A DNA stretch of 41,094 bases from an uncultured Oscillospiraceae bacterium. GTDB lineage: Bacteria > Bacillota > Clostridia > Oscillospirales > Oscillospiraceae. The stretch lies in contig CANQBC010000020.1 of NCBI GenBank assembly GCA_947589225.1, forward strand, positions 1-41,094. Reading direction: 5' to 3'. This document shows, piece by piece, positions 1-41,094 of this stretch. Numbering within the stretch: the stretch's first letter is position 1; every line of letters begins with the position of its first letter. The notes under the pieces are model-generated. The model worked only from the letters and a program-made list of their open reading frames with translations, was not told the DNA's origin and ran no database searches. Made by a program: the position numbers and the translations under genes.

Positions 1-63
1 TTCGGCAATGAGACGGACGATTTCTTGACTGGTGGCCAAGGTGCTCGTCCAAATACATTGTAG
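1..63 (+). CDS. C-terminal end of an unidentified gene cut by the window edge
   Basis: Frame 1 is open from the first base and ends in TAG at 61-63, giving a 20-residue tail that contains FGNETDDFLTGG. I do not recognise the family. The position, just before terminator-like hairpins and a relic element gene, suggests a mobile-element gene, but this is inference. It could also be a chance open frame. Confidence 0.3.
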   Translation, partial: FGNETDDFLTGGQGARPNTL

Positions 64-109
64 TAGTAGTTTTAACCACTTATTCCAGAATTGCAGGTTA
101 AAACTACTA
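64..109. repeat. 14-bp perfect inverted repeat
   Basis: TAGTAGTTTTAACC (64-77) and GGTTAAAACTACTA (96-109) are exact reverse complements around an 18-nt loop. It begins right after the stop of the partial gene. It may be a weak terminator or the end or core site of a mobile element; the short T run after it argues against a strong terminator. Confidence 0.6.
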
Positions 110-139
110 TTTGTAGCCAAAACGCCTGCGCCGCAAGGG

Positions 140-184
140 TTTTGAGGTCGTTCCAGAGCGAACTGGAACGACCTCAAAATTTTC
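140..184 (+). terminator. Intrinsic terminator, 17-bp perfect stem
   Basis: Arms at 140-156 and 163-179 are perfect reverse complements around a 6-nt AGCGAA loop. The left arm begins and the right arm ends with A/T runs, followed by TTTT. It could work in both directions and probably ends the transcript entering from the left edge. Confidence 0.7.
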
Positions 185-258
185 CTATTTTTCCTCGTTT
201 CCCCCAAACTGGAGGGATTCGAACTGGCGACATCAACAATTGGATAGAAGCTGCACAA

Positions 259-291
259 ATGCCGGGTCACATGACCCGGCATATTTTTTTT
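259..291 (+). terminator. Intrinsic terminator
   Basis: ATGCCGGGTCA (259-269) pairs with TGACCCGGCAT (272-282) across a 2-nt loop and is followed by a run of eight T. This is a textbook Rho-independent terminator for rightward transcription, the second within 150 bp, and it insulates the next gene. Confidence 0.8.
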
Positions 292-381
292 ACCCTGTCT
301 GGACGGCTTCAACAGTTTTTTTCGTTGACTCAAAACAGGAGCTTGGATATAATCCCCTTAACCACAGCTGGAGGTGAACAG

Positions 382-813
382 ATGGATTTGCAGGATCTGC
401 CCAAGTCCTTTGCAAAAGGCCATTGGGGATATGGAAACGGCGCGGAGGTGACTGGAGTCATAAGCTCTGAGGCGGCGTGATCCCTCCGAGAAAAGTATCT
501 GCGGATGGAGGGGGCTGAGGGGCTCATACTTCAGGGATGCGGTGGGGATCTCACCGAGTGGGTGGATGGGATCAACAACGAGCTTACCGAAAACGGCATC
601 CTGCTGAATGGGACGAGGTTTTCCGGCTGCCTCTCCTTCAGGCACGAAGGACACACCTGCTTGTTCTTTCCCTTCACGGATGACATAAAGCTGGACGGCG
701 GCAAGCTGGCACAATGGCGGCTCCAAACCCACAACGCCTATGGCGGGACGTGGCTGTCGGACTACGTTACCAACAAGCTGGGCGGGTTTATCACGGAGAA
801 ACAAAAACCGTGA
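382..813 (+). pseudogene. Mobile-element small protein with in-frame TGA
   Basis: A GGAGGTG ribosome site at 370-376 precedes ATG 382. The frame reads GHWGYGNGAEVTGVISSEAA, hits TGA at 478-480, then continues in the same frame as SLREKYLRMEGAEG through QGCGGDLTEWVDGIN, RLQTHNAYGGTWLSDYV and NKLGGF to TGA 811-813 (144 codons in total). Both halves read as one continuous protein like the small conserved proteins of clostridial conjugative elements, recalled by motif only. TGA most simply replaces a TGG tryptophan codon. The gene lies between two terminators and a frameshifted regulator. A sequencing error or internal restart at ATG 505 is possible; function unknown. Confidence 0.6.
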
Positions 814-819
814 AGAGCT

Positions 820-951
820 ATGTATTCGTATTCAGTTGTAGCTATGCGCCAATTTGAAGCGTTTGGGGAAGAAAAAAGCGCCCAAGTTTTTACACTTGAA
901 CGCTATGGTTATGGACTCGGCTGGCAACTCGCCAACAAACGGGAATTTTAG
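820..951 (+). CDS. Hypothetical 43-aa protein, possible remnant
   Basis: ATG 820 to TAG 949-951 encodes 43 residues containing SAQVFTLERYGYGLGWQL. It starts 7 nt after the upstream stop and its stop overlaps the convergent stop of the XRE gene. No good ribosome site and no family is recognised. The composition looks protein-like, so it may be a fragment left by element decay, but chance cannot be excluded. Confidence 0.25.
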   Translation: MYSYSVVAMRQFEAFGEEKSAQVFTLERYGYGLGWQLANKREF

Positions 952-1561
952 TCTTCCTTTGCCAGTACTTTTCTCTGCCAGCTTCGCTTGCCGCATTTCG
1001 GGCATTTCATGTATCTTGTTCTGCCAGTGTGCGGCGCAAGATTGGTTTGCCAATAGGTCGGCACATATCTGTGGCCGCATTTTTGACAGGCATAGTATCC
1101 CGCTTTCTGCTCAATGCCTACCGCAATAAAAGCGACCGCAAAAATCATCACAAGGACAAACGTGAGAAGCACGACCCGCAGCCACATGGGCATTGAGACA
1201 AAGCAAGCCACAAACACCAGCGCAAACCCGGCGAGAACCGCCGGAAAAACGATCCAGTATTCCGCCCTCAGCAGCTGCCCGTTCTTTTCCTCCATCTCCC
1301 GCTTCATTGCCAGAAGATTTTCCTCTGCCCGCTTGTCATAGAATTCTGCCATGATTCTTTCGCCCGACAGGAGTTATTGACACTGATTTTCAGAAAATCG
1401 CAAAGCTTCAGCATAATTCCCGAATCGGGCATGGATTTTCCCGTCTCCCATTTTGATATTGCCCTGTCGCTGATACCCAGCTTCTCGGCAAGTACGGCTT
1501 GGGTCATGCCTTGTTCCTTTCTGCATGACGCTATGAATTTTCCGATTTTGATTTGATCCAT
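948..1561 (-). pseudogene. XRE-family regulator with membrane and zinc-ribbon domain, frameshifted
   Basis: Start is ATG 1561, with AAGGAGGT 7 nt upstream and a possible TATACT -10 (1592-1587). The first part is a Cro/C1-type HTH (GMTQAVLAEKLGISDRAISKWE) reaching LKISVN. It then slips out of frame, while the next frame continues as LLSGERIMAEFYDKRAEENL, two hydrophobic segments and a CxxC...CxxC zinc ribbon (YYACQKCGHRYVPTY, MKCPKCGKRSW). This order, HTH then two TM helices then zinc ribbon, is a known clostridial regulator layout of about 205 aa. One missing base near 1373 (AAT AAC where AAT GAA would restore the frame) explains the break. If translated as it stands, two separate peptides result, one DNA-binding and one membrane. 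Confidence 0.75.
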
Positions 1562-1707
1562 ATCGGGCACCTCCTTTCATGGCTTCAGTATATCCGAAGC
1601 GGGTGAAAATGAACACGAACCGGCGGTTGATTTTTGCCGACTCTACTGCTGGTTGGGCGGCTGAATTCCCCATTTTCGCTGCGATTCACTCCCCGATAAA
1701 CGGGAAT

Positions 1708-2028
1708 TCATTTGTTCCATTCGTATTCTGATTGCCATCCGTCAGGGATATCGGTGACATCTATTTCCCTATACAGCATAGCCGCATCGTAAGAAAACGA
1801 ATTTACAATCCATTCGTCAACCGAATACCCTTTTAATTCATAAACTCTGTTGTCTTTATCTCCATCTACAATTCCGATTTGCTTTCCACGCTCACCATAG
1901 TCATCTAATGCGCCGTATGGTACATAGGTCTTGTCGCCCCATATTATGGTTGCATACCCATCGCCTTCTCCAGACTCCCAATTCCCTTTTGTGTTCCCGG
2001 AGTCTCTGAGCCGCGGCTGGGGTGAATA
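1708..2028 (-). pseudogene. C-terminal remnant of a small hypothetical (lipo)protein
   Basis: Reading leftward, the frame is open from a TAA at 2031-2029 to TGA at 1710-1708, with no usable start. It encodes 106 residues including ATIIWGDKTYVPYGAL, GKQIGIVDGDKDNRVYELKG and YSVDEWIVNSF, and ends SEYEWNK. This resembles the C-terminal half of small secreted proteins common in Firmicutes (WGDKTY...QIG..DGD motifs); I do not know a function. The 5' part, including any signal peptide, is missing, so it is a truncated gene. Confidence 0.45.
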
Positions 2029-2044
2029 TTATCCAATGGAGTGT

Positions 2045-2076
2045 AAAAAAATCCCGCCAGCATACTTACTGACGGG
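2045..2076 (-). terminator. Intrinsic terminator for the M24 peptidase remnant
   Basis: On the minus strand CCCGTCAG (2076-2069) pairs with CTGGCGGG (2060-2053), including one G-T pair, around an 8-nt loop and is followed by ATTTTTTT. It lies 40 bp beyond the M24 stop codon. Confidence 0.7.
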
Positions 2077-2116
2077 TGATAATTCAATATTCCCGGTCAC
2101 CTTATTCAGTCTGAAC

Positions 2117-2806
2117 TTATAATTCAACTAACTTTCCGTTTGAAAAATAATATATATTCTCTTTTTTATACCCATACTTGGAATTTGGGACGCTAATGTG
2201 CGGCTCAAATGTAAAATAATCGATTGAGGACAACAATAAGTGATTGCCCTTTTCGATATAGACTCGTTCATCTTTACTTTTCACAATTGAATGCCCGAGG
2301 TTACCCATAAAATCAAGGTTAATAAAACCATCGTCAATTATCAGACTATTCATATGCAGATAGAGTTCTTCAAATGTAGTTCGAGGTGTTACAAAATCAA
2401 TTAACTCTTGATGTAATCGTTCTTCCATAAGTAAGCCATTACGCCATTCATTGTTTTGAATTTTATCTATACGATCAACTACCTCACCATTTTCGATAAT
2501 AATAGTGCGGGCATAATCTCCCCAAATATTATTGTTTTGGGGACTAAGGTCAATTGTAATAATATCATTATTGCTGATCACTCTATCAGAAGTGATGTAT
2601 TCCCTCCCTGAAATGGATACGGATGTTTCATCTCCTGAAAATACAAATGCGCCAACATCCCAATACCAAAACGAATCCGCACCTAATGATAGCATCTATT
2701 CTTCGCACAGCCGTCTTACATCAAGTAAATTCATATTAGGTTTAATAATCGTTTTTATATATAAAATCGTTTCTTTTGCTATTCTTTGTAAGTCCTTATA
2801 TTCCAT
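2117..2806 (-). pseudogene. M24-family (Xaa-Pro aminopeptidase-like) metallopeptidase with in-frame TAG
   Basis: Start is ATG 2806 with an AGGAG site nine bases upstream. The frame encodes MEYKDLQRIAKETIL..., meets TAG at 2698-2696 (codon 37), and continues in frame as MLSLGADSFWYWDVGAFVF to the stop at 2117. The pita-bread metal ligands are all visible: Asp in IITIDLSP, Asp in GDYART, His in NLGHS, Glu in FTFEPH and Glu in KKENIYYF. Length without the stop would be 229 aa, normal for the short single-domain M24 group. TAG probably replaces AAG (Lys). Restart at ATG 2695 would give a 192-aa product lacking the N-terminal helices. Confidence 0.75.
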
Positions 2807-2867
2807 GCGATTCAACTCCTGTAAATCCCGATTTGAACTCGTCAAAATCTTAGAGTGTTACCACCCA

Positions 2868-2984
2868 TTATAGGGCGACAATAAAAACCTCCGAAAGCCT
2901 TGCAAATAAAGGGTTTGCCGCAGTTTCCTCACCGTATCTCATTATCTGGTTCCACACACTGTTACCCTTGCTCTGACAGCTCAT
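2868..2984 (-). pseudogene. Short remnant of an unidentified gene
   Basis: ATG 2984 to TAA 2870-2868 encodes 38 residues including GNSVWNQIMRYGEE and NPLFARLSEVF. It lies immediately upstream of the M24 remnant and is divergent from TnpV. The text looks like real protein, perhaps the first residues of a small element gene, but I cannot name the family and the reading frame stops early. Confidence 0.3.
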
Positions 2985-3091
2985 AAGGGAAAAAGCAAGG
3001 GAAGGAAAATCCCACAACAAGCTATAACAGAGTGTGACAATTGGGAACCTGTGACGTATGTGCGAACAATATTATAGCGGAGGATTTCATA

Positions 3092-3469
3092 ATGAACAAG
3101 TACATTTTTGACGAAAGTAACGGACTGTGGTATGAGCTTCAGGGGGACTATTATATCCCCTGTCTGAGCCTTCCGGCAGCGGAAGAAAAGCCGATTGGCC
3201 TTTGGGGGCAGCGGCATCTGCGGTATATCCGAGAACACAGGATAGCTCTTTATACCGAGCTTCTGACAAGCGGCAGGCTGAACGCCTACCTTGCCGATCT
3301 GGACGAGGAAGCCGAGGCTATGCTTTCCCGGCTGGTAAAACAGTTTGCCAAAAAGGAGGGCGTGACGGAAAAACTCAAAGCCAAGGACGGTATGAAGTGG
3401 GTGCAGGCTATGAACAATATCCGCAACCGAGCCGCCGAGGTCGTTTACAACGATTTGATTTACAACTGA
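3092..3469 (+). CDS. TnpV family transposon-encoded protein
   Basis: This 125-aa protein (MNKYIFDESNGLWYEL...) shows the TnpV pattern: YELQGDYYIPCL, PIGLWGQRHLRYIREHR, LLTSGRLNAYLADLDEEA, then a C-terminal helix with WVQAMNNIRNRAAEVV. TnpV proteins accompany TnpX-type transposons and ICE modules in Clostridia; their role is unknown. ATG 3092 is chosen because GCGGAGG ends eight bases upstream. The length is normal, so the gene looks intact, yet no recombinase is next to it. It is followed by a slice of an ABC ATPase, indicating an insertion or deletion scar. Confidence 0.85.
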   Translation: MNKYIFDESNGLWYELQGDYYIPCLSLPAAEEKPIGLWGQRHLRYIREHRIALYTELLTSGRLNAYLADLDEEAEAMLSRLVKQFAKKEGVTEKLKAKDGMKWVQAMNNIRNRAAEVVYNDLIYN

Positions 3470-3492
3470 TACCCGCAACACAGGGAAGGATC

Positions 3493-3606
3493 ATGAACCT
3501 GTTGACAGACAACATCCCCCGGACGGAGGGGCAAATCCTCTTTGATGGGATGGATATTCTCAAACTGGGCAAGCATACTCGCGGCGTGAACTCACGGTAT
3601 TCTTAA
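3493..3606 (+). pseudogene. Fragment of an ABC transporter ATPase
   Basis: Starting at 3493, residues MNLLTDNIPRTEGQILFDG and MDILKLGK match the stretch immediately after the Walker A motif of antibiotic/bacitracin-type ABC ATPases (…GKST-LMNLL…GxIxxDGxDI). The preceding bases do not encode a Walker A, and after LGK the match is lost before the Q-loop, so both ends are cut. Only about 25 codons remain. This marks an ancient insertion into, or deletion around, an ABC transporter gene next to TnpV. Confidence 0.6.
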
Positions 3607-3695
3607 TCATCAGGCCGAAAAGGAAAAAAACAAACTTATGATAAATTGAGCGTATTTTGGCAGACTTTGTCAGGCCAATTTCGTAGAATCGCCTC

Positions 3696-3724
3696 TTGCG
3701 GTTTCCCATCCTCTGTGGTATCAT
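3696..3724 (+). promoter_or_regulatory. Sigma70-type promoter of the DUF4317 gene
   Basis: TTGCGG (3696-3701), 17-bp spacer, TATCAT (3719-3724). Transcription would start near 3731, giving a leader of about 25 nt before ATG 3756. Confidence 0.65.
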
Positions 3725-3755
3725 TACCCTTACCGCATTTTCAGGAGGGAAAAAC

Positions 3756-4880
3756 ATGACACGCAAAGAATTGGCAGAGCTGAGGCGGCATTTTCGACCG
3801 GATCGGGCGGCGATCCAGCGGATCTACGGCTGTTACGTGAACGCCAACCGACAGATTATCGCCTACATAGACGAGCCTCTGAGCACCATGGCTCAGAACG
3901 AACAGGAGAAATACCTGGGGCTTTTGAAAAAGAGCCTTTCCGGAGGGCTGGGCCGGAACCTCATCGACATTGTATTCTCCACTCAGCAGGTGGCCGATAG
4001 CGAGGAGCACGGGCTTTTGATGGAGCTTCGCGATTCCAAGCTCCAGAACAAGGAGGCGCGGGACAGGCTCTACGATAAAATCATCTCCGCGCTGGATATG
4101 GAGGACTCCAACTACGTGATCCTCCTGGTCCACGACTCCTACGACATCCCCCGGAAGAACAAGGACGGCTCGGAGGCGGACTCCGAGGACGTATATAATT
4201 ACATCCTCTGCGCCGTCTGCCCCACCAAGGACGTAAAGCCGGAGCTTCAATTCTTCCCCGGCGACAATGAGTTTCACAGCTCCGCCGGAAGTCAGGTGAT
4301 CGCCCCCACCGAGCTTGGCTTCCTCTTCCCCGCCTTCGACGACAGGGCCGCCAACATCTACAACGCCCTTTTCTACACCCGGAACGCCTCCGACACCCAC
4401 TCCGACGTGATCGCCGCTCTCTTCCATGTGGACCTGCCCATGTCGGCGGGCGAACAGAGGGAAGCCTTTGAGTCGGCGCTGAGCGACGCTTTGGGCGACG
4501 AGTGCGGCTTTGAGACAGTCCAGGCGCTGAACGACCGGATGGCCGCCCAAATTCGGGAGCACAAGGAGGAAAAAGATCCCGAACCCCTGGCCATGACCGC
4601 CGGAGAGGTTGGGGATATGCTCACAGACATGGGTGTCTCCGGCGAGGCGGTGGAGCGCTTCAAGACCCGCTGCGGCGAGACTCTGGGCGAGGGCGCGGTT
4701 ATCAAGCCTGAAAACGTCATCGATGAAAAGAAGTTCGTGGTCAGGGCCGACGAGCTCACCGTCTCCGTCAGCCAGGAGGAGAGCTTCCGTTTGGAGTCCC
4801 GCGTCATTGACGGCCGGAAGTACCTCCTCATCCCCGTAGGCGCAACCGTGGAGATCAACGGCATGGAAACTAAGGTCTGA
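3756..4880 (+). CDS. DUF4317 family protein
   Basis: This 374-aa soluble protein (MTRKELAELRRHFRPDRAAI...) has the hallmarks of DUF4317: an N-terminal RRHFRPDRAAIQRIYGCYVN, a central NYVILLVHDSYDIPRKN and ALFYTRNASDTHSDVI, and a C-terminal KKFVVRADELTVSVS with DGRKYLLIPV. The function of the family is unknown. ATG 3756 follows AGGAGG (3743-3748) by seven bases. No signal peptide or membrane helix. It is transcribed alone, with a promoter just upstream and a terminator just downstream, and its higher GC and unbroken frame contrast with the decayed genes on both sides. Confidence 0.9.
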   Translation: MTRKELAELRRHFRPDRAAIQRIYGCYVNANRQIIAYIDEPLSTMAQNEQEKYLGLLKKSLSGGLGRNLIDIVFSTQQVADSEEHGLLMELRDSKLQNKEARDRLYDKIISALDMEDSNYVILLVHDSYDIPRKNKDGSEADSEDVYNYILCAVCPTKDVKPELQFFPGDNEFHSSAGSQVIAPTELGFLFPAFDDRAANIYNALFYTRNASDTHSDVIAALFHVDLPMSAGEQREAFESALSDALGDECGFETVQALNDRMAAQIREHKEEKDPEPLAMTAGEVGDMLTDMGVSGEAVERFKTRCGETLGEGAVIKPENVIDEKKFVVRADELTVSVSQEESFRLESRVIDGRKYLLIPVGATVEINGMETKV

Positions 4881-4922
4881 GTACGGCGGAATACTGAACG
4901 CGACCCCCTTTTTTGAATAAAA

Positions 4923-4967
4923 CCCCGTTTTCAAACAGTTTTCTCGAAAACGGGGTCTCATCTTTTT
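4923..4967 (+). terminator. Intrinsic terminator after the DUF4317 gene
   Basis: CCCCGTTTTC (4923-4932) and GAAAACGGGG (4946-4955) are perfect reverse complements, followed by TCTCATCTTTTT. They lie 40 bp after the DUF4317 stop codon. Confidence 0.8.
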
Positions 4968-5152
4968 GAAAAACATTGGGAGAGAGACGACCTGCTCTCA
5001 ACGGTCATGACGGCATATGCAACGTGGACAAGTCTCTTCGCGGCATGACATGAACTTATAAGTCAAGATGAAGTCATTCCCAAAATGAAATGTTGACCTC
5101 ACAATATTTATGAACGTCAGTCTTTCCTTTTCCAAAATTCAGTGATATACTA

Positions 5153-5476
5153 TCAAAAAAGCGAGGTGTCAGGAATGGAATGGATCTGGTACATGATTGC
5201 CGCCTTGGGGGCCGGGATCGGGATCGGACTTGCGGGGCTGTCCGCCGCCATCTGGCGGGTTAGGCGCCTGAACATTTCATCTGCCTGCCGGTCGATCTCC
5301 GCAAGATAGGCATCGAGCTTGCCCGAAAGAAGCATCCCGGTATATATACCGTTGCGATGCTTCTCCAGATACTCCCTTCGCCTCCTGCCCCAAGTGCCGA
5401 TGGATCCAGCCTCCGGCGCAATCAGATTCGGGATCATGTAGTCGCCCTCGCGGTGGTAAGTTAATTGTGCACTCAT
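5153..5476 (-). pseudogene. Second TnpV family gene, C-terminus replaced
   Basis: ATG 5476, preceded by AAAGGAG, gives MSAQLTYHREGDYMIPNL, IGTWGRRRREYLEKHRN, LLSGKLDAYLAEIDRQA and RLTRQMA, all TnpV-like. After about residue 76 (near 5249) the sequence becomes a Pro/Ile-rich tail antisense to the ATP-synthase-c-like helix, and the usual W-x-N-x-I-R-N helix is missing. It is therefore a truncated TnpV, about 107 aa as it stands, and differs clearly from the copy at 3092. Confidence 0.65.
5175..5309 (+). pseudogene. Possible N-terminal helix of an ATP synthase c subunit, truncated
   Basis: ATG 5175 is preceded by GAGGTG and a TATACT -10-like box (5146-5151). The first 26 residues read MEWIWYMIAA, then LGAGIGIGLAGLSAAI, a glycine-repeat helix typical of the first transmembrane segment of F/V-type ATP synthase proteolipid subunits. 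After residue 26 the text loses this character and stops at codon 45, inside a region antisense to the second TnpV gene. I infer that the TnpV-bearing fragment replaced the rest of the gene. A chance Gly-rich helix cannot be ruled out. Confidence 0.35.
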
Positions 5477-5653
5477 TTTTATAACTCCTTTTTTGATACC
5501 TACATTGTACCAGCCGTCACGCCAAAAGACGAATATACAAAAGAAAACGCTCAGATAAGCATTTCTGCCCTTCTGAGCGTCCTCCTCGGATATGTGCCGG
5601 TGCCGGATTTTTGTTATTTTATAAAGTCCCTTATGAATAACCGCACCATAACT

Positions 5654-5692
5654 GGTAACGCAGTTTGATACAATGGTATCGACTGCGTTACC
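5654..5692. repeat. Long near-perfect palindrome
   Basis: GGTAACGCAGT (5654-5664) and ACTGCGTTACC (5682-5692) are exact reverse complements. The centre holds a second matching pair, GATA (5667-5670) and TATC (5677-5680). No long T run follows, so it is a poor terminator; it may be a recombination or protein-binding site at the left edge of the restriction-like island. Confidence 0.6.
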
Positions 5693-5820
5693 GTTATATT
5701 GTGCCGGCGCGCCAAGAATTTCCGCCCTAGCGCGTTGTATTTTATTTGTTGTGATGCCTGCATAGCGCGGTTTTGAGAGGGACTTTCGGGGTGAAAGCGC
5801 AGACTCTGGTCGATGGCTAC

Positions 5821-5889
5821 CGCTAAACGACCGCGATCCGTTAAATTACCGGGGTTTCGTTAAACAGCGGGGGTATCGTTAAACGACCG
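5821..5889 (+). repeat. Four direct repeats upstream of the island promoter
   Basis: CGCTAAACGACCG (5821), CGTTAAATTACCG (5839), CGTTAAACAGCGG (5858) and CGTTAAACGACCG (5877) recur at 18-19-bp steps, sharing CGYTAAAY. The array ends 21 bp before the -35 box. Their even spacing on one DNA strand suggests cooperative binding of a regulator; iterons are an alternative. About 130 bp before them (5690-5820) shows nothing I can assign. Confidence 0.65.
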
Positions 5890-5909
5890 AAAATGTATGC
5901 GCCCACCGA

Positions 5910-5939
5910 TTGCGTGCGGCCCGTATCGCGTGGTATAAT
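5910..5939 (+). promoter_or_regulatory. Promoter of the restriction-like island
   Basis: TTGCGT (5910-5915), 18-bp spacer, TATAAT (5934-5939). The start site would fall near 5946, and a GGAGG ribosome site (5986-5990) leads into ATG 5997. Confidence 0.75.
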
Positions 5940-6000
5940 ATATATTTGTGAGAGTTTAAGCAGTTTTGTGTCGCCATATGGAAACGGAGGTCAAACATGA

Positions 6001-6810
6001 GCGAGAAGATTTACTGGATCATTAAACGCCTTATTTGCGCCTGAACTGGCATGGGAGCAGGGAATCGTTGAGTTTGAAGATTTTTCTATAGGTTATATTG
6101 ACACGCATGAGGAGGAGCAAAAGCCGGTTATAGCCCTAAAGACAGAAAGCTCAGAGAAAATCAGTAGTGGCGACATCTATTATCGTTATCGCGCTCGAAG
6201 CGAAAAAATAAAGTATCCCGAAATGGCTAGAATTATTGATGTTCGGGCTCGAAAAAAACGTGAACAAATCCTGCGGTTAATGGAAGCAATAAGGAAACGC
6301 GGCACTACAAACCTTGGCATTGTGAATTATAGTAGCGGCCGATTTAGCACGCCCCTCGGTGTGGATATATCAGTTGATACGTGCCTCATTGTAAAAGTGT
6401 TGAGGAAAGCTAAATATATTAAAGAGGGGAGCTTTGATGAAACCAACGGTCACCCTGTGCTAAAGGTCACGGGAAATATTGACTTGGCAGAAGAAGTTTC
6501 GATCCCCGATATAGAGCCAGATGTTCAGAATCCATACTTACAAAAGGATTTGGCCGAAAAATTACAAATCGGAAAACAGCGCCTACATGCACTTATTTGG
6601 TATCACAATATGAAAGGCGCGAAAAAATACCACATGGAAGTATCAACTTTTTCAAACAGCAAGGTGCATAAGTTTTCGGACGTGGCACTTCAGTTTCTTG
6701 CGGAGAAAATAAATGAACACAAAGAAACCCCTGAATGGCTAACGGAAGTATATCATCTATATCTACAGCGTGACAACGATATGGGAGGAATCATTCGTGA
6801 TACGGTTTAG
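6001..6810 (+). CDS. AlbA_2 (Schlafen)-type domain protein, N-terminus lost or frameshifted
   Basis: Frame 1 is open from 6001 to TAG 6810 (269 codons). Its first part (LFAPELAWEQGIVEFEDF, GDIYYRYRARSEKIKYPE) resembles the C-terminal end of the AlbA_2/divergent AAA-4 domain found in defence and regulatory proteins. Then follow a basic helix and two HTH-like modules (GTTNLGIVNY, DLAEKLQIGKQRLHALI). The well-placed ATG 5997 lies in another frame and stops after 15 codons at TGA 6042. The only in-frame ATG is 6223, giving 195 aa without the AlbA_2 part. So the usual 100-residue N-terminus is missing, through deletion, or a +1 shift near 6041 joins the frames. The end overlaps the next gene by 14 nt. 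Role unknown; first gene of the island. Confidence 0.55.
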   Translation, partial: ARRFTGSLNALFAPELAWEQGIVEFEDFSIGYIDTHEEEQKPVIALKTESSEKISSGDIYYRYRARSEKIKYPEMARIIDVRARKKREQILRLMEAIRKRGTTNLGIVNYSSGRFSTPLGVDISVDTCLIVKVLRKAKYIKEGSFDETNGHPVLKVTGNIDLAEEVSIPDIEPDVQNPYLQKDLAEKLQIGKQRLHALIWYHNMKGAKKYHMEVSTFSNSKVHKFSDVALQFLAEKINEHKETPEWLTEVYHLYLQRDNDMGGIIRDTV

Positions 6811-8512
6811 GAACCCTGGGACACAGTACTCAACCCAGATTCAAGTCATAAAATTGCTTTATAATGCCTTACATGATCAGGCGTTCTTTACGCTTGACGA
6901 TATGGCTGTCGTGATTGCGCAGGGAAAAATGATGACCGCATATGGGTATGCGGGTGATGATGCGCTCCGTTTGAGCAATACAGACCAGAAGAGCAGGAAC
7001 TCCGCCTGGAATAACGCAAAGATGTATGCCGAGATATTTCGCATGCTGGGGTGGGTGACGCCTTACCATGAAAGCAATTCCTACCCCATGGTATTTACAT
7101 ATATAGGGACACATGTAGCCCAATCAACAGGGGATTGCTCTAAACTTTACGAACAGTGCGTCCTGGGCATCAATAGTCCAACGCTGTTGACCAGCAGGAT
7201 GCGATACGACGAGCGAGTACGGTTTTTTAAGTGCGCTTTACGCACATTTATTGACTTGGGCGGTGTCATGTACAAGCACGAATTATGCCTTGGTCCGATG
7301 AGCGTCAACGATGAGGATGAACAGGCATATCAGGACATGATCCAATCCCTGAAGTCCTTGAGAGGCAGCCATAGAAGGCTGGATAGGGCCTTTAACGCAT
7401 TGGCGGAAAGCCTTGGCATGAAACCTGGCTCCGTTGATAACTGCACCCGACTTCCGATCGCGCTTATGAAAAGCTGCGGCTGGGTAGAAGATGTCTCTGA
7501 CCGTTCTCTGTATGGAAGCGCTTTGGATTGCTTGCAGATCACACAGCATGGCATTGAGACATATGAGAGCCTAGCGGATATGTATGACCTGCGCCTTGAC
7601 CAATATCTGCGTCTCGATGAACCTACGCAGCAGTCTATGATCCGGCTGGGCATATACTCCATGCTGCAGCGGGCGGGCTATGATATTTCCGACGTTCAGG
7701 CACAGGTTGCCGAGGACAGGGCGCAGAGTAGGGGGATCATCGGCGACAAAGATCTGCTGTTCTCGCCTTACCAGACAATTCGGCGCGCACAGGTCGAAAG
7801 AGCCCTAGGGATTGACATGGGGATTGGGCTCGAGTCCGGGCTTCATACGGAGACTTTTGGCAGTGCGGTCAAAGATCGGGAGGCACTGTACGGCATTGAG
7901 ACATGGAGCTTGAATATCCCAGAAGCGGCCTCCAGAGAGCTTCTGGCTTTACCAGAAGATCAGGCTTTCCTGCATCAGGTCGATCAAATGGTCGAAGGGG
8001 GAAAAAGCAGCCGCGAGATTGTAGACGCGCTTTTCGATCATTATATTGATGCGACGAAAGATACCTTTTATCCGCTGATTGCTACACTATTCAAGATCAT
8101 GGGGTTTGATTGCCGCTTCTCAAGAGCAGGGGATAACGGTGCCCGTTGGGACGCGATCATTGATGACACAGAGAGAAGTATACCCATCGAGATAAAATCC
8201 CCCACAGAAGAACAACATCTTTCCATTAAGGCCATCCGACAGGCCCTGGAGAATAAAATCATTCTCTTATCCCGTAGAACATATATGACCTTGCCTGAAG
8301 TCTCTACGCTGGCCGTAGGTTATTATATGCCCAATGAGCGAGCTGAGGTGGCCCGGCTGATTTCAGACATCAGAACAACATATGGATACAGAGTTGGCGT
8401 GATCGACCTGAAGTCATTGCTTACCATCGCGGTCAGCATCCTGGTGGACGGGAAGGGTTTTGAAAAAGAAAAACTTTATACGTTAGAAGGACTGGTAAAT
8501 GCGGATTTTTAA
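6797..8512 (+). CDS. PD-(D/E)xK nuclease-like protein, candidate restriction subunit
   Basis: GTG 6797 is preferred because GGGAGG lies eight bases upstream; GTG 6770 would add nine residues. The 571-aa product has an N-terminal half of helical, winged-helix-like modules (residues 1-300; LQITQHGIETYESL is a typical wing end) and a C-terminal nuclease motif: GARWDAIIDD with Asp452, then PIEIKS with Glu465 and Lys467, followed by a helix with conserved Gln. Spacing and order fit PD-(D/E)xK endonucleases, and the layout recalls type IIS enzymes with separate recognition and cleavage parts. It overlaps genes on both sides by 14 nt, indicating translational coupling. With methyltransferases downstream, a restriction role is inferred. 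No close named family is recognised. Confidence 0.6.
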   Translation: MIRFRNPGTQYSTQIQVIKLLYNALHDQAFFTLDDMAVVIAQGKMMTAYGYAGDDALRLSNTDQKSRNSAWNNAKMYAEIFRMLGWVTPYHESNSYPMVFTYIGTHVAQSTGDCSKLYEQCVLGINSPTLLTSRMRYDERVRFFKCALRTFIDLGGVMYKHELCLGPMSVNDEDEQAYQDMIQSLKSLRGSHRRLDRAFNALAESLGMKPGSVDNCTRLPIALMKSCGWVEDVSDRSLYGSALDCLQITQHGIETYESLADMYDLRLDQYLRLDEPTQQSMIRLGIYSMLQRAGYDISDVQAQVAEDRAQSRGIIGDKDLLFSPYQTIRRAQVERALGIDMGIGLESGLHTETFGSAVKDREALYGIETWSLNIPEAASRELLALPEDQAFLHQVDQMVEGGKSSREIVDALFDHYIDATKDTFYPLIATLFKIMGFDCRFSRAGDNGARWDAIIDDTERSIPIEIKSPTEEQHLSIKAIRQALENKIILLSRRTYMTLPEVSTLAVGYYMPNERAEVARLISDIRTTYGYRVGVIDLKSLLTIAVSILVDGKGFEKEKLYTLEGLVNADF

Positions 8513-9551
8513 AGAGAACAGAGACCACTCCCGGCTCGCCATCCTGAAAGACATCCCGGTCTCCCTGGAGATACACCAAGGTATCCCTGGCACCGCACAT
8601 TTCAGAGATGGCGGGAGTGATCAGATCAGCTGCCTCGGATGCACAGTACCGAGATGTATGTACTTATCTGACAGTGACATAGAGTGCAGTCACATAAAGG
8701 GTTTTCCATGTGACAGGTCAGTCATGGCCTGCCCTGTCGATGCCATCGCTTGGAACGATCGATCCGCCGCCCCTGTGATCGACCAGCAGAGGTGCATCCG
8801 CTGCGGTATCTGCGTAAGCCGCTGCCCTGTAGGCGCCCTGTACTTTTCAGACCAGGGGGAACCGGAAGTCAATATGACACCGGGAGATAGTGTCATAAAT
8901 ATGCGGCCGGATCAAGCGGGCCAAGATCTCCACGCTTGCCAGATCGAACAACTGCTGCAAGTCCCCCGAAGCGGCATCTCTCTCCAGGCTTCTGATCCGT
9001 TATTTGAGACCATTTATGAGAAGCTGCAGCGGCTCGGAAACGCCTATCATAACCCTGTAGGCCGGAACCTGCTGATCGCGCTGGGCTGCAGATGTGCGAT
9101 GCGAAGGATCGGCGACGTATACACGCGGATGGACGCTGTTTATTCGTCTCCGGCGGGTTCTTTCGGCGCTGTAGAGATCGAATTTGGAAAGGACACGTTA
9201 GATGCATCCAGGGGTATCCTGGATGATATTGCTGTTCTCAACACTCGATACGGAGTGCATAAGCACAATAATAGAGCACTCGTCATTTGCTTGCAGCTAC
9301 CCAACGAACGGCAGGGCTATTGGCAAGTCGTAAAAGATATACGGGTCGTAGAAGGAATCAAACTCAGCACCATTACTGTCGGCGCGCTGATGTTTCTTCT
9401 GTGGAACGGTTGCGTATTTGAACCAGAAAATGATCGATATTACATCGACTTTGACAATATGGATCTGCGGCATATTATATGCATCCAAGCCGATTGTGAC
9501 AGCATTCCATTGAGCAATGGGGAGCTTGGAATCATGGAACCTAATAAGTGA
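8499..9551 (+). CDS. 4Fe-4S ferredoxin-like protein fused to a possible nuclease domain
   Basis: ATG 8499 overlaps the previous stop by 14 nt. The 350-aa protein has ten cysteines in residues 45-109. C99-xx-C102-xx-C105-xxx-C109-P is a canonical [4Fe-4S] motif; C45-xx-C48-xxxx-C53, C63, C71 and C78-P suggest a second cluster. The C-terminal part (165-350) has a pattern like PD-(D/E)xK folds: Asp212 in RMDAVYSS, then AVEIEFG with Glu226 and Glu228. Lysine is replaced by Glu, as in the D...ExE centre of BamHI. A helix with DDIAVLNTRYG and a LVICLQLP strand follow. I know Fe-S clusters in AddB and Cas4 nucleases, but not this fusion within a restriction operon. Redox or structural role, DNA binding and cutting are all inference. 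Confidence 0.6.
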   Translation: MRIFKENRDHSRLAILKDIPVSLEIHQGIPGTAHFRDGGSDQISCLGCTVPRCMYLSDSDIECSHIKGFPCDRSVMACPVDAIAWNDRSAAPVIDQQRCIRCGICVSRCPVGALYFSDQGEPEVNMTPGDSVINMRPDQAGQDLHACQIEQLLQVPRSGISLQASDPLFETIYEKLQRLGNAYHNPVGRNLLIALGCRCAMRRIGDVYTRMDAVYSSPAGSFGAVEIEFGKDTLDASRGILDDIAVLNTRYGVHKHNNRALVICLQLPNERQGYWQVVKDIRVVEGIKLSTITVGALMFLLWNGCVFEPENDRYYIDFDNMDLRHIICIQADCDSIPLSNGELGIMEPNK

Positions 9552-9571
9552 TTGAAAAGTGTTGAATAGTC

Positions 9572-9600
9572 TTGACAAGTGTTTCCTGTTCTGGTATCCT
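9572..9600 (+). promoter_or_regulatory. Promoter of the methyltransferase pair
   Basis: TTGACA (9572-9577), 17-bp spacer, TATCCT (9595-9600), then GGAAGGGGG before ATG 9640. AAGTGTT occurs at 9557 and again across the -35 box at 9577, a possible operator. A separate promoter lets methylation precede nuclease expression. Confidence 0.75.
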
Positions 9601-9639
9601 TTATAACAGTTTTTCTTTACAGGAAGGGGGTACTGTAAT

Positions 9640-10812
9640 ATGTCGGAGACTATAGTGGGAACAAAACAGGCGGCTCAAATGCTGGGAGTAAGTATTTCGA
9701 CCATATACAGAATGGTAGACAATGGGATACTTCAGCCGTCAAAAACTCCTGGTGGACAACGTAGGTTCCCAGTGGATCAATTGGATGAATATAAGAAAAA
9801 GAGCCGTAGTATAGTTGCTCCTCAAAATCCCTATCAAATGAGAATCAATGTTGTATCTGGTGAAATTGAAGAGGATATAGACGATGGCCCTTCATTTGCT
9901 GCTTCTGTAATCGAGGAAGGCTTGGAAGAAGATACAGAATACCCTGCTGTTGATGACAAGCCAGTAGATCCACGTAATACGTTGAACGATTTGAATGGAT
10001 CGCAATGGCTTCCAGAAACCAAGAGCTTCTTTTTTCAGAAAGGACTTGGTGCAAAGCATCCGCACGCACAAATCGAACGCCAGCACCCTGCTCCCTTTTC
10101 CTTTCAGGATGTTTCTCACCTTGTCACTTTTTTTACTAAAAAAGGAATGAAGGTGCTTGATCCTTTCGGCGGCGTGGGGTCAACCGCAAAAGCCTGCGAA
10201 CTTGAGGGCCGTATTTGCATCAGCATTGAACTTCAGAAAAGATGGCATGAATTGGCGATTAAACGCCTTGAATCTGAGGTGCGAGAAGGAGCATCTCAGA
10301 AGCATATCTTTATTCTTGGGGATGCACGTAAAGAGCTGAAGAAGTTTGATGATTGTTCATTCGACTTTATGGTCACTAGCCCTCCCTATTGGTCAATTTT
10401 GAATAAGAAGGCTGACTATAAAGTAAAAAGAGAACGATTAGCTAATAATCTGGCTACCAATTATTCGGATAATGACGAAAATGACCTAGCGAATATAGAA
10501 AGCTATGATGAGTTCCTCCGCGTTCTGGTTGACGACGTATTTTTAGAATGCGGAAGGGTCCTTCGGCCGAAAAAATATATGTGTATAGTAGTTTCTGATT
10601 TCAGAAATAAGTCAGAATTTATCAGCTTTCATAGTGATCTGATTCAAGCGCTAAATCATAGAGCAACAGCAGACGGCTACAAAATTACATTGCAAGGTGT
10701 CAAAGTCCTTCTTCAGAATCATAAAACGCTTTTGCCATACGGGTATCCCTTTGCTTATGTTGAAAATATTCACCACCAATATGTACTTGTATTCAGGAAG
10801 GACAAGAAATGA
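9640..10812 (+). CDS. HTH-DNA methyltransferase fusion (N4-cytosine/N6-adenine type)
   Basis: This 390-aa protein has two parts. Residues 6-52 are an excisionase/BldC/MerR-like winged HTH (TKQAAQMLGVSISTIYRMVD, TPGGQRRFPVDQLDEY). An acidic linker (75-110) follows. Then comes an amino-methyltransferase with HPAPF (149-153), SAM motif I DPFGGVGST (174-182) and catalytic motif IV TSPPYW (246-251). The order motif I before IV with a short gap fits a gamma/alpha arrangement, and SPPY suggests N4-cytosine. The HTH could bind operators of the island, as some methyltransferases repress their own genes; this is inference. It has its own promoter, ends 1 nt before the second methyltransferase start, and has AT-richer codons than the chromosome around it. 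Confidence 0.85.
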   Translation: MSETIVGTKQAAQMLGVSISTIYRMVDNGILQPSKTPGGQRRFPVDQLDEYKKKSRSIVAPQNPYQMRINVVSGEIEEDIDDGPSFAASVIEEGLEEDTEYPAVDDKPVDPRNTLNDLNGSQWLPETKSFFFQKGLGAKHPHAQIERQHPAPFSFQDVSHLVTFFTKKGMKVLDPFGGVGSTAKACELEGRICISIELQKRWHELAIKRLESEVREGASQKHIFILGDARKELKKFDDCSFDFMVTSPPYWSILNKKADYKVKRERLANNLATNYSDNDENDLANIESYDEFLRVLVDDVFLECGRVLRPKKYMCIVVSDFRNKSEFISFHSDLIQALNHRATADGYKITLQGVKVLLQNHKTLLPYGYPFAYVENIHHQYVLVFRKDKK

Positions 10813-10813
10813 G

Positions 10814-11641
10814 ATGAGGGATTATAGCGGATTGATTTGTGGGAATTCCGATATTCTTCTTCAAGAAATGCTGGATGCTGGTGTCAAGGTCGATCTCGTA
10901 TTGACCGATCCTCCCTATAACCTTAACAAGGACTTCGGAAACAATAGTGATAGCCTTCCTTTAGAGGCTTTTCTGGAGGTTTCAAAAAAACGAATCGAAC
11001 TGTGTCGTGACCTTCTTGTTCCAAATGGAAGTATAATATGGTTTGGTATACATCACTATATTGGCTTTATTCAGTCTATCATGTACGAGGTGGGCCTGAA
11101 TTATAGACGAATGAATATATGGTACTATGAGAATGGTTTTAGTAGAAATACTACGGCTCCTCTTACTCAATATGAACCGTTCCTTTGGTTTTCCAAGTCC
11201 CCCAAAAAGTGGATCTACAACGTAGACGATGTCCGTGTCCCGTACAAAAGCGCTGAACGGTTAAGGAATCCTGTGTATTATAAGAATTCCAAAGGCGAAC
11301 GTGTCAAATGGGAACCAAACCCTCTTGGGGCAATGCGCGGGGACGTATGGACATTTCCAACCCTTGCTGGTAAACTGTTCCAAGATGAAAAAACGCCACA
11401 TCCTACACAAAAACCGGAATCACTTATTACTGAAATTATAAAAGCTTTTTGTCCCAAAAATGCAGATGGATTCTATGAAGGTGTAATCTTAGATCCATTT
11501 CATGGTTCCGGCACGGTAGGAGTTTGTTGTGAAAAGTTAAACAGACAAGGCCACAAGATCAAATGGATAGGAATAGAGCTTGAGGATCGTTGGTGTGCCG
11601 TGGCACAGGAACGCCTTAGCAAAATTAATTTGAAAAAATGA
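10814..11641 (+). CDS. Beta-class DNA methyltransferase (N4/N6)
   Basis: ATG 10814 lies one base after the preceding TGA, so translation is probably coupled; an upstream in-frame extension overlaps the previous gene and lacks homology-like text. The 275-aa enzyme has motif IV DPPYNL at 32-37, a central target-recognition stretch, HPTQKP (196-201) and SAM motif I DPFHGSGT (227-234), the beta order. It transfers methyl from SAM to adenine N6 or cytosine N4 in DNA. Its sequence class differs from the first methyltransferase, so the two probably modify different strands or sites. It lacks a clear ribosome site of its own beyond AGGAAGG. Confidence 0.88.
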   Translation: MRDYSGLICGNSDILLQEMLDAGVKVDLVLTDPPYNLNKDFGNNSDSLPLEAFLEVSKKRIELCRDLLVPNGSIIWFGIHHYIGFIQSIMYEVGLNYRRMNIWYYENGFSRNTTAPLTQYEPFLWFSKSPKKWIYNVDDVRVPYKSAERLRNPVYYKNSKGERVKWEPNPLGAMRGDVWTFPTLAGKLFQDEKTPHPTQKPESLITEIIKAFCPKNADGFYEGVILDPFHGSGTVGVCCEKLNRQGHKIKWIGIELEDRWCAVAQERLSKINLKK

Positions 11642-11684
11642 CCGAGTAAACATGAAACTGTGTCCACCCGGCATTCTGTTGTGG

Positions 11685-11846
11685 TATAATGGTAATGTCA
11701 CTACAAGAAGGAAAGGCGGTTAGCCGGAGAAAGGAACTGACAATATTATTGCATTCATACGAGCTTCGCGTCCAAATCATAATGCAGATGTATATAAAAA
11801 CCAAAAACTATATGCGGTCAATAACTATTATCAGGGAGACCTGTGA
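11685..11846 (+). other. Promoter-like box and short open fragment after the methyltransferases
   Basis: TATAAT at 11685-11690 follows a weak -35. A frame without a start codon is open from 11724 to TGA 11844 (40 codons, including NIIAFIRASRPNHN and LYAVNNYYQGDL). The text could be the tail of an element gene, perhaps the right edge of the island. No family is recognised. The rest of 11642-11913 shows nothing else. Confidence 0.25.
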
Positions 11847-11913
11847 CCGCGCAGCGCGCTCCCGGCGGCAAAAGCTCCGGCGCGTTTGCGTGACCTATTG
11901 CGTTTTTACCATG

Positions 11914-11945
11914 AAAAAGCAGCCCGCTTTGCGGGCTGCTTTTTT
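11914..11945. terminator. Bidirectional terminator
   Basis: AGCAGCCCGC (11918-11927) and GCGGGCTGCT (11931-11940) form a perfect 10-bp stem with TTT loop, flanked by AAAAA on the left and TTTTT on the right. It ends the island on one side and the leftward transporter-barnase operon on the other. Confidence 0.85.
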
Positions 11946-11971
11946 GACAATTTATCTTTGTCTCTGCCGTG

Positions 11972-12586
11972 TCACTCCCCCAGGGAGACCTTGCCGTTTT
12001 CCACGGTGACGGGCGTGAAGCTCTCGTAGTGGTCGTCGGTGTAGAAGTAAAGCCCGTCGTTGGAGTAGACGAGTCTGCGCGAGCCGCGGGAGGAATAGCC
12101 GTCGGTGTCGATGTCGCACTCGGTGTACACCCGCCCGTCGGCTTTTGGCAGAAGGCCCTCGTAGTTGCCGAACCTGTCCCCGCCGATGGCGCCGCCGTCC
12201 ATGTAGTTCTCCACGCTGCCGCCGGTCCAACCCAGCTCGTTGGCGTTCTCCTTGGTTATGTAGTTGGGGGGCAGCTCGTCGTAGGCCTCCAGGTACAGCA
12301 CCACGTTCTCCACGTCGTAGTAGTACTCGTTGTACTCCGGCTTCCAGTCCTCTTTGTTGGAGGACTCTTCCCCCTGAAAATCGTTCTCCCCGCCGTCCGG
12401 CTGGGCGGCGGTGTTATCCGGCAGTGTGCCGGCATACTCGTTGACCTCGCCGATGGTGGAGTCGCTGGCGGCGCTCCCGCCGCTCTCCGCGCCGCTCAGT
12501 CCGTCCGTGAGAAAGCCGCAGGAGGCAAGAAGCAGGAGCAGGGCCGCCAAAAGCGCCGCAATGGCCGGTTTTTTCACGATTTTCAC
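11972..12586 (-). CDS. Barnase-family secreted ribonuclease lipoprotein
   Basis: The 204-aa product starts with GTG 12586, which overlaps the ATPase stop (GTGA). A basic N-terminus, hydrophobic segment and lipobox LLASC (Cys23) indicate a lipoprotein exported and anchored outside the membrane. After a low-complexity acidic linker, residues 95-195 match barnase: LPPNYITKENANELGW, GGDRFGNYEGLLP, then catalytic Glu156 (TECDID), Arg167 and Arg171 (SRGSRRLVYS) and His186 (DDHYESF). These correspond to barnase Glu73, Arg83, Arg87 and His102, so it is probably an active RNase. No barstar-like inhibitor is visible in the window. Its place as last gene of an ABC transporter operon is unusual; a role in nucleotide scavenging or competition is only inference. 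Confidence 0.85.
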   Translation of the reverse strand: MKIVKKPAIAALLAALLLLLASCGFLTDGLSGAESGGSAASDSTIGEVNEYAGTLPDNTAAQPDGGENDFQGEESSNKEDWKPEYNEYYYDVENVVLYLEAYDELPPNYITKENANELGWTGGSVENYMDGGAIGGDRFGNYEGLLPKADGRVYTECDIDTDGYSSRGSRRLVYSNDGLYFYTDDHYESFTPVTVENGKVSLGE

Positions 12587-13377
12587 CCTAGCAGCAGCTT
12601 GTCATCCGCCTCGTCAGAGCCGGTGGTCTGCCCGAATCTGGCAAGCAGATCCTCCACTGTCAGACGCTTTTTGGCCTCCCCGGAGATGTCAAGGACTATT
12701 TTTCCCTCGAACATCATAATGAGACGGTTTCCATGGACAATGGCGTCGCGCATGTTGTGGGTTATCATAAGGGTGGTCAGCTTGTCCTTCCGCACGATCC
12801 GCTCGGTGGCGTCCAGCACCTTGGCGGCGGTCTTGGGATCCAGCGCGGCGGTATGCTCGTCCAACAGGAGCAGGTCAGGCCGCCGGAATGTGGCCATCAA
12901 CAGCGTCAGCGCCTGGCGCTGTCCGCCGGAGAGCAGGCCCACCTTGGTGGTAAGCCGATCCTCGAGCCCCAGATCCAGTATCTTCAAAAGCTCACGGTAT
13001 TCGCTCCGTTCCTTCGCTGTGATGCCGCGTTTCAGGGTGCGGTGCTGTCCGCGCCGGGCGGCCAGGGCCAGATTCTCCTCTATCTGCATGGAGGCGGCTG
13101 TCCCCATCATGGGATCCTGGAATACACGGCCGATGTACTTCGCCCGCTTATGCTCGGCAAGGTTTGTCACGTCCACGCCTCCAATGGAGATGGAACCCTC
13201 GTCCACGGGCCAGACGCCTGCCACGGCGTTCAGAAGCGTGGATTTGCCCGCTCCGTTGCCGCCGATGACGGTGACGAAATCCCCGTCGTCAAGGTGCAGA
13301 TCCACACCCCGCAGGGCCGCTTTCTCGTTGACCGTGCCGCGATTAAAGGTCTTTCGGACGCCCACGACGTCAAGCAT
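12583..13377 (-). CDS. ABC transporter ATP-binding protein (TrpZ/YcjV-like)
   Basis: This 264-aa ATPase carries Walker A GGNGAGKST, Q-loop VFQDP, signature LLSGGQRQ, Walker B LLLLDEHTAALDP and H-loop MITHN. It energises the permease encoded just upstream, with an 8-nt overlap, and its stop overlaps the barnase gene start by 4 nt. The trio with a PF04392-type binding protein and a branched-chain-like permease matches the TrpXYZ type of uptake system; the substrate is not visible from sequence and tryptophan is only one known case. Confidence 0.9.
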   Translation of the reverse strand: MLDVVGVRKTFNRGTVNEKAALRGVDLHLDDGDFVTVIGGNGAGKSTLLNAVAGVWPVDEGSISIGGVDVTNLAEHKRAKYIGRVFQDPMMGTAASMQIEENLALAARRGQHRTLKRGITAKERSEYRELLKILDLGLEDRLTTKVGLLSGGQRQALTLLMATFRRPDLLLLDEHTAALDPKTAAKVLDATERIVRKDKLTTLMITHNMRDAIVHGNRLIMMFEGKIVLDISGEAKKRLTVEDLLARFGQTTGSDEADDKLLLG

Positions 13378-14317
13378 GGGTCTTACCTCCCTTCTTTGAC
13401 TTTCTGGTGAAATATTTCTTCCTCCAGTAAGGGATCGCCAGGAACACAGCCACCACGGTGGCGGTCAGGAGCTTTAAGTCCGTAGACTCCAGGCCCAGCC
13501 TCAGCACCAGGGTTATCACCGTGTAATAGATGATGGCGCCAATGACGGATGAGAGCAGCTTCAGGGAGAAGTTTCGGAAGATCCTCTTGAAAAGCACCTC
13601 TCCGATAATGACGGCGGCCAGGCCGATGACGATGGCGCCGCGGCCCATGTCGATGGTGTTGCTGCCGGAGTACTGGGCCAGAAGCGCGCCGGACATGGCC
13701 ACCAGGCCGTTGGATACCACAAGGCCCAGCACCTTCGCCTTGTCCGTATTGATTCCCTGGGCGCGGGCCATGCTGCCGTTGGAGCCGGTGGCGCGCAGGG
13801 AGGAGCCCAGCTCCGTGCCGAAGAACCAGTAAAGCAGACCGATGACCGCCGCCACCGCGATCACCAGCAGGATAAGCGGGTTACTCAGCCCCAGGCTGCG
13901 CACAAAACGGGAGGAGACTATCAGGGAGTTCCTGTCCGGGCTGAGGGCCAGAGATGCCTTGGTGGCCGCGGTGTCCCCGATGGCCATGATGCGCAGGTTC
14001 AGCGAGTAGAGGGCCAGCTGTGTCAGTATGCCCGCCAGGATGGCCGGTATTCCGCACGCCGTGTGGAGAAGCCCTGTGACGAGGCCGGCCAGCATCCCGG
14101 CGACGACCGCCATCAGAAGCGCCAGCCAGGGATCCCACCCCAGGGTGATGAGAACCGCGCACACCGCGCCTCCCGTGGTCAGCGAGCCGTCCACCGTAAG
14201 GTCGGCGATGTCCAGGATCTTATAGGTAATGTAGACACCGATGGCCATGATACCCCATATCAGCCCCTGTCCAAAGGCGTTGGGGAGCGAGTTGATAAAC
14301 GACTGGATGATGTTCAT
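13370..14317 (-). CDS. ABC transporter permease
   Basis: The 315-aa protein is almost wholly hydrophobic, with eight or nine likely membrane helices, and contains GVYITYKILDIADLTVDGSL and the loop GSNGSMARAQGINTDKAK typical of permeases of the TrpXYZ/branched-chain amino acid type. It ends in a basic cytoplasmic tail (RKKYFTRKSKKGGK). It is the second gene of the leftward operon, separated from the binding-protein gene by a 90-bp gap with a terminator-like hairpin, and overlaps the ATPase gene by 8 nt. Confidence 0.9.
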   Translation of the reverse strand: MNIIQSFINSLPNAFGQGLIWGIMAIGVYITYKILDIADLTVDGSLTTGGAVCAVLITLGWDPWLALLMAVVAGMLAGLVTGLLHTACGIPAILAGILTQLALYSLNLRIMAIGDTAATKASLALSPDRNSLIVSSRFVRSLGLSNPLILLVIAVAAVIGLLYWFFGTELGSSLRATGSNGSMARAQGINTDKAKVLGLVVSNGLVAMSGALLAQYSGSNTIDMGRGAIVIGLAAVIIGEVLFKRIFRNFSLKLLSSVIGAIIYYTVITLVLRLGLESTDLKLLTATVVAVFLAIPYWRKKYFTRKSKKGGKTHA

Positions 14318-14354
14318 AATCCGTCCTCCCGAATCTCTTTTGAACGAAAAAACG

Positions 14355-14386
14355 AAAAAAGCGGGAATGGAGTCCCCTTTCCCGCT
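14355..14386 (-). terminator. Intercistronic attenuator-type terminator
   Basis: On the minus strand AGCGGGAA (14386-14379) pairs with TTCCCGCT (14367-14360) and runs into TTTTTT. It lies between the binding-protein gene and the permease, where partial termination would give more binding protein than membrane parts. Confidence 0.7.
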
Positions 14387-14407
14387 CTTTTCGGTCAGAG
14401 TGCGCGA

Positions 14408-15454
14408 TTACTCCGCGATGGCCTTGTAGCCCTCGGGCATGGTGAGGCCCAGCGCCTCGCAGTTGGCGGCGTTGTACATCTTGTCAAGGGTGGTGTCGAA
14501 GCCGATGGCCGACTCGGACACGGAGGTCTTCCCGGTGAGGATGTCGGCGGCCATGCGCCCGGTGATCTGGCCCAGCTCATAATAGCTGATGGACAGGGTC
14601 GCCACGCCGCAACCCTTGCAGATACCCTCCTCGCCGGCCACAACGGGCACCTTGGCGGGAAGGACGATGTTGGCGATGGTCTCGGTGTTGTCGGCGGCGG
14701 TGTTGTCCGTGGGGATGTACAGGACGTCGCAACTGTCGCAGGCGCTCTGCGTCACGGCGGGCAGATCGTTGACATCGGTGAAGGCGTAATCTGTGCAGGT
14801 ATACCCCATACCCTCCAGATAGCCCTTAATGGTCTCCACCTGGTAGACGGAGTTGGGCTCGGCGGAGCAGAAAAGCAGGCCCACGTTCTTCGCGTCCGGG
14901 AACAGCTCCTGGAGCATGGCCGCCTGCTGGTCAAGGGGAGCCAAATCGGAGGTGCCGGAGATATTGCCGCCCAGGACCTTGTCCTCGGTGGTGTCCAGAT
15001 TCAGCGCCACGCCGTAGTTGGTGATGGCGGTGCCCAGAATGGGGATGGTGTCGGTGGCGGAGGCCGCGGCCGTCAGAGACGGGGTGGCGTTGGCCAGGAT
15101 CAGATCCACCTTCTCGGAGATAAAGCCGTCCACAATGGTGGTGCAGTTGGCGGTCTCGCCGCCGGCGTTCTGCTCGTCAAAGCTCACCTTGTCGCCCAGA
15201 GCCTCAACCAGGGCGTCCTTGAAGCCCTGGGTGGCCTGGTCGAGGGCCGGGTGGGGAGCCAGCTGGCAGATACCGACATAGTAGGTCTCCGCGTCGTCGC
15301 CGGTGTTGGCGTCGTCGCCGGTATTGGCGTCGTCGCCGGTGTTGGCGTCGTCGCCGGTGTTCTCCCCGGGATCGGTGGTTCCGCCGCAGGCGGCAAGGGC
15401 AAGGATCATACTGAGCGCCAGGAGGACGGCCAGCAGCTTGGATAACTTTTTCAT
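14408..15454 (-). CDS. ABC transporter substrate-binding lipoprotein (PF04392 type)
   Basis: The 348-aa protein begins MKKLSKLLAVLLAL with a lipobox LAAC at residues 20-23, so it is tethered to the outer face of the membrane. A repeated NTGDDA linker follows, then a two-lobe periplasmic-binding fold of the ABC_sub_bind kind (YYVGICQLAPHPALDQATQG, VDLILANATPSL, NVGLLFCSAEPNSVYQ, YIPTDNTAADN, VPVVAGEEG). The family includes TrpX; the ligand here is unknown. ATG 15454 follows GGAAGGAAG and a strong promoter. First gene of the operon. Confidence 0.9.
   Translation of the reverse strand: MKKLSKLLAVLLALSMILALAACGGTTDPGENTGDDANTGDDANTGDDANTGDDAETYYVGICQLAPHPALDQATQGFKDALVEALGDKVSFDEQNAGGETANCTTIVDGFISEKVDLILANATPSLTAAASATDTIPILGTAITNYGVALNLDTTEDKVLGGNISGTSDLAPLDQQAAMLQELFPDAKNVGLLFCSAEPNSVYQVETIKGYLEGMGYTCTDYAFTDVNDLPAVTQSACDSCDVLYIPTDNTAADNTETIANIVLPAKVPVVAGEEGICKGCGVATLSISYYELGQITGRMAADILTGKTSVSESAIGFDTTLDKMYNAANCEALGLTMPEGYKAIAE
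15291..15361. repeat. Four tandem 18-bp units in the binding-protein linker
   Basis: GCGTCGTCGCCGGTGTTG repeats at 15291, 15309, 15327 and 15345 with one base change in the second copy. In the protein it gives four copies of NTGDDA directly after the lipid-anchor region, a flexible acidic spacer prone to copy-number change. Confidence 0.85.
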
Positions 15455-15518
15455 TTTTATCTTCCTTCCGAAAATTTAATTCTCTATCGTTTTGTGTAGA
15501 TAAAGTGCCTTAGCCTTT

Positions 15519-15547
15519 ACAGAATATCCTTTTTCCCGTCGAATGTC
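15519..15547 (-). promoter_or_regulatory. Promoter of the ABC transporter-barnase operon
   Basis: On the minus strand TTGACA (15547-15542), 17-bp spacer, TATTCT (15524-15519). The start would be near 15512, giving a leader of about 57 nt. It is divergent from the rodA-type promoter 150 bp away. Confidence 0.85.
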
Positions 15548-15693
15548 AAGCGAAAATAATAACATATTTTCCGCCCCGCGACACGGATTAATTGTGCATT
15601 GGCACTCGGAGCGCCGCGTTTTCCCGCCGATCCGCGATATACGTTGATACCTGCCTTTTTTATTCCAAGCGGTCTCTTTTTTCATTTGCGCAC

Positions 15694-15722
15694 TTTACCT
15701 TTAGCCCGCGTTGTGTTATACT
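15694..15722 (+). promoter_or_regulatory. Promoter of the rodA/ftsW-type gene
   Basis: TTTACC (15694-15699), 17-bp spacer, TATACT (15717-15722). Transcription would start near 15729, which rules out the upstream in-frame start candidates. Between the two divergent promoters nothing further was seen. Confidence 0.7.
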
Positions 15723-15756
15723 GGCTTTATATATACTTTTTCTTGTGGTGACGGCT

Positions 15757-16893
15757 GTGAAAAGATTTTTTGAAGCTCTGAGTCGATATTTGAAGCGTTC
15801 CGACACGTTTCTTCTGGTTTTGTGCCTTGCTTCCACCGTCTACGGACTGGTGCTGATCTCCAGCGCGGTGCGGTACTCCGGCTCCATGCGCTCGGTGTAT
15901 GTTCAGCTGGGCGCCCTTGCGATCGGGCTTTTCATGTATTTCATATTCTCGGTTGTAGACATTGACATCATTGCCTCCCGGTGGCGGCCCCTTACGGTGT
16001 TTGGCCTGCTGCTCATCCTCTCCCTGCGCTGGCTGGGCACCAACATTGGCGGCAACAGGGCGTGGATACGCTTTGCCGGCATCGGAATACAACCGGCCGA
16101 ATTTGTCAAAATAATTTTCATTATTACGATGGCGTACCTGATGACGAAATATAAGGACGCCGGCAAGCTGGACGATCCCATGAATATCATGGGGCTTCTT
16201 CTGTTGCTGATGGCCCACTTTGGACTCATCGTAGCGGCCTCCGCCGACACGGGCTCCGCCCTCGTGTACCTCTTTATTTTTCTTGTGATGATTTTTGCCG
16301 CCGGGATCAAGCTCTACTGGATGGCGGCCGCCGCCGCAGGGTTGGTGCTGGCGGCGCCGTACATCTGGTACTATTTCCTCAATGACAACTACCGCAATCG
16401 TATCCTGGCCATTTTCATCCCCTCGGAGGTAGATCCCACGGGCCAGGGCGTGACCTGGCAGACGAATCTCTCCAAGGCCGCCATCGCCGGCGGAGGGATG
16501 TTCGGCCAGGGGCTTTACAAGGGCGCGCAGACCCAGGCCAACAAGATCCCCTTCCAGAGCTCCGACTTCATCTTCTCCGTGGCCGGCGAGGAGTTCGGAG
16601 TCCTGGGCTGCGCCGTGGTGCTGTTGCTTCTCACCCTCATCATCATCCGCTGCGTCCATGTGGGCCTTCGCTCCCAGAGCAGGCTTGGCGCCCTGGTCTG
16701 CATCGGCATCGCAGCGATGGTGGCGTTCCAGACCCTTGAAAATGTCGGCATGTGCATCGGCGTGGCCCCCGTCATCGGTCTCACCCTCCCCTTCTTCAGC
16801 TACGGCGGCTCCTCCATCGTCAGCCTCTACGCCGCCATGGGCATCGTCTCCGGCATCAAAATGAAGCCCAGGCCCATGATGTTCCTCCAGTAG
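15757..16893 (+). CDS. rodA: RodA/FtsW/SpoVE-family peptidoglycan polymerase
   Basis: SEDS-family integral membrane glycosyltransferase that polymerises lipid II. GTG 15757 is chosen because it follows the promoter and a GGTG site; it gives 378 aa, the usual length. GTG 15748 is the alternative. About ten membrane helices are visible, with family motifs GNRAWIRFAGIGIQPAEFVK, ASADTGSALVY, NQ-rich loop before GGMFGQGLYKG, FIFSVAGEEFG and the C-terminal LPFFSYGGSSIVSLYAAMG. RodA versus FtsW/SpoVE cannot be settled from this alone; no pbp2 or ftsZ neighbours are present. It stands alone between a divergent transporter and a convergent peptidase gene. Confidence 0.88.
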   Translation: MKRFFEALSRYLKRSDTFLLVLCLASTVYGLVLISSAVRYSGSMRSVYVQLGALAIGLFMYFIFSVVDIDIIASRWRPLTVFGLLLILSLRWLGTNIGGNRAWIRFAGIGIQPAEFVKIIFIITMAYLMTKYKDAGKLDDPMNIMGLLLLLMAHFGLIVAASADTGSALVYLFIFLVMIFAAGIKLYWMAAAAAGLVLAAPYIWYYFLNDNYRNRILAIFIPSEVDPTGQGVTWQTNLSKAAIAGGGMFGQGLYKGAQTQANKIPFQSSDFIFSVAGEEFGVLGCAVVLLLLTLIIIRCVHVGLRSQSRLGALVCIGIAAMVAFQTLENVGMCIGVAPVIGLTLPFFSYGGSSIVSLYAAMGIVSGIKMKPRPMMFLQ

Positions 16894-16910
16894 CCCCCAC
16901 GAAAAAAGCC

Positions 16911-16955
16911 AAAAAAGCACGGCCTCCGCAGAAAAACCGGGGGCCGTGTTCTTTT
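16911..16955. terminator. Bidirectional terminator between convergent genes
   Basis: CACGGCC (16918-16924) pairs with GGCCGTG (16942-16948); TTCTTTT follows on the plus strand and AAAAAA precedes, giving T6 on the minus strand. It serves both the rodA-type gene and the leftward envelope operon. The 130 bp from here to 17086 is AT-rich with nothing else recognised. Confidence 0.75.
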
Positions 16956-17086
16956 CGTGTTCCGTTCCCGCGGGGGGTTCAAAGCCGTCCCGTGGGACGC
17001 CACAAAAAAATTTTCAAAATAATTTATTTTCCCTCTTAACAAATACTAAAATTTATTATATATTAGCTTCGTAATTGGAAACGGCA

Positions 17087-19984
17087 TCACTGTACCGGCT
17101 GAACGGAGGCCAATTTGTCTCCGCAGGCGTCGAGAACCGGCCGGCCGCCGACCACGCAGACGCGTGAGGCGGGGAGGAGCTTGTCCAGAACATCGGCGAA
17201 AGCGAGGAGCTTGGCGGGAGCGGCGTGGAGCACCTGGTAACGGAGCTTCTGCATATCCTCCGGGGTGACGCCGGTGAAGTGCATCCTGGCCGCTCTCGCC
17301 TGCTCGATGCGCGGAGTGGTCACGGGCTCAAGGCTTCCAATGGTGGAGATTATGAACCTGTCCAGGGGCTCGCCGGAGGCGGCGAAGTCACGGAGCGCCT
17401 GTCCGCATCCCGTAAACACATCCAGCGTGTTGGCGCAGTTGGGATCCCGGTAGGAGGTCATGGAGACGGTTCCGTCAGAGCCCACGCCCATGTTGACGCC
17501 GTAGGCGCCGCCCTTGACGCGGACGTTGTTCCACAGATAATCCAGGGACAGGAGCTTATCCGCCACCGCCATGGAGCCGTCAAATTCGGCTCCCACCTCG
17601 TCAAGGCGCGCGACACGGGCGGCAAAACCGATCCCCGCGGGGATGGAGAAGCCCTCCGCCCGGTGCGGGGCGGGCTTGTAGGCGGCGTCGGGGCCCCTGG
17701 TTCCCTCCGGGAAGAGGGCCAGCACGCCGGAAAGCCAGCCCTCGTCAAGCTCTCCCGCCACGGAGAGAGTGACGCGCGAGCGGACGAGGAGCTTTGAAAG
17801 AAGCGCTTTCAGGCCGGGGATAAGGGCGTCCCTGGCGCTCTCGAAATCGCGCTCCGTCCCTTGCAGGAATCTGAGCTGATCCACTCCGCGAAGGGCGTCG
17901 CCCACCGCGCCGGCGGCGGAAACGCCGGCGGCGGCCCTGCCAAGGGCAAAGGCGTTTCCGGCGTTCTGCGCCGCCTGTTCCATGCCTATGCGCTCCTGAC
18001 GGAGAAGATTGTAGATGGCAGCGTCGTCCTCAAAGGACGTCTCAAGCAGTATCTCACGAAGCATTTCCACCGCCTCGGCCTTCCGCTCCGGCAGGAGGGC
18101 CGCGGAGACCTGGAGCACCGGTATGGGCCTCCTGTCGGTTCTCCGCTCAAAGCATTGGGCGGAGACGCCAAAGCGCCCGAGCTTCTCCCGGATGAGGGCG
18201 GACAGCTCCAGCGCGGGACGGCGGGCGGTAGCCAGCTTTCCCAGGAGCTGCGCGGCCATGGGAAGGGCCAGAAGCTCGTCTCTATGGAGGTCTCCGGCGT
18301 CAAAGAACATATCGAGGTACACGATGCCGCCGGTCTCAAGATCCTGATGGAGAAGGTCGACGCCGTGGAACGCAAGTTCCTCATAAGGAAGCTCCGCGCC
18401 ACGCTCGGGGATATCTGAGAGCGCCAGCACCGGGAGGGTCGCAAGATTCTCCGGCGTGTCGCCGGCGTTCTGGAATTGACGCAGGGCGGCAAACTCATCG
18501 ATGACGGCCCTCGTCTCCTTCTCATCCCAGCCGGCCTTGACGGCGGCAAGCTCCTTCCTGTCACGCGCAAGCTTCTCCTCTCCCAGTGTCTTTGAGGGAA
18601 GGAGGGTGACGCGGGCGGTGTGGGGGTTCTCCAGGAACACCTCCGTGAGGAGCTTTTCAAACCAGCCCTCGTCCACCTTCTTCCGCAGAGAGACGAAGAG
18701 CTCCTCCGTGCGGAGGTTCTGGGCCGGGTCGCCGCCGTAGAGCCAGCTTTCGAGGGCGGACATGGCGAAGATGAGTCCGCGGGGCATGCGTCCGAAGTCC
18801 TTCTCCCGGTTGGCAAACTCCACCTGGTTGAGAATGGCGTGAAGCTGTCGGCGGTCAAGGCCGCGCGCCTGCTCGCGCAGTACGTCGTATACCGTCCTCA
18901 CAAGCTCGTCCTTCTTATCGGGGGAGGTGTTCCGGCACACAAGGAAGAGGAAATTCTGCTGGATACCGTCGTAGGAGTGAAGCTCCACGTCCTGGGCAAG
19001 CCCCCTGTCCAGGACGGCCTTTTTGAGAGGCGACTCGTTCGTCCCGCACAGGAGCCTTGACAGCACCGCGCAGCCGGAGACGCGCTCGGGGTCGTCAAAC
19101 CTGGAGCATACCCAGCCCTCGCCGAGAAGCGCCCTGTCGGCGCCGTCGTCCTCCGGGCCGGTCTCATAATACGCCGTGATCTCCTCCGGGTGGACGGGCT
19201 TTTGCATGGGTATATCCGCGTTTACGTCAACGCGGTCGTACTCGCGCAGGAAGGAGTCGAGCTTTGCAAGCACCGCGTCGATGTCCATGTCGCCGTCAAG
19301 GAAGATATAGGAATTGGAGGGGCTGTAAAAACGGCGGTGATTATCCAGGTATTTATCGTATGTCAGCTCCGGGATGTGCTCCGGATGGCCGCCGGACTCA
19401 AAGCCGTAGCAGTTGTCCGGAAAGAGGGCCCGGCCCAGCTCGAAGGCCATGACCTCGTCCGGATCGGCAAAGGCGCCCTTCATCTCGCTGAGCACCACGC
19501 CGTTGCGGGTGAGCTCCCCCTCCGGCGAGTCAAGCTCGTAGTGCCAGCCCTCCTGCAAAAAGCCCAGGGGCCGCTCCACGGACAGGGGGTGGAACACCGC
19601 GTCCATATATACGTCAATGAGGTTCAGAAAATCCCGATCGTTCCGGGAGGACAGGGGGTACATGGTCTTGTCCGGGAAGGTCATGGCGTTAAGAAAGGTC
19701 TGGAGCGAGCTTTTTATAAGCTCCACAAAGGGCTCGCGCACCGGGTATTTGCGGCTTCCGCACAGCACCGAGTGCTCAAGGATATGGAATACGCCGGTGT
19801 GGTCGGAGGGGATGGTCTTAAAAGCGATGGAGAAGGTCTTGTTGTCGTCAGGCCGCTCCAGCCATACAAGATCCGCCCCGTTTTTGACGTATTCCATCCG
19901 GTAAAGAGTGGCTTTCAGCTCCGGGATCGGCTGAATATAACGCACGGTGAATCCGTGTACGGTCATGTCCTTTTTTATTTCCAT
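17087..19984 (-). CDS. M16C insulinase-family metallopeptidase (presequence-protease-like)
   Basis: The 965-aa protein has the inverted zinc motif HxxEH as HILEH at residues 67-71, followed by REPFVELIKSSLQTFLNAM and PDKTMYPLSSRNDRDFLNL, the signature of the M16C group (PreP/Cym1). It has four repeated half-domains and the family's normal length of about 970. These enzymes degrade peptides inside a closed chamber; in bacteria the substrate is mostly unknown and no signal peptide is present, so it is cytoplasmic. AAAGGA precedes ATG 19984. It is the last gene of the envelope operon, 53 bp after the GT4-CsaB gene. Confidence 0.92.
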   Translation of the reverse strand: MEIKKDMTVHGFTVRYIQPIPELKATLYRMEYVKNGADLVWLERPDDNKTFSIAFKTIPSDHTGVFHILEHSVLCGSRKYPVREPFVELIKSSLQTFLNAMTFPDKTMYPLSSRNDRDFLNLIDVYMDAVFHPLSVERPLGFLQEGWHYELDSPEGELTRNGVVLSEMKGAFADPDEVMAFELGRALFPDNCYGFESGGHPEHIPELTYDKYLDNHRRFYSPSNSYIFLDGDMDIDAVLAKLDSFLREYDRVDVNADIPMQKPVHPEEITAYYETGPEDDGADRALLGEGWVCSRFDDPERVSGCAVLSRLLCGTNESPLKKAVLDRGLAQDVELHSYDGIQQNFLFLVCRNTSPDKKDELVRTVYDVLREQARGLDRRQLHAILNQVEFANREKDFGRMPRGLIFAMSALESWLYGGDPAQNLRTEELFVSLRKKVDEGWFEKLLTEVFLENPHTARVTLLPSKTLGEEKLARDRKELAAVKAGWDEKETRAVIDEFAALRQFQNAGDTPENLATLPVLALSDIPERGAELPYEELAFHGVDLLHQDLETGGIVYLDMFFDAGDLHRDELLALPMAAQLLGKLATARRPALELSALIREKLGRFGVSAQCFERRTDRRPIPVLQVSAALLPERKAEAVEMLREILLETSFEDDAAIYNLLRQERIGMEQAAQNAGNAFALGRAAAGVSAAGAVGDALRGVDQLRFLQGTERDFESARDALIPGLKALLSKLLVRSRVTLSVAGELDEGWLSGVLALFPEGTRGPDAAYKPAPHRAEGFSIPAGIGFAARVARLDEVGAEFDGSMAVADKLLSLDYLWNNVRVKGGAYGVNMGVGSDGTVSMTSYRDPNCANTLDVFTGCGQALRDFAASGEPLDRFIISTIGSLEPVTTPRIEQARAARMHFTGVTPEDMQKLRYQVLHAAPAKLLAFADVLDKLLPASRVCVVGGRPVLDACGDKLASVQPVQ

Positions 19985-20037
19985 GTATCTGATCCTTTCC
20001 GATGTTTATTCTTTTCAGCGCCCGGTATCCGGCGGGG

Positions 20038-22251
20038 TCATCCCACCCTGTCCGCGCCGCCTGTGAGGAGCCTTTCAAGCTCCCGGTTTGTGAGCATAGC
20101 GCGGGCTCTTATCTCCTCCCGGCGCTGGCGGAGCTTCTGCGCAAGCTCCGCCCGGCCGCGCAAAAGCATATCCACCTTGTCGAGGGCCTCGGTAACGTCC
20201 ATCTCCGCGATGGACGTTATCTCCGGCATATCCAGCATGGCAAGGTAGCTGGCGACCTTCGGGTCGTAATCAAAGCCCAGGGTGGGCGTGGCGGTGCAGG
20301 CCGCGAAGATGAGGGAGTGAAGGCGCATACTCAGGGCGATGCGCCCCTCCCCTATCACGGCCATGATGTCCATGGGCGTGTAGTCTCCGGTCAGGATCAT
20401 GGCGCTGTTTTTCATACGATCCCGGATCTCCCAGCTCACCGGCTCATCAACGCTGGGCTGCATGGCGATAAACAGCACCTGAAGGCCGTAGCGGTCGGTT
20501 ATCCCGTCGCACAGGGCGGCGATCCGGTCAAGGTACTCCGGCGCGTCCTTTATGGGGCGCACGGCGGCGGTGACGAAGGGGCCGGAAAGGCCGATGGCGT
20601 CAAGGATCTGCTGAGCCCTCCTGTGGCTTGGGGCGGGCAGGGTGAAAACGGCGTCGCCCGACTCCACGAGATCGGCTCTCGCGACGCCCATGGCGCGAAG
20701 CTCATTGAGGGAGTCCGGGTCACGCAGGGTCACACAGTCGGCAAGCTCGACGGTGTCCCGCACCCTGCGCCTGTTGGAGGGCCGGGTCACCGGGCCGATA
20801 CCGTTGGCAAAAAGCATGGTCTTTTTACCCAGCCTGTGGGCCAGCCGGATAACCGCCAGATAGTATATCAGCGAGCGGGTGGAGGTGTTGTCCTGCAAAA
20901 GGCTTCCGCCGCCGGAGATCAGCAGCTCGCACTTTTTAATTGCCCTGTAAACGTGTGCCGGAGAAAACCGGCGCACGGCCTTGCAGTCGTGGGTGGCCTC
21001 GGTGAACGCCGGGTCTTTGGACAGGACAGTCACCTCAATGGAACCGTCTATGGCGTGGATCGAACGGCACAGCGATTCAAGGATCGCCTCGTCTCCCATG
21101 TTGCCGAAGCCGTAGTAGCCGCTGAGCACCACGCGCCTGGGCGGCATGGCCTTTTCGTAGACCTCCAGGGCGTCGAGCGCCATGCGTCCGACGCTGTACC
21201 GCTCCATCACCACCCGCCGGCCGTAGCCGGACAGGCGCTCGTACTCGTCGGGCTCCAGGGTCAGCGCCGTAGTCACATCGTCAAGGAGCGTGCGCTGGTC
21301 GATCTGAGGAAGCCCCCGGCAGCAGAAGTTGGTGTCGATCCCGGTCTGGAGCTTGTCCTCGTCAAAAAGCCCCATATATCCCTCGTTGCCGGCCACTACC
21401 ACCGGCATTGCCGCCGCCATGGCCTCCAGGGCGGCGCGGGAGACGCCCACAAACACGTCGCCGGCGGCGCAGAAGGCGTTTATGTCCGTGCGCGGGCCGG
21501 CCAATATCACACAGCGGTAGCCGATCTTCAGATTCGCCTCCTCGGCGCGGTGGGAAAGCTCCGTGAAGCTGTCGCCGCCGCCGGCTATGAGGACGCGCGC
21601 CTGGGGCACCCGCTTAGCCAGCGCGGGCGCGAGCTTGATGAGGGTCGCCGCGGCGAGGGAACGGCTCTCATCCAGGCGGCTCACGTGGGTCACCACGGGG
21701 ACGCCCGCGGGGATGCGGAACTCCTCCCGGACGCCCTCGCCGGATACCTGAGGCGAAAATTTGTCCGTATCCACGCCGTTTATGGTCACGGTGATATTTT
21801 TTCGGTCAAGTCCGTAATTATCCACAAGGTATTCCCGTATGTCGTCGGACACGGCGATGGTGCGGTCGCCCCAGTCGGTGAGCCGCTTCAGCACAAAGCC
21901 GGTACTGAATACCCAGTGGGCCGTGGTGACAAAGGGAAAATCCATCCGTCTTTTGAGCAAACCGCACAAAAACGCGGGTATGCGGGCGTGGGCGTGAACA
22001 ACATCGGGGCGCTCCTGGCGAATGATCCTTCTGAGGATCGAAAGCGCCTTTACCATCAGTATGGGGTCGCGCCGGTGAAGGGGCGCCTCCATATGGCGCA
22101 CGCCGGCTGCCTCAAGCTCGGGTACAAACACCCCTCCGTTGGAGACGACGATGACCTCGTGGCCGGCCCTGGCAAGCTCACCGGCCAGCTCCACAATATG
22201 CGTCTCGGCGCCGCCGATGTCAAGGGACATGGTGACCATCAGTATCTTCAT
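20038..22251 (-). CDS. csaB: Fusion of GT4 glycosyltransferase and CsaB pyruvyl transferase
   Basis: The 737-aa protein joins two enzymes. Residues 1-370 are a GT-B family 4 glycosyltransferase (MKILMVTMSLDIGGAETHIV, VVHAHARIPAF, INGVDTDKFSP, then SRAALEAMAAAMPVV for sugar-nucleotide binding). Residues 375-737 are a CsaB-type polysaccharide pyruvyl transferase (VVLSGYYGFGNMGDEAI, ISGGGSLLQDNTSTRS, SMRLHSLIFAA). CsaB adds pyruvate ketals to wall polysaccharide, the ligand for SLH-domain proteins. The fusion probably makes or modifies a pyruvylated secondary wall polymer; SLH proteins are not in the window. Neighbours include an O-antigen-ligase-like protein and a second GT4, which fits polymer assembly. 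No signal peptide; likely at the inner face of the membrane. Confidence 0.9.
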   Translation of the reverse strand: MKILMVTMSLDIGGAETHIVELAGELARAGHEVIVVSNGGVFVPELEAAGVRHMEAPLHRRDPILMVKALSILRRIIRQERPDVVHAHARIPAFLCGLLKRRMDFPFVTTAHWVFSTGFVLKRLTDWGDRTIAVSDDIREYLVDNYGLDRKNITVTINGVDTDKFSPQVSGEGVREEFRIPAGVPVVTHVSRLDESRSLAAATLIKLAPALAKRVPQARVLIAGGGDSFTELSHRAEEANLKIGYRCVILAGPRTDINAFCAAGDVFVGVSRAALEAMAAAMPVVVAGNEGYMGLFDEDKLQTGIDTNFCCRGLPQIDQRTLLDDVTTALTLEPDEYERLSGYGRRVVMERYSVGRMALDALEVYEKAMPPRRVVLSGYYGFGNMGDEAILESLCRSIHAIDGSIEVTVLSKDPAFTEATHDCKAVRRFSPAHVYRAIKKCELLISGGGSLLQDNTSTRSLIYYLAVIRLAHRLGKKTMLFANGIGPVTRPSNRRRVRDTVELADCVTLRDPDSLNELRAMGVARADLVESGDAVFTLPAPSHRRAQQILDAIGLSGPFVTAAVRPIKDAPEYLDRIAALCDGITDRYGLQVLFIAMQPSVDEPVSWEIRDRMKNSAMILTGDYTPMDIMAVIGEGRIALSMRLHSLIFAACTATPTLGFDYDPKVASYLAMLDMPEITSIAEMDVTEALDKVDMLLRGRAELAQKLRQRREEIRARAMLTNRELERLLTGGADRVG

Positions 22252-22317
22252 AGCAATCCTCCGTCCGTACCTTTCAGCCGGCGCTCACCGCTCCGGCTAT
22301 TCCTCAGCCCGCGGCTT

Positions 22318-22839
22318 TCAGTCCTCCGCCTGCTCTATGGTCATAAAGGAGCCGCCGAAAACGGTGTAGGGAGTTCCGAAGTATATGTTCTGGCTCAGAT
22401 AGATCTGGTGGTTGGAGCTGAGATAAAAGCGGCCGTCGATCTCATTCCCGTCCATGCGGCCCGTGACGATGACCCCGGTATAGCCCTCTACCTCCATGCT
22501 CACGACCTCGCCCTCGGGGGTGACATCCGTCTGTACGCAGGGGAAACGCTCCACGTCCGTTATGACGCCGAAGGGGGTATTGGATTCGTCGTTGCGGATG
22601 GGGTCGCCCACATGTATGGCCTCGCTCACGTCCTCCCTCAGCTGGGGGACGTAGATCTTGTAAACAAGCTCGCCCGTCTTTTCCGTGAATACGTTCTGAT
22701 TGCCAAGCTCCTCGTCGCCGTTTCTGCCGAAGCGGCCGTAGGCCATCAGCGCCACGGCGATGACGATCAGTATCACCACCACGTCCAGGGGGCTTATGAC
22801 GCCAAAAAGGCGGCCTTTTTCGTCGATCAGTTTTTTCAT
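22318..22839 (-). CDS. DUF4330 family membrane-anchored protein (second copy)
   Basis: The 173-aa protein starts MKKLIDEKGRLFGVISPLDVVVI, the DUF4330 opening, with one membrane helix at about 18-36 and an external domain of beta-rich text (YKIYVPQLREDVSEAIHVGD, GVIVTGRMDGNEIDGRFYL). The family has no known function but often accompanies exopolysaccharide genes. Its start overlaps the stop of the paralogue upstream (TGATG). It could be part of a complex with that paralogue. Confidence 0.8.
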   Translation of the reverse strand: MKKLIDEKGRLFGVISPLDVVVILIVIAVALMAYGRFGRNGDEELGNQNVFTEKTGELVYKIYVPQLREDVSEAIHVGDPIRNDESNTPFGVITDVERFPCVQTDVTPEGEVVSMEVEGYTGVIVTGRMDGNEIDGRFYLSSNHQIYLSQNIYFGTPYTVFGGSFMTIEQAED

Positions 22840-23357
22840 CAGCCCTCGCTCCTCTCTATATCGACTACGCGCCCGGTGAAGAGGGCGTTTGAGAAGGTCA
22901 CCGCCATGGCGCCGCCCACGTAAAGGGGCGAGTCGCCGTCAAGGTATATCCTGTCCCCGGTCCTGACGCAGTCGGCCGACACCGTGACCCGGAGTGTATA
23001 GGTGTCCGGCGTTGTCACCTGGCGTATGACGCGGTCGTCGTAGTCCTTGTACTGGATTTTGGCGGGCCCCACATCCACGGACACCACCACACCGTAGTCC
23101 AGCTTATTCTCGTACTCGGTCACCGTCTGGCCCGGTTTCACCTGGGATACCTGAAATTCCCGGACAGGGGTGAGCTCTATGGTGTATAAGACCGTGTGTT
23201 CGCCGCTGACGGAAACTATGGGTTCCACAGTCTCGGCCCGCTTCTCCGCTCTGGCGCGGACGTACAAAAAGGCCAGCACAGCCGCCGCGATGAGGACGAT
23301 GGCAATATCGAAGATATTGAGAAATCTCCTTATGCCGCGCTTTTTATCTTTATCCAT
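22839..23357 (-). CDS. DUF4330-like membrane-anchored protein (first copy)
   Basis: This 172-aa protein has a basic start (MDKDKKRGIRRFLNIFDIAI), one membrane helix at about 17-32 and an outer domain parallel to its downstream neighbour (VLYTIELTPVREFQVSQVKPG, TYTLRVTVSADCVRTGDRIYL). I take the pair as diverged paralogues. It overlaps the preceding GT4 gene end by 8 nt and the next start by a few bases, so all are co-translated. Confidence 0.7.
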   Translation of the reverse strand: MDKDKKRGIRRFLNIFDIAIVLIAAAVLAFLYVRARAEKRAETVEPIVSVSGEHTVLYTIELTPVREFQVSQVKPGQTVTEYENKLDYGVVVSVDVGPAKIQYKDYDDRVIRQVTTPDTYTLRVTVSADCVRTGDRIYLDGDSPLYVGGAMAVTFSNALFTGRVVDIERSEG

Positions 23358-24471
23358 TTTTGCCCTCCAATACGGATATGTATATCCGCTCTATATTTTG
23401 CGCCATGACCCGGGCGGTGAAGCGCTGGGAGTATATGTGCGCCGCTCCCCGCCCCAGCCGTTCAAGCTCCGTCCTGTCGTCCATGAGGCGAAGGAGCTTT
23501 CCGGCCAGATCGTGTACATCCCTCGTTTTAAACAGGAGGCCGTCCGTACCGTCCTCCACCGTCCAGGGGTTGCCGCCGTAGTCGGAGGCCACGGCCGGAA
23601 CGCCCATGCTGAACCCCTCCAGCAGCGCCATGCTGGTGGCCTCGGTGCCCCAGGAGGCGTTGAGCTGGACGTCCAAAAGGCTCAACACCCCGGACACGTC
23701 GGAGACGAAGCCCATCATGACGATGTTTTCCCCCAGCCCAAGTTCCTCTATCTTCCGGCGTATGTTCTCCTCCCAGGGGCCGGTACCGGCGATGAGGAGC
23801 TTTGTCTCCGGGTGCTTTTCCGTCACAAGCTTCATCGCCTCCAGGATGTCCTCATGGCCCTTGTAGTCCTCAAGCCGCGCCATGATCCCCAGGACAAAAT
23901 CGCCCTCCGAAAGGCCCAGGCTCAGCCTCATGGCCGCCGTCTCGTCGAGGCTTTTGCGTTCCACCGGCTCCACGCCGTTCATCACGATCTCAATGAGGCT
24001 TTCCGGCACGCCGCTGTCGGTGAGATTCTCCGCGGCGGCGGGGGAGACGGCGATGATCCTGTCGGCGTAGCGCACGTTTATGAACCTGTTCGCCCATCTC
24101 CCGGGGCCCTTTTTCATCCAGGGCTTCACCGGGAAGGCGGAGTGGCGGGTAAAAATCACCTTGCAGCCGCACCGCCGCGCCGCCACCCGGGCGGCGAGAA
24201 AGCCGTGGGTGTGGACGATGTCGGGGCTGATCCGGCGTATGACCTCCTTAAGCTCCGCAATGGAACCCAGGGACATGGATTTGTCCGGCTCCACGTCCAT
24301 CTCGTAAACCTCCACCCCCTGTCCCCGGATGGCGGGGATCAGGGCGCTGCCCCGGGGCAGCGCCACGGACACGTCGAAGCGGCTCCTGTCCCGGCACCGG
24401 AGGTAATTGAGCAGGACTCTTCCCGCGCCGCCGATATTCGTGTCGCTTATTATGTTCAGAACTTTTGTCAT
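23350..24471 (-). CDS. GT4 family glycosyltransferase
   Basis: ATG 24471 overlaps the stop of the preceding gene (ATGA) and begins MTKVLNIISDTNIGGAGRVL, the normal GT-B N-terminus; the longer open frame upstream has no such text. The 373-aa enzyme shows SPDIVHTHGFLAARVAA, the second Rossmann domain with GIMARLEDYKGHEDIL and the donor-site segment EATSMALLEGFSMGVPAVASDYGG. It transfers a sugar from a nucleotide donor to a growing cell-surface glycan at the inner face of the membrane. Neither sugar nor acceptor can be read from sequence. Confidence 0.92.
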   Translation of the reverse strand: MTKVLNIISDTNIGGAGRVLLNYLRCRDRSRFDVSVALPRGSALIPAIRGQGVEVYEMDVEPDKSMSLGSIAELKEVIRRISPDIVHTHGFLAARVAARRCGCKVIFTRHSAFPVKPWMKKGPGRWANRFINVRYADRIIAVSPAAAENLTDSGVPESLIEIVMNGVEPVERKSLDETAAMRLSLGLSEGDFVLGIMARLEDYKGHEDILEAMKLVTEKHPETKLLIAGTGPWEENIRRKIEELGLGENIVMMGFVSDVSGVLSLLDVQLNASWGTEATSMALLEGFSMGVPAVASDYGGNPWTVEDGTDGLLFKTRDVHDLAGKLLRLMDDRTELERLGRGAAHIYSQRFTARVMAQNIERIYISVLEGKNG

Positions 24472-25895
24472 AGAGCCGGTTTTTCCCTCTCTTCCAGAAG
24501 TCTCATTGACACCGCGAGACCCACGATCATCCAAAAGACCAGGGTCACGCGGTAGTTGTAGAAGGAGTACTCGGTCATACTCTGGAGCATGTACCCCACC
24601 CCGCCGGCCATTATGGCGGCGGCCCACACCTTCAGCTCCCGATCCTTCGTCCTCGCGGCCACGGACGCCGCGCTTCTGAAGGCGGTGAAGAGGGCCGCAA
24701 GGAGAGCGAACAAGGTCACAAAGCCGCTCTCGCAAAGTATTTGCAGCAGCAGGTTGTGGGCGTGGGGTGCGATAACGGCGGCATACTCATACCGGGAATA
24801 GGCCGCCTTGTAGGCCGAAACGCCGGTTCCGACTCCGGACATCCAGTAGTTTTTTATCATGTCGAAGGCCGACATATAGATATAGTAGCGGTAGTTTGTG
24901 GAGGCGTCGGCCCGGTCGCCGATGTTGGACAGACGGTTGAGCATGGCGCCGGGCATCACGACCACCAGCGCCGCAAGCCCCAGGACTCCCACCACCGCGA
25001 ACCGGGTGTCCAGCGCCACCAGGAACACGGCGATCCCCAGCGCGAAGCCCAGCCAGCCGCCCCGGGACCAGGTAAAAATGAGGCAGGCGCACATCGTCGC
25101 CGTCGCTATGCCGGCCCAGAGGCGGCCGTTGAGACTCTTGGCGTTTATGGCGGACGCCACCCCCAGGGGCGCCGCCAGGAGCAGGAACTCACTGAGGACG
25201 TTGGGATTCTCCAGGGTGCTGACCACCCGGAGGCTTATATCGGTATAGATATTGCTGTCCACCCAGCTCGATCTGCTGGTGCCGCCCAGGGCGTACTGCA
25301 TGACCCCCACCGCGGCGACGATGAAACCGGAGACGACTATCGCCCGGAGAAGAAGCTCAAGCTTTCCCCGGTCTTTGGCGCAGACGGTAACCACCGCCAC
25401 GGAGAAAAGGGCGAAAAAGGAAGTCAGCACGCCGCCGGCCAGGCTCTCCCGGAACGTCACGGACATGGCGGTGGAGGCCAGGGTCAGGGCGACGAACAGG
25501 TAGATCCACTTGTTGAGCGGCGAGCTCTGCAGCCTCATCTCCCCGCGGCCTATCCTGAGCATCAGCGAGAAGGCCGTGGCCAGCGCCAGGGCCAGGACGG
25601 CCATCGTGGGCAGGATAGGGGCGCAGAAAACGGTGAGGAGCATGAACAGATCCGTGCGGAGGAATACGGAGCCCTCCGTCAGCCTGTCAAGGCGGAGCTT
25701 CTTAAAAAGCCCGACATAAAGCGCCCGTACCTTTCCCACGGCTGTCTCCGCGATGCCGAGGCCGCGTACCGGAAGCCTCTCCGGGCCCAGCAGGGCGCGG
25801 CGGAGGAAGCTTTTTTCCCACTGCCTGTCCACCCAGCCGGAAACGGCCGTCAGCGCCCGCCAGAGGATGCTGGAGGCCAGCATTTTCCTGATCAA
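24468..25895 (-). CDS. O-antigen ligase/polymerase-like membrane protein (Wzy/WaaL superfamily)
   Basis: The 475-aa protein has about a dozen hydrophobic segments after a 65-residue basic N-terminal extension. The large outer loop holds the family signature around NPNVLSEFLLLAAP, FTWSRGGWLGFALG and GVGTGVSAYKAAY...APHAHNLLLQILCESG, with the conserved His-Asn. Such proteins polymerise or ligate lipid-linked glycans outside the membrane. In this Gram-positive setting, with a MurJ-type flippase upstream and GT4 and CsaB downstream, a wall-polysaccharide polymerase is the likely role. Its ends overlap the genes on both sides by 4 nt. Confidence 0.87.
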   Translation of the reverse strand: MIRKMLASSILWRALTAVSGWVDRQWEKSFLRRALLGPERLPVRGLGIAETAVGKVRALYVGLFKKLRLDRLTEGSVFLRTDLFMLLTVFCAPILPTMAVLALALATAFSLMLRIGRGEMRLQSSPLNKWIYLFVALTLASTAMSVTFRESLAGGVLTSFFALFSVAVVTVCAKDRGKLELLLRAIVVSGFIVAAVGVMQYALGGTSRSSWVDSNIYTDISLRVVSTLENPNVLSEFLLLAAPLGVASAINAKSLNGRLWAGIATATMCACLIFTWSRGGWLGFALGIAVFLVALDTRFAVVGVLGLAALVVVMPGAMLNRLSNIGDRADASTNYRYYIYMSAFDMIKNYWMSGVGTGVSAYKAAYSRYEYAAVIAPHAHNLLLQILCESGFVTLFALLAALFTAFRSAASVAARTKDRELKVWAAAIMAGGVGYMLQSMTEYSFYNYRVTLVFWMIVGLAVSMRLLEEREKPAL

Positions 25896-27445
25896 TTCCG
25901 TTCACCTCCCGTTTTTCTTCTGAGCTTGTCCAGAATGTATCTAGTTTCGTCTATTTTGAAAATGACCGTAAGCAGGGCGTAGACCAGGGCTCCCACCGCC
26001 ACGGGGAATGCCAGGGTCAGGAGCTTGCCGGCGCGCCCCTCCAGCATCTTCAGCGTCCCCCAGGCGCTCAGGGCCATCACGGCGGCGGCGAATATGAGCT
26101 TTGCCATGTCCAGCAAAAAGGCCCGGTCGAGGAAGCCGGCGCCGCGCTTTTTGAGGGGTATCGCCATGACGGCGCCGTTTATCGTGAAGGAGGCGGCCGA
26201 GGCCACGGCGATCCCGGCCACGTCGAAACGCGGAGTCAGAAGCGCGCACAGCGCCGCGTTGGAGGCTATGGAGATCACGCCCGCCGCCAGCGGCACCGCT
26301 CCGGCCTGTCCGGCAAAGTAGGCCCTGGCGACCACGTACTGGACGGTATAGCCCACCATGCCGAGGCTCATCCAGCGAAGGGCGCGGGAGGTTATTTCAA
26401 TCGAAAAGGCGTCAAACTTCCCGCCGCCGTATATGAAGGAGACGATCGGCCCGGCCATGGTGAAAAGGCCAGCCGTCAGAGGGATCACCACAAAGAGGGT
26501 GGTGTGCATGGTGGAGCGCAGGGTATCCCGCAGGGCGTTTTTGTCGCCGGAGGCGCTTTCCCGTGAAAGGCGCGGGAAAATATAGTTCGTCACCTGAAAG
26601 ACGAAAAGGCCCACGATGATGGTGTACAGGTTGAAGGCGTACTCCACCGCCGAAACCCCCGCCCCGTCAAAGAGGCGCGAGCCGAATTTGGAGTTGATGG
26701 TCTGGTTCAATGGCAGCACCCAGGTGCTGACCATCACGGGCAGCAGGAGCTTCCACACCTTTTTCATATCCGGGCTCGTCAGGGACAGGGACGGGTAATA
26801 GCGGAAGCCCTTTTTTATGAGAGCCGGGATCTGCACGGCCGCCTGAAGCGCCCAGGCGATAAGGAACGCCACGGCGAGGCCAAAGACGCCGAATTTCTCA
26901 TTGAAAAGGAGATAATAAAGAATGACGGCGATATTCGATACCAGGCTTATGGCGGCGGGGACGTTGAACTCGTCGAAGGATTGGAGGATCCCCACGAAGG
27001 AAAAGGCGATGCCGGTGAAGAACACCGTGGGCATCATGATGCGCGTAAGCTCGGCGCAAAGCCCGGCGGTCATGGCGTCATAGCCGTCGGCGAAGAAGTA
27101 TGTCAGGGGTTTGGCGAAAATGACGCCCAGCACCGTGACGACGGCGCAGATAAGGGCCATCACGGTCATGAAATTGCCGGCGAAACGGAGGGCCTCCTTT
27201 TTGCCCCGCTTTTCCATGACCTCCCCCATCACGGGGATGAGACAGGCGGCGATGGCGGAGGAAAAAACGGTGTCAAAAAAGACCCTCGGTATGCGGGAGG
27301 CGGTGAGAAAAGCGTTGGCCTCCATGCCGCTCCCGTAATTGACGGTAAGGAGCCGGTCGCGCACAAGCCCCAGGAGCTTGCCGCCAAAGGTTATGACCAT
27401 CATGACGGCCACCGTGAACGCCGCCGAGCGCTTTTTCTTCTCCAT
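25892..27445 (-). CDS. murJ: MurJ/MviN-type lipid flippase
   Basis: ATG 27445 follows AGGTG; the longer open frame upstream runs through the repeat array and is not protein-like. The 517-aa protein has 14 membrane segments of the MOP/MVF fold with the MurJ pattern TFGGKLLGLVRDRLLTVNYG, GMEANAFLTASRIP and VVIPLTAGLFTMAGPIVSFIYG. MurJ moves lipid II outward across the membrane. Given the operon, a flippase for a lipid-linked wall polysaccharide (a paralogue) is also possible. First gene of the seven-gene leftward operon; no clear promoter was found because the upstream region is filled by palindromic repeats. Confidence 0.87.
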   Translation of the reverse strand: MEKKKRSAAFTVAVMMVITFGGKLLGLVRDRLLTVNYGSGMEANAFLTASRIPRVFFDTVFSSAIAACLIPVMGEVMEKRGKKEALRFAGNFMTVMALICAVVTVLGVIFAKPLTYFFADGYDAMTAGLCAELTRIMMPTVFFTGIAFSFVGILQSFDEFNVPAAISLVSNIAVILYYLLFNEKFGVFGLAVAFLIAWALQAAVQIPALIKKGFRYYPSLSLTSPDMKKVWKLLLPVMVSTWVLPLNQTINSKFGSRLFDGAGVSAVEYAFNLYTIIVGLFVFQVTNYIFPRLSRESASGDKNALRDTLRSTMHTTLFVVIPLTAGLFTMAGPIVSFIYGGGKFDAFSIEITSRALRWMSLGMVGYTVQYVVARAYFAGQAGAVPLAAGVISIASNAALCALLTPRFDVAGIAVASAASFTINGAVMAIPLKKRGAGFLDRAFLLDMAKLIFAAAVMALSAWGTLKMLEGRAGKLLTLAFPVAVGALVYALLTVIFKIDETRYILDKLRRKTGGERN

Positions 27446-27554
27446 CCGCTCACCTGCCCTTCCCGAAAAAAGAATAACCGGTTTTATGCCGCAACCCGGG
27501 GCCTCCGGTTCTGTCCGCGTCCCACATCCCCGTCCGCCGGACGAAAACGTGGGA

Positions 27555-27940
27555 CGGCTGAAAATCAAATATAATAATCGCTTCGCGGTTATTATACCAT
27601 ACCCGCAAAGCGGGGATGGTATATTCGCCATGTTTTTCGGTTCCCGGCGTCAGCCGGGGAGAAAAACGGCTTGAAATCAAATATAATAATCGCTTCGCGG
27701 TTATTATACCATACCCGCAAAGCGGGAATGGTATATTTGCCATGTTTCGCGGTTCCGCCCACCGGGCGGGAGCGAAACGGCTTGAAATCAAATATAATAA
27801 CCGCTTTGCGGTTATTATACCATACCCGCAAAGCGGGGATGGTATATTCGCCGTGTTTTTCGGTTCCCGGCGTCAGCCGGGGAGAAAAACGGCTTGAAAT
27901 CAAATATAATAATCGCTTCGTGGTTATTATACCATATTTC
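27555..27940. repeat. Tandem ~112-bp palindromic repeat array (3.5 copies)
   Basis: Copies begin at 27555, 27667, 27778 and 27890 (the last truncated near 27940), period 111-112 bp. Each full unit contains three hairpins: TATAATAAYCGC/GCGGTTATTATA, ACCATACCCGC/GCGGGRATGGT with one internal mismatch, and CCCGGC/GCCGGG or an equivalent GC stem. It fills most of the gap between murJ and obgE. The rest (27446-27554 and 27941-28020) shows no gene. It resembles dispersed REP/BIME-like elements of Oscillospiraceae; small open frames inside it (ALRVWYNN on the minus strand) are by-products. Confidence 0.9.
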
Positions 27941-28020
27941 GCCGTGGATTTCAACCGCAATACTTTGCCCCGTGCGGCCTAAACGATTAATATTTTATGA
28001 ATGGGGTTATGGAGCGGCAC

Positions 28021-28049
28021 TTGAAAAAAGGCGGCAAATCTGATATGAT
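28021..28049 (+). promoter_or_regulatory. Promoter of obgE
   Basis: TTGAAA (28021-28026), 17-bp spacer, TATGAT (28044-28049), just outside the repeat array. Transcription would start near 28056, giving a leader of about 22 nt. Confidence 0.7.
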
Positions 28050-28077
28050 ATCCGCAATATATAAAAAAGGGTGTTAA

Positions 28078-29355
28078 ATGATGTTTGTAGACAAGGCGAC
28101 GATCGAGGTAAAGGCGGGCCGCGGCGGAAACGGCGCCGTGGCCTTTCACCGGGAGAAGTATATAGCCGCGGGCGGGCCCGACGGGGGCGACGGCGGGGAC
28201 GGCGGGGACGTGGTTCTGATCCCCGACGCCAATATGTCCACGCTCATGGACTTCCGCTACAAGCGCAAATACGCCGCCGGCAACGGCGCCGACGGCTCCG
28301 GTAAGCGCTGCGCCGGAAAGCGGGGCGAGGATCTGATCATCCGCGTACCCGTGGGAACCGTGGTCAGGGATAAGCAGACGGGGGCCGTCATGGCGGACAT
28401 GTCCGCCTGCGACAGATTCGTGGCGGCGCGGGGAGGCTCCGGCGGCTGGGGCAATTTTCACTTCGCCACCCCCACCCGTCAGGCGCCGCGCTTTGCCAAG
28501 GCGGGGCTCCCCGGCGCGGAGCGGGAGATCGTCCTGGAACTGAAGCTTCTGGCCGACGTGGGGCTTGTGGGCTTCCCCAACGTGGGTAAGTCGACGCTGC
28601 TGTCCGTGGTCTCCAGGGCCAGGCCGAAAATAGCCGACTACCACTTCACCACGCTCTTCCCCAACCTGGGCGTTGTGTACGCCGGTGAGGGGCGAAGCTT
28701 TGTGATGGCGGACATCCCCGGCCTCATCGAGGGGGCCAGCGAGGGGGCGGGCCTGGGCCACGACTTCCTCCGGCACGTTGACCGGTGCCGCCTCATCGTC
28801 CATGTGGTGGACGCCTCCGGGCGCGAGGGCCGCGACCCTGTGGAGGACTTCGATATCATAAACCGGGAGCTTGCCGAATACTCCCCCCTCCTGGCCTCCC
28901 GGCCCATGCTCGTGGCGGCAAATAAGTGCGACCTTCTGGACGGCGAGTCGGAGGAGCGGCTCGCGCGGCTTGAAAAGCGCGTCAGGGAGGCGGGGCTGCC
29001 GTTTTTCAGGATATCCGCCGCGGCCCACATGGGAACGGAGGAGCTGACGCGCGCCATCGCATACCGTCTTTCCGAGCTTCCGCCCATCGCCGTGTTTGAG
29101 CCGGAGTACGTGGAGCCGGAGGCGGAAGCTGAGCTTCCCGACCCGGAGATAAGCCGGGAGGACGGCGTCTGGTACGTGGACGGCGGCTGGGTGGAACGGC
29201 TTGTGGCCAATGTGAACTTCGGCGACTACGAGTCGCGCATGTATTTCGACAGGACCCTTCGCGAGCGGGGCGTCTTTGCACGGCTCGAGGGGCTTGGAGT
29301 CGATGAGGGCGACACGGTCAGCGTGTGCGGGATCGAGTTTGAGTACCGCAAATGA
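28078..29355 (+). CDS. obgE: Obg-family GTPase
   Basis: The 425-aa protein has the three Obg domains: glycine-rich N-terminal fold (1-158; FVDKATIEVKAGRGGNG, GGPDGGDGGDGGD), G domain with P-loop GFPNVGKST (165-173), DIPGLIEGAS and NKCD, and C-terminal OCT domain (about 355-425, DGVWYVDGGWVERL). It binds the ribosome and acts in 50S assembly and stress response. ATG 28078 follows AGGGTG; ATG 28081 is possible. It runs alone from its own promoter, opposite to the murJ operon. Confidence 0.95.
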   Translation: MMFVDKATIEVKAGRGGNGAVAFHREKYIAAGGPDGGDGGDGGDVVLIPDANMSTLMDFRYKRKYAAGNGADGSGKRCAGKRGEDLIIRVPVGTVVRDKQTGAVMADMSACDRFVAARGGSGGWGNFHFATPTRQAPRFAKAGLPGAEREIVLELKLLADVGLVGFPNVGKSTLLSVVSRARPKIADYHFTTLFPNLGVVYAGEGRSFVMADIPGLIEGASEGAGLGHDFLRHVDRCRLIVHVVDASGREGRDPVEDFDIINRELAEYSPLLASRPMLVAANKCDLLDGESEERLARLEKRVREAGLPFFRISAAAHMGTEELTRAIAYRLSELPPIAVFEPEYVEPEAEAELPDPEISREDGVWYVDGGWVERLVANVNFGDYESRMYFDRTLRERGVFARLEGLGVDEGDTVSVCGIEFEYRK

Positions 29356-29385
29356 TGTTAAAACGCCGAAAAACAGCATGCGCTA

Positions 29386-29414
29386 TTGACATTTACTGTT
29401 TATCATACTAAAAT
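29386..29414 (+). promoter_or_regulatory. Promoter of the XpaC-TelA-LemA-TPM operon
   Basis: TTGACA (29386-29391), 17-bp spacer, TAAAAT (29409-29414). Transcription would start near 29421, which excludes the in-frame TTG at 29418 as a start codon. Confidence 0.85.
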
Positions 29415-29432
29415 AAATTGAATGTAAAGGAG

Positions 29433-30089
29433 GTGTCCGTCACGAAAAATACCATATGGCACCGCTCGGCGATTCCCTTTTACGGCACGGCGGCGGTGTA
29501 TATCCTCTGGTGCCTTCTTTTGCCGCTCTATAAGCTGTGGCATTTCGCGCTTCTTGCGGCTGTGTCCGTGGGGGCGTACCTCCTTCTGAGGAAGCTGTTC
29601 CCCGGCACGCGGGAGGAGGTGGACGTGCCGGAGCCCGAGCCTGAGTCCACCGGGGACGCCGAAACGGACGCGCTGGTGGCGGAGGGTCAGCGGGCGGTGA
29701 AGGAGCTCCGGCGGCTGCGCGCCTCCATCCATGAGCCCTCCGTCAGGTCGCGCATTGACGAGATAACGGCGCTGACGGAAAAAATCTTTCAGGATATCCT
29801 TGTGGATCCCAGCGATGTGCCGCAGATAAAGCGCTTTGCCGGGTACTATCTGCCCACAACCATGAAGCTTCTGAACGCCTATGACCGGATGAGCGGCGAG
29901 GGATCGGGCGAGCATGTCACCGGCACCCTCAGGCGCATTGAGGACATCCTGGACACCACCGTGACGGCGTATCAGAAGCAGTACGACGCCCTTTTCGCCA
30001 ACGAGGCGCTGGATATTGAGACGGACATCACCGTTTTGGAGTCCATGCTGAAGCGCGAGGGCCTTGGCGGAAAGGATTTCAAAGTGTGA
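29433..30089 (+). CDS. XpaC-like (5-bromo-4-chloroindolyl phosphate hydrolysis family) membrane protein
   Basis: About 218 aa with two adjacent membrane helices near the N-terminus (AAVYILWCLLLPLYKLW, ALLAAVSVGAYLLL) and a cytoplasmic helical domain (LRRLRASIHEPSVRSRIDEI, FAGYYLPTTMKLLNAYDRMS) typical of XpaC, usually found next to TelA. The start is odd. A perfect AAAGGAGGTG (29426-29435) points to codon 29442, which is ACG. The nearest legal start, GTG 29433, lies inside the ribosome site itself. I give GTG 29433 as a nominal start. The function is unknown; a role in envelope stress or anion resistance with TelA is inferred from context. Confidence 0.8.
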   Translation: MSVTKNTIWHRSAIPFYGTAAVYILWCLLLPLYKLWHFALLAAVSVGAYLLLRKLFPGTREEVDVPEPEPESTGDAETDALVAEGQRAVKELRRLRASIHEPSVRSRIDEITALTEKIFQDILVDPSDVPQIKRFAGYYLPTTMKLLNAYDRMSGEGSGEHVTGTLRRIEDILDTTVTAYQKQYDALFANEALDIETDITVLESMLKREGLGGKDFKV

Positions 30090-30154
30090 GTCAACGGGCC
30101 GGGATAGGCCGGCCCCTAAGAATAAAAATCATGATTTAAGAAAGGGAAATTACT

Positions 30155-31318
30155 ATGGCAGAAACTGAATATGTCCCCACCCTCACATTCAACTCCACGC
30201 CCGTGACGCCCGCCGACCAGCAGGCGGCGGCCGCCGCCGCGGCCGCGGCGGTGCCGGAGGCCCCCGCCGTCACCGCCACGGAACACGAGGAGAGCCAGCT
30301 TTCCGCCGAGGAGCTCAAGGCCGTCGAGGAGTTTTCCAAGAAGATCGATATCACCGACTCCAACGCCGTTTTGCAGTACGGCGCGGCCAGTCAGAAGAAC
30401 ATTGCCGACTTCTCCGGCAGCACGCTCGCCAGCGTCCGCACCAAAGACATGGGTCAGGTGGGCGACATGCTCTCGGATCTCGTCGTTGAGTTGAAGGGCT
30501 TCAACTACGGCGAGGAGGAGAAGCGGGGCCTTTTCGGCATCAAGCGCAAGGTGGAGAAGCAGATCGCCTCCCTCAAGGCCCAGTACGACAAGGCCGAGGT
30601 CAACGTGGACAAGATCGCCGGTATGCTGGAGCAGCATCAGGTGACGCTTCTGAAGGACGTGGCCATGCTTGACAAAATGTACGAGCTGAATCTGGCCTAC
30701 TACAAGGAGCTGACCATGTACATCCTGGCCGGCAAGAAGAAGCTGAAGGAATGTGAAGAGGTGGAGCTTCCCAAGCTTAAGGAGAAGGCCCAGAAGTCCG
30801 GGCTTCCCGAGGACGCCCAGGCGGTCAACGACTATCAGAACATGATAACCCGCTTTGACAAGAAGCTTCACGACCTGGAGCTCACCCGCATGATCTCCAT
30901 TCAGATGTCCCCCCAGATCCGCCTTATCCAGAATAACGACACCCTGATGGTGGAGAAGATACAGACATCCCTTGTGAACACCATCCCCCTCTGGAAGAGC
31001 CAGATGGTTCTGGCCCTGGGGCAGGCCCACTCGCAGCAGGCCATGGAGGCCCAGCGCGAGGTCACCAACATGACAAACGAGCTTCTTAAGAAGAACGCCG
31101 AGATGCTCAAGCAGGGCTCCATTGAAATAGCTAAGGAGTCCGAGCGCGGCATCGTGGACATCGAGACGCTGAAGGCCACCAACCAGTCCCTCATCGAGAC
31201 CCTGGAGGAGGTCCGCACTATCCAGGTGGAGGGCGCTGCCAAGAGGCGTCAGGCCGAGCAGGAGCTGGGCCGCATCGAATCCGACCTCAAGTCCAAGCTT
31301 CTGGAGATGAATAAATGA
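30155..31318 (+). CDS. telA: TelA family toxic-anion resistance protein
   Basis: The 387-aa soluble protein has an Ala-rich N-terminal linker (residues 20-40) and then the TelA helical core: FSKKIDITDSNAVLQYGAASQ, GFNYGEEEKRGLFGIKRKVEK, MLEQHQVTLLKDVAMLDKMY, and IQMSPQIRLIQNNDTLMVEK with PLWKSQMVLALGQ. TelA was first linked to tellurite resistance; its natural role is likely in envelope stress. It is preceded by AAGAAAGGG and a GC hairpin (about 30097-30117), and overlaps the next gene by 4 nt (ATGA). Confidence 0.92.
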   Translation: MAETEYVPTLTFNSTPVTPADQQAAAAAAAAAVPEAPAVTATEHEESQLSAEELKAVEEFSKKIDITDSNAVLQYGAASQKNIADFSGSTLASVRTKDMGQVGDMLSDLVVELKGFNYGEEEKRGLFGIKRKVEKQIASLKAQYDKAEVNVDKIAGMLEQHQVTLLKDVAMLDKMYELNLAYYKELTMYILAGKKKLKECEEVELPKLKEKAQKSGLPEDAQAVNDYQNMITRFDKKLHDLELTRMISIQMSPQIRLIQNNDTLMVEKIQTSLVNTIPLWKSQMVLALGQAHSQQAMEAQREVTNMTNELLKKNAEMLKQGSIEIAKESERGIVDIETLKATNQSLIETLEEVRTIQVEGAAKRRQAEQELGRIESDLKSKLLEMNK

Positions 31319-31926
31319 GTAGCGCCGCGCAAAGCGTCCCGGCGGGAGCCGGAGACGCGAGGAAGGGCGGATTTGCGCAAAATCGGCGTCTGGCGGCGGG
31401 GATACTCGCGGCGGCGGTGGTGATATTCACCCCCATCGGCGCGTGGCGGAGCCTTTCCCGCGCGGTGGATAAGGTGGAGGCGCAGTTCTACACCGGTGTG
31501 GACGGGCGCGGCGCCGTCGCGGACTACATTGACGACTCCCTGGACGCCTGCCTGGGCCTTATCTCCGTCGGAGAAAACTACGATGGCGCGTCGGAGGCGA
31601 CGCAGGCCCTCCGGACGGCCCGCGAGACGGTCATGCGCATCATGGAAAGCCCGGATCCCGGCCTTTCCGACATTCACATATCAAACGACGCTCTGGCCGG
31701 ATCCTTCGCGAACCTGAAAGGCATCCTGATGAATCTGGAGCTTTCCGAGCAGGACGCCTCCGACCTTGACTATTACGCCACACAGTTTGAGGGCGCCCAG
31801 GGCGCCGTCAACCACTCCGGCTACAACGAGGCGGCGGAGGCTTTCACCAAAAACGTGTACAACTCCTTCCCCACCAGGCTCATCGGATCCCTGTCCGGCG
31901 TTGACGCGCCGCAGCAATTCAAATAA
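31315..31926 (+). CDS. LemA-like membrane-anchored protein
   Basis: The 203-aa protein has a cytoplasmic N-terminus of 25 residues, one membrane helix (about 26-42), and an outer helical domain. Its end, GYNEAAEAFTKNVYNSFPTRLI, resembles the LemA pattern YN...I..FP...I. LemA proteins are coiled-coil membrane proteins of unknown role. The position between TelA and a TPM-domain protein is the usual LemA position beside TPM. The match is weak along the middle, so LemA-like is an inference. Confidence 0.55.
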   Translation: MSSAAQSVPAGAGDARKGGFAQNRRLAAGILAAAVVIFTPIGAWRSLSRAVDKVEAQFYTGVDGRGAVADYIDDSLDACLGLISVGENYDGASEATQALRTARETVMRIMESPDPGLSDIHISNDALAGSFANLKGILMNLELSEQDASDLDYYATQFEGAQGAVNHSGYNEAAEAFTKNVYNSFPTRLIGSLSGVDAPQQFK

Positions 31927-31946
31927 TAATAACTGAGGTGTGAAGC

Positions 31947-32951
31947 TTGAAAAAAGTAGTATGCCTTTTTGTTTCCTGTCTTTTGCTGGCTGTCACCGCC
32001 TTTCCGGCGCTGGCACTGGAGCAGGACGACAGCTTCTATGTGACGGACGAGACAGCCTCTCTCAGCCGGAGCACCGTGGACGAGGTGGTGTCCATCAACG
32101 AGACGCTGGAAGAGAATTATAACGCCCACATTGTGGTGGTTTTCATTGACTACTTCGGGGACGCTTATGCCGACGAGTACGCGGTGAGCCTTTACAACGA
32201 GTGGTCTCTTTCCCCCCGGGGGATGCTCCTGTGCGTCTCCCCCAAGGAGGGGCGCGGCGGCCTGACCGTGGGTTCGGAGATCGACGACGCCTTTACCGCG
32301 GACGACATGAACGACTACCTTGACAAGTACTTTTGGGACGACTTCGACAAGGGGAAATACGACAAGGCCGTCTTAAAGCTGGTGGAGAAGCTTGCCGACT
32401 GGTATGAGGACTACTATGGCCCCGTCAATTCCGGCGGCGCCGTCCCCTCCCCCGGCCCGTCCCAGGGCGGCGGATCCTCCGGCTCGGGTTCCGCGTTCCT
32501 GTCGGGACTTGGAGTCATCGGCGTTGTTTTGGGTTTCATATTTAGGAATTTTATCATTATTCTAGTCTTTGTGCTGTTGATCGTCCTTGTCATCCTGTCT
32601 GACAGGCGCAGATATCGGGGATATTACACCTCCATGGGTATGCCTGCCCCAAGATATCGGCCGTGGTATATGTTTTCCAACCGGCCTTACAGGCATTACA
32701 GGGCGCCCAGGCCCCCGCGCAATCCTCCACCGCCTCCCCCTCCGAGGCCCCACGGCGGAGGCGGCGGTTACCACCGCGATCCGCCTCCCTCGCGCTCATC
32801 GTCCAGACCGTCCCCGCGTCCCCCGCGTTCCGGCGGCGGCCATTCCGGTGGCTCCTTCGGAGGCCGTTCCGGCGGTGGAAGATCCGGCGGCTCCTTCGGA
32901 GGTCATTCCGGCGGCGGAAGATCCGGCGGCTCCTTCGGAGGCAGAAGATAA
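31947..32951 (+). CDS. TPM-domain (YgcG-like) secreted/membrane protein
   Basis: TTG 31947 follows GAGGTG by six bases and opens a signal peptide (KKVVCLFVSCLLLAVTAFPALA). The TPM domain (about 30-150) contains FYVTDETASLSRSTVDEVVSI, AHIVVVFIDYFGDAYADEYA and NEWSLSPRGMLLCVS. A Gly/Ser linker, a membrane helix (about 190-212) and a cytoplasmic Arg/Pro-rich tail with three GGSFGG units follow. The 334-aa layout is the common YgcG form. The function is unknown, though some TPM proteins act as phosphatases or in photosystem repair. Last gene of its operon. Confidence 0.88.
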   Translation: MKKVVCLFVSCLLLAVTAFPALALEQDDSFYVTDETASLSRSTVDEVVSINETLEENYNAHIVVVFIDYFGDAYADEYAVSLYNEWSLSPRGMLLCVSPKEGRGGLTVGSEIDDAFTADDMNDYLDKYFWDDFDKGKYDKAVLKLVEKLADWYEDYYGPVNSGGAVPSPGPSQGGGSSGSGSAFLSGLGVIGVVLGFIFRNFIIILVFVLLIVLVILSDRRRYRGYYTSMGMPAPRYRPWYMFSNRPYRHYRAPRPPRNPPPPPPPRPHGGGGGYHRDPPPSRSSSRPSPRPPRSGGGHSGGSFGGRSGGGRSGGSFGGHSGGGRSGGSFGGRR

Positions 32952-32979
32952 TCCGAATCAATATTTTATCTTATCTAAT

Positions 32980-33012
32980 GAGCCGGACGCTGCGCGTCCG
33001 GCTCAAGCTTTT
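32980..33012 (+). terminator. Intrinsic terminator after the TPM gene
   Basis: GAGCCGGACGC (32980-32990) and GCGTCCGGCTC (32994-33004) form a perfect 11-bp stem with TGC loop, then AAGCTTTT. It is the first of two in tandem. Confidence 0.75.
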
Positions 33013-33036
33013 AAAAAATACCTTTTTCCACGGATA

Positions 33037-33066
33037 GGGCCGCCCCGGATGGGCGGCCCGTTTTTT
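33037..33066 (+). terminator. Second tandem terminator
   Basis: GGGCCGCCC (33037-33045) pairs with GGGCGGCCC (33051-33059) around CGGAT, followed by G and T6. It backs up the terminator at 32980 and overlaps the stop codon of the convergent phosphoesterase gene. Confidence 0.85.
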
Positions 33067-33667
33067 ATGGCTCCTCGGTGTCGATTATGTAGTGGTCGTA
33101 GGCGTTGATGACGGTGGTGGCGCCCAGATTCGACTTCTGGGGGAGGTTTACGCCGTAATTCAGGTGGACATGGCCGTGGATAAAGTATTTGGGGGTGTAC
33201 TTTTCAATCAGGCCCCTGAAACATTCAAACCCCCGGTGGGTGATGGAATCAAAGTCGTTGACGCCCCGGATGGGCGCGTGGGCCACGATCATGTCAACCC
33301 CTCCGGCCCGGCGGAGCTTCCAGCGAAGCTTTCTGATCCGCCTCTCCATTTGTTTTTCGGTATACATGCTCCTGCCGGTCTTTTTATAGCGGAAGGAGCC
33401 GCCCAGGCCCAGGATCCGAAGGCCGTTTACGGTGACGATCCTGTCCTCAAGACACTCGCACCCCTCCGGTGGGTTGTCGATCAGGCTGTCGTCGTGGTTC
33501 CCTCGGACATAGAGCAGCGGGCAGTGGGCCATTGTCACAAGGAATTCAAGGTAGGTGCGGCTCAGGTCGCCGCAGGAGATGATAAGGTCAAACCCGTCCA
33601 GCCTTCCGGGGCGGTAGAAGTCGTAATATAATTGCGATTCGTCGTCTGCTATCGTAAGGATCTTCAT
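33065..33667 (-). CDS. Calcineurin-like metallophosphoesterase
   Basis: The 200-aa protein starts at ATG 33667, just after the stop of the upstream gene (33669). It has metallophosphoesterase motifs: an N-terminal ADDES in place of the usual DxH, then ISCGDLS, VRGNHDD, AHAPIRG and a C-terminal HGHVHLN. GNHD and GHxH are intact; the first metal ligand motif is altered (D-D-E instead of D-x-H). It may cleave phosphodiesters such as cyclic nucleotides. It is co-transcribed with the ParB-BMP fusion gene. Confidence 0.85.
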   Translation of the reverse strand: MKILTIADDESQLYYDFYRPGRLDGFDLIISCGDLSRTYLEFLVTMAHCPLLYVRGNHDDSLIDNPPEGCECLEDRIVTVNGLRILGLGGSFRYKKTGRSMYTEKQMERRIRKLRWKLRRAGGVDMIVAHAPIRGVNDFDSITHRGFECFRGLIEKYTPKYFIHGHVHLNYGVNLPQKSNLGATTVINAYDHYIIDTEEP

Positions 33668-33668
33668 A

Positions 33669-35615
33669 TCACCGGCCGTCCTCGGATCTCGTCTCGTCGG
33701 GCTTGCGGGCCACCTCAACGCCCACGTTCTCCACGGTGGCCTTTCCGGTCTCGGAGAGCTCGTCGTAAACCGGGATACGGCCCTCCACGTTTTCAACCAG
33801 GTAGTCCATGGAGGCTATGTCCTCCATGTCCAGGGATCGATCCGGTTCGCCCACGGTGCCGCCGCCCTGTATGTGGATGGGCCCGATGAAGGGATCCACG
33901 ATCCAGCGGGAGATGCCGGCCCTGAGATAGCCCACAAGGCGTTTGACGCTCTCCGGCACCTCGTCGGTGAGCTTCACGTCCACCACGCCCGCGGACATGC
34001 CCCAGTAGTAGTTGATGGCCTTGCTGGAGCTTTCGTACTCGGCCTGGAGCGTGCCGTTCAGCACCTGGCGCAGCAAGCCCTCGTAGTAGATGCCCCAATT
34101 CCAGATGGGGACGGCGATAAGCGTCTGGCTTTCGCCGTCCACGTAGGACAGGCCAAGGGTCTGGCCGGGCTCGTAGAGGCGGGCGTTGTCCATGGAGCTT
34201 ATGAGCTTGACGCCGTTCTTTTTGAGCCGCTCCATGGCGGCGTGGCGGCCTCCCACGCTGGACCACTCGAGGCTGATCCTGGCGCGGGGGTTGACCATCA
34301 TGGCGCCCAGGGCAAAGGCGTTGATGCCGGCGATCTGGCCGAATATGGGGTAATCGCACATATAGCCTATCCTTCCGGACGCGGACAGCGCGCCCGCCAC
34401 GGCGCCAATAAGAAATTTCGCCTCGTACATCCTGGCGTAGTAGGTGCGCACATACCGGTGGGACTTGTTGATGGAGCAGTTCATGATAAGGGTGTCGGGG
34501 TTGTCCACCGCCGCTCTCAGGGAGGCCGGGAGCAGCACCGGGGAGGTGGTGAATATGACGTCGCAAAGCTCCTTCACCGCCTGGTCAATGGTCTCCATGG
34601 GATCGGAGATCATGGCGTTGAAGTAGGAGACTGTCTCTATCTTGTCGCCGAATACCTTATCCACATACTGGCGGCCGACCTCGTGTCCGTGGGTCCAGCC
34701 GGAGGCGATCGGATCCTTGTCGTGGACGAAGCCCACCTTCAGGCCCTTTGCCGCGTTTGTGGTTATAATGACCTTGGACAGAATACCGCCCTTGGGCTCC
34801 ATAGGCGCGGGCTTCAGCTCGATGGGCTCCTTCTCCTGCTGCAGTATCAGTTCCTCCCAGAGCTTGGAAACAGACTTTTTGAGCTCCGCAGGGCCCTGCT
34901 CGCACAGGTCGGCGTAGGAGTAGACCTTCATGTAGGCCAGCAACGCGTCCCCGACGGCGGAGGGGGGCATGGTTTTGCCGGCCTTGTCCTCAAAGGCTTC
35001 GCGGAAATAGTGGTAGACGGTGGAAAATTTGCGCCGCTCCTCCTCCGTCCAGTATTCCTCAGGGTCACGGCCCAGAAGCTTCAAAAGCTCCTTGTAGCTG
35101 CCCTTTTTGGAAAACTCCAGGTAATTGATTTTTGTGCAGCGGTAAAAATCCACATATTCGTAATAGATGTCCGACTCAATGCCGGTACCCCGCTCGGGGA
35201 GCACGCGGATAACGTCCGCCTGAATGTTGACGGCGCCAAAAAATTTCAGAACGCTGACACGCTTGTTGCCCTCCTGGACGTAGTAGCGGTTCATATACTC
35301 GTAGACCTTCACCGGATCGCGGATGCCGTCTCTAAGGTGGCTTTCGCAAAGAGAGCTCCACTTGCCGCCAAACTCGGTGTTCTCCGGGAGGATGGGCATG
35401 AAGTTCCTGGCAAAGCTGTTGGTGCGGCCGCGGGTCTTGGTGCCCACGATGAATTCCACGGGTATGGTGACCACGCCCAGCTTCACGCCCAGATTTACGC
35501 GCTCATCCGACACGAAGTCGTCCAGAACCGGCAGGAGGGGGCTGATGCCGTGCGCAATGCAGGATCTGTACTCCTTTTGGCCCAGTTTTTGGGCGTCTCT
35601 GTAATACTCAGACAT
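33669..35615 (-). CDS. ParB-like/BMP (PnrA-like) fusion protein
   Basis: ATG 35615 with AGGAGTG upstream gives 648 aa; the longer open frame upstream lies in the leader and is not protein-like. Residues 55-140 resemble a ParB/Srx-type domain (GIRDPVKVYEYMNRYYV, then EGNKRVSVLKFFG). A helical linker follows, and residues 300-600 form a BMP/PnrA-like periplasmic-binding fold (LKVGFVHDKDPIASGWTHGH, GRIGYMCDYPIFGQIAGINAF, WNWGIYYEGLL). BMP proteins bind nucleosides and are normally secreted lipoproteins, but there is no signal peptide here, so this one is likely cytoplasmic. An intracellular ligand sensor or ParB-like nucleotide-dependent switch is inferred. No permease is nearby. Confidence 0.8.
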   Translation of the reverse strand: MSEYYRDAQKLGQKEYRSCIAHGISPLLPVLDDFVSDERVNLGVKLGVVTIPVEFIVGTKTRGRTNSFARNFMPILPENTEFGGKWSSLCESHLRDGIRDPVKVYEYMNRYYVQEGNKRVSVLKFFGAVNIQADVIRVLPERGTGIESDIYYEYVDFYRCTKINYLEFSKKGSYKELLKLLGRDPEEYWTEEERRKFSTVYHYFREAFEDKAGKTMPPSAVGDALLAYMKVYSYADLCEQGPAELKKSVSKLWEELILQQEKEPIELKPAPMEPKGGILSKVIITTNAAKGLKVGFVHDKDPIASGWTHGHEVGRQYVDKVFGDKIETVSYFNAMISDPMETIDQAVKELCDVIFTTSPVLLPASLRAAVDNPDTLIMNCSINKSHRYVRTYYARMYEAKFLIGAVAGALSASGRIGYMCDYPIFGQIAGINAFALGAMMVNPRARISLEWSSVGGRHAAMERLKKNGVKLISSMDNARLYEPGQTLGLSYVDGESQTLIAVPIWNWGIYYEGLLRQVLNGTLQAEYESSSKAINYYWGMSAGVVDVKLTDEVPESVKRLVGYLRAGISRWIVDPFIGPIHIQGGGTVGEPDRSLDMEDIASMDYLVENVEGRIPVYDELSETGKATVENVGVEVARKPDETRSEDGR

Positions 35616-35806
35616 GGGATCACTCCTCTTCAGGTTATCGGGACTTACGTTAAGAGCGGGAAATGGGCCGGGTGCGAGGGGAATTTTGCCGGGCAGGGCG
35701 CTTTCTTGGGGAAATGCTTTGTGTGTCCGGAAAAAGCAACGCGGCGCGACGGAAAAAGAGCCTCCGCCCGGCCATGTGGGCATTTTTAAAATGGTATCTC
35801 ACCACA

Positions 35807-35835
35807 ATTTTATCATGGAAAGTCCAAAGTGGCAA
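35807..35835 (-). promoter_or_regulatory. Promoter of the ParB-BMP/phosphoesterase operon
   Basis: On the minus strand TTGCCA (35835-35830), 17-bp spacer, TAAAAT (35812-35807). The leader of about 185 nt (35800-35616) is GC-rich; I recognise no riboswitch in it. Confidence 0.7.
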
Positions 35836-35924
35836 GACGGTTTGACAAATTTGAAGAAACTTTGACTATCGTGTGATCGAAGGGCTCGGAGGCATGTACG
35901 CCGCTGCCGTCCAATGGCAATATG

Positions 35925-35973
35925 AAAAAGCGCCCCCAACTCCGGGGAGTCCACCGAAGCCGGGGGCGTTTTT
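35925..35973. terminator. Terminator of the acn-icd operon
   Basis: CGCCCCC (35931-35937) pairs with GGGGGCG (35962-35968); on the minus strand CTTTTT follows and on the plus strand TTTTT. It lies 16 bp beyond the icd stop. Confidence 0.75.
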
Positions 35974-35988
35974 ATGTTTTCAAAAGGC

Positions 35989-37188
35989 TCATTTCTCTAT
36001 CTCGGCCCTGACGGCCCCAATAAATTCGGAAGTCGTGACCTTTTTGACGTCGGGATCCGGGCACAAAAGGGCAAGGTCGCCCGTCATGGTGCCGGCGTTG
36101 ATGGTGTCGAGGACGGCCTTTTCCAGTTTGCCGGCGAAGGCGGCAAGCTCCGCGTTCCCGTCCAGCTCCCCGCGCTTGCGAAGAGCGCCGGACCAGGCGA
36201 AGATGGTGGCCACGGGGTTGGTGGAGGTCTGCTCGCCCTTCAGGTAGCGGTAGTAGTGGCGGGTGACGGTGCCGTGGGCGGCCTCGTACTCGAAGTTCCC
36301 GTCGGGACTCACCAGCACGGAGGTCATCATGGCCAGAGACCCGAAGGCGGTGGAGACCATGTCGCTCATGACGTCCCCGTCGTAGTTCTTGCAGGCCCAG
36401 ATGAATCCGCCCTTAGACCTGATGACACGCGCCACGGCGTCGTCGATGAGGGTATAGAAATACTCGATCCCGGCATCCTTGAACCTCTCCGCGTACTCCG
36501 CGTCGAAGATGCGCTGGAAGAGGAGCTTGAAGGTCTGATCGTACTGCTTGGAGATGGTGTCCTTGGTGGAGAACCACAGATCCTGCTTCTCGGAGAGGGC
36601 GTACTCAAAGCAGCTGCGGGCGAAAGCCTCGATGGAGCTGTCCTTGTTGAACATGGACTGCAAAACGCCGGGGCACTCGTAGTCGTAGACCGTCTGGCGG
36701 TAAGTCTCGCCGTTTATTCCGGTGAAGAGGAGCTCCGCCTTCCCCGGGCCGGGGACACGGTACTCCGTGGCCTTGTAGACGTCGCCGTAGGCGTGGCGGG
36801 CGATGGTGATGGGCTTTTCCCAGGTGGAGACCACGGGCTTGATGCGCTCTGTCATGATGGGGGCGCGAAAGACGGTGCCGTCCAGGGCAGCGCGGATGGT
36901 GGCGTTGGGAGACTTCCACATCTCGTGGAGCTTATACTCCTCCACCCGCTGGGCGTTGGGGGTGATGGTGGCGCATTTGACGGCCACATGGAGGCGCTTG
37001 GCCGCCTGGGCGGCCTCCTCCGTCACCCGGTCGCCGGTGGCGTCCCGATTGGGGAGGCCCAGGTCGTAGTACTCGGTGTTCAGCTCCACAAAGGGGGAGA
37101 GAAGCTCGTCCTTGATCTCCTGCCAGATGATCCGGGTCATCTCGTCCCCGTCCATCTCTACGATGGGGTTCATTTTGATTTTTGACAT
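35989..37188 (-). CDS. icd: NADP-dependent isocitrate dehydrogenase
   Basis: The 399-aa enzyme oxidatively decarboxylates isocitrate to 2-oxoglutarate. It starts MSKIKMNPIVEMDGDEMTRI and has the eukaryote-type (subfamily II) pattern: KSPNATIRAALDGTVFRAPI for substrate binding, TIARHAYGDVYK, IWACKNYDGDVMSDM for metal Asp and EAAHGTVTRHY for coenzyme. Gene start is 4 bp after the aconitase stop, so the two are co-transcribed leftward. Together with the divergent citrate synthase it makes 2-oxoglutarate for glutamate synthesis. Confidence 0.96.
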   Translation of the reverse strand: MSKIKMNPIVEMDGDEMTRIIWQEIKDELLSPFVELNTEYYDLGLPNRDATGDRVTEEAAQAAKRLHVAVKCATITPNAQRVEEYKLHEMWKSPNATIRAALDGTVFRAPIMTERIKPVVSTWEKPITIARHAYGDVYKATEYRVPGPGKAELLFTGINGETYRQTVYDYECPGVLQSMFNKDSSIEAFARSCFEYALSEKQDLWFSTKDTISKQYDQTFKLLFQRIFDAEYAERFKDAGIEYFYTLIDDAVARVIRSKGGFIWACKNYDGDVMSDMVSTAFGSLAMMTSVLVSPDGNFEYEAAHGTVTRHYYRYLKGEQTSTNPVATIFAWSGALRKRGELDGNAELAAFAGKLEKAVLDTINAGTMTGDLALLCPDPDVKKVTTSEFIGAVRAEIEK

Positions 37189-37192
37189 ATGT

Positions 37193-39433
37193 TCAGCCCT
37201 TCTTCCTGTTGGCGGAATACCAATTCATTAAACAGCCAGTAAGTATGATTTCCCGTTCCTTCTGTGTCAGCTCCGGGAGATACAGGGTGATCTCCGTGAC
37301 CCTGCCGTCGGAGAGGACCTTCGCCTTGACCTCCCGCGCGCCGGACTCGACAGCGCGGCGGATACCGGGGACGTAGACGTAATCGCCCACCTCGTAGGGG
37401 AAGTCCGTCCCCTCGTCAATGTTAAAGGGCAGGATGCCCCAGTTGATGCAGTTGGAGCGGTAGCGCTTGGTGGCGTACTCGCGGCAGATATTGGCCGCGC
37501 CCCCCAGGACCCGCTGGCAGGAGGCCGCCTGTTCCCTCGCCGAGCCGTCGCCGGGGCGGTTGGCGTAGATGGCGGAGGCAAAAGCGGTATTTTTGACATC
37601 AGCGACACCGAGAGCCTCATAGACCTGCCTGAGCTCCGCGTCCGGCTCTCCCCCGCCCCGCCGGGCGATGTCGTTGGCCCTGCCCACATAGCCGGGATCC
37701 CGGCGGGAGAGGGCGAAGGTGGCCAGCTTCAGGGGGTTGGAGCGGTAGCTGGAGGTGTCCCCGGAGGGGATGAGCTCGTCGGTGGTGGTCACGGGGTCCC
37801 GAAGGACGCTCGCCAGCTCCAGAACGATGTTCTCCCGGAGCGCCGGGATGGCCGGCCACTCGGTGATGTTGGGGCCAAGCTTGAGCTCCTCCTCCGGGTG
37901 CGGTTCCCCGAAGCCGTTGTAGACGCGCTTTTCATAGGGGGCGCGGTCGTACCGGCGCTCCACACTCTCGGGGGGCGCGTAGTCTATCTCGTCGGCGCCG
38001 GTCAGCACGCCGCCGTTCCGGGCCGTGGCGGCGATGGATCGGGCGTCCATCAGCGCCACGCAGGAAAGCTGCCCGTCCGCGGGCTTGCTGCCCTCCCGGT
38101 TGGGGAAGTTGCGGGTGCAGTGACGGATGGAGAGCGCGCCGTTGGCCGGCACATCCCCCGCCCCGAAGCAGGGCCCGCAGAAGCAGGGCTTGAAAACGGC
38201 CCCCTGAGATGTGAGCCTTTGCGTCACCCCGTTGTTCATAAGCTCCATGGCCACGGGGAGGCTGGGCGGGTAGACCGTCAGGCCGAAGCTCCCCGCGCCG
38301 ATGCCGCCGGTCTCCAAAATGGCGGCGGCCTCGGCGATGTTGTCGTACATGCCGCCGGAGCAGCCCGCGATGACGCCCTGATCGACATAGAGCTTGCCGC
38401 CTTTGACCTTGCTGAGAAGGTCGAGCTTCACCTTGCCCTTGAACTTGCCCTCCGCCGACTTCTCCGTCTGACGGAGGATGTCGGTGAGGTTTGCCTTCAG
38501 CTCCCGGATGGTGTACGCCTCGCTGGGGTGGAACGGCAGGGCGATCATGGGTTCCACCTTGGACAGGTCGATCTCCACGCAGGCGTCGTAGTACGCGCCC
38601 TCCCCCGGCTCCAGCTTTTTATAGTCCTCCGGGCGGCCGTGGATCCTGTAATACTCCTCCACCAGCCCGTCCGTCTGCCAGATGGAGCTCAGGCACGCGG
38701 TCTCCGTGGTCATCACGTCTATGCCGATGCGAAAATCCATGGGCAGGTTCCCGACGCCCGGACCTGCAAATTCCAGGACGGAGTTCAAAGCGAAGTTATT
38801 TTTGTAGACGGCGCCGCAAAGGGCGATGGCCACGTCCTGGGGGCCGACCCCCCTTCTCGGCGAACCGGTGAGGTATACCAGCACCGTGCGGGGATAGGCA
38901 ACGTCGTAGGTGGCCTCCAGAAGCTGCTTGACGATCTCCGGGCCGCCCTCGCCCACGCCCATGGTACCCAAGGCCCCGTAGCGGGTGTGGCTGTCCGAGC
39001 CCAGGATCATCTTCCCGCATCCGGCCAGCTCCTCACGGGCGTACTGGTGGATGACGGCGAAGGACGGGGGCACAAAGATGCCGCCGTATTTTTTAGCGGC
39101 TGAGAGGCCGAAAGCGTGGTCGTCGGCGTTGATGGTGCCACCCACGGCGCACAGGCTGTTGTGGCAGTTGGTCATCACATAGGGTACCGGGAAGCGCTCA
39201 AGGCCCGAGCCCTTGGCCGTCTGGATGATGCCCACGTAGGTGATGTCGTGAGATATGAGACTGTCAAACCGAAGCCGGAGATTTTCCCCGTCCGCGCCCT
39301 TGTTCTTGTTATGGGCGCTCAAGATGCCGTAGACGATGGTCTTTTTCCGGCCCGCGGCGGCGTCACGGCCCGGGGCGTCAAACGCCGGCGCGCCGTTTAT
39401 ATAAAATGTTCCCTTGTCATGCAGGGTGAGCAT
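37193..39433 (-). CDS. acn: Aconitate hydratase
   Basis: The 746-aa 4Fe-4S enzyme converts citrate to isocitrate. Visible are the N-terminal substrate segments (GSDSHTRYGALGTMGVGEGG), a Cys in TTETACLSS, a GCSGG motif, the cysteine-rich CFCGPCFGAGDVP, and the C-terminal swivel domain (about 590-746) with KRYRSNCINWGILPF. The length is between that of AcnA/B and mitochondrial-type enzymes and fits the anaerobe-type aconitase/hydratase group. ATG 39433 follows AGAGGTG. A strong promoter and a stable leader hairpin precede it. Confidence 0.92.
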   Translation of the reverse strand: MLTLHDKGTFYINGAPAFDAPGRDAAAGRKKTIVYGILSAHNKNKGADGENLRLRFDSLISHDITYVGIIQTAKGSGLERFPVPYVMTNCHNSLCAVGGTINADDHAFGLSAAKKYGGIFVPPSFAVIHQYAREELAGCGKMILGSDSHTRYGALGTMGVGEGGPEIVKQLLEATYDVAYPRTVLVYLTGSPRRGVGPQDVAIALCGAVYKNNFALNSVLEFAGPGVGNLPMDFRIGIDVMTTETACLSSIWQTDGLVEEYYRIHGRPEDYKKLEPGEGAYYDACVEIDLSKVEPMIALPFHPSEAYTIRELKANLTDILRQTEKSAEGKFKGKVKLDLLSKVKGGKLYVDQGVIAGCSGGMYDNIAEAAAILETGGIGAGSFGLTVYPPSLPVAMELMNNGVTQRLTSQGAVFKPCFCGPCFGAGDVPANGALSIRHCTRNFPNREGSKPADGQLSCVALMDARSIAATARNGGVLTGADEIDYAPPESVERRYDRAPYEKRVYNGFGEPHPEEELKLGPNITEWPAIPALRENIVLELASVLRDPVTTTDELIPSGDTSSYRSNPLKLATFALSRRDPGYVGRANDIARRGGGEPDAELRQVYEALGVADVKNTAFASAIYANRPGDGSAREQAASCQRVLGGAANICREYATKRYRSNCINWGILPFNIDEGTDFPYEVGDYVYVPGIRRAVESGAREVKAKVLSDGRVTEITLYLPELTQKEREIILTGCLMNWYSANRKKG

Positions 39434-39461
39434 CGTATCACCTCTCGTTTTATTTTCTTAA

Positions 39462-39505
39462 GGTGACGGGGATCAAACCCGTGTACGGGCTCGATCCCCG
39501 TCACC
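39462..39505 (-). promoter_or_regulatory. Stable hairpin in the aconitase mRNA leader
   Basis: GGTGACGGGGATC (39462-39474) and GATCCCCGTCACC (39493-39505) form a perfect 13-bp stem, with a nested CCCGT/ACGGG pair in the loop. It lies between the promoter and the aconitase start on the minus strand. GGTGACGGG occurs again just upstream (39508-39516 in the reverse sense). With no T run after it, mRNA protection, protein binding or attenuation are all possible. Confidence 0.65.
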
Positions 39506-39521
39506 TATCCCGTCACCTAAA

Positions 39522-39550
39522 AGTATAGCAGTTTTTTAGTCCGGTTGCAA
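39522..39550 (-). promoter_or_regulatory. Promoter of acn-icd
   Basis: On the minus strand TTGCAA (39550-39545), 17-bp spacer, TATACT (39527-39522). Transcription would start near 39515, so the hairpin forms the first 50 nt of the leader. Confidence 0.8.
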
Positions 39551-39634
39551 GAGTCCGCCTTTGTTTGTTTGCATAAAAGTACAACGGGTTTCCCTCTCCC
39601 CTTTTGGTCAAATATGAATTTTTATACATAAAAC

Positions 39635-39663
39635 TTGCATTTTCTTTTGTGCGGGACTATAAT
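39635..39663 (+). promoter_or_regulatory. Promoter of the citrate synthase gene
   Basis: TTGCAT (39635-39640), 17-bp spacer, TATAAT (39658-39663). It is divergent from the acn promoter 90 bp away, which would let one regulator control both. Confidence 0.8.
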
Positions 39664-39725
39664 TAATACTGTATCTTGGCGGAAACACCGGATATGACCT
39701 TCGAAAAATGAAAGAAGGGAATTCC

Positions 39726-41084
39726 TTGAATTCAAATTCGACGTCCTCCCGCGAATACGCGGGAATGATAACCGATAATCTGACGAGCCTGTACCGCATC
39801 CCTGGCTCGGCCTACGACGACAGCGTCAAGCGCGGCCTTCGCAACGCCGACGGCTCCGGCGTGGTGGCGGGCGTGTCCAAGATCGGCTCCGTCCTGGGCT
39901 ATTACATCGAGGACGGCCAGCGGGTTCCCCACGAGGGCAAGCTTTTCTACCGCGGGTACGACGTGGAGGAGATCGTGGCGGCCCACCGAAGGGAGGACAC
40001 CTTTGGGTACGAGGAGGTGGCGTATCTGCTGCTGTGCGGCGCTCTGCCCACCAGGGCCCAGGAGGCGCGGTTTGTGGAGATCCTCTCCGCCGCCAAGACG
40101 CTCCCGGAGGGCTTTTTCGAGAACGAGCTGATGAAGCGGCCCAGCCGCAACATCATGAACGCCATCTCCCGGGCGGTGCTCTCCATGTACGCCTACGACG
40201 ACAACCCCGACGACACCTCCGTGGTCAACGTCCTGCGCCAGTCCATCGAGCTCATCGCTCGGATGCCCACCATCGTGGCCCAGACCTACGCCATGAAGCG
40301 GCACTACTACGACAACGCCTCCCTCTACATCCACAACCCCAAGACGGAGCTGACCCTGGCGGAGAACTTCCTGCGGCTGGCCCGGCGGGACAAGAGCTAC
40401 ACCGACAAGGAGGCGAAGCTCTTAGACGCGCTGATGATGCTCCACGCTGAGCACTCCGGCGGCAACAACTCCACCTTCGTCTGCCGGGCCGTGACCTCCA
40501 CGGGCGCGGACACCTACGGGGCCATCGCCGCGGCCATTAACTCCCTCAAGGGCCCCCTCCACGGCGGCGCCAACGAGGCGGTGATGCACATGGTGAGCGA
40601 CATCCTTGAGCACGTCCGCGACCCGAAGGACGACGACGAGGTGGGCGCGTATCTGGACAAGCTCCTGGACGGCGAGGCGGGCGACCGCTCCGGGAAGCTC
40701 TACGGCCTGGGCCACGCGGTCTACACCGTCTCTGACCCCCGCGCCGTCACCATCAGGGAGCTCATCGGCGAGATGGTCGGAATCAAAGGATACAGCGACG
40801 AATTTCTGATCGCCGAGCGGGTGGAGCGGCTCGGGATCCCCAAGCTCATGGCGCGCAAGGGGAAGAGCGTGCCCATCCCCGCCAACGTGGATCTCTACTC
40901 CGGCATCGTCTACAAGATGCTGGGGATCCCGGAGGATCTGTACACGCCCCTCTTCGCTGTCTCCCGCGTCTCCGGCTGGTGCGCCCACCGTCTGGAAGAG
41001 CTCATCACCTCCGGCCGCATCATGCGCCCGGCCTACCGGTCGGCGGCCACGAGAAAGACTTACGTCCCCATCGAGGAGCGGTAA
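39726..41084 (+). CDS. gltA: Citrate synthase
   Basis: The 452-aa enzyme condenses oxaloacetate and acetyl-CoA to citrate. TTG 39726 is chosen because AAGAAGGG ends six bases upstream; ATG 39708 lacks a ribosome site and would add six residues. The catalytic pattern is clear: MLHAEHSGGNNSTF (first His), GPLHGGANEAVM (second His) and LGHAVYTVSDPRA region, with Asp in NVDLYSGIVYKMLGIP. The N-terminal extension and long form fit the clostridial-type citrate synthase. The stop lies 10 bp before the window end. Divergent from acn-icd. Confidence 0.95.
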   Translation: MNSNSTSSREYAGMITDNLTSLYRIPGSAYDDSVKRGLRNADGSGVVAGVSKIGSVLGYYIEDGQRVPHEGKLFYRGYDVEEIVAAHRREDTFGYEEVAYLLLCGALPTRAQEARFVEILSAAKTLPEGFFENELMKRPSRNIMNAISRAVLSMYAYDDNPDDTSVVNVLRQSIELIARMPTIVAQTYAMKRHYYDNASLYIHNPKTELTLAENFLRLARRDKSYTDKEAKLLDALMMLHAEHSGGNNSTFVCRAVTSTGADTYGAIAAAINSLKGPLHGGANEAVMHMVSDILEHVRDPKDDDEVGAYLDKLLDGEAGDRSGKLYGLGHAVYTVSDPRAVTIRELIGEMVGIKGYSDEFLIAERVERLGIPKLMARKGKSVPIPANVDLYSGIVYKMLGIPEDLYTPLFAVSRVSGWCAHRLEELITSGRIMRPAYRSAATRKTYVPIEER

Positions 41085-41094
41085 GGTTCCTCTC

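Follow-up and report, generated by a model that had tools for sequence, protein, structure and literature searches.

A putative Type IIT-like restriction-modification system with a ferredoxin-like iron-sulfur domain in its small subunit

Introduction

Few immune enzymes have been studied as thoroughly as those of restriction. In the Type IIT plan of restriction-modification (R-M), two nuclease subunits are combined with two methyltransferases (PMC4081073). The large subunits of BspD6I/BstNBI, BtsI and BsrDI are described as carrying recognition together with one catalytic site and the small subunits as carrying the second, generally with two methyltransferases alongside (PMC4081073, PMC2909958). 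BbvCI and Bpu10I likewise use two different nuclease subunits on an asymmetric target, and the sections of PMC4081073 and PMC6326814 devoted to them mention no Fe-S domain.

Extra metals of restriction enzymes are presented as single Cys4-type structural sites, as in NotI (which binds iron), BslI, PacI and DpnI (PMC4081073). A PD-(D/E)XK nuclease is combined with an Fe-S cluster in Cas4, AddB and Dna2-type enzymes (see also PMC7430649), and HEPN-T, from a nuclease family of conflict systems, is joined to a dyad of ferredoxin domains (PMC3710099); nuclease-ferredoxin fusion is not new as an idea. Papers on BREX and phosphorothioation report Fe-S or ferredoxin-type domains, but on other proteins in the parts that treat them (PMC12839542, PMC10853773), and in the sections of PMC12602166 considered, iron-sulfur appears only within a reference. 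Among the open-licence papers listed by our literature searches, no title or abstract opening describes a comparable Fe-S restriction endonuclease.

Here we analyse a locus in a 41,094-nucleotide contig of an uncultured Oscillospiraceae bacterium (the whole stretch is called the window below). We propose, with a probability of roughly two in three, that four of its genes form a horizontally moving Type II R-M system that follows the Type IIT plan, with an Fe-S protein as the small subunit.

Results

A preliminary description of this region had listed five tightly packed genes. All five open reading frames are present, and the overlaps among the first three are confirmed at 14 nt each (g1/g2 and g2/g3). 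The four genes that we assign to the system are as follows.

6797..8512, + strand: g2, putative large restriction subunit, 571 aa
8499..9551, + strand: g3, ferredoxin-like plus nuclease-like protein, 350 aa; putative small restriction subunit
9640..10812, + strand: g4, N-terminal HTH_17/MerR-like domain plus DNA methyltransferase (Pfam)
10814..11641, + strand: g5, DNA methyltransferase (Pfam N6_N4_Mtase, E 1.8e-46)

The GTG start of g2 at 6797 agrees with its relatives. The lower GC content ascribed to the genes holds against the right flank (0.41-0.52 versus about 0.61), not against the left 6 kb, where values are mixed (0.37-0.585). Two promoters had also been proposed; the 17 promoter-like sites found do not clearly exceed the 11.8 ± 3.3 of shuffled sequences.

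The first gene very probably does not belong to this set. Its resemblance to AlbA_2 proved weak (E 0.15, 13 bits against a cut-off of 25.3), with an alignment limited to positions 63-117 of the 118-position profile. The frame spans 6001-6810, and its first standard start comes no earlier than 6223. In the other 10 loci of the family the best tblastn hit has E 0.28 (one of them, L033, offers just 308 bases upstream of g2), and in 148 other genomes there is no relative at E<=1e-6. Judged from these features, g1 is best regarded as a 5'-truncated remnant outside the conserved unit.

Genes g2, g3, g4 and g5 are found together in nine distinct intact loci, so that four genes, not five, keep company. 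The named hosts belong to Clostridia and Negativicutes, and the named carriers include two strains with species names, Ruminiclostridium cellobioparum DSM 1351 and Selenomonas (now Centipeda) felix Marseille-P3560. Four arrangements occur: six loci are collinear (the window, L033-L036 and L038), while g4-g5 is divergent from g2-g3 in L037, convergent with it in L048 and placed ahead of g2 in L040. In every intact system g3 lies immediately downstream of g2, with an overlap of 14 nt in six of the nine and of 14-29 nt across all. Eleven distinct loci carry any g2 or g3; both are full-length in nine, and each of these nine also has two methyltransferases. In this sample, homologues of the putative nuclease genes are therefore not found mostly apart from methyltransferases, the outcome that would have spoken against the preliminary description, and the linkage expected of a Type II system, between methyltransferase and presumed nuclease genes, is seen in 9/9 intact loci.

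The remaining loci are degraded. L043 retains both methyltransferases whole and the nuclease half of g3, with g2 absent from the remaining 965 bases of the contig; its restriction side has decayed and the methyltransferases have been kept. In L051 a 104-aa open reading frame corresponds to the g2 N-terminus, and the sole neighbouring methyltransferase is 28% identical to g5. Conservation counts exclude L043 and L051/L032 as well as L049, which is the same locus as L038. Among the intact systems the identity matrices of the four proteins are correlated (Mantel r 0.83-0.93, p 0.0001-0.017). The co-occurrence is partly built in, because six of the eight relatives were recovered with g2 as the probe (L040 was recovered with g3 and L048 with g4). 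A probe of whole g3 also picks up ordinary ferredoxins, with hits in 75 of the 99 genomes; later probes were g2, the nuclease part of g3 or g4. A g3-profile search of 398 genomes considered the best five candidates per genome among the matches listed and may have passed over some. No relatives of g2 or g3 were found on viral contigs, plasmids gave no match to either, and phages gave none beyond a single 15% match confined to the ferredoxin part of g3.

Eight selected flanking open reading frames from four of the nine systems were scanned with PADLOC, and defence models were found beside three of the four: HamA and HamB next to L037, LmuA, an SMC-like relative of PDC-S06/LmuB and a PDC-S05 gene next to L035, and a further Type II methyltransferase next to L038. 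The single flanking frame scanned at L048 had no PADLOC match. Genes for phage-type DNA polymerases lie near L035 and L037.

The putative catalytic and metal-binding parts of g2 and g3 are located as follows.

8132..8251, + strand: g2 catalytic motifs (RWDAII...IEIKSPTEEQ...RQALE), in a region with homology to the C-terminal domain of g3
8631..8825, + strand: g3 Fe-S domain, C45-x2-C48-x4-C53 ... C78-P ... C99-x2-C102-x2-C105-x3-C109-P
9114..9227, + strand: g3 catalytic motifs (GDVYTRMDA...VEIEF...DTLDASRGILDDI), with E-x-E replacing E-x-K

In g2, an N-terminal region of about 400 aa and unknown fold precedes a C-terminal PD-(D/E)XK-like domain, and the earlier reading of this gene as nuclease-like is borne out by D452 and E465-x-K467, invariant in 9/9. 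The view of g3 as a ferredoxin-nuclease fusion likewise stands, given its Fer4 match (Pfam, E 3.5e-8) and D206, D212, E226, E228 and D232, which are unchanged in all nine proteins. The two nuclease domains are homologous by hhalign (probability 92.1, E 6.3e-7; with nine-row alignments, 94.2 and 1.1e-7) yet distinct, as the two different catalytic sites of a Type IIT enzyme would be. We infer from these patterns that both proteins are nucleases.

Neither domain could be placed in a described family. Against the family models tested, g2 had no match above the cut-off and the nuclease part of g3 fell into none; sequence searches of the PDB gave no hit to g2 at E<=10 and none to the nuclease domain of g3 at E<=1. 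Pfam matches among seven g2 and seven g3-nuclease sequences appeared in only one or two members each and were taken as chance, the best being Rep_fac_C (0.00085, a single g2). The predicted g3 structure had a mean pLDDT of 36.5, too low for use. Membership of g2 in the AlwI/BspD6I/FokI-like family was rejected (hhalign E 0.068, probability 0.8%, reversed control 0.28), with only a weak winged-helix-like match, and g3 scored E 0.64 against the AlwI/BspD6I profile with a reversed control of 0.62. This profile consisted of eight rows, BspD6I and seven plasmid records from at least 30 listed. PF09491 was not among the g2 Pfam matches at E<=1; a separate search with PF09491 is uninformative because the model matched nothing, controls included. 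As g2 and g3 both fail to match the AlwI/BspD6I profile, we derive the Type IIT-like role from the set of genes and from the domain common to the two proteins. The architecture had been called unrecognised; its general plan is that of Type IIT (as set out in PMC4081073).

The Fe-S domain of g3 is strongly conserved. Its eight cysteines are invariant in 9/9 proteins, even at 32% identity, and a ninth, C63, is present in eight of nine. Their spacing fits two [4Fe-4S] clusters in all nine: the second half reads CxxCxxCxxxCP and the first half also ends in CP, although it is irregular (C-x2-C-x4-C, a long gap, then CP). Ferredoxin and polyferredoxin matches in the PDB fall mainly on the second half, and the best ones leave the irregular first half uncovered. 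The domain is predicted from its cysteine pattern to carry two clusters. In Cas4, AddB and Dna2-type nucleases, four cysteines around the nuclease core hold one cluster. The g3 cysteines occupy a separate N-terminal domain (residues 45-109) and do not flank the nuclease motifs (206-243), so we rejected a Cas4/AddB-type assignment; the gene also stands beside methyltransferases. The metal sites of NotI, BslI, PacI and DpnI are Cys4 structural motifs (PMC4081073), whereas g3 has an eight-cysteine ferredoxin-like domain, which also sets it apart from the small subunits of BspD6I/BstNBI, BtsI and BsrDI. In the HEPN-T fusion the nuclease-family domain has a different fold, HEPN, and where PMC3710099 treats this fusion it refers to no methyltransferase pair. 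A ferredoxin-like iron-sulfur domain is unusual for a restriction enzyme.

The presence of two DNA methyltransferases was confirmed, both g4 (E 3.7e-20) and g5 matching N6_N4_Mtase. In g4 an HTH_17/MerR-like domain (residues 8-54, Pfam HTH_17 3.3e-13) precedes motif I (DPFGGVGS) and then motif IV (TSPPYW), a motif that we take to suggest N4-cytosine; PDB matches leave the base unsettled (N4-cytosine 8s9n, 1.5e-4; adenine DpnA 5hek, 3.1e-4). In g5 the order is reversed, motif IV (DPPYN) coming before motif I (DPFHGSGT). Its match to the MboIIA adenine methyltransferase (1g60, 7.4e-24) points to g5 probably being an N6-adenine enzyme, and the opposite motif orders would suit the two strands of an asymmetric target. 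Identity to g5 is 71-88% in the eight relatives; of the four proteins, g3 (32-69% to the window protein) evolves fastest. The MADS system was considered and set aside: g4 matches mad1 (1.8e-9) and mad2 (1.3e-12) as HTH and methyltransferase, and no mad model appeared for g2 (one match, the only one), g3 (no matches) or g5 (best 25 of 60 matches).

Between g3 and g4 we found two candidate regulatory elements.

9552..9581, + strand: three tandem decamers (TTGAAAAGTG TTGAATAGTC TTGACAAGTG), putative operator
9572..9600, + strand: putative sigma-70-type g4-g5 promoter, TTGACA-17-TATCCT, with TG preceding the second hexamer

The array of 10-bp direct repeats lies upstream of g4 in nine of ten g4-bearing loci; the exception, L037, has a different g4 N-terminus too. 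Elsewhere in the 11 scanned sequences there were no further matches to the array (>=16/20 bases). Counterparts of the promoter candidate, also spaced by 17 bases, are present in 6/6 collinear loci, and the last decamer overlaps the -35 box of the candidate. Because the array covers this box and g4 begins with an HTH, autoregulation of g4 is probable. In M.EcoRII, M.SsoII and M.Ecl18kI, an N-terminal HTH is described as repressing the methyltransferase's own promoter through an overlapping operator (PMC3874152); the g4 HTH differs in being HTH_17/MerR-like and its putative operator in being a direct-repeat array.

Discussion

In the system that we propose, the long N-terminal region of g2 would bind an asymmetric target and its C-terminal PD-(D/E)XK-like site would cut one strand. 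The g3 protein, probably made in step with g2 because their genes overlap, would cut the opposite strand with its related catalytic domain (D...E-x-E), while the domain with two [4Fe-4S] clusters may hold or position the subunit or tie its assembly to redox or iron state. Each methyltransferase would protect one strand, one perhaps through cytosine-N4 and the other probably through adenine-N6. Binding of the g4 HTH to the decamers over its own -35 box would repress g4-g5 and so balance modification against restriction. Cluster binding, assembly of the complex, the strand on which each protein acts, the bases methylated, repression by g4 and restriction of phages are all predictions from the gene sequences.

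Several other readings were weighed. The Fe-S protein had been put forward as a restriction subunit or a switch; the first role gains from the two methyltransferases accompanying g2-g3 in 9/9 loci, and the second is tentative. For a redox or oxygen switch, with restriction active only while the clusters are intact (anaerobic, iron-replete cells) and off once they are lost, speak the unchanged two-cluster spacing in all nine proteins, six named hosts from lineages that we take to be anaerobic and a ferredoxin-like cysteine pattern unlike the single-cluster one of Cas4/AddB. The conservation would follow equally from a purely structural role, however, and the unit contains no redox partner gene; we consider a switch a tentative idea with the odds clearly against it, and favour a structural role for the clusters in holding or positioning the subunit. 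It is unlikely, in our estimate, that g3 lacks catalytic activity and serves only in regulation or specificity, with g2 nicking or cutting alone. The fast evolution of g3 and the lack of the usual motif lysine in 9/9 (E228 stands in its place) would fit such a subunit, but D212, E226, E228 and D232 never vary, which is compatible with an active metal site, and BamHI is one of the known restriction enzymes whose active site has E-x-E.

The seemingly separate promoter and repeats of g4-g5, and its four different placements relative to g2-g3, might suggest two independent units, such as a pair of nucleases with some different function adjoining a pair of methyltransferases. We find this very improbable, as the two pairs stay linked through all four arrangements in 9/9 intact loci and diverge in a correlated way. 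A single defence system of five genes is hardly credible and already largely refuted: the end of g1 shares 14 nt with the beginning of g2, and a similarity to PDC-S19, a defence candidate, is seen in the C-terminal part of g1 (E 4.8e-7), but g1 lacks its N-terminal part, a standard start and relatives in the loci and genomes searched. The original one-system claim thus survives for g2-g5 and fails for the AlbA_2-like gene.

Since the carriers include two strains with species names, the proposed R-M system is directly testable. If it is real, a conserved ferredoxin-like domain on a restriction subunit would connect restriction of DNA with the biogenesis of Fe-S clusters and possibly with redox state, and aerobic purification or screening could overlook such enzymes. 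It is doubtful that cutting depends on the two-cluster domain such that redox or iron state gates restriction in anaerobes; were this so, it would be an immune enzyme that senses the physiology of the cell.

Gene content and family matches

The putative restriction subunits and the two DNA methyltransferases are encoded as follows:

6797-8512 (+), g2, putative large restriction subunit, 571 aa
8499-9551 (+), g3, putative small restriction subunit, 350 aa
9640-10812 (+), g4, DNA methyltransferase, 390 aa
10814-11641 (+), g5, DNA methyltransferase, 275 aa

A longer GTG alternative for the start of g2 lies at 6770; relatives, however, start with MIRF or MLRF. Pfam matches were Fer4 in g3 (3.5e-8), HTH_17 (3.3e-13) and N6_N4_Mtase (3.7e-20) in g4, and N6_N4_Mtase in g5 (1.8e-46), with none above the cut-off in g2. 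Further models from NCBIfam, PADLOC and PHROGs for this set were of ferredoxin, HTH and methyltransferase types; among the matches listed (for g3 in NCBIfam, the best 25 of 101), no significant model covered any of g2 or, in g3, the C-terminal 200 residues. The nuclease parts are covered by no family model tested.

Co-occurrence of the four genes

Genome contigs of 84,980 species were scanned for g2 with six exact peptide patterns, because of which the scan reaches close relatives only. It yielded 23 stretches, and six loci were confirmed (L033-L038), each carrying g2, g3, g4 and g5. Searching 398 genomes of the phylum with a g3 profile found one besides that of the window; at this locus (L040) the order is g4-g5-g2-g3 and g3 identity is just 32%. 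A search for g4 (E<=1e-30) among 245 genomes of the class gave three matches beyond its own: L048, with g2-g3 and a convergent g4-g5; L049, which is the L038 locus again and not a separate system; and L050, a distant methyltransferase (34%) whose neighbouring ORF fits a model for another Type II nuclease. Altogether there are nine distinct intact four-gene systems, in four arrangements. The preliminary description had linked the nuclease genes to methyltransferases, and every intact g2-g3 pair found does have both; no intact pair without both was seen among these loci. The four proteins diverge in step, with a Mantel r of 0.83-0.93 between their sets of pairwise identities. Genes g2-g5 are one unit.

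Two further loci are degraded. At L043, g4 and g5 are accompanied by a g3 cut down to its final 198 residues, and the 965 bases that remain of the contig contain no g2; L051 has the g2 N-terminus in a 104-aa ORF, and its sole methyltransferase is 28% identical to g5. The decayed copy at L043:4420-7121 keeps both methyltransferases whole, the nuclease part of g3 without the Fe-S domain, and the repeat array upstream of g4. The genes are rare: of 300 genomes of the family, two carry g2 (the window's own, and the L051 genome as a fragment), and of 394 of the order, two carry the g3 nuclease domain (the window's own and the one with the degraded L043 copy). Among the named carriers are Selenomonas (now Centipeda) felix, which belongs to the Negativicutes, and Ruminiclostridium cellobioparum of the Clostridia; since their g2 proteins are 70-71% identical to that of the window, transfer of the unit between classes is suggested.

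The conserved neighbourhood proposed originally had five genes, and it holds for g2-g5 but does not extend to g1, the AlbA_2-like gene upstream of g2. The AlbA_2 match of g1 falls below the Pfam cut-off and is confined to the last part of the profile. No standard start codon precedes 6223 in its frame (6001-6810); the ATG at 5997, which follows GGAGG, is in a different phase and opens just 15 codons. Towards its C-terminus g1 is similar to PDC-S19 (4.8e-7). In 148 other genomes there was no match to g1 at E<=1e-6, and the best tblastn E-value against ten other g2-g5 loci was 0.28 (L033 has just 308 bases upstream of g2). With its N-terminal part missing and no relative found at these ten loci, g1 was rejected as a member. 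The stretch 5997-6810 is a 5'-truncated AlbA_2/PDC-S19-like gene and looks like the remnant of another defence gene.

Two related putative nuclease subunits and a ferredoxin-like domain

In five of the six loci from the g2 scan, BLASTP matched the C-terminal part of g2 to that of g3 (E 2e-7 to 6e-6). Comparison of 7-row profiles gave a probability of 92.1 (E 6.3e-7), and of 9-row profiles 94.2 (E 1.1e-7), which confirms the homology of these parts. Two motifs, D452 ... E465-I-K467 in g2 and D212 ... E226-x-E228 in g3, are invariant in all nine systems. From motif and context, we infer that the common block is a PD-(D/E)XK-like core; PDB sequences gave no match for either nuclease-like part. 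In all nine systems g3 starts within the end of g2 (overlap of 14 nt in six), as expected for subunits produced together.

Eight cysteines of g3 (C45, C48, C53, C78, C99, C102, C105 and C109) are invariant in 9/9, and a ninth, C63, is kept in eight. Both the second half of the domain, CxxCxxCxxxCP, and the CP at 78 follow the known two-cluster ferredoxin plan; the first half is irregular. A 9-row profile matched 160 PDB sequences at E<=0.01; among the best 60 of these, polyferredoxins were on top, and the best matching stretches cover chiefly the second half. Because the cysteine plan fits, while the first half is irregular and PDB coverage lies mainly in the second, binding of two [4Fe-4S] clusters is likely but inferred.

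Methyltransferases and the control region

In g4, motif I precedes TSPPYW, and in g5, DPPYN precedes motif I; we take these orders to fit N4-cytosine and N6-adenine methyltransferases, respectively. The PDB match of g5, 1g60 (adenine), agrees with this. For g4 the best match is 2zie, a putative modification methylase, and further weak matches, to both cytosine-N4 and adenine enzymes, favour neither base.

The g3-g4 gap of the six collinear loci (the window, L033-L036 and L038) contains a sigma-70-like promoter with 17-base spacing in 6/6, with TTGACA in five and TTGATA in L035. Tandem decamers near TTGAATAGTG overlap the predicted g4 promoter in all six. The pattern derived from these loci was searched in 11 sequences (at least 16 of 20 bases); it also occurs upstream of g4 in L040, L043 and L048, that is, in 9 of 10 loci having g4, and nowhere else in the sequences scanned. 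It was not found upstream of g4 in L037, where the g4 N-terminus differs and lacks the usual HTH. PMC3874152 provides a precedent for a methyltransferase whose N-terminal HTH represses its own gene from an operator over the promoter.

Small HTH genes adjoin the system in L036, L037, L038 and L048, and the apparent end of one is readable upstream of g4 in L040; none is evident in the window at 5480-6800 among ORFs of 40 aa or more. L037 has another repeat (7837-8000) near AAGATAGATC, with a period of about 11 by eye, between a divergent HTH gene and g2. It is possibly a swapped control module.

Genomic setting

To the left of the system the window holds:

3041-3469 (+), TnpV transposon-type gene
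5153-5476 (-), TnpV transposon-type gene
3696-4880 (+), DUF4317 gene

This stretch is probably an insertion zone. ABC-transporter-like genes, seen from translations only, lie beside it at 12.6-15.5 kb.

Selected flanking ORFs of four of the nine systems (L035, L037, L038 and L048) were scanned with PADLOC defence models. The L037 system adjoins a HamA-HamB pair and phage replication genes, that of L035 is near a phage-type DNA polymerase, LmuA and an SMC-like gene, and L038 is flanked by another Type II methyltransferase; the single ORF scanned at L048 matched no defence model. The defence-type neighbours at L035, L037 and L038 support a putative role of the unit in defence.

At L037:1460-5520 the HamB-HamA (Hachiman) pair is full-length against the PADLOC models; phage DNA polymerase, ssDNA-binding and DUF2800 exonuclease genes are nearby, a defence island within a phage replication region. 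At L035 (4291-7878 and 13239-14219), LmuA-like and SMC-like genes (PDC-S06, weaker LmuB) precede g2 and a PDC-S05 gene follows g5; the former two look like a Lamassu-like neighbour.

Comparison with known systems

Judged by sequence, g2-g5 is a real four-gene restriction-modification-like system, and probably a mobile one. According to passages of a restriction-enzyme review (PMC4081073), Type IIT systems have two different catalytic sites and in general two methyltransferases, and in some the large subunit recognises the site and the small one just cuts. On paper g2-g5 has the same working plan. Membership of the AlwI/BspD6I family is not detectable. The best explanation is a Type II restriction-modification system on the Type IIT plan with an Fe-S small subunit, to which we give odds of roughly two in three (0.67, lowered from 0.68 since the base predicted for g4 and the tally of defence neighbours turned out weaker than at first).

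The same review mentions NotI for the iron of its Cys4 site, and neither 'Fe-S' nor '4Fe' occurs in the main text; we found no Fe-S restriction endonuclease of the g2/g3 kind described in the open-licence literature. PMC3710099 describes fusions of a HEPN family with ferredoxin domains. The point of interest of the system is the role of its ferredoxin-like domain.
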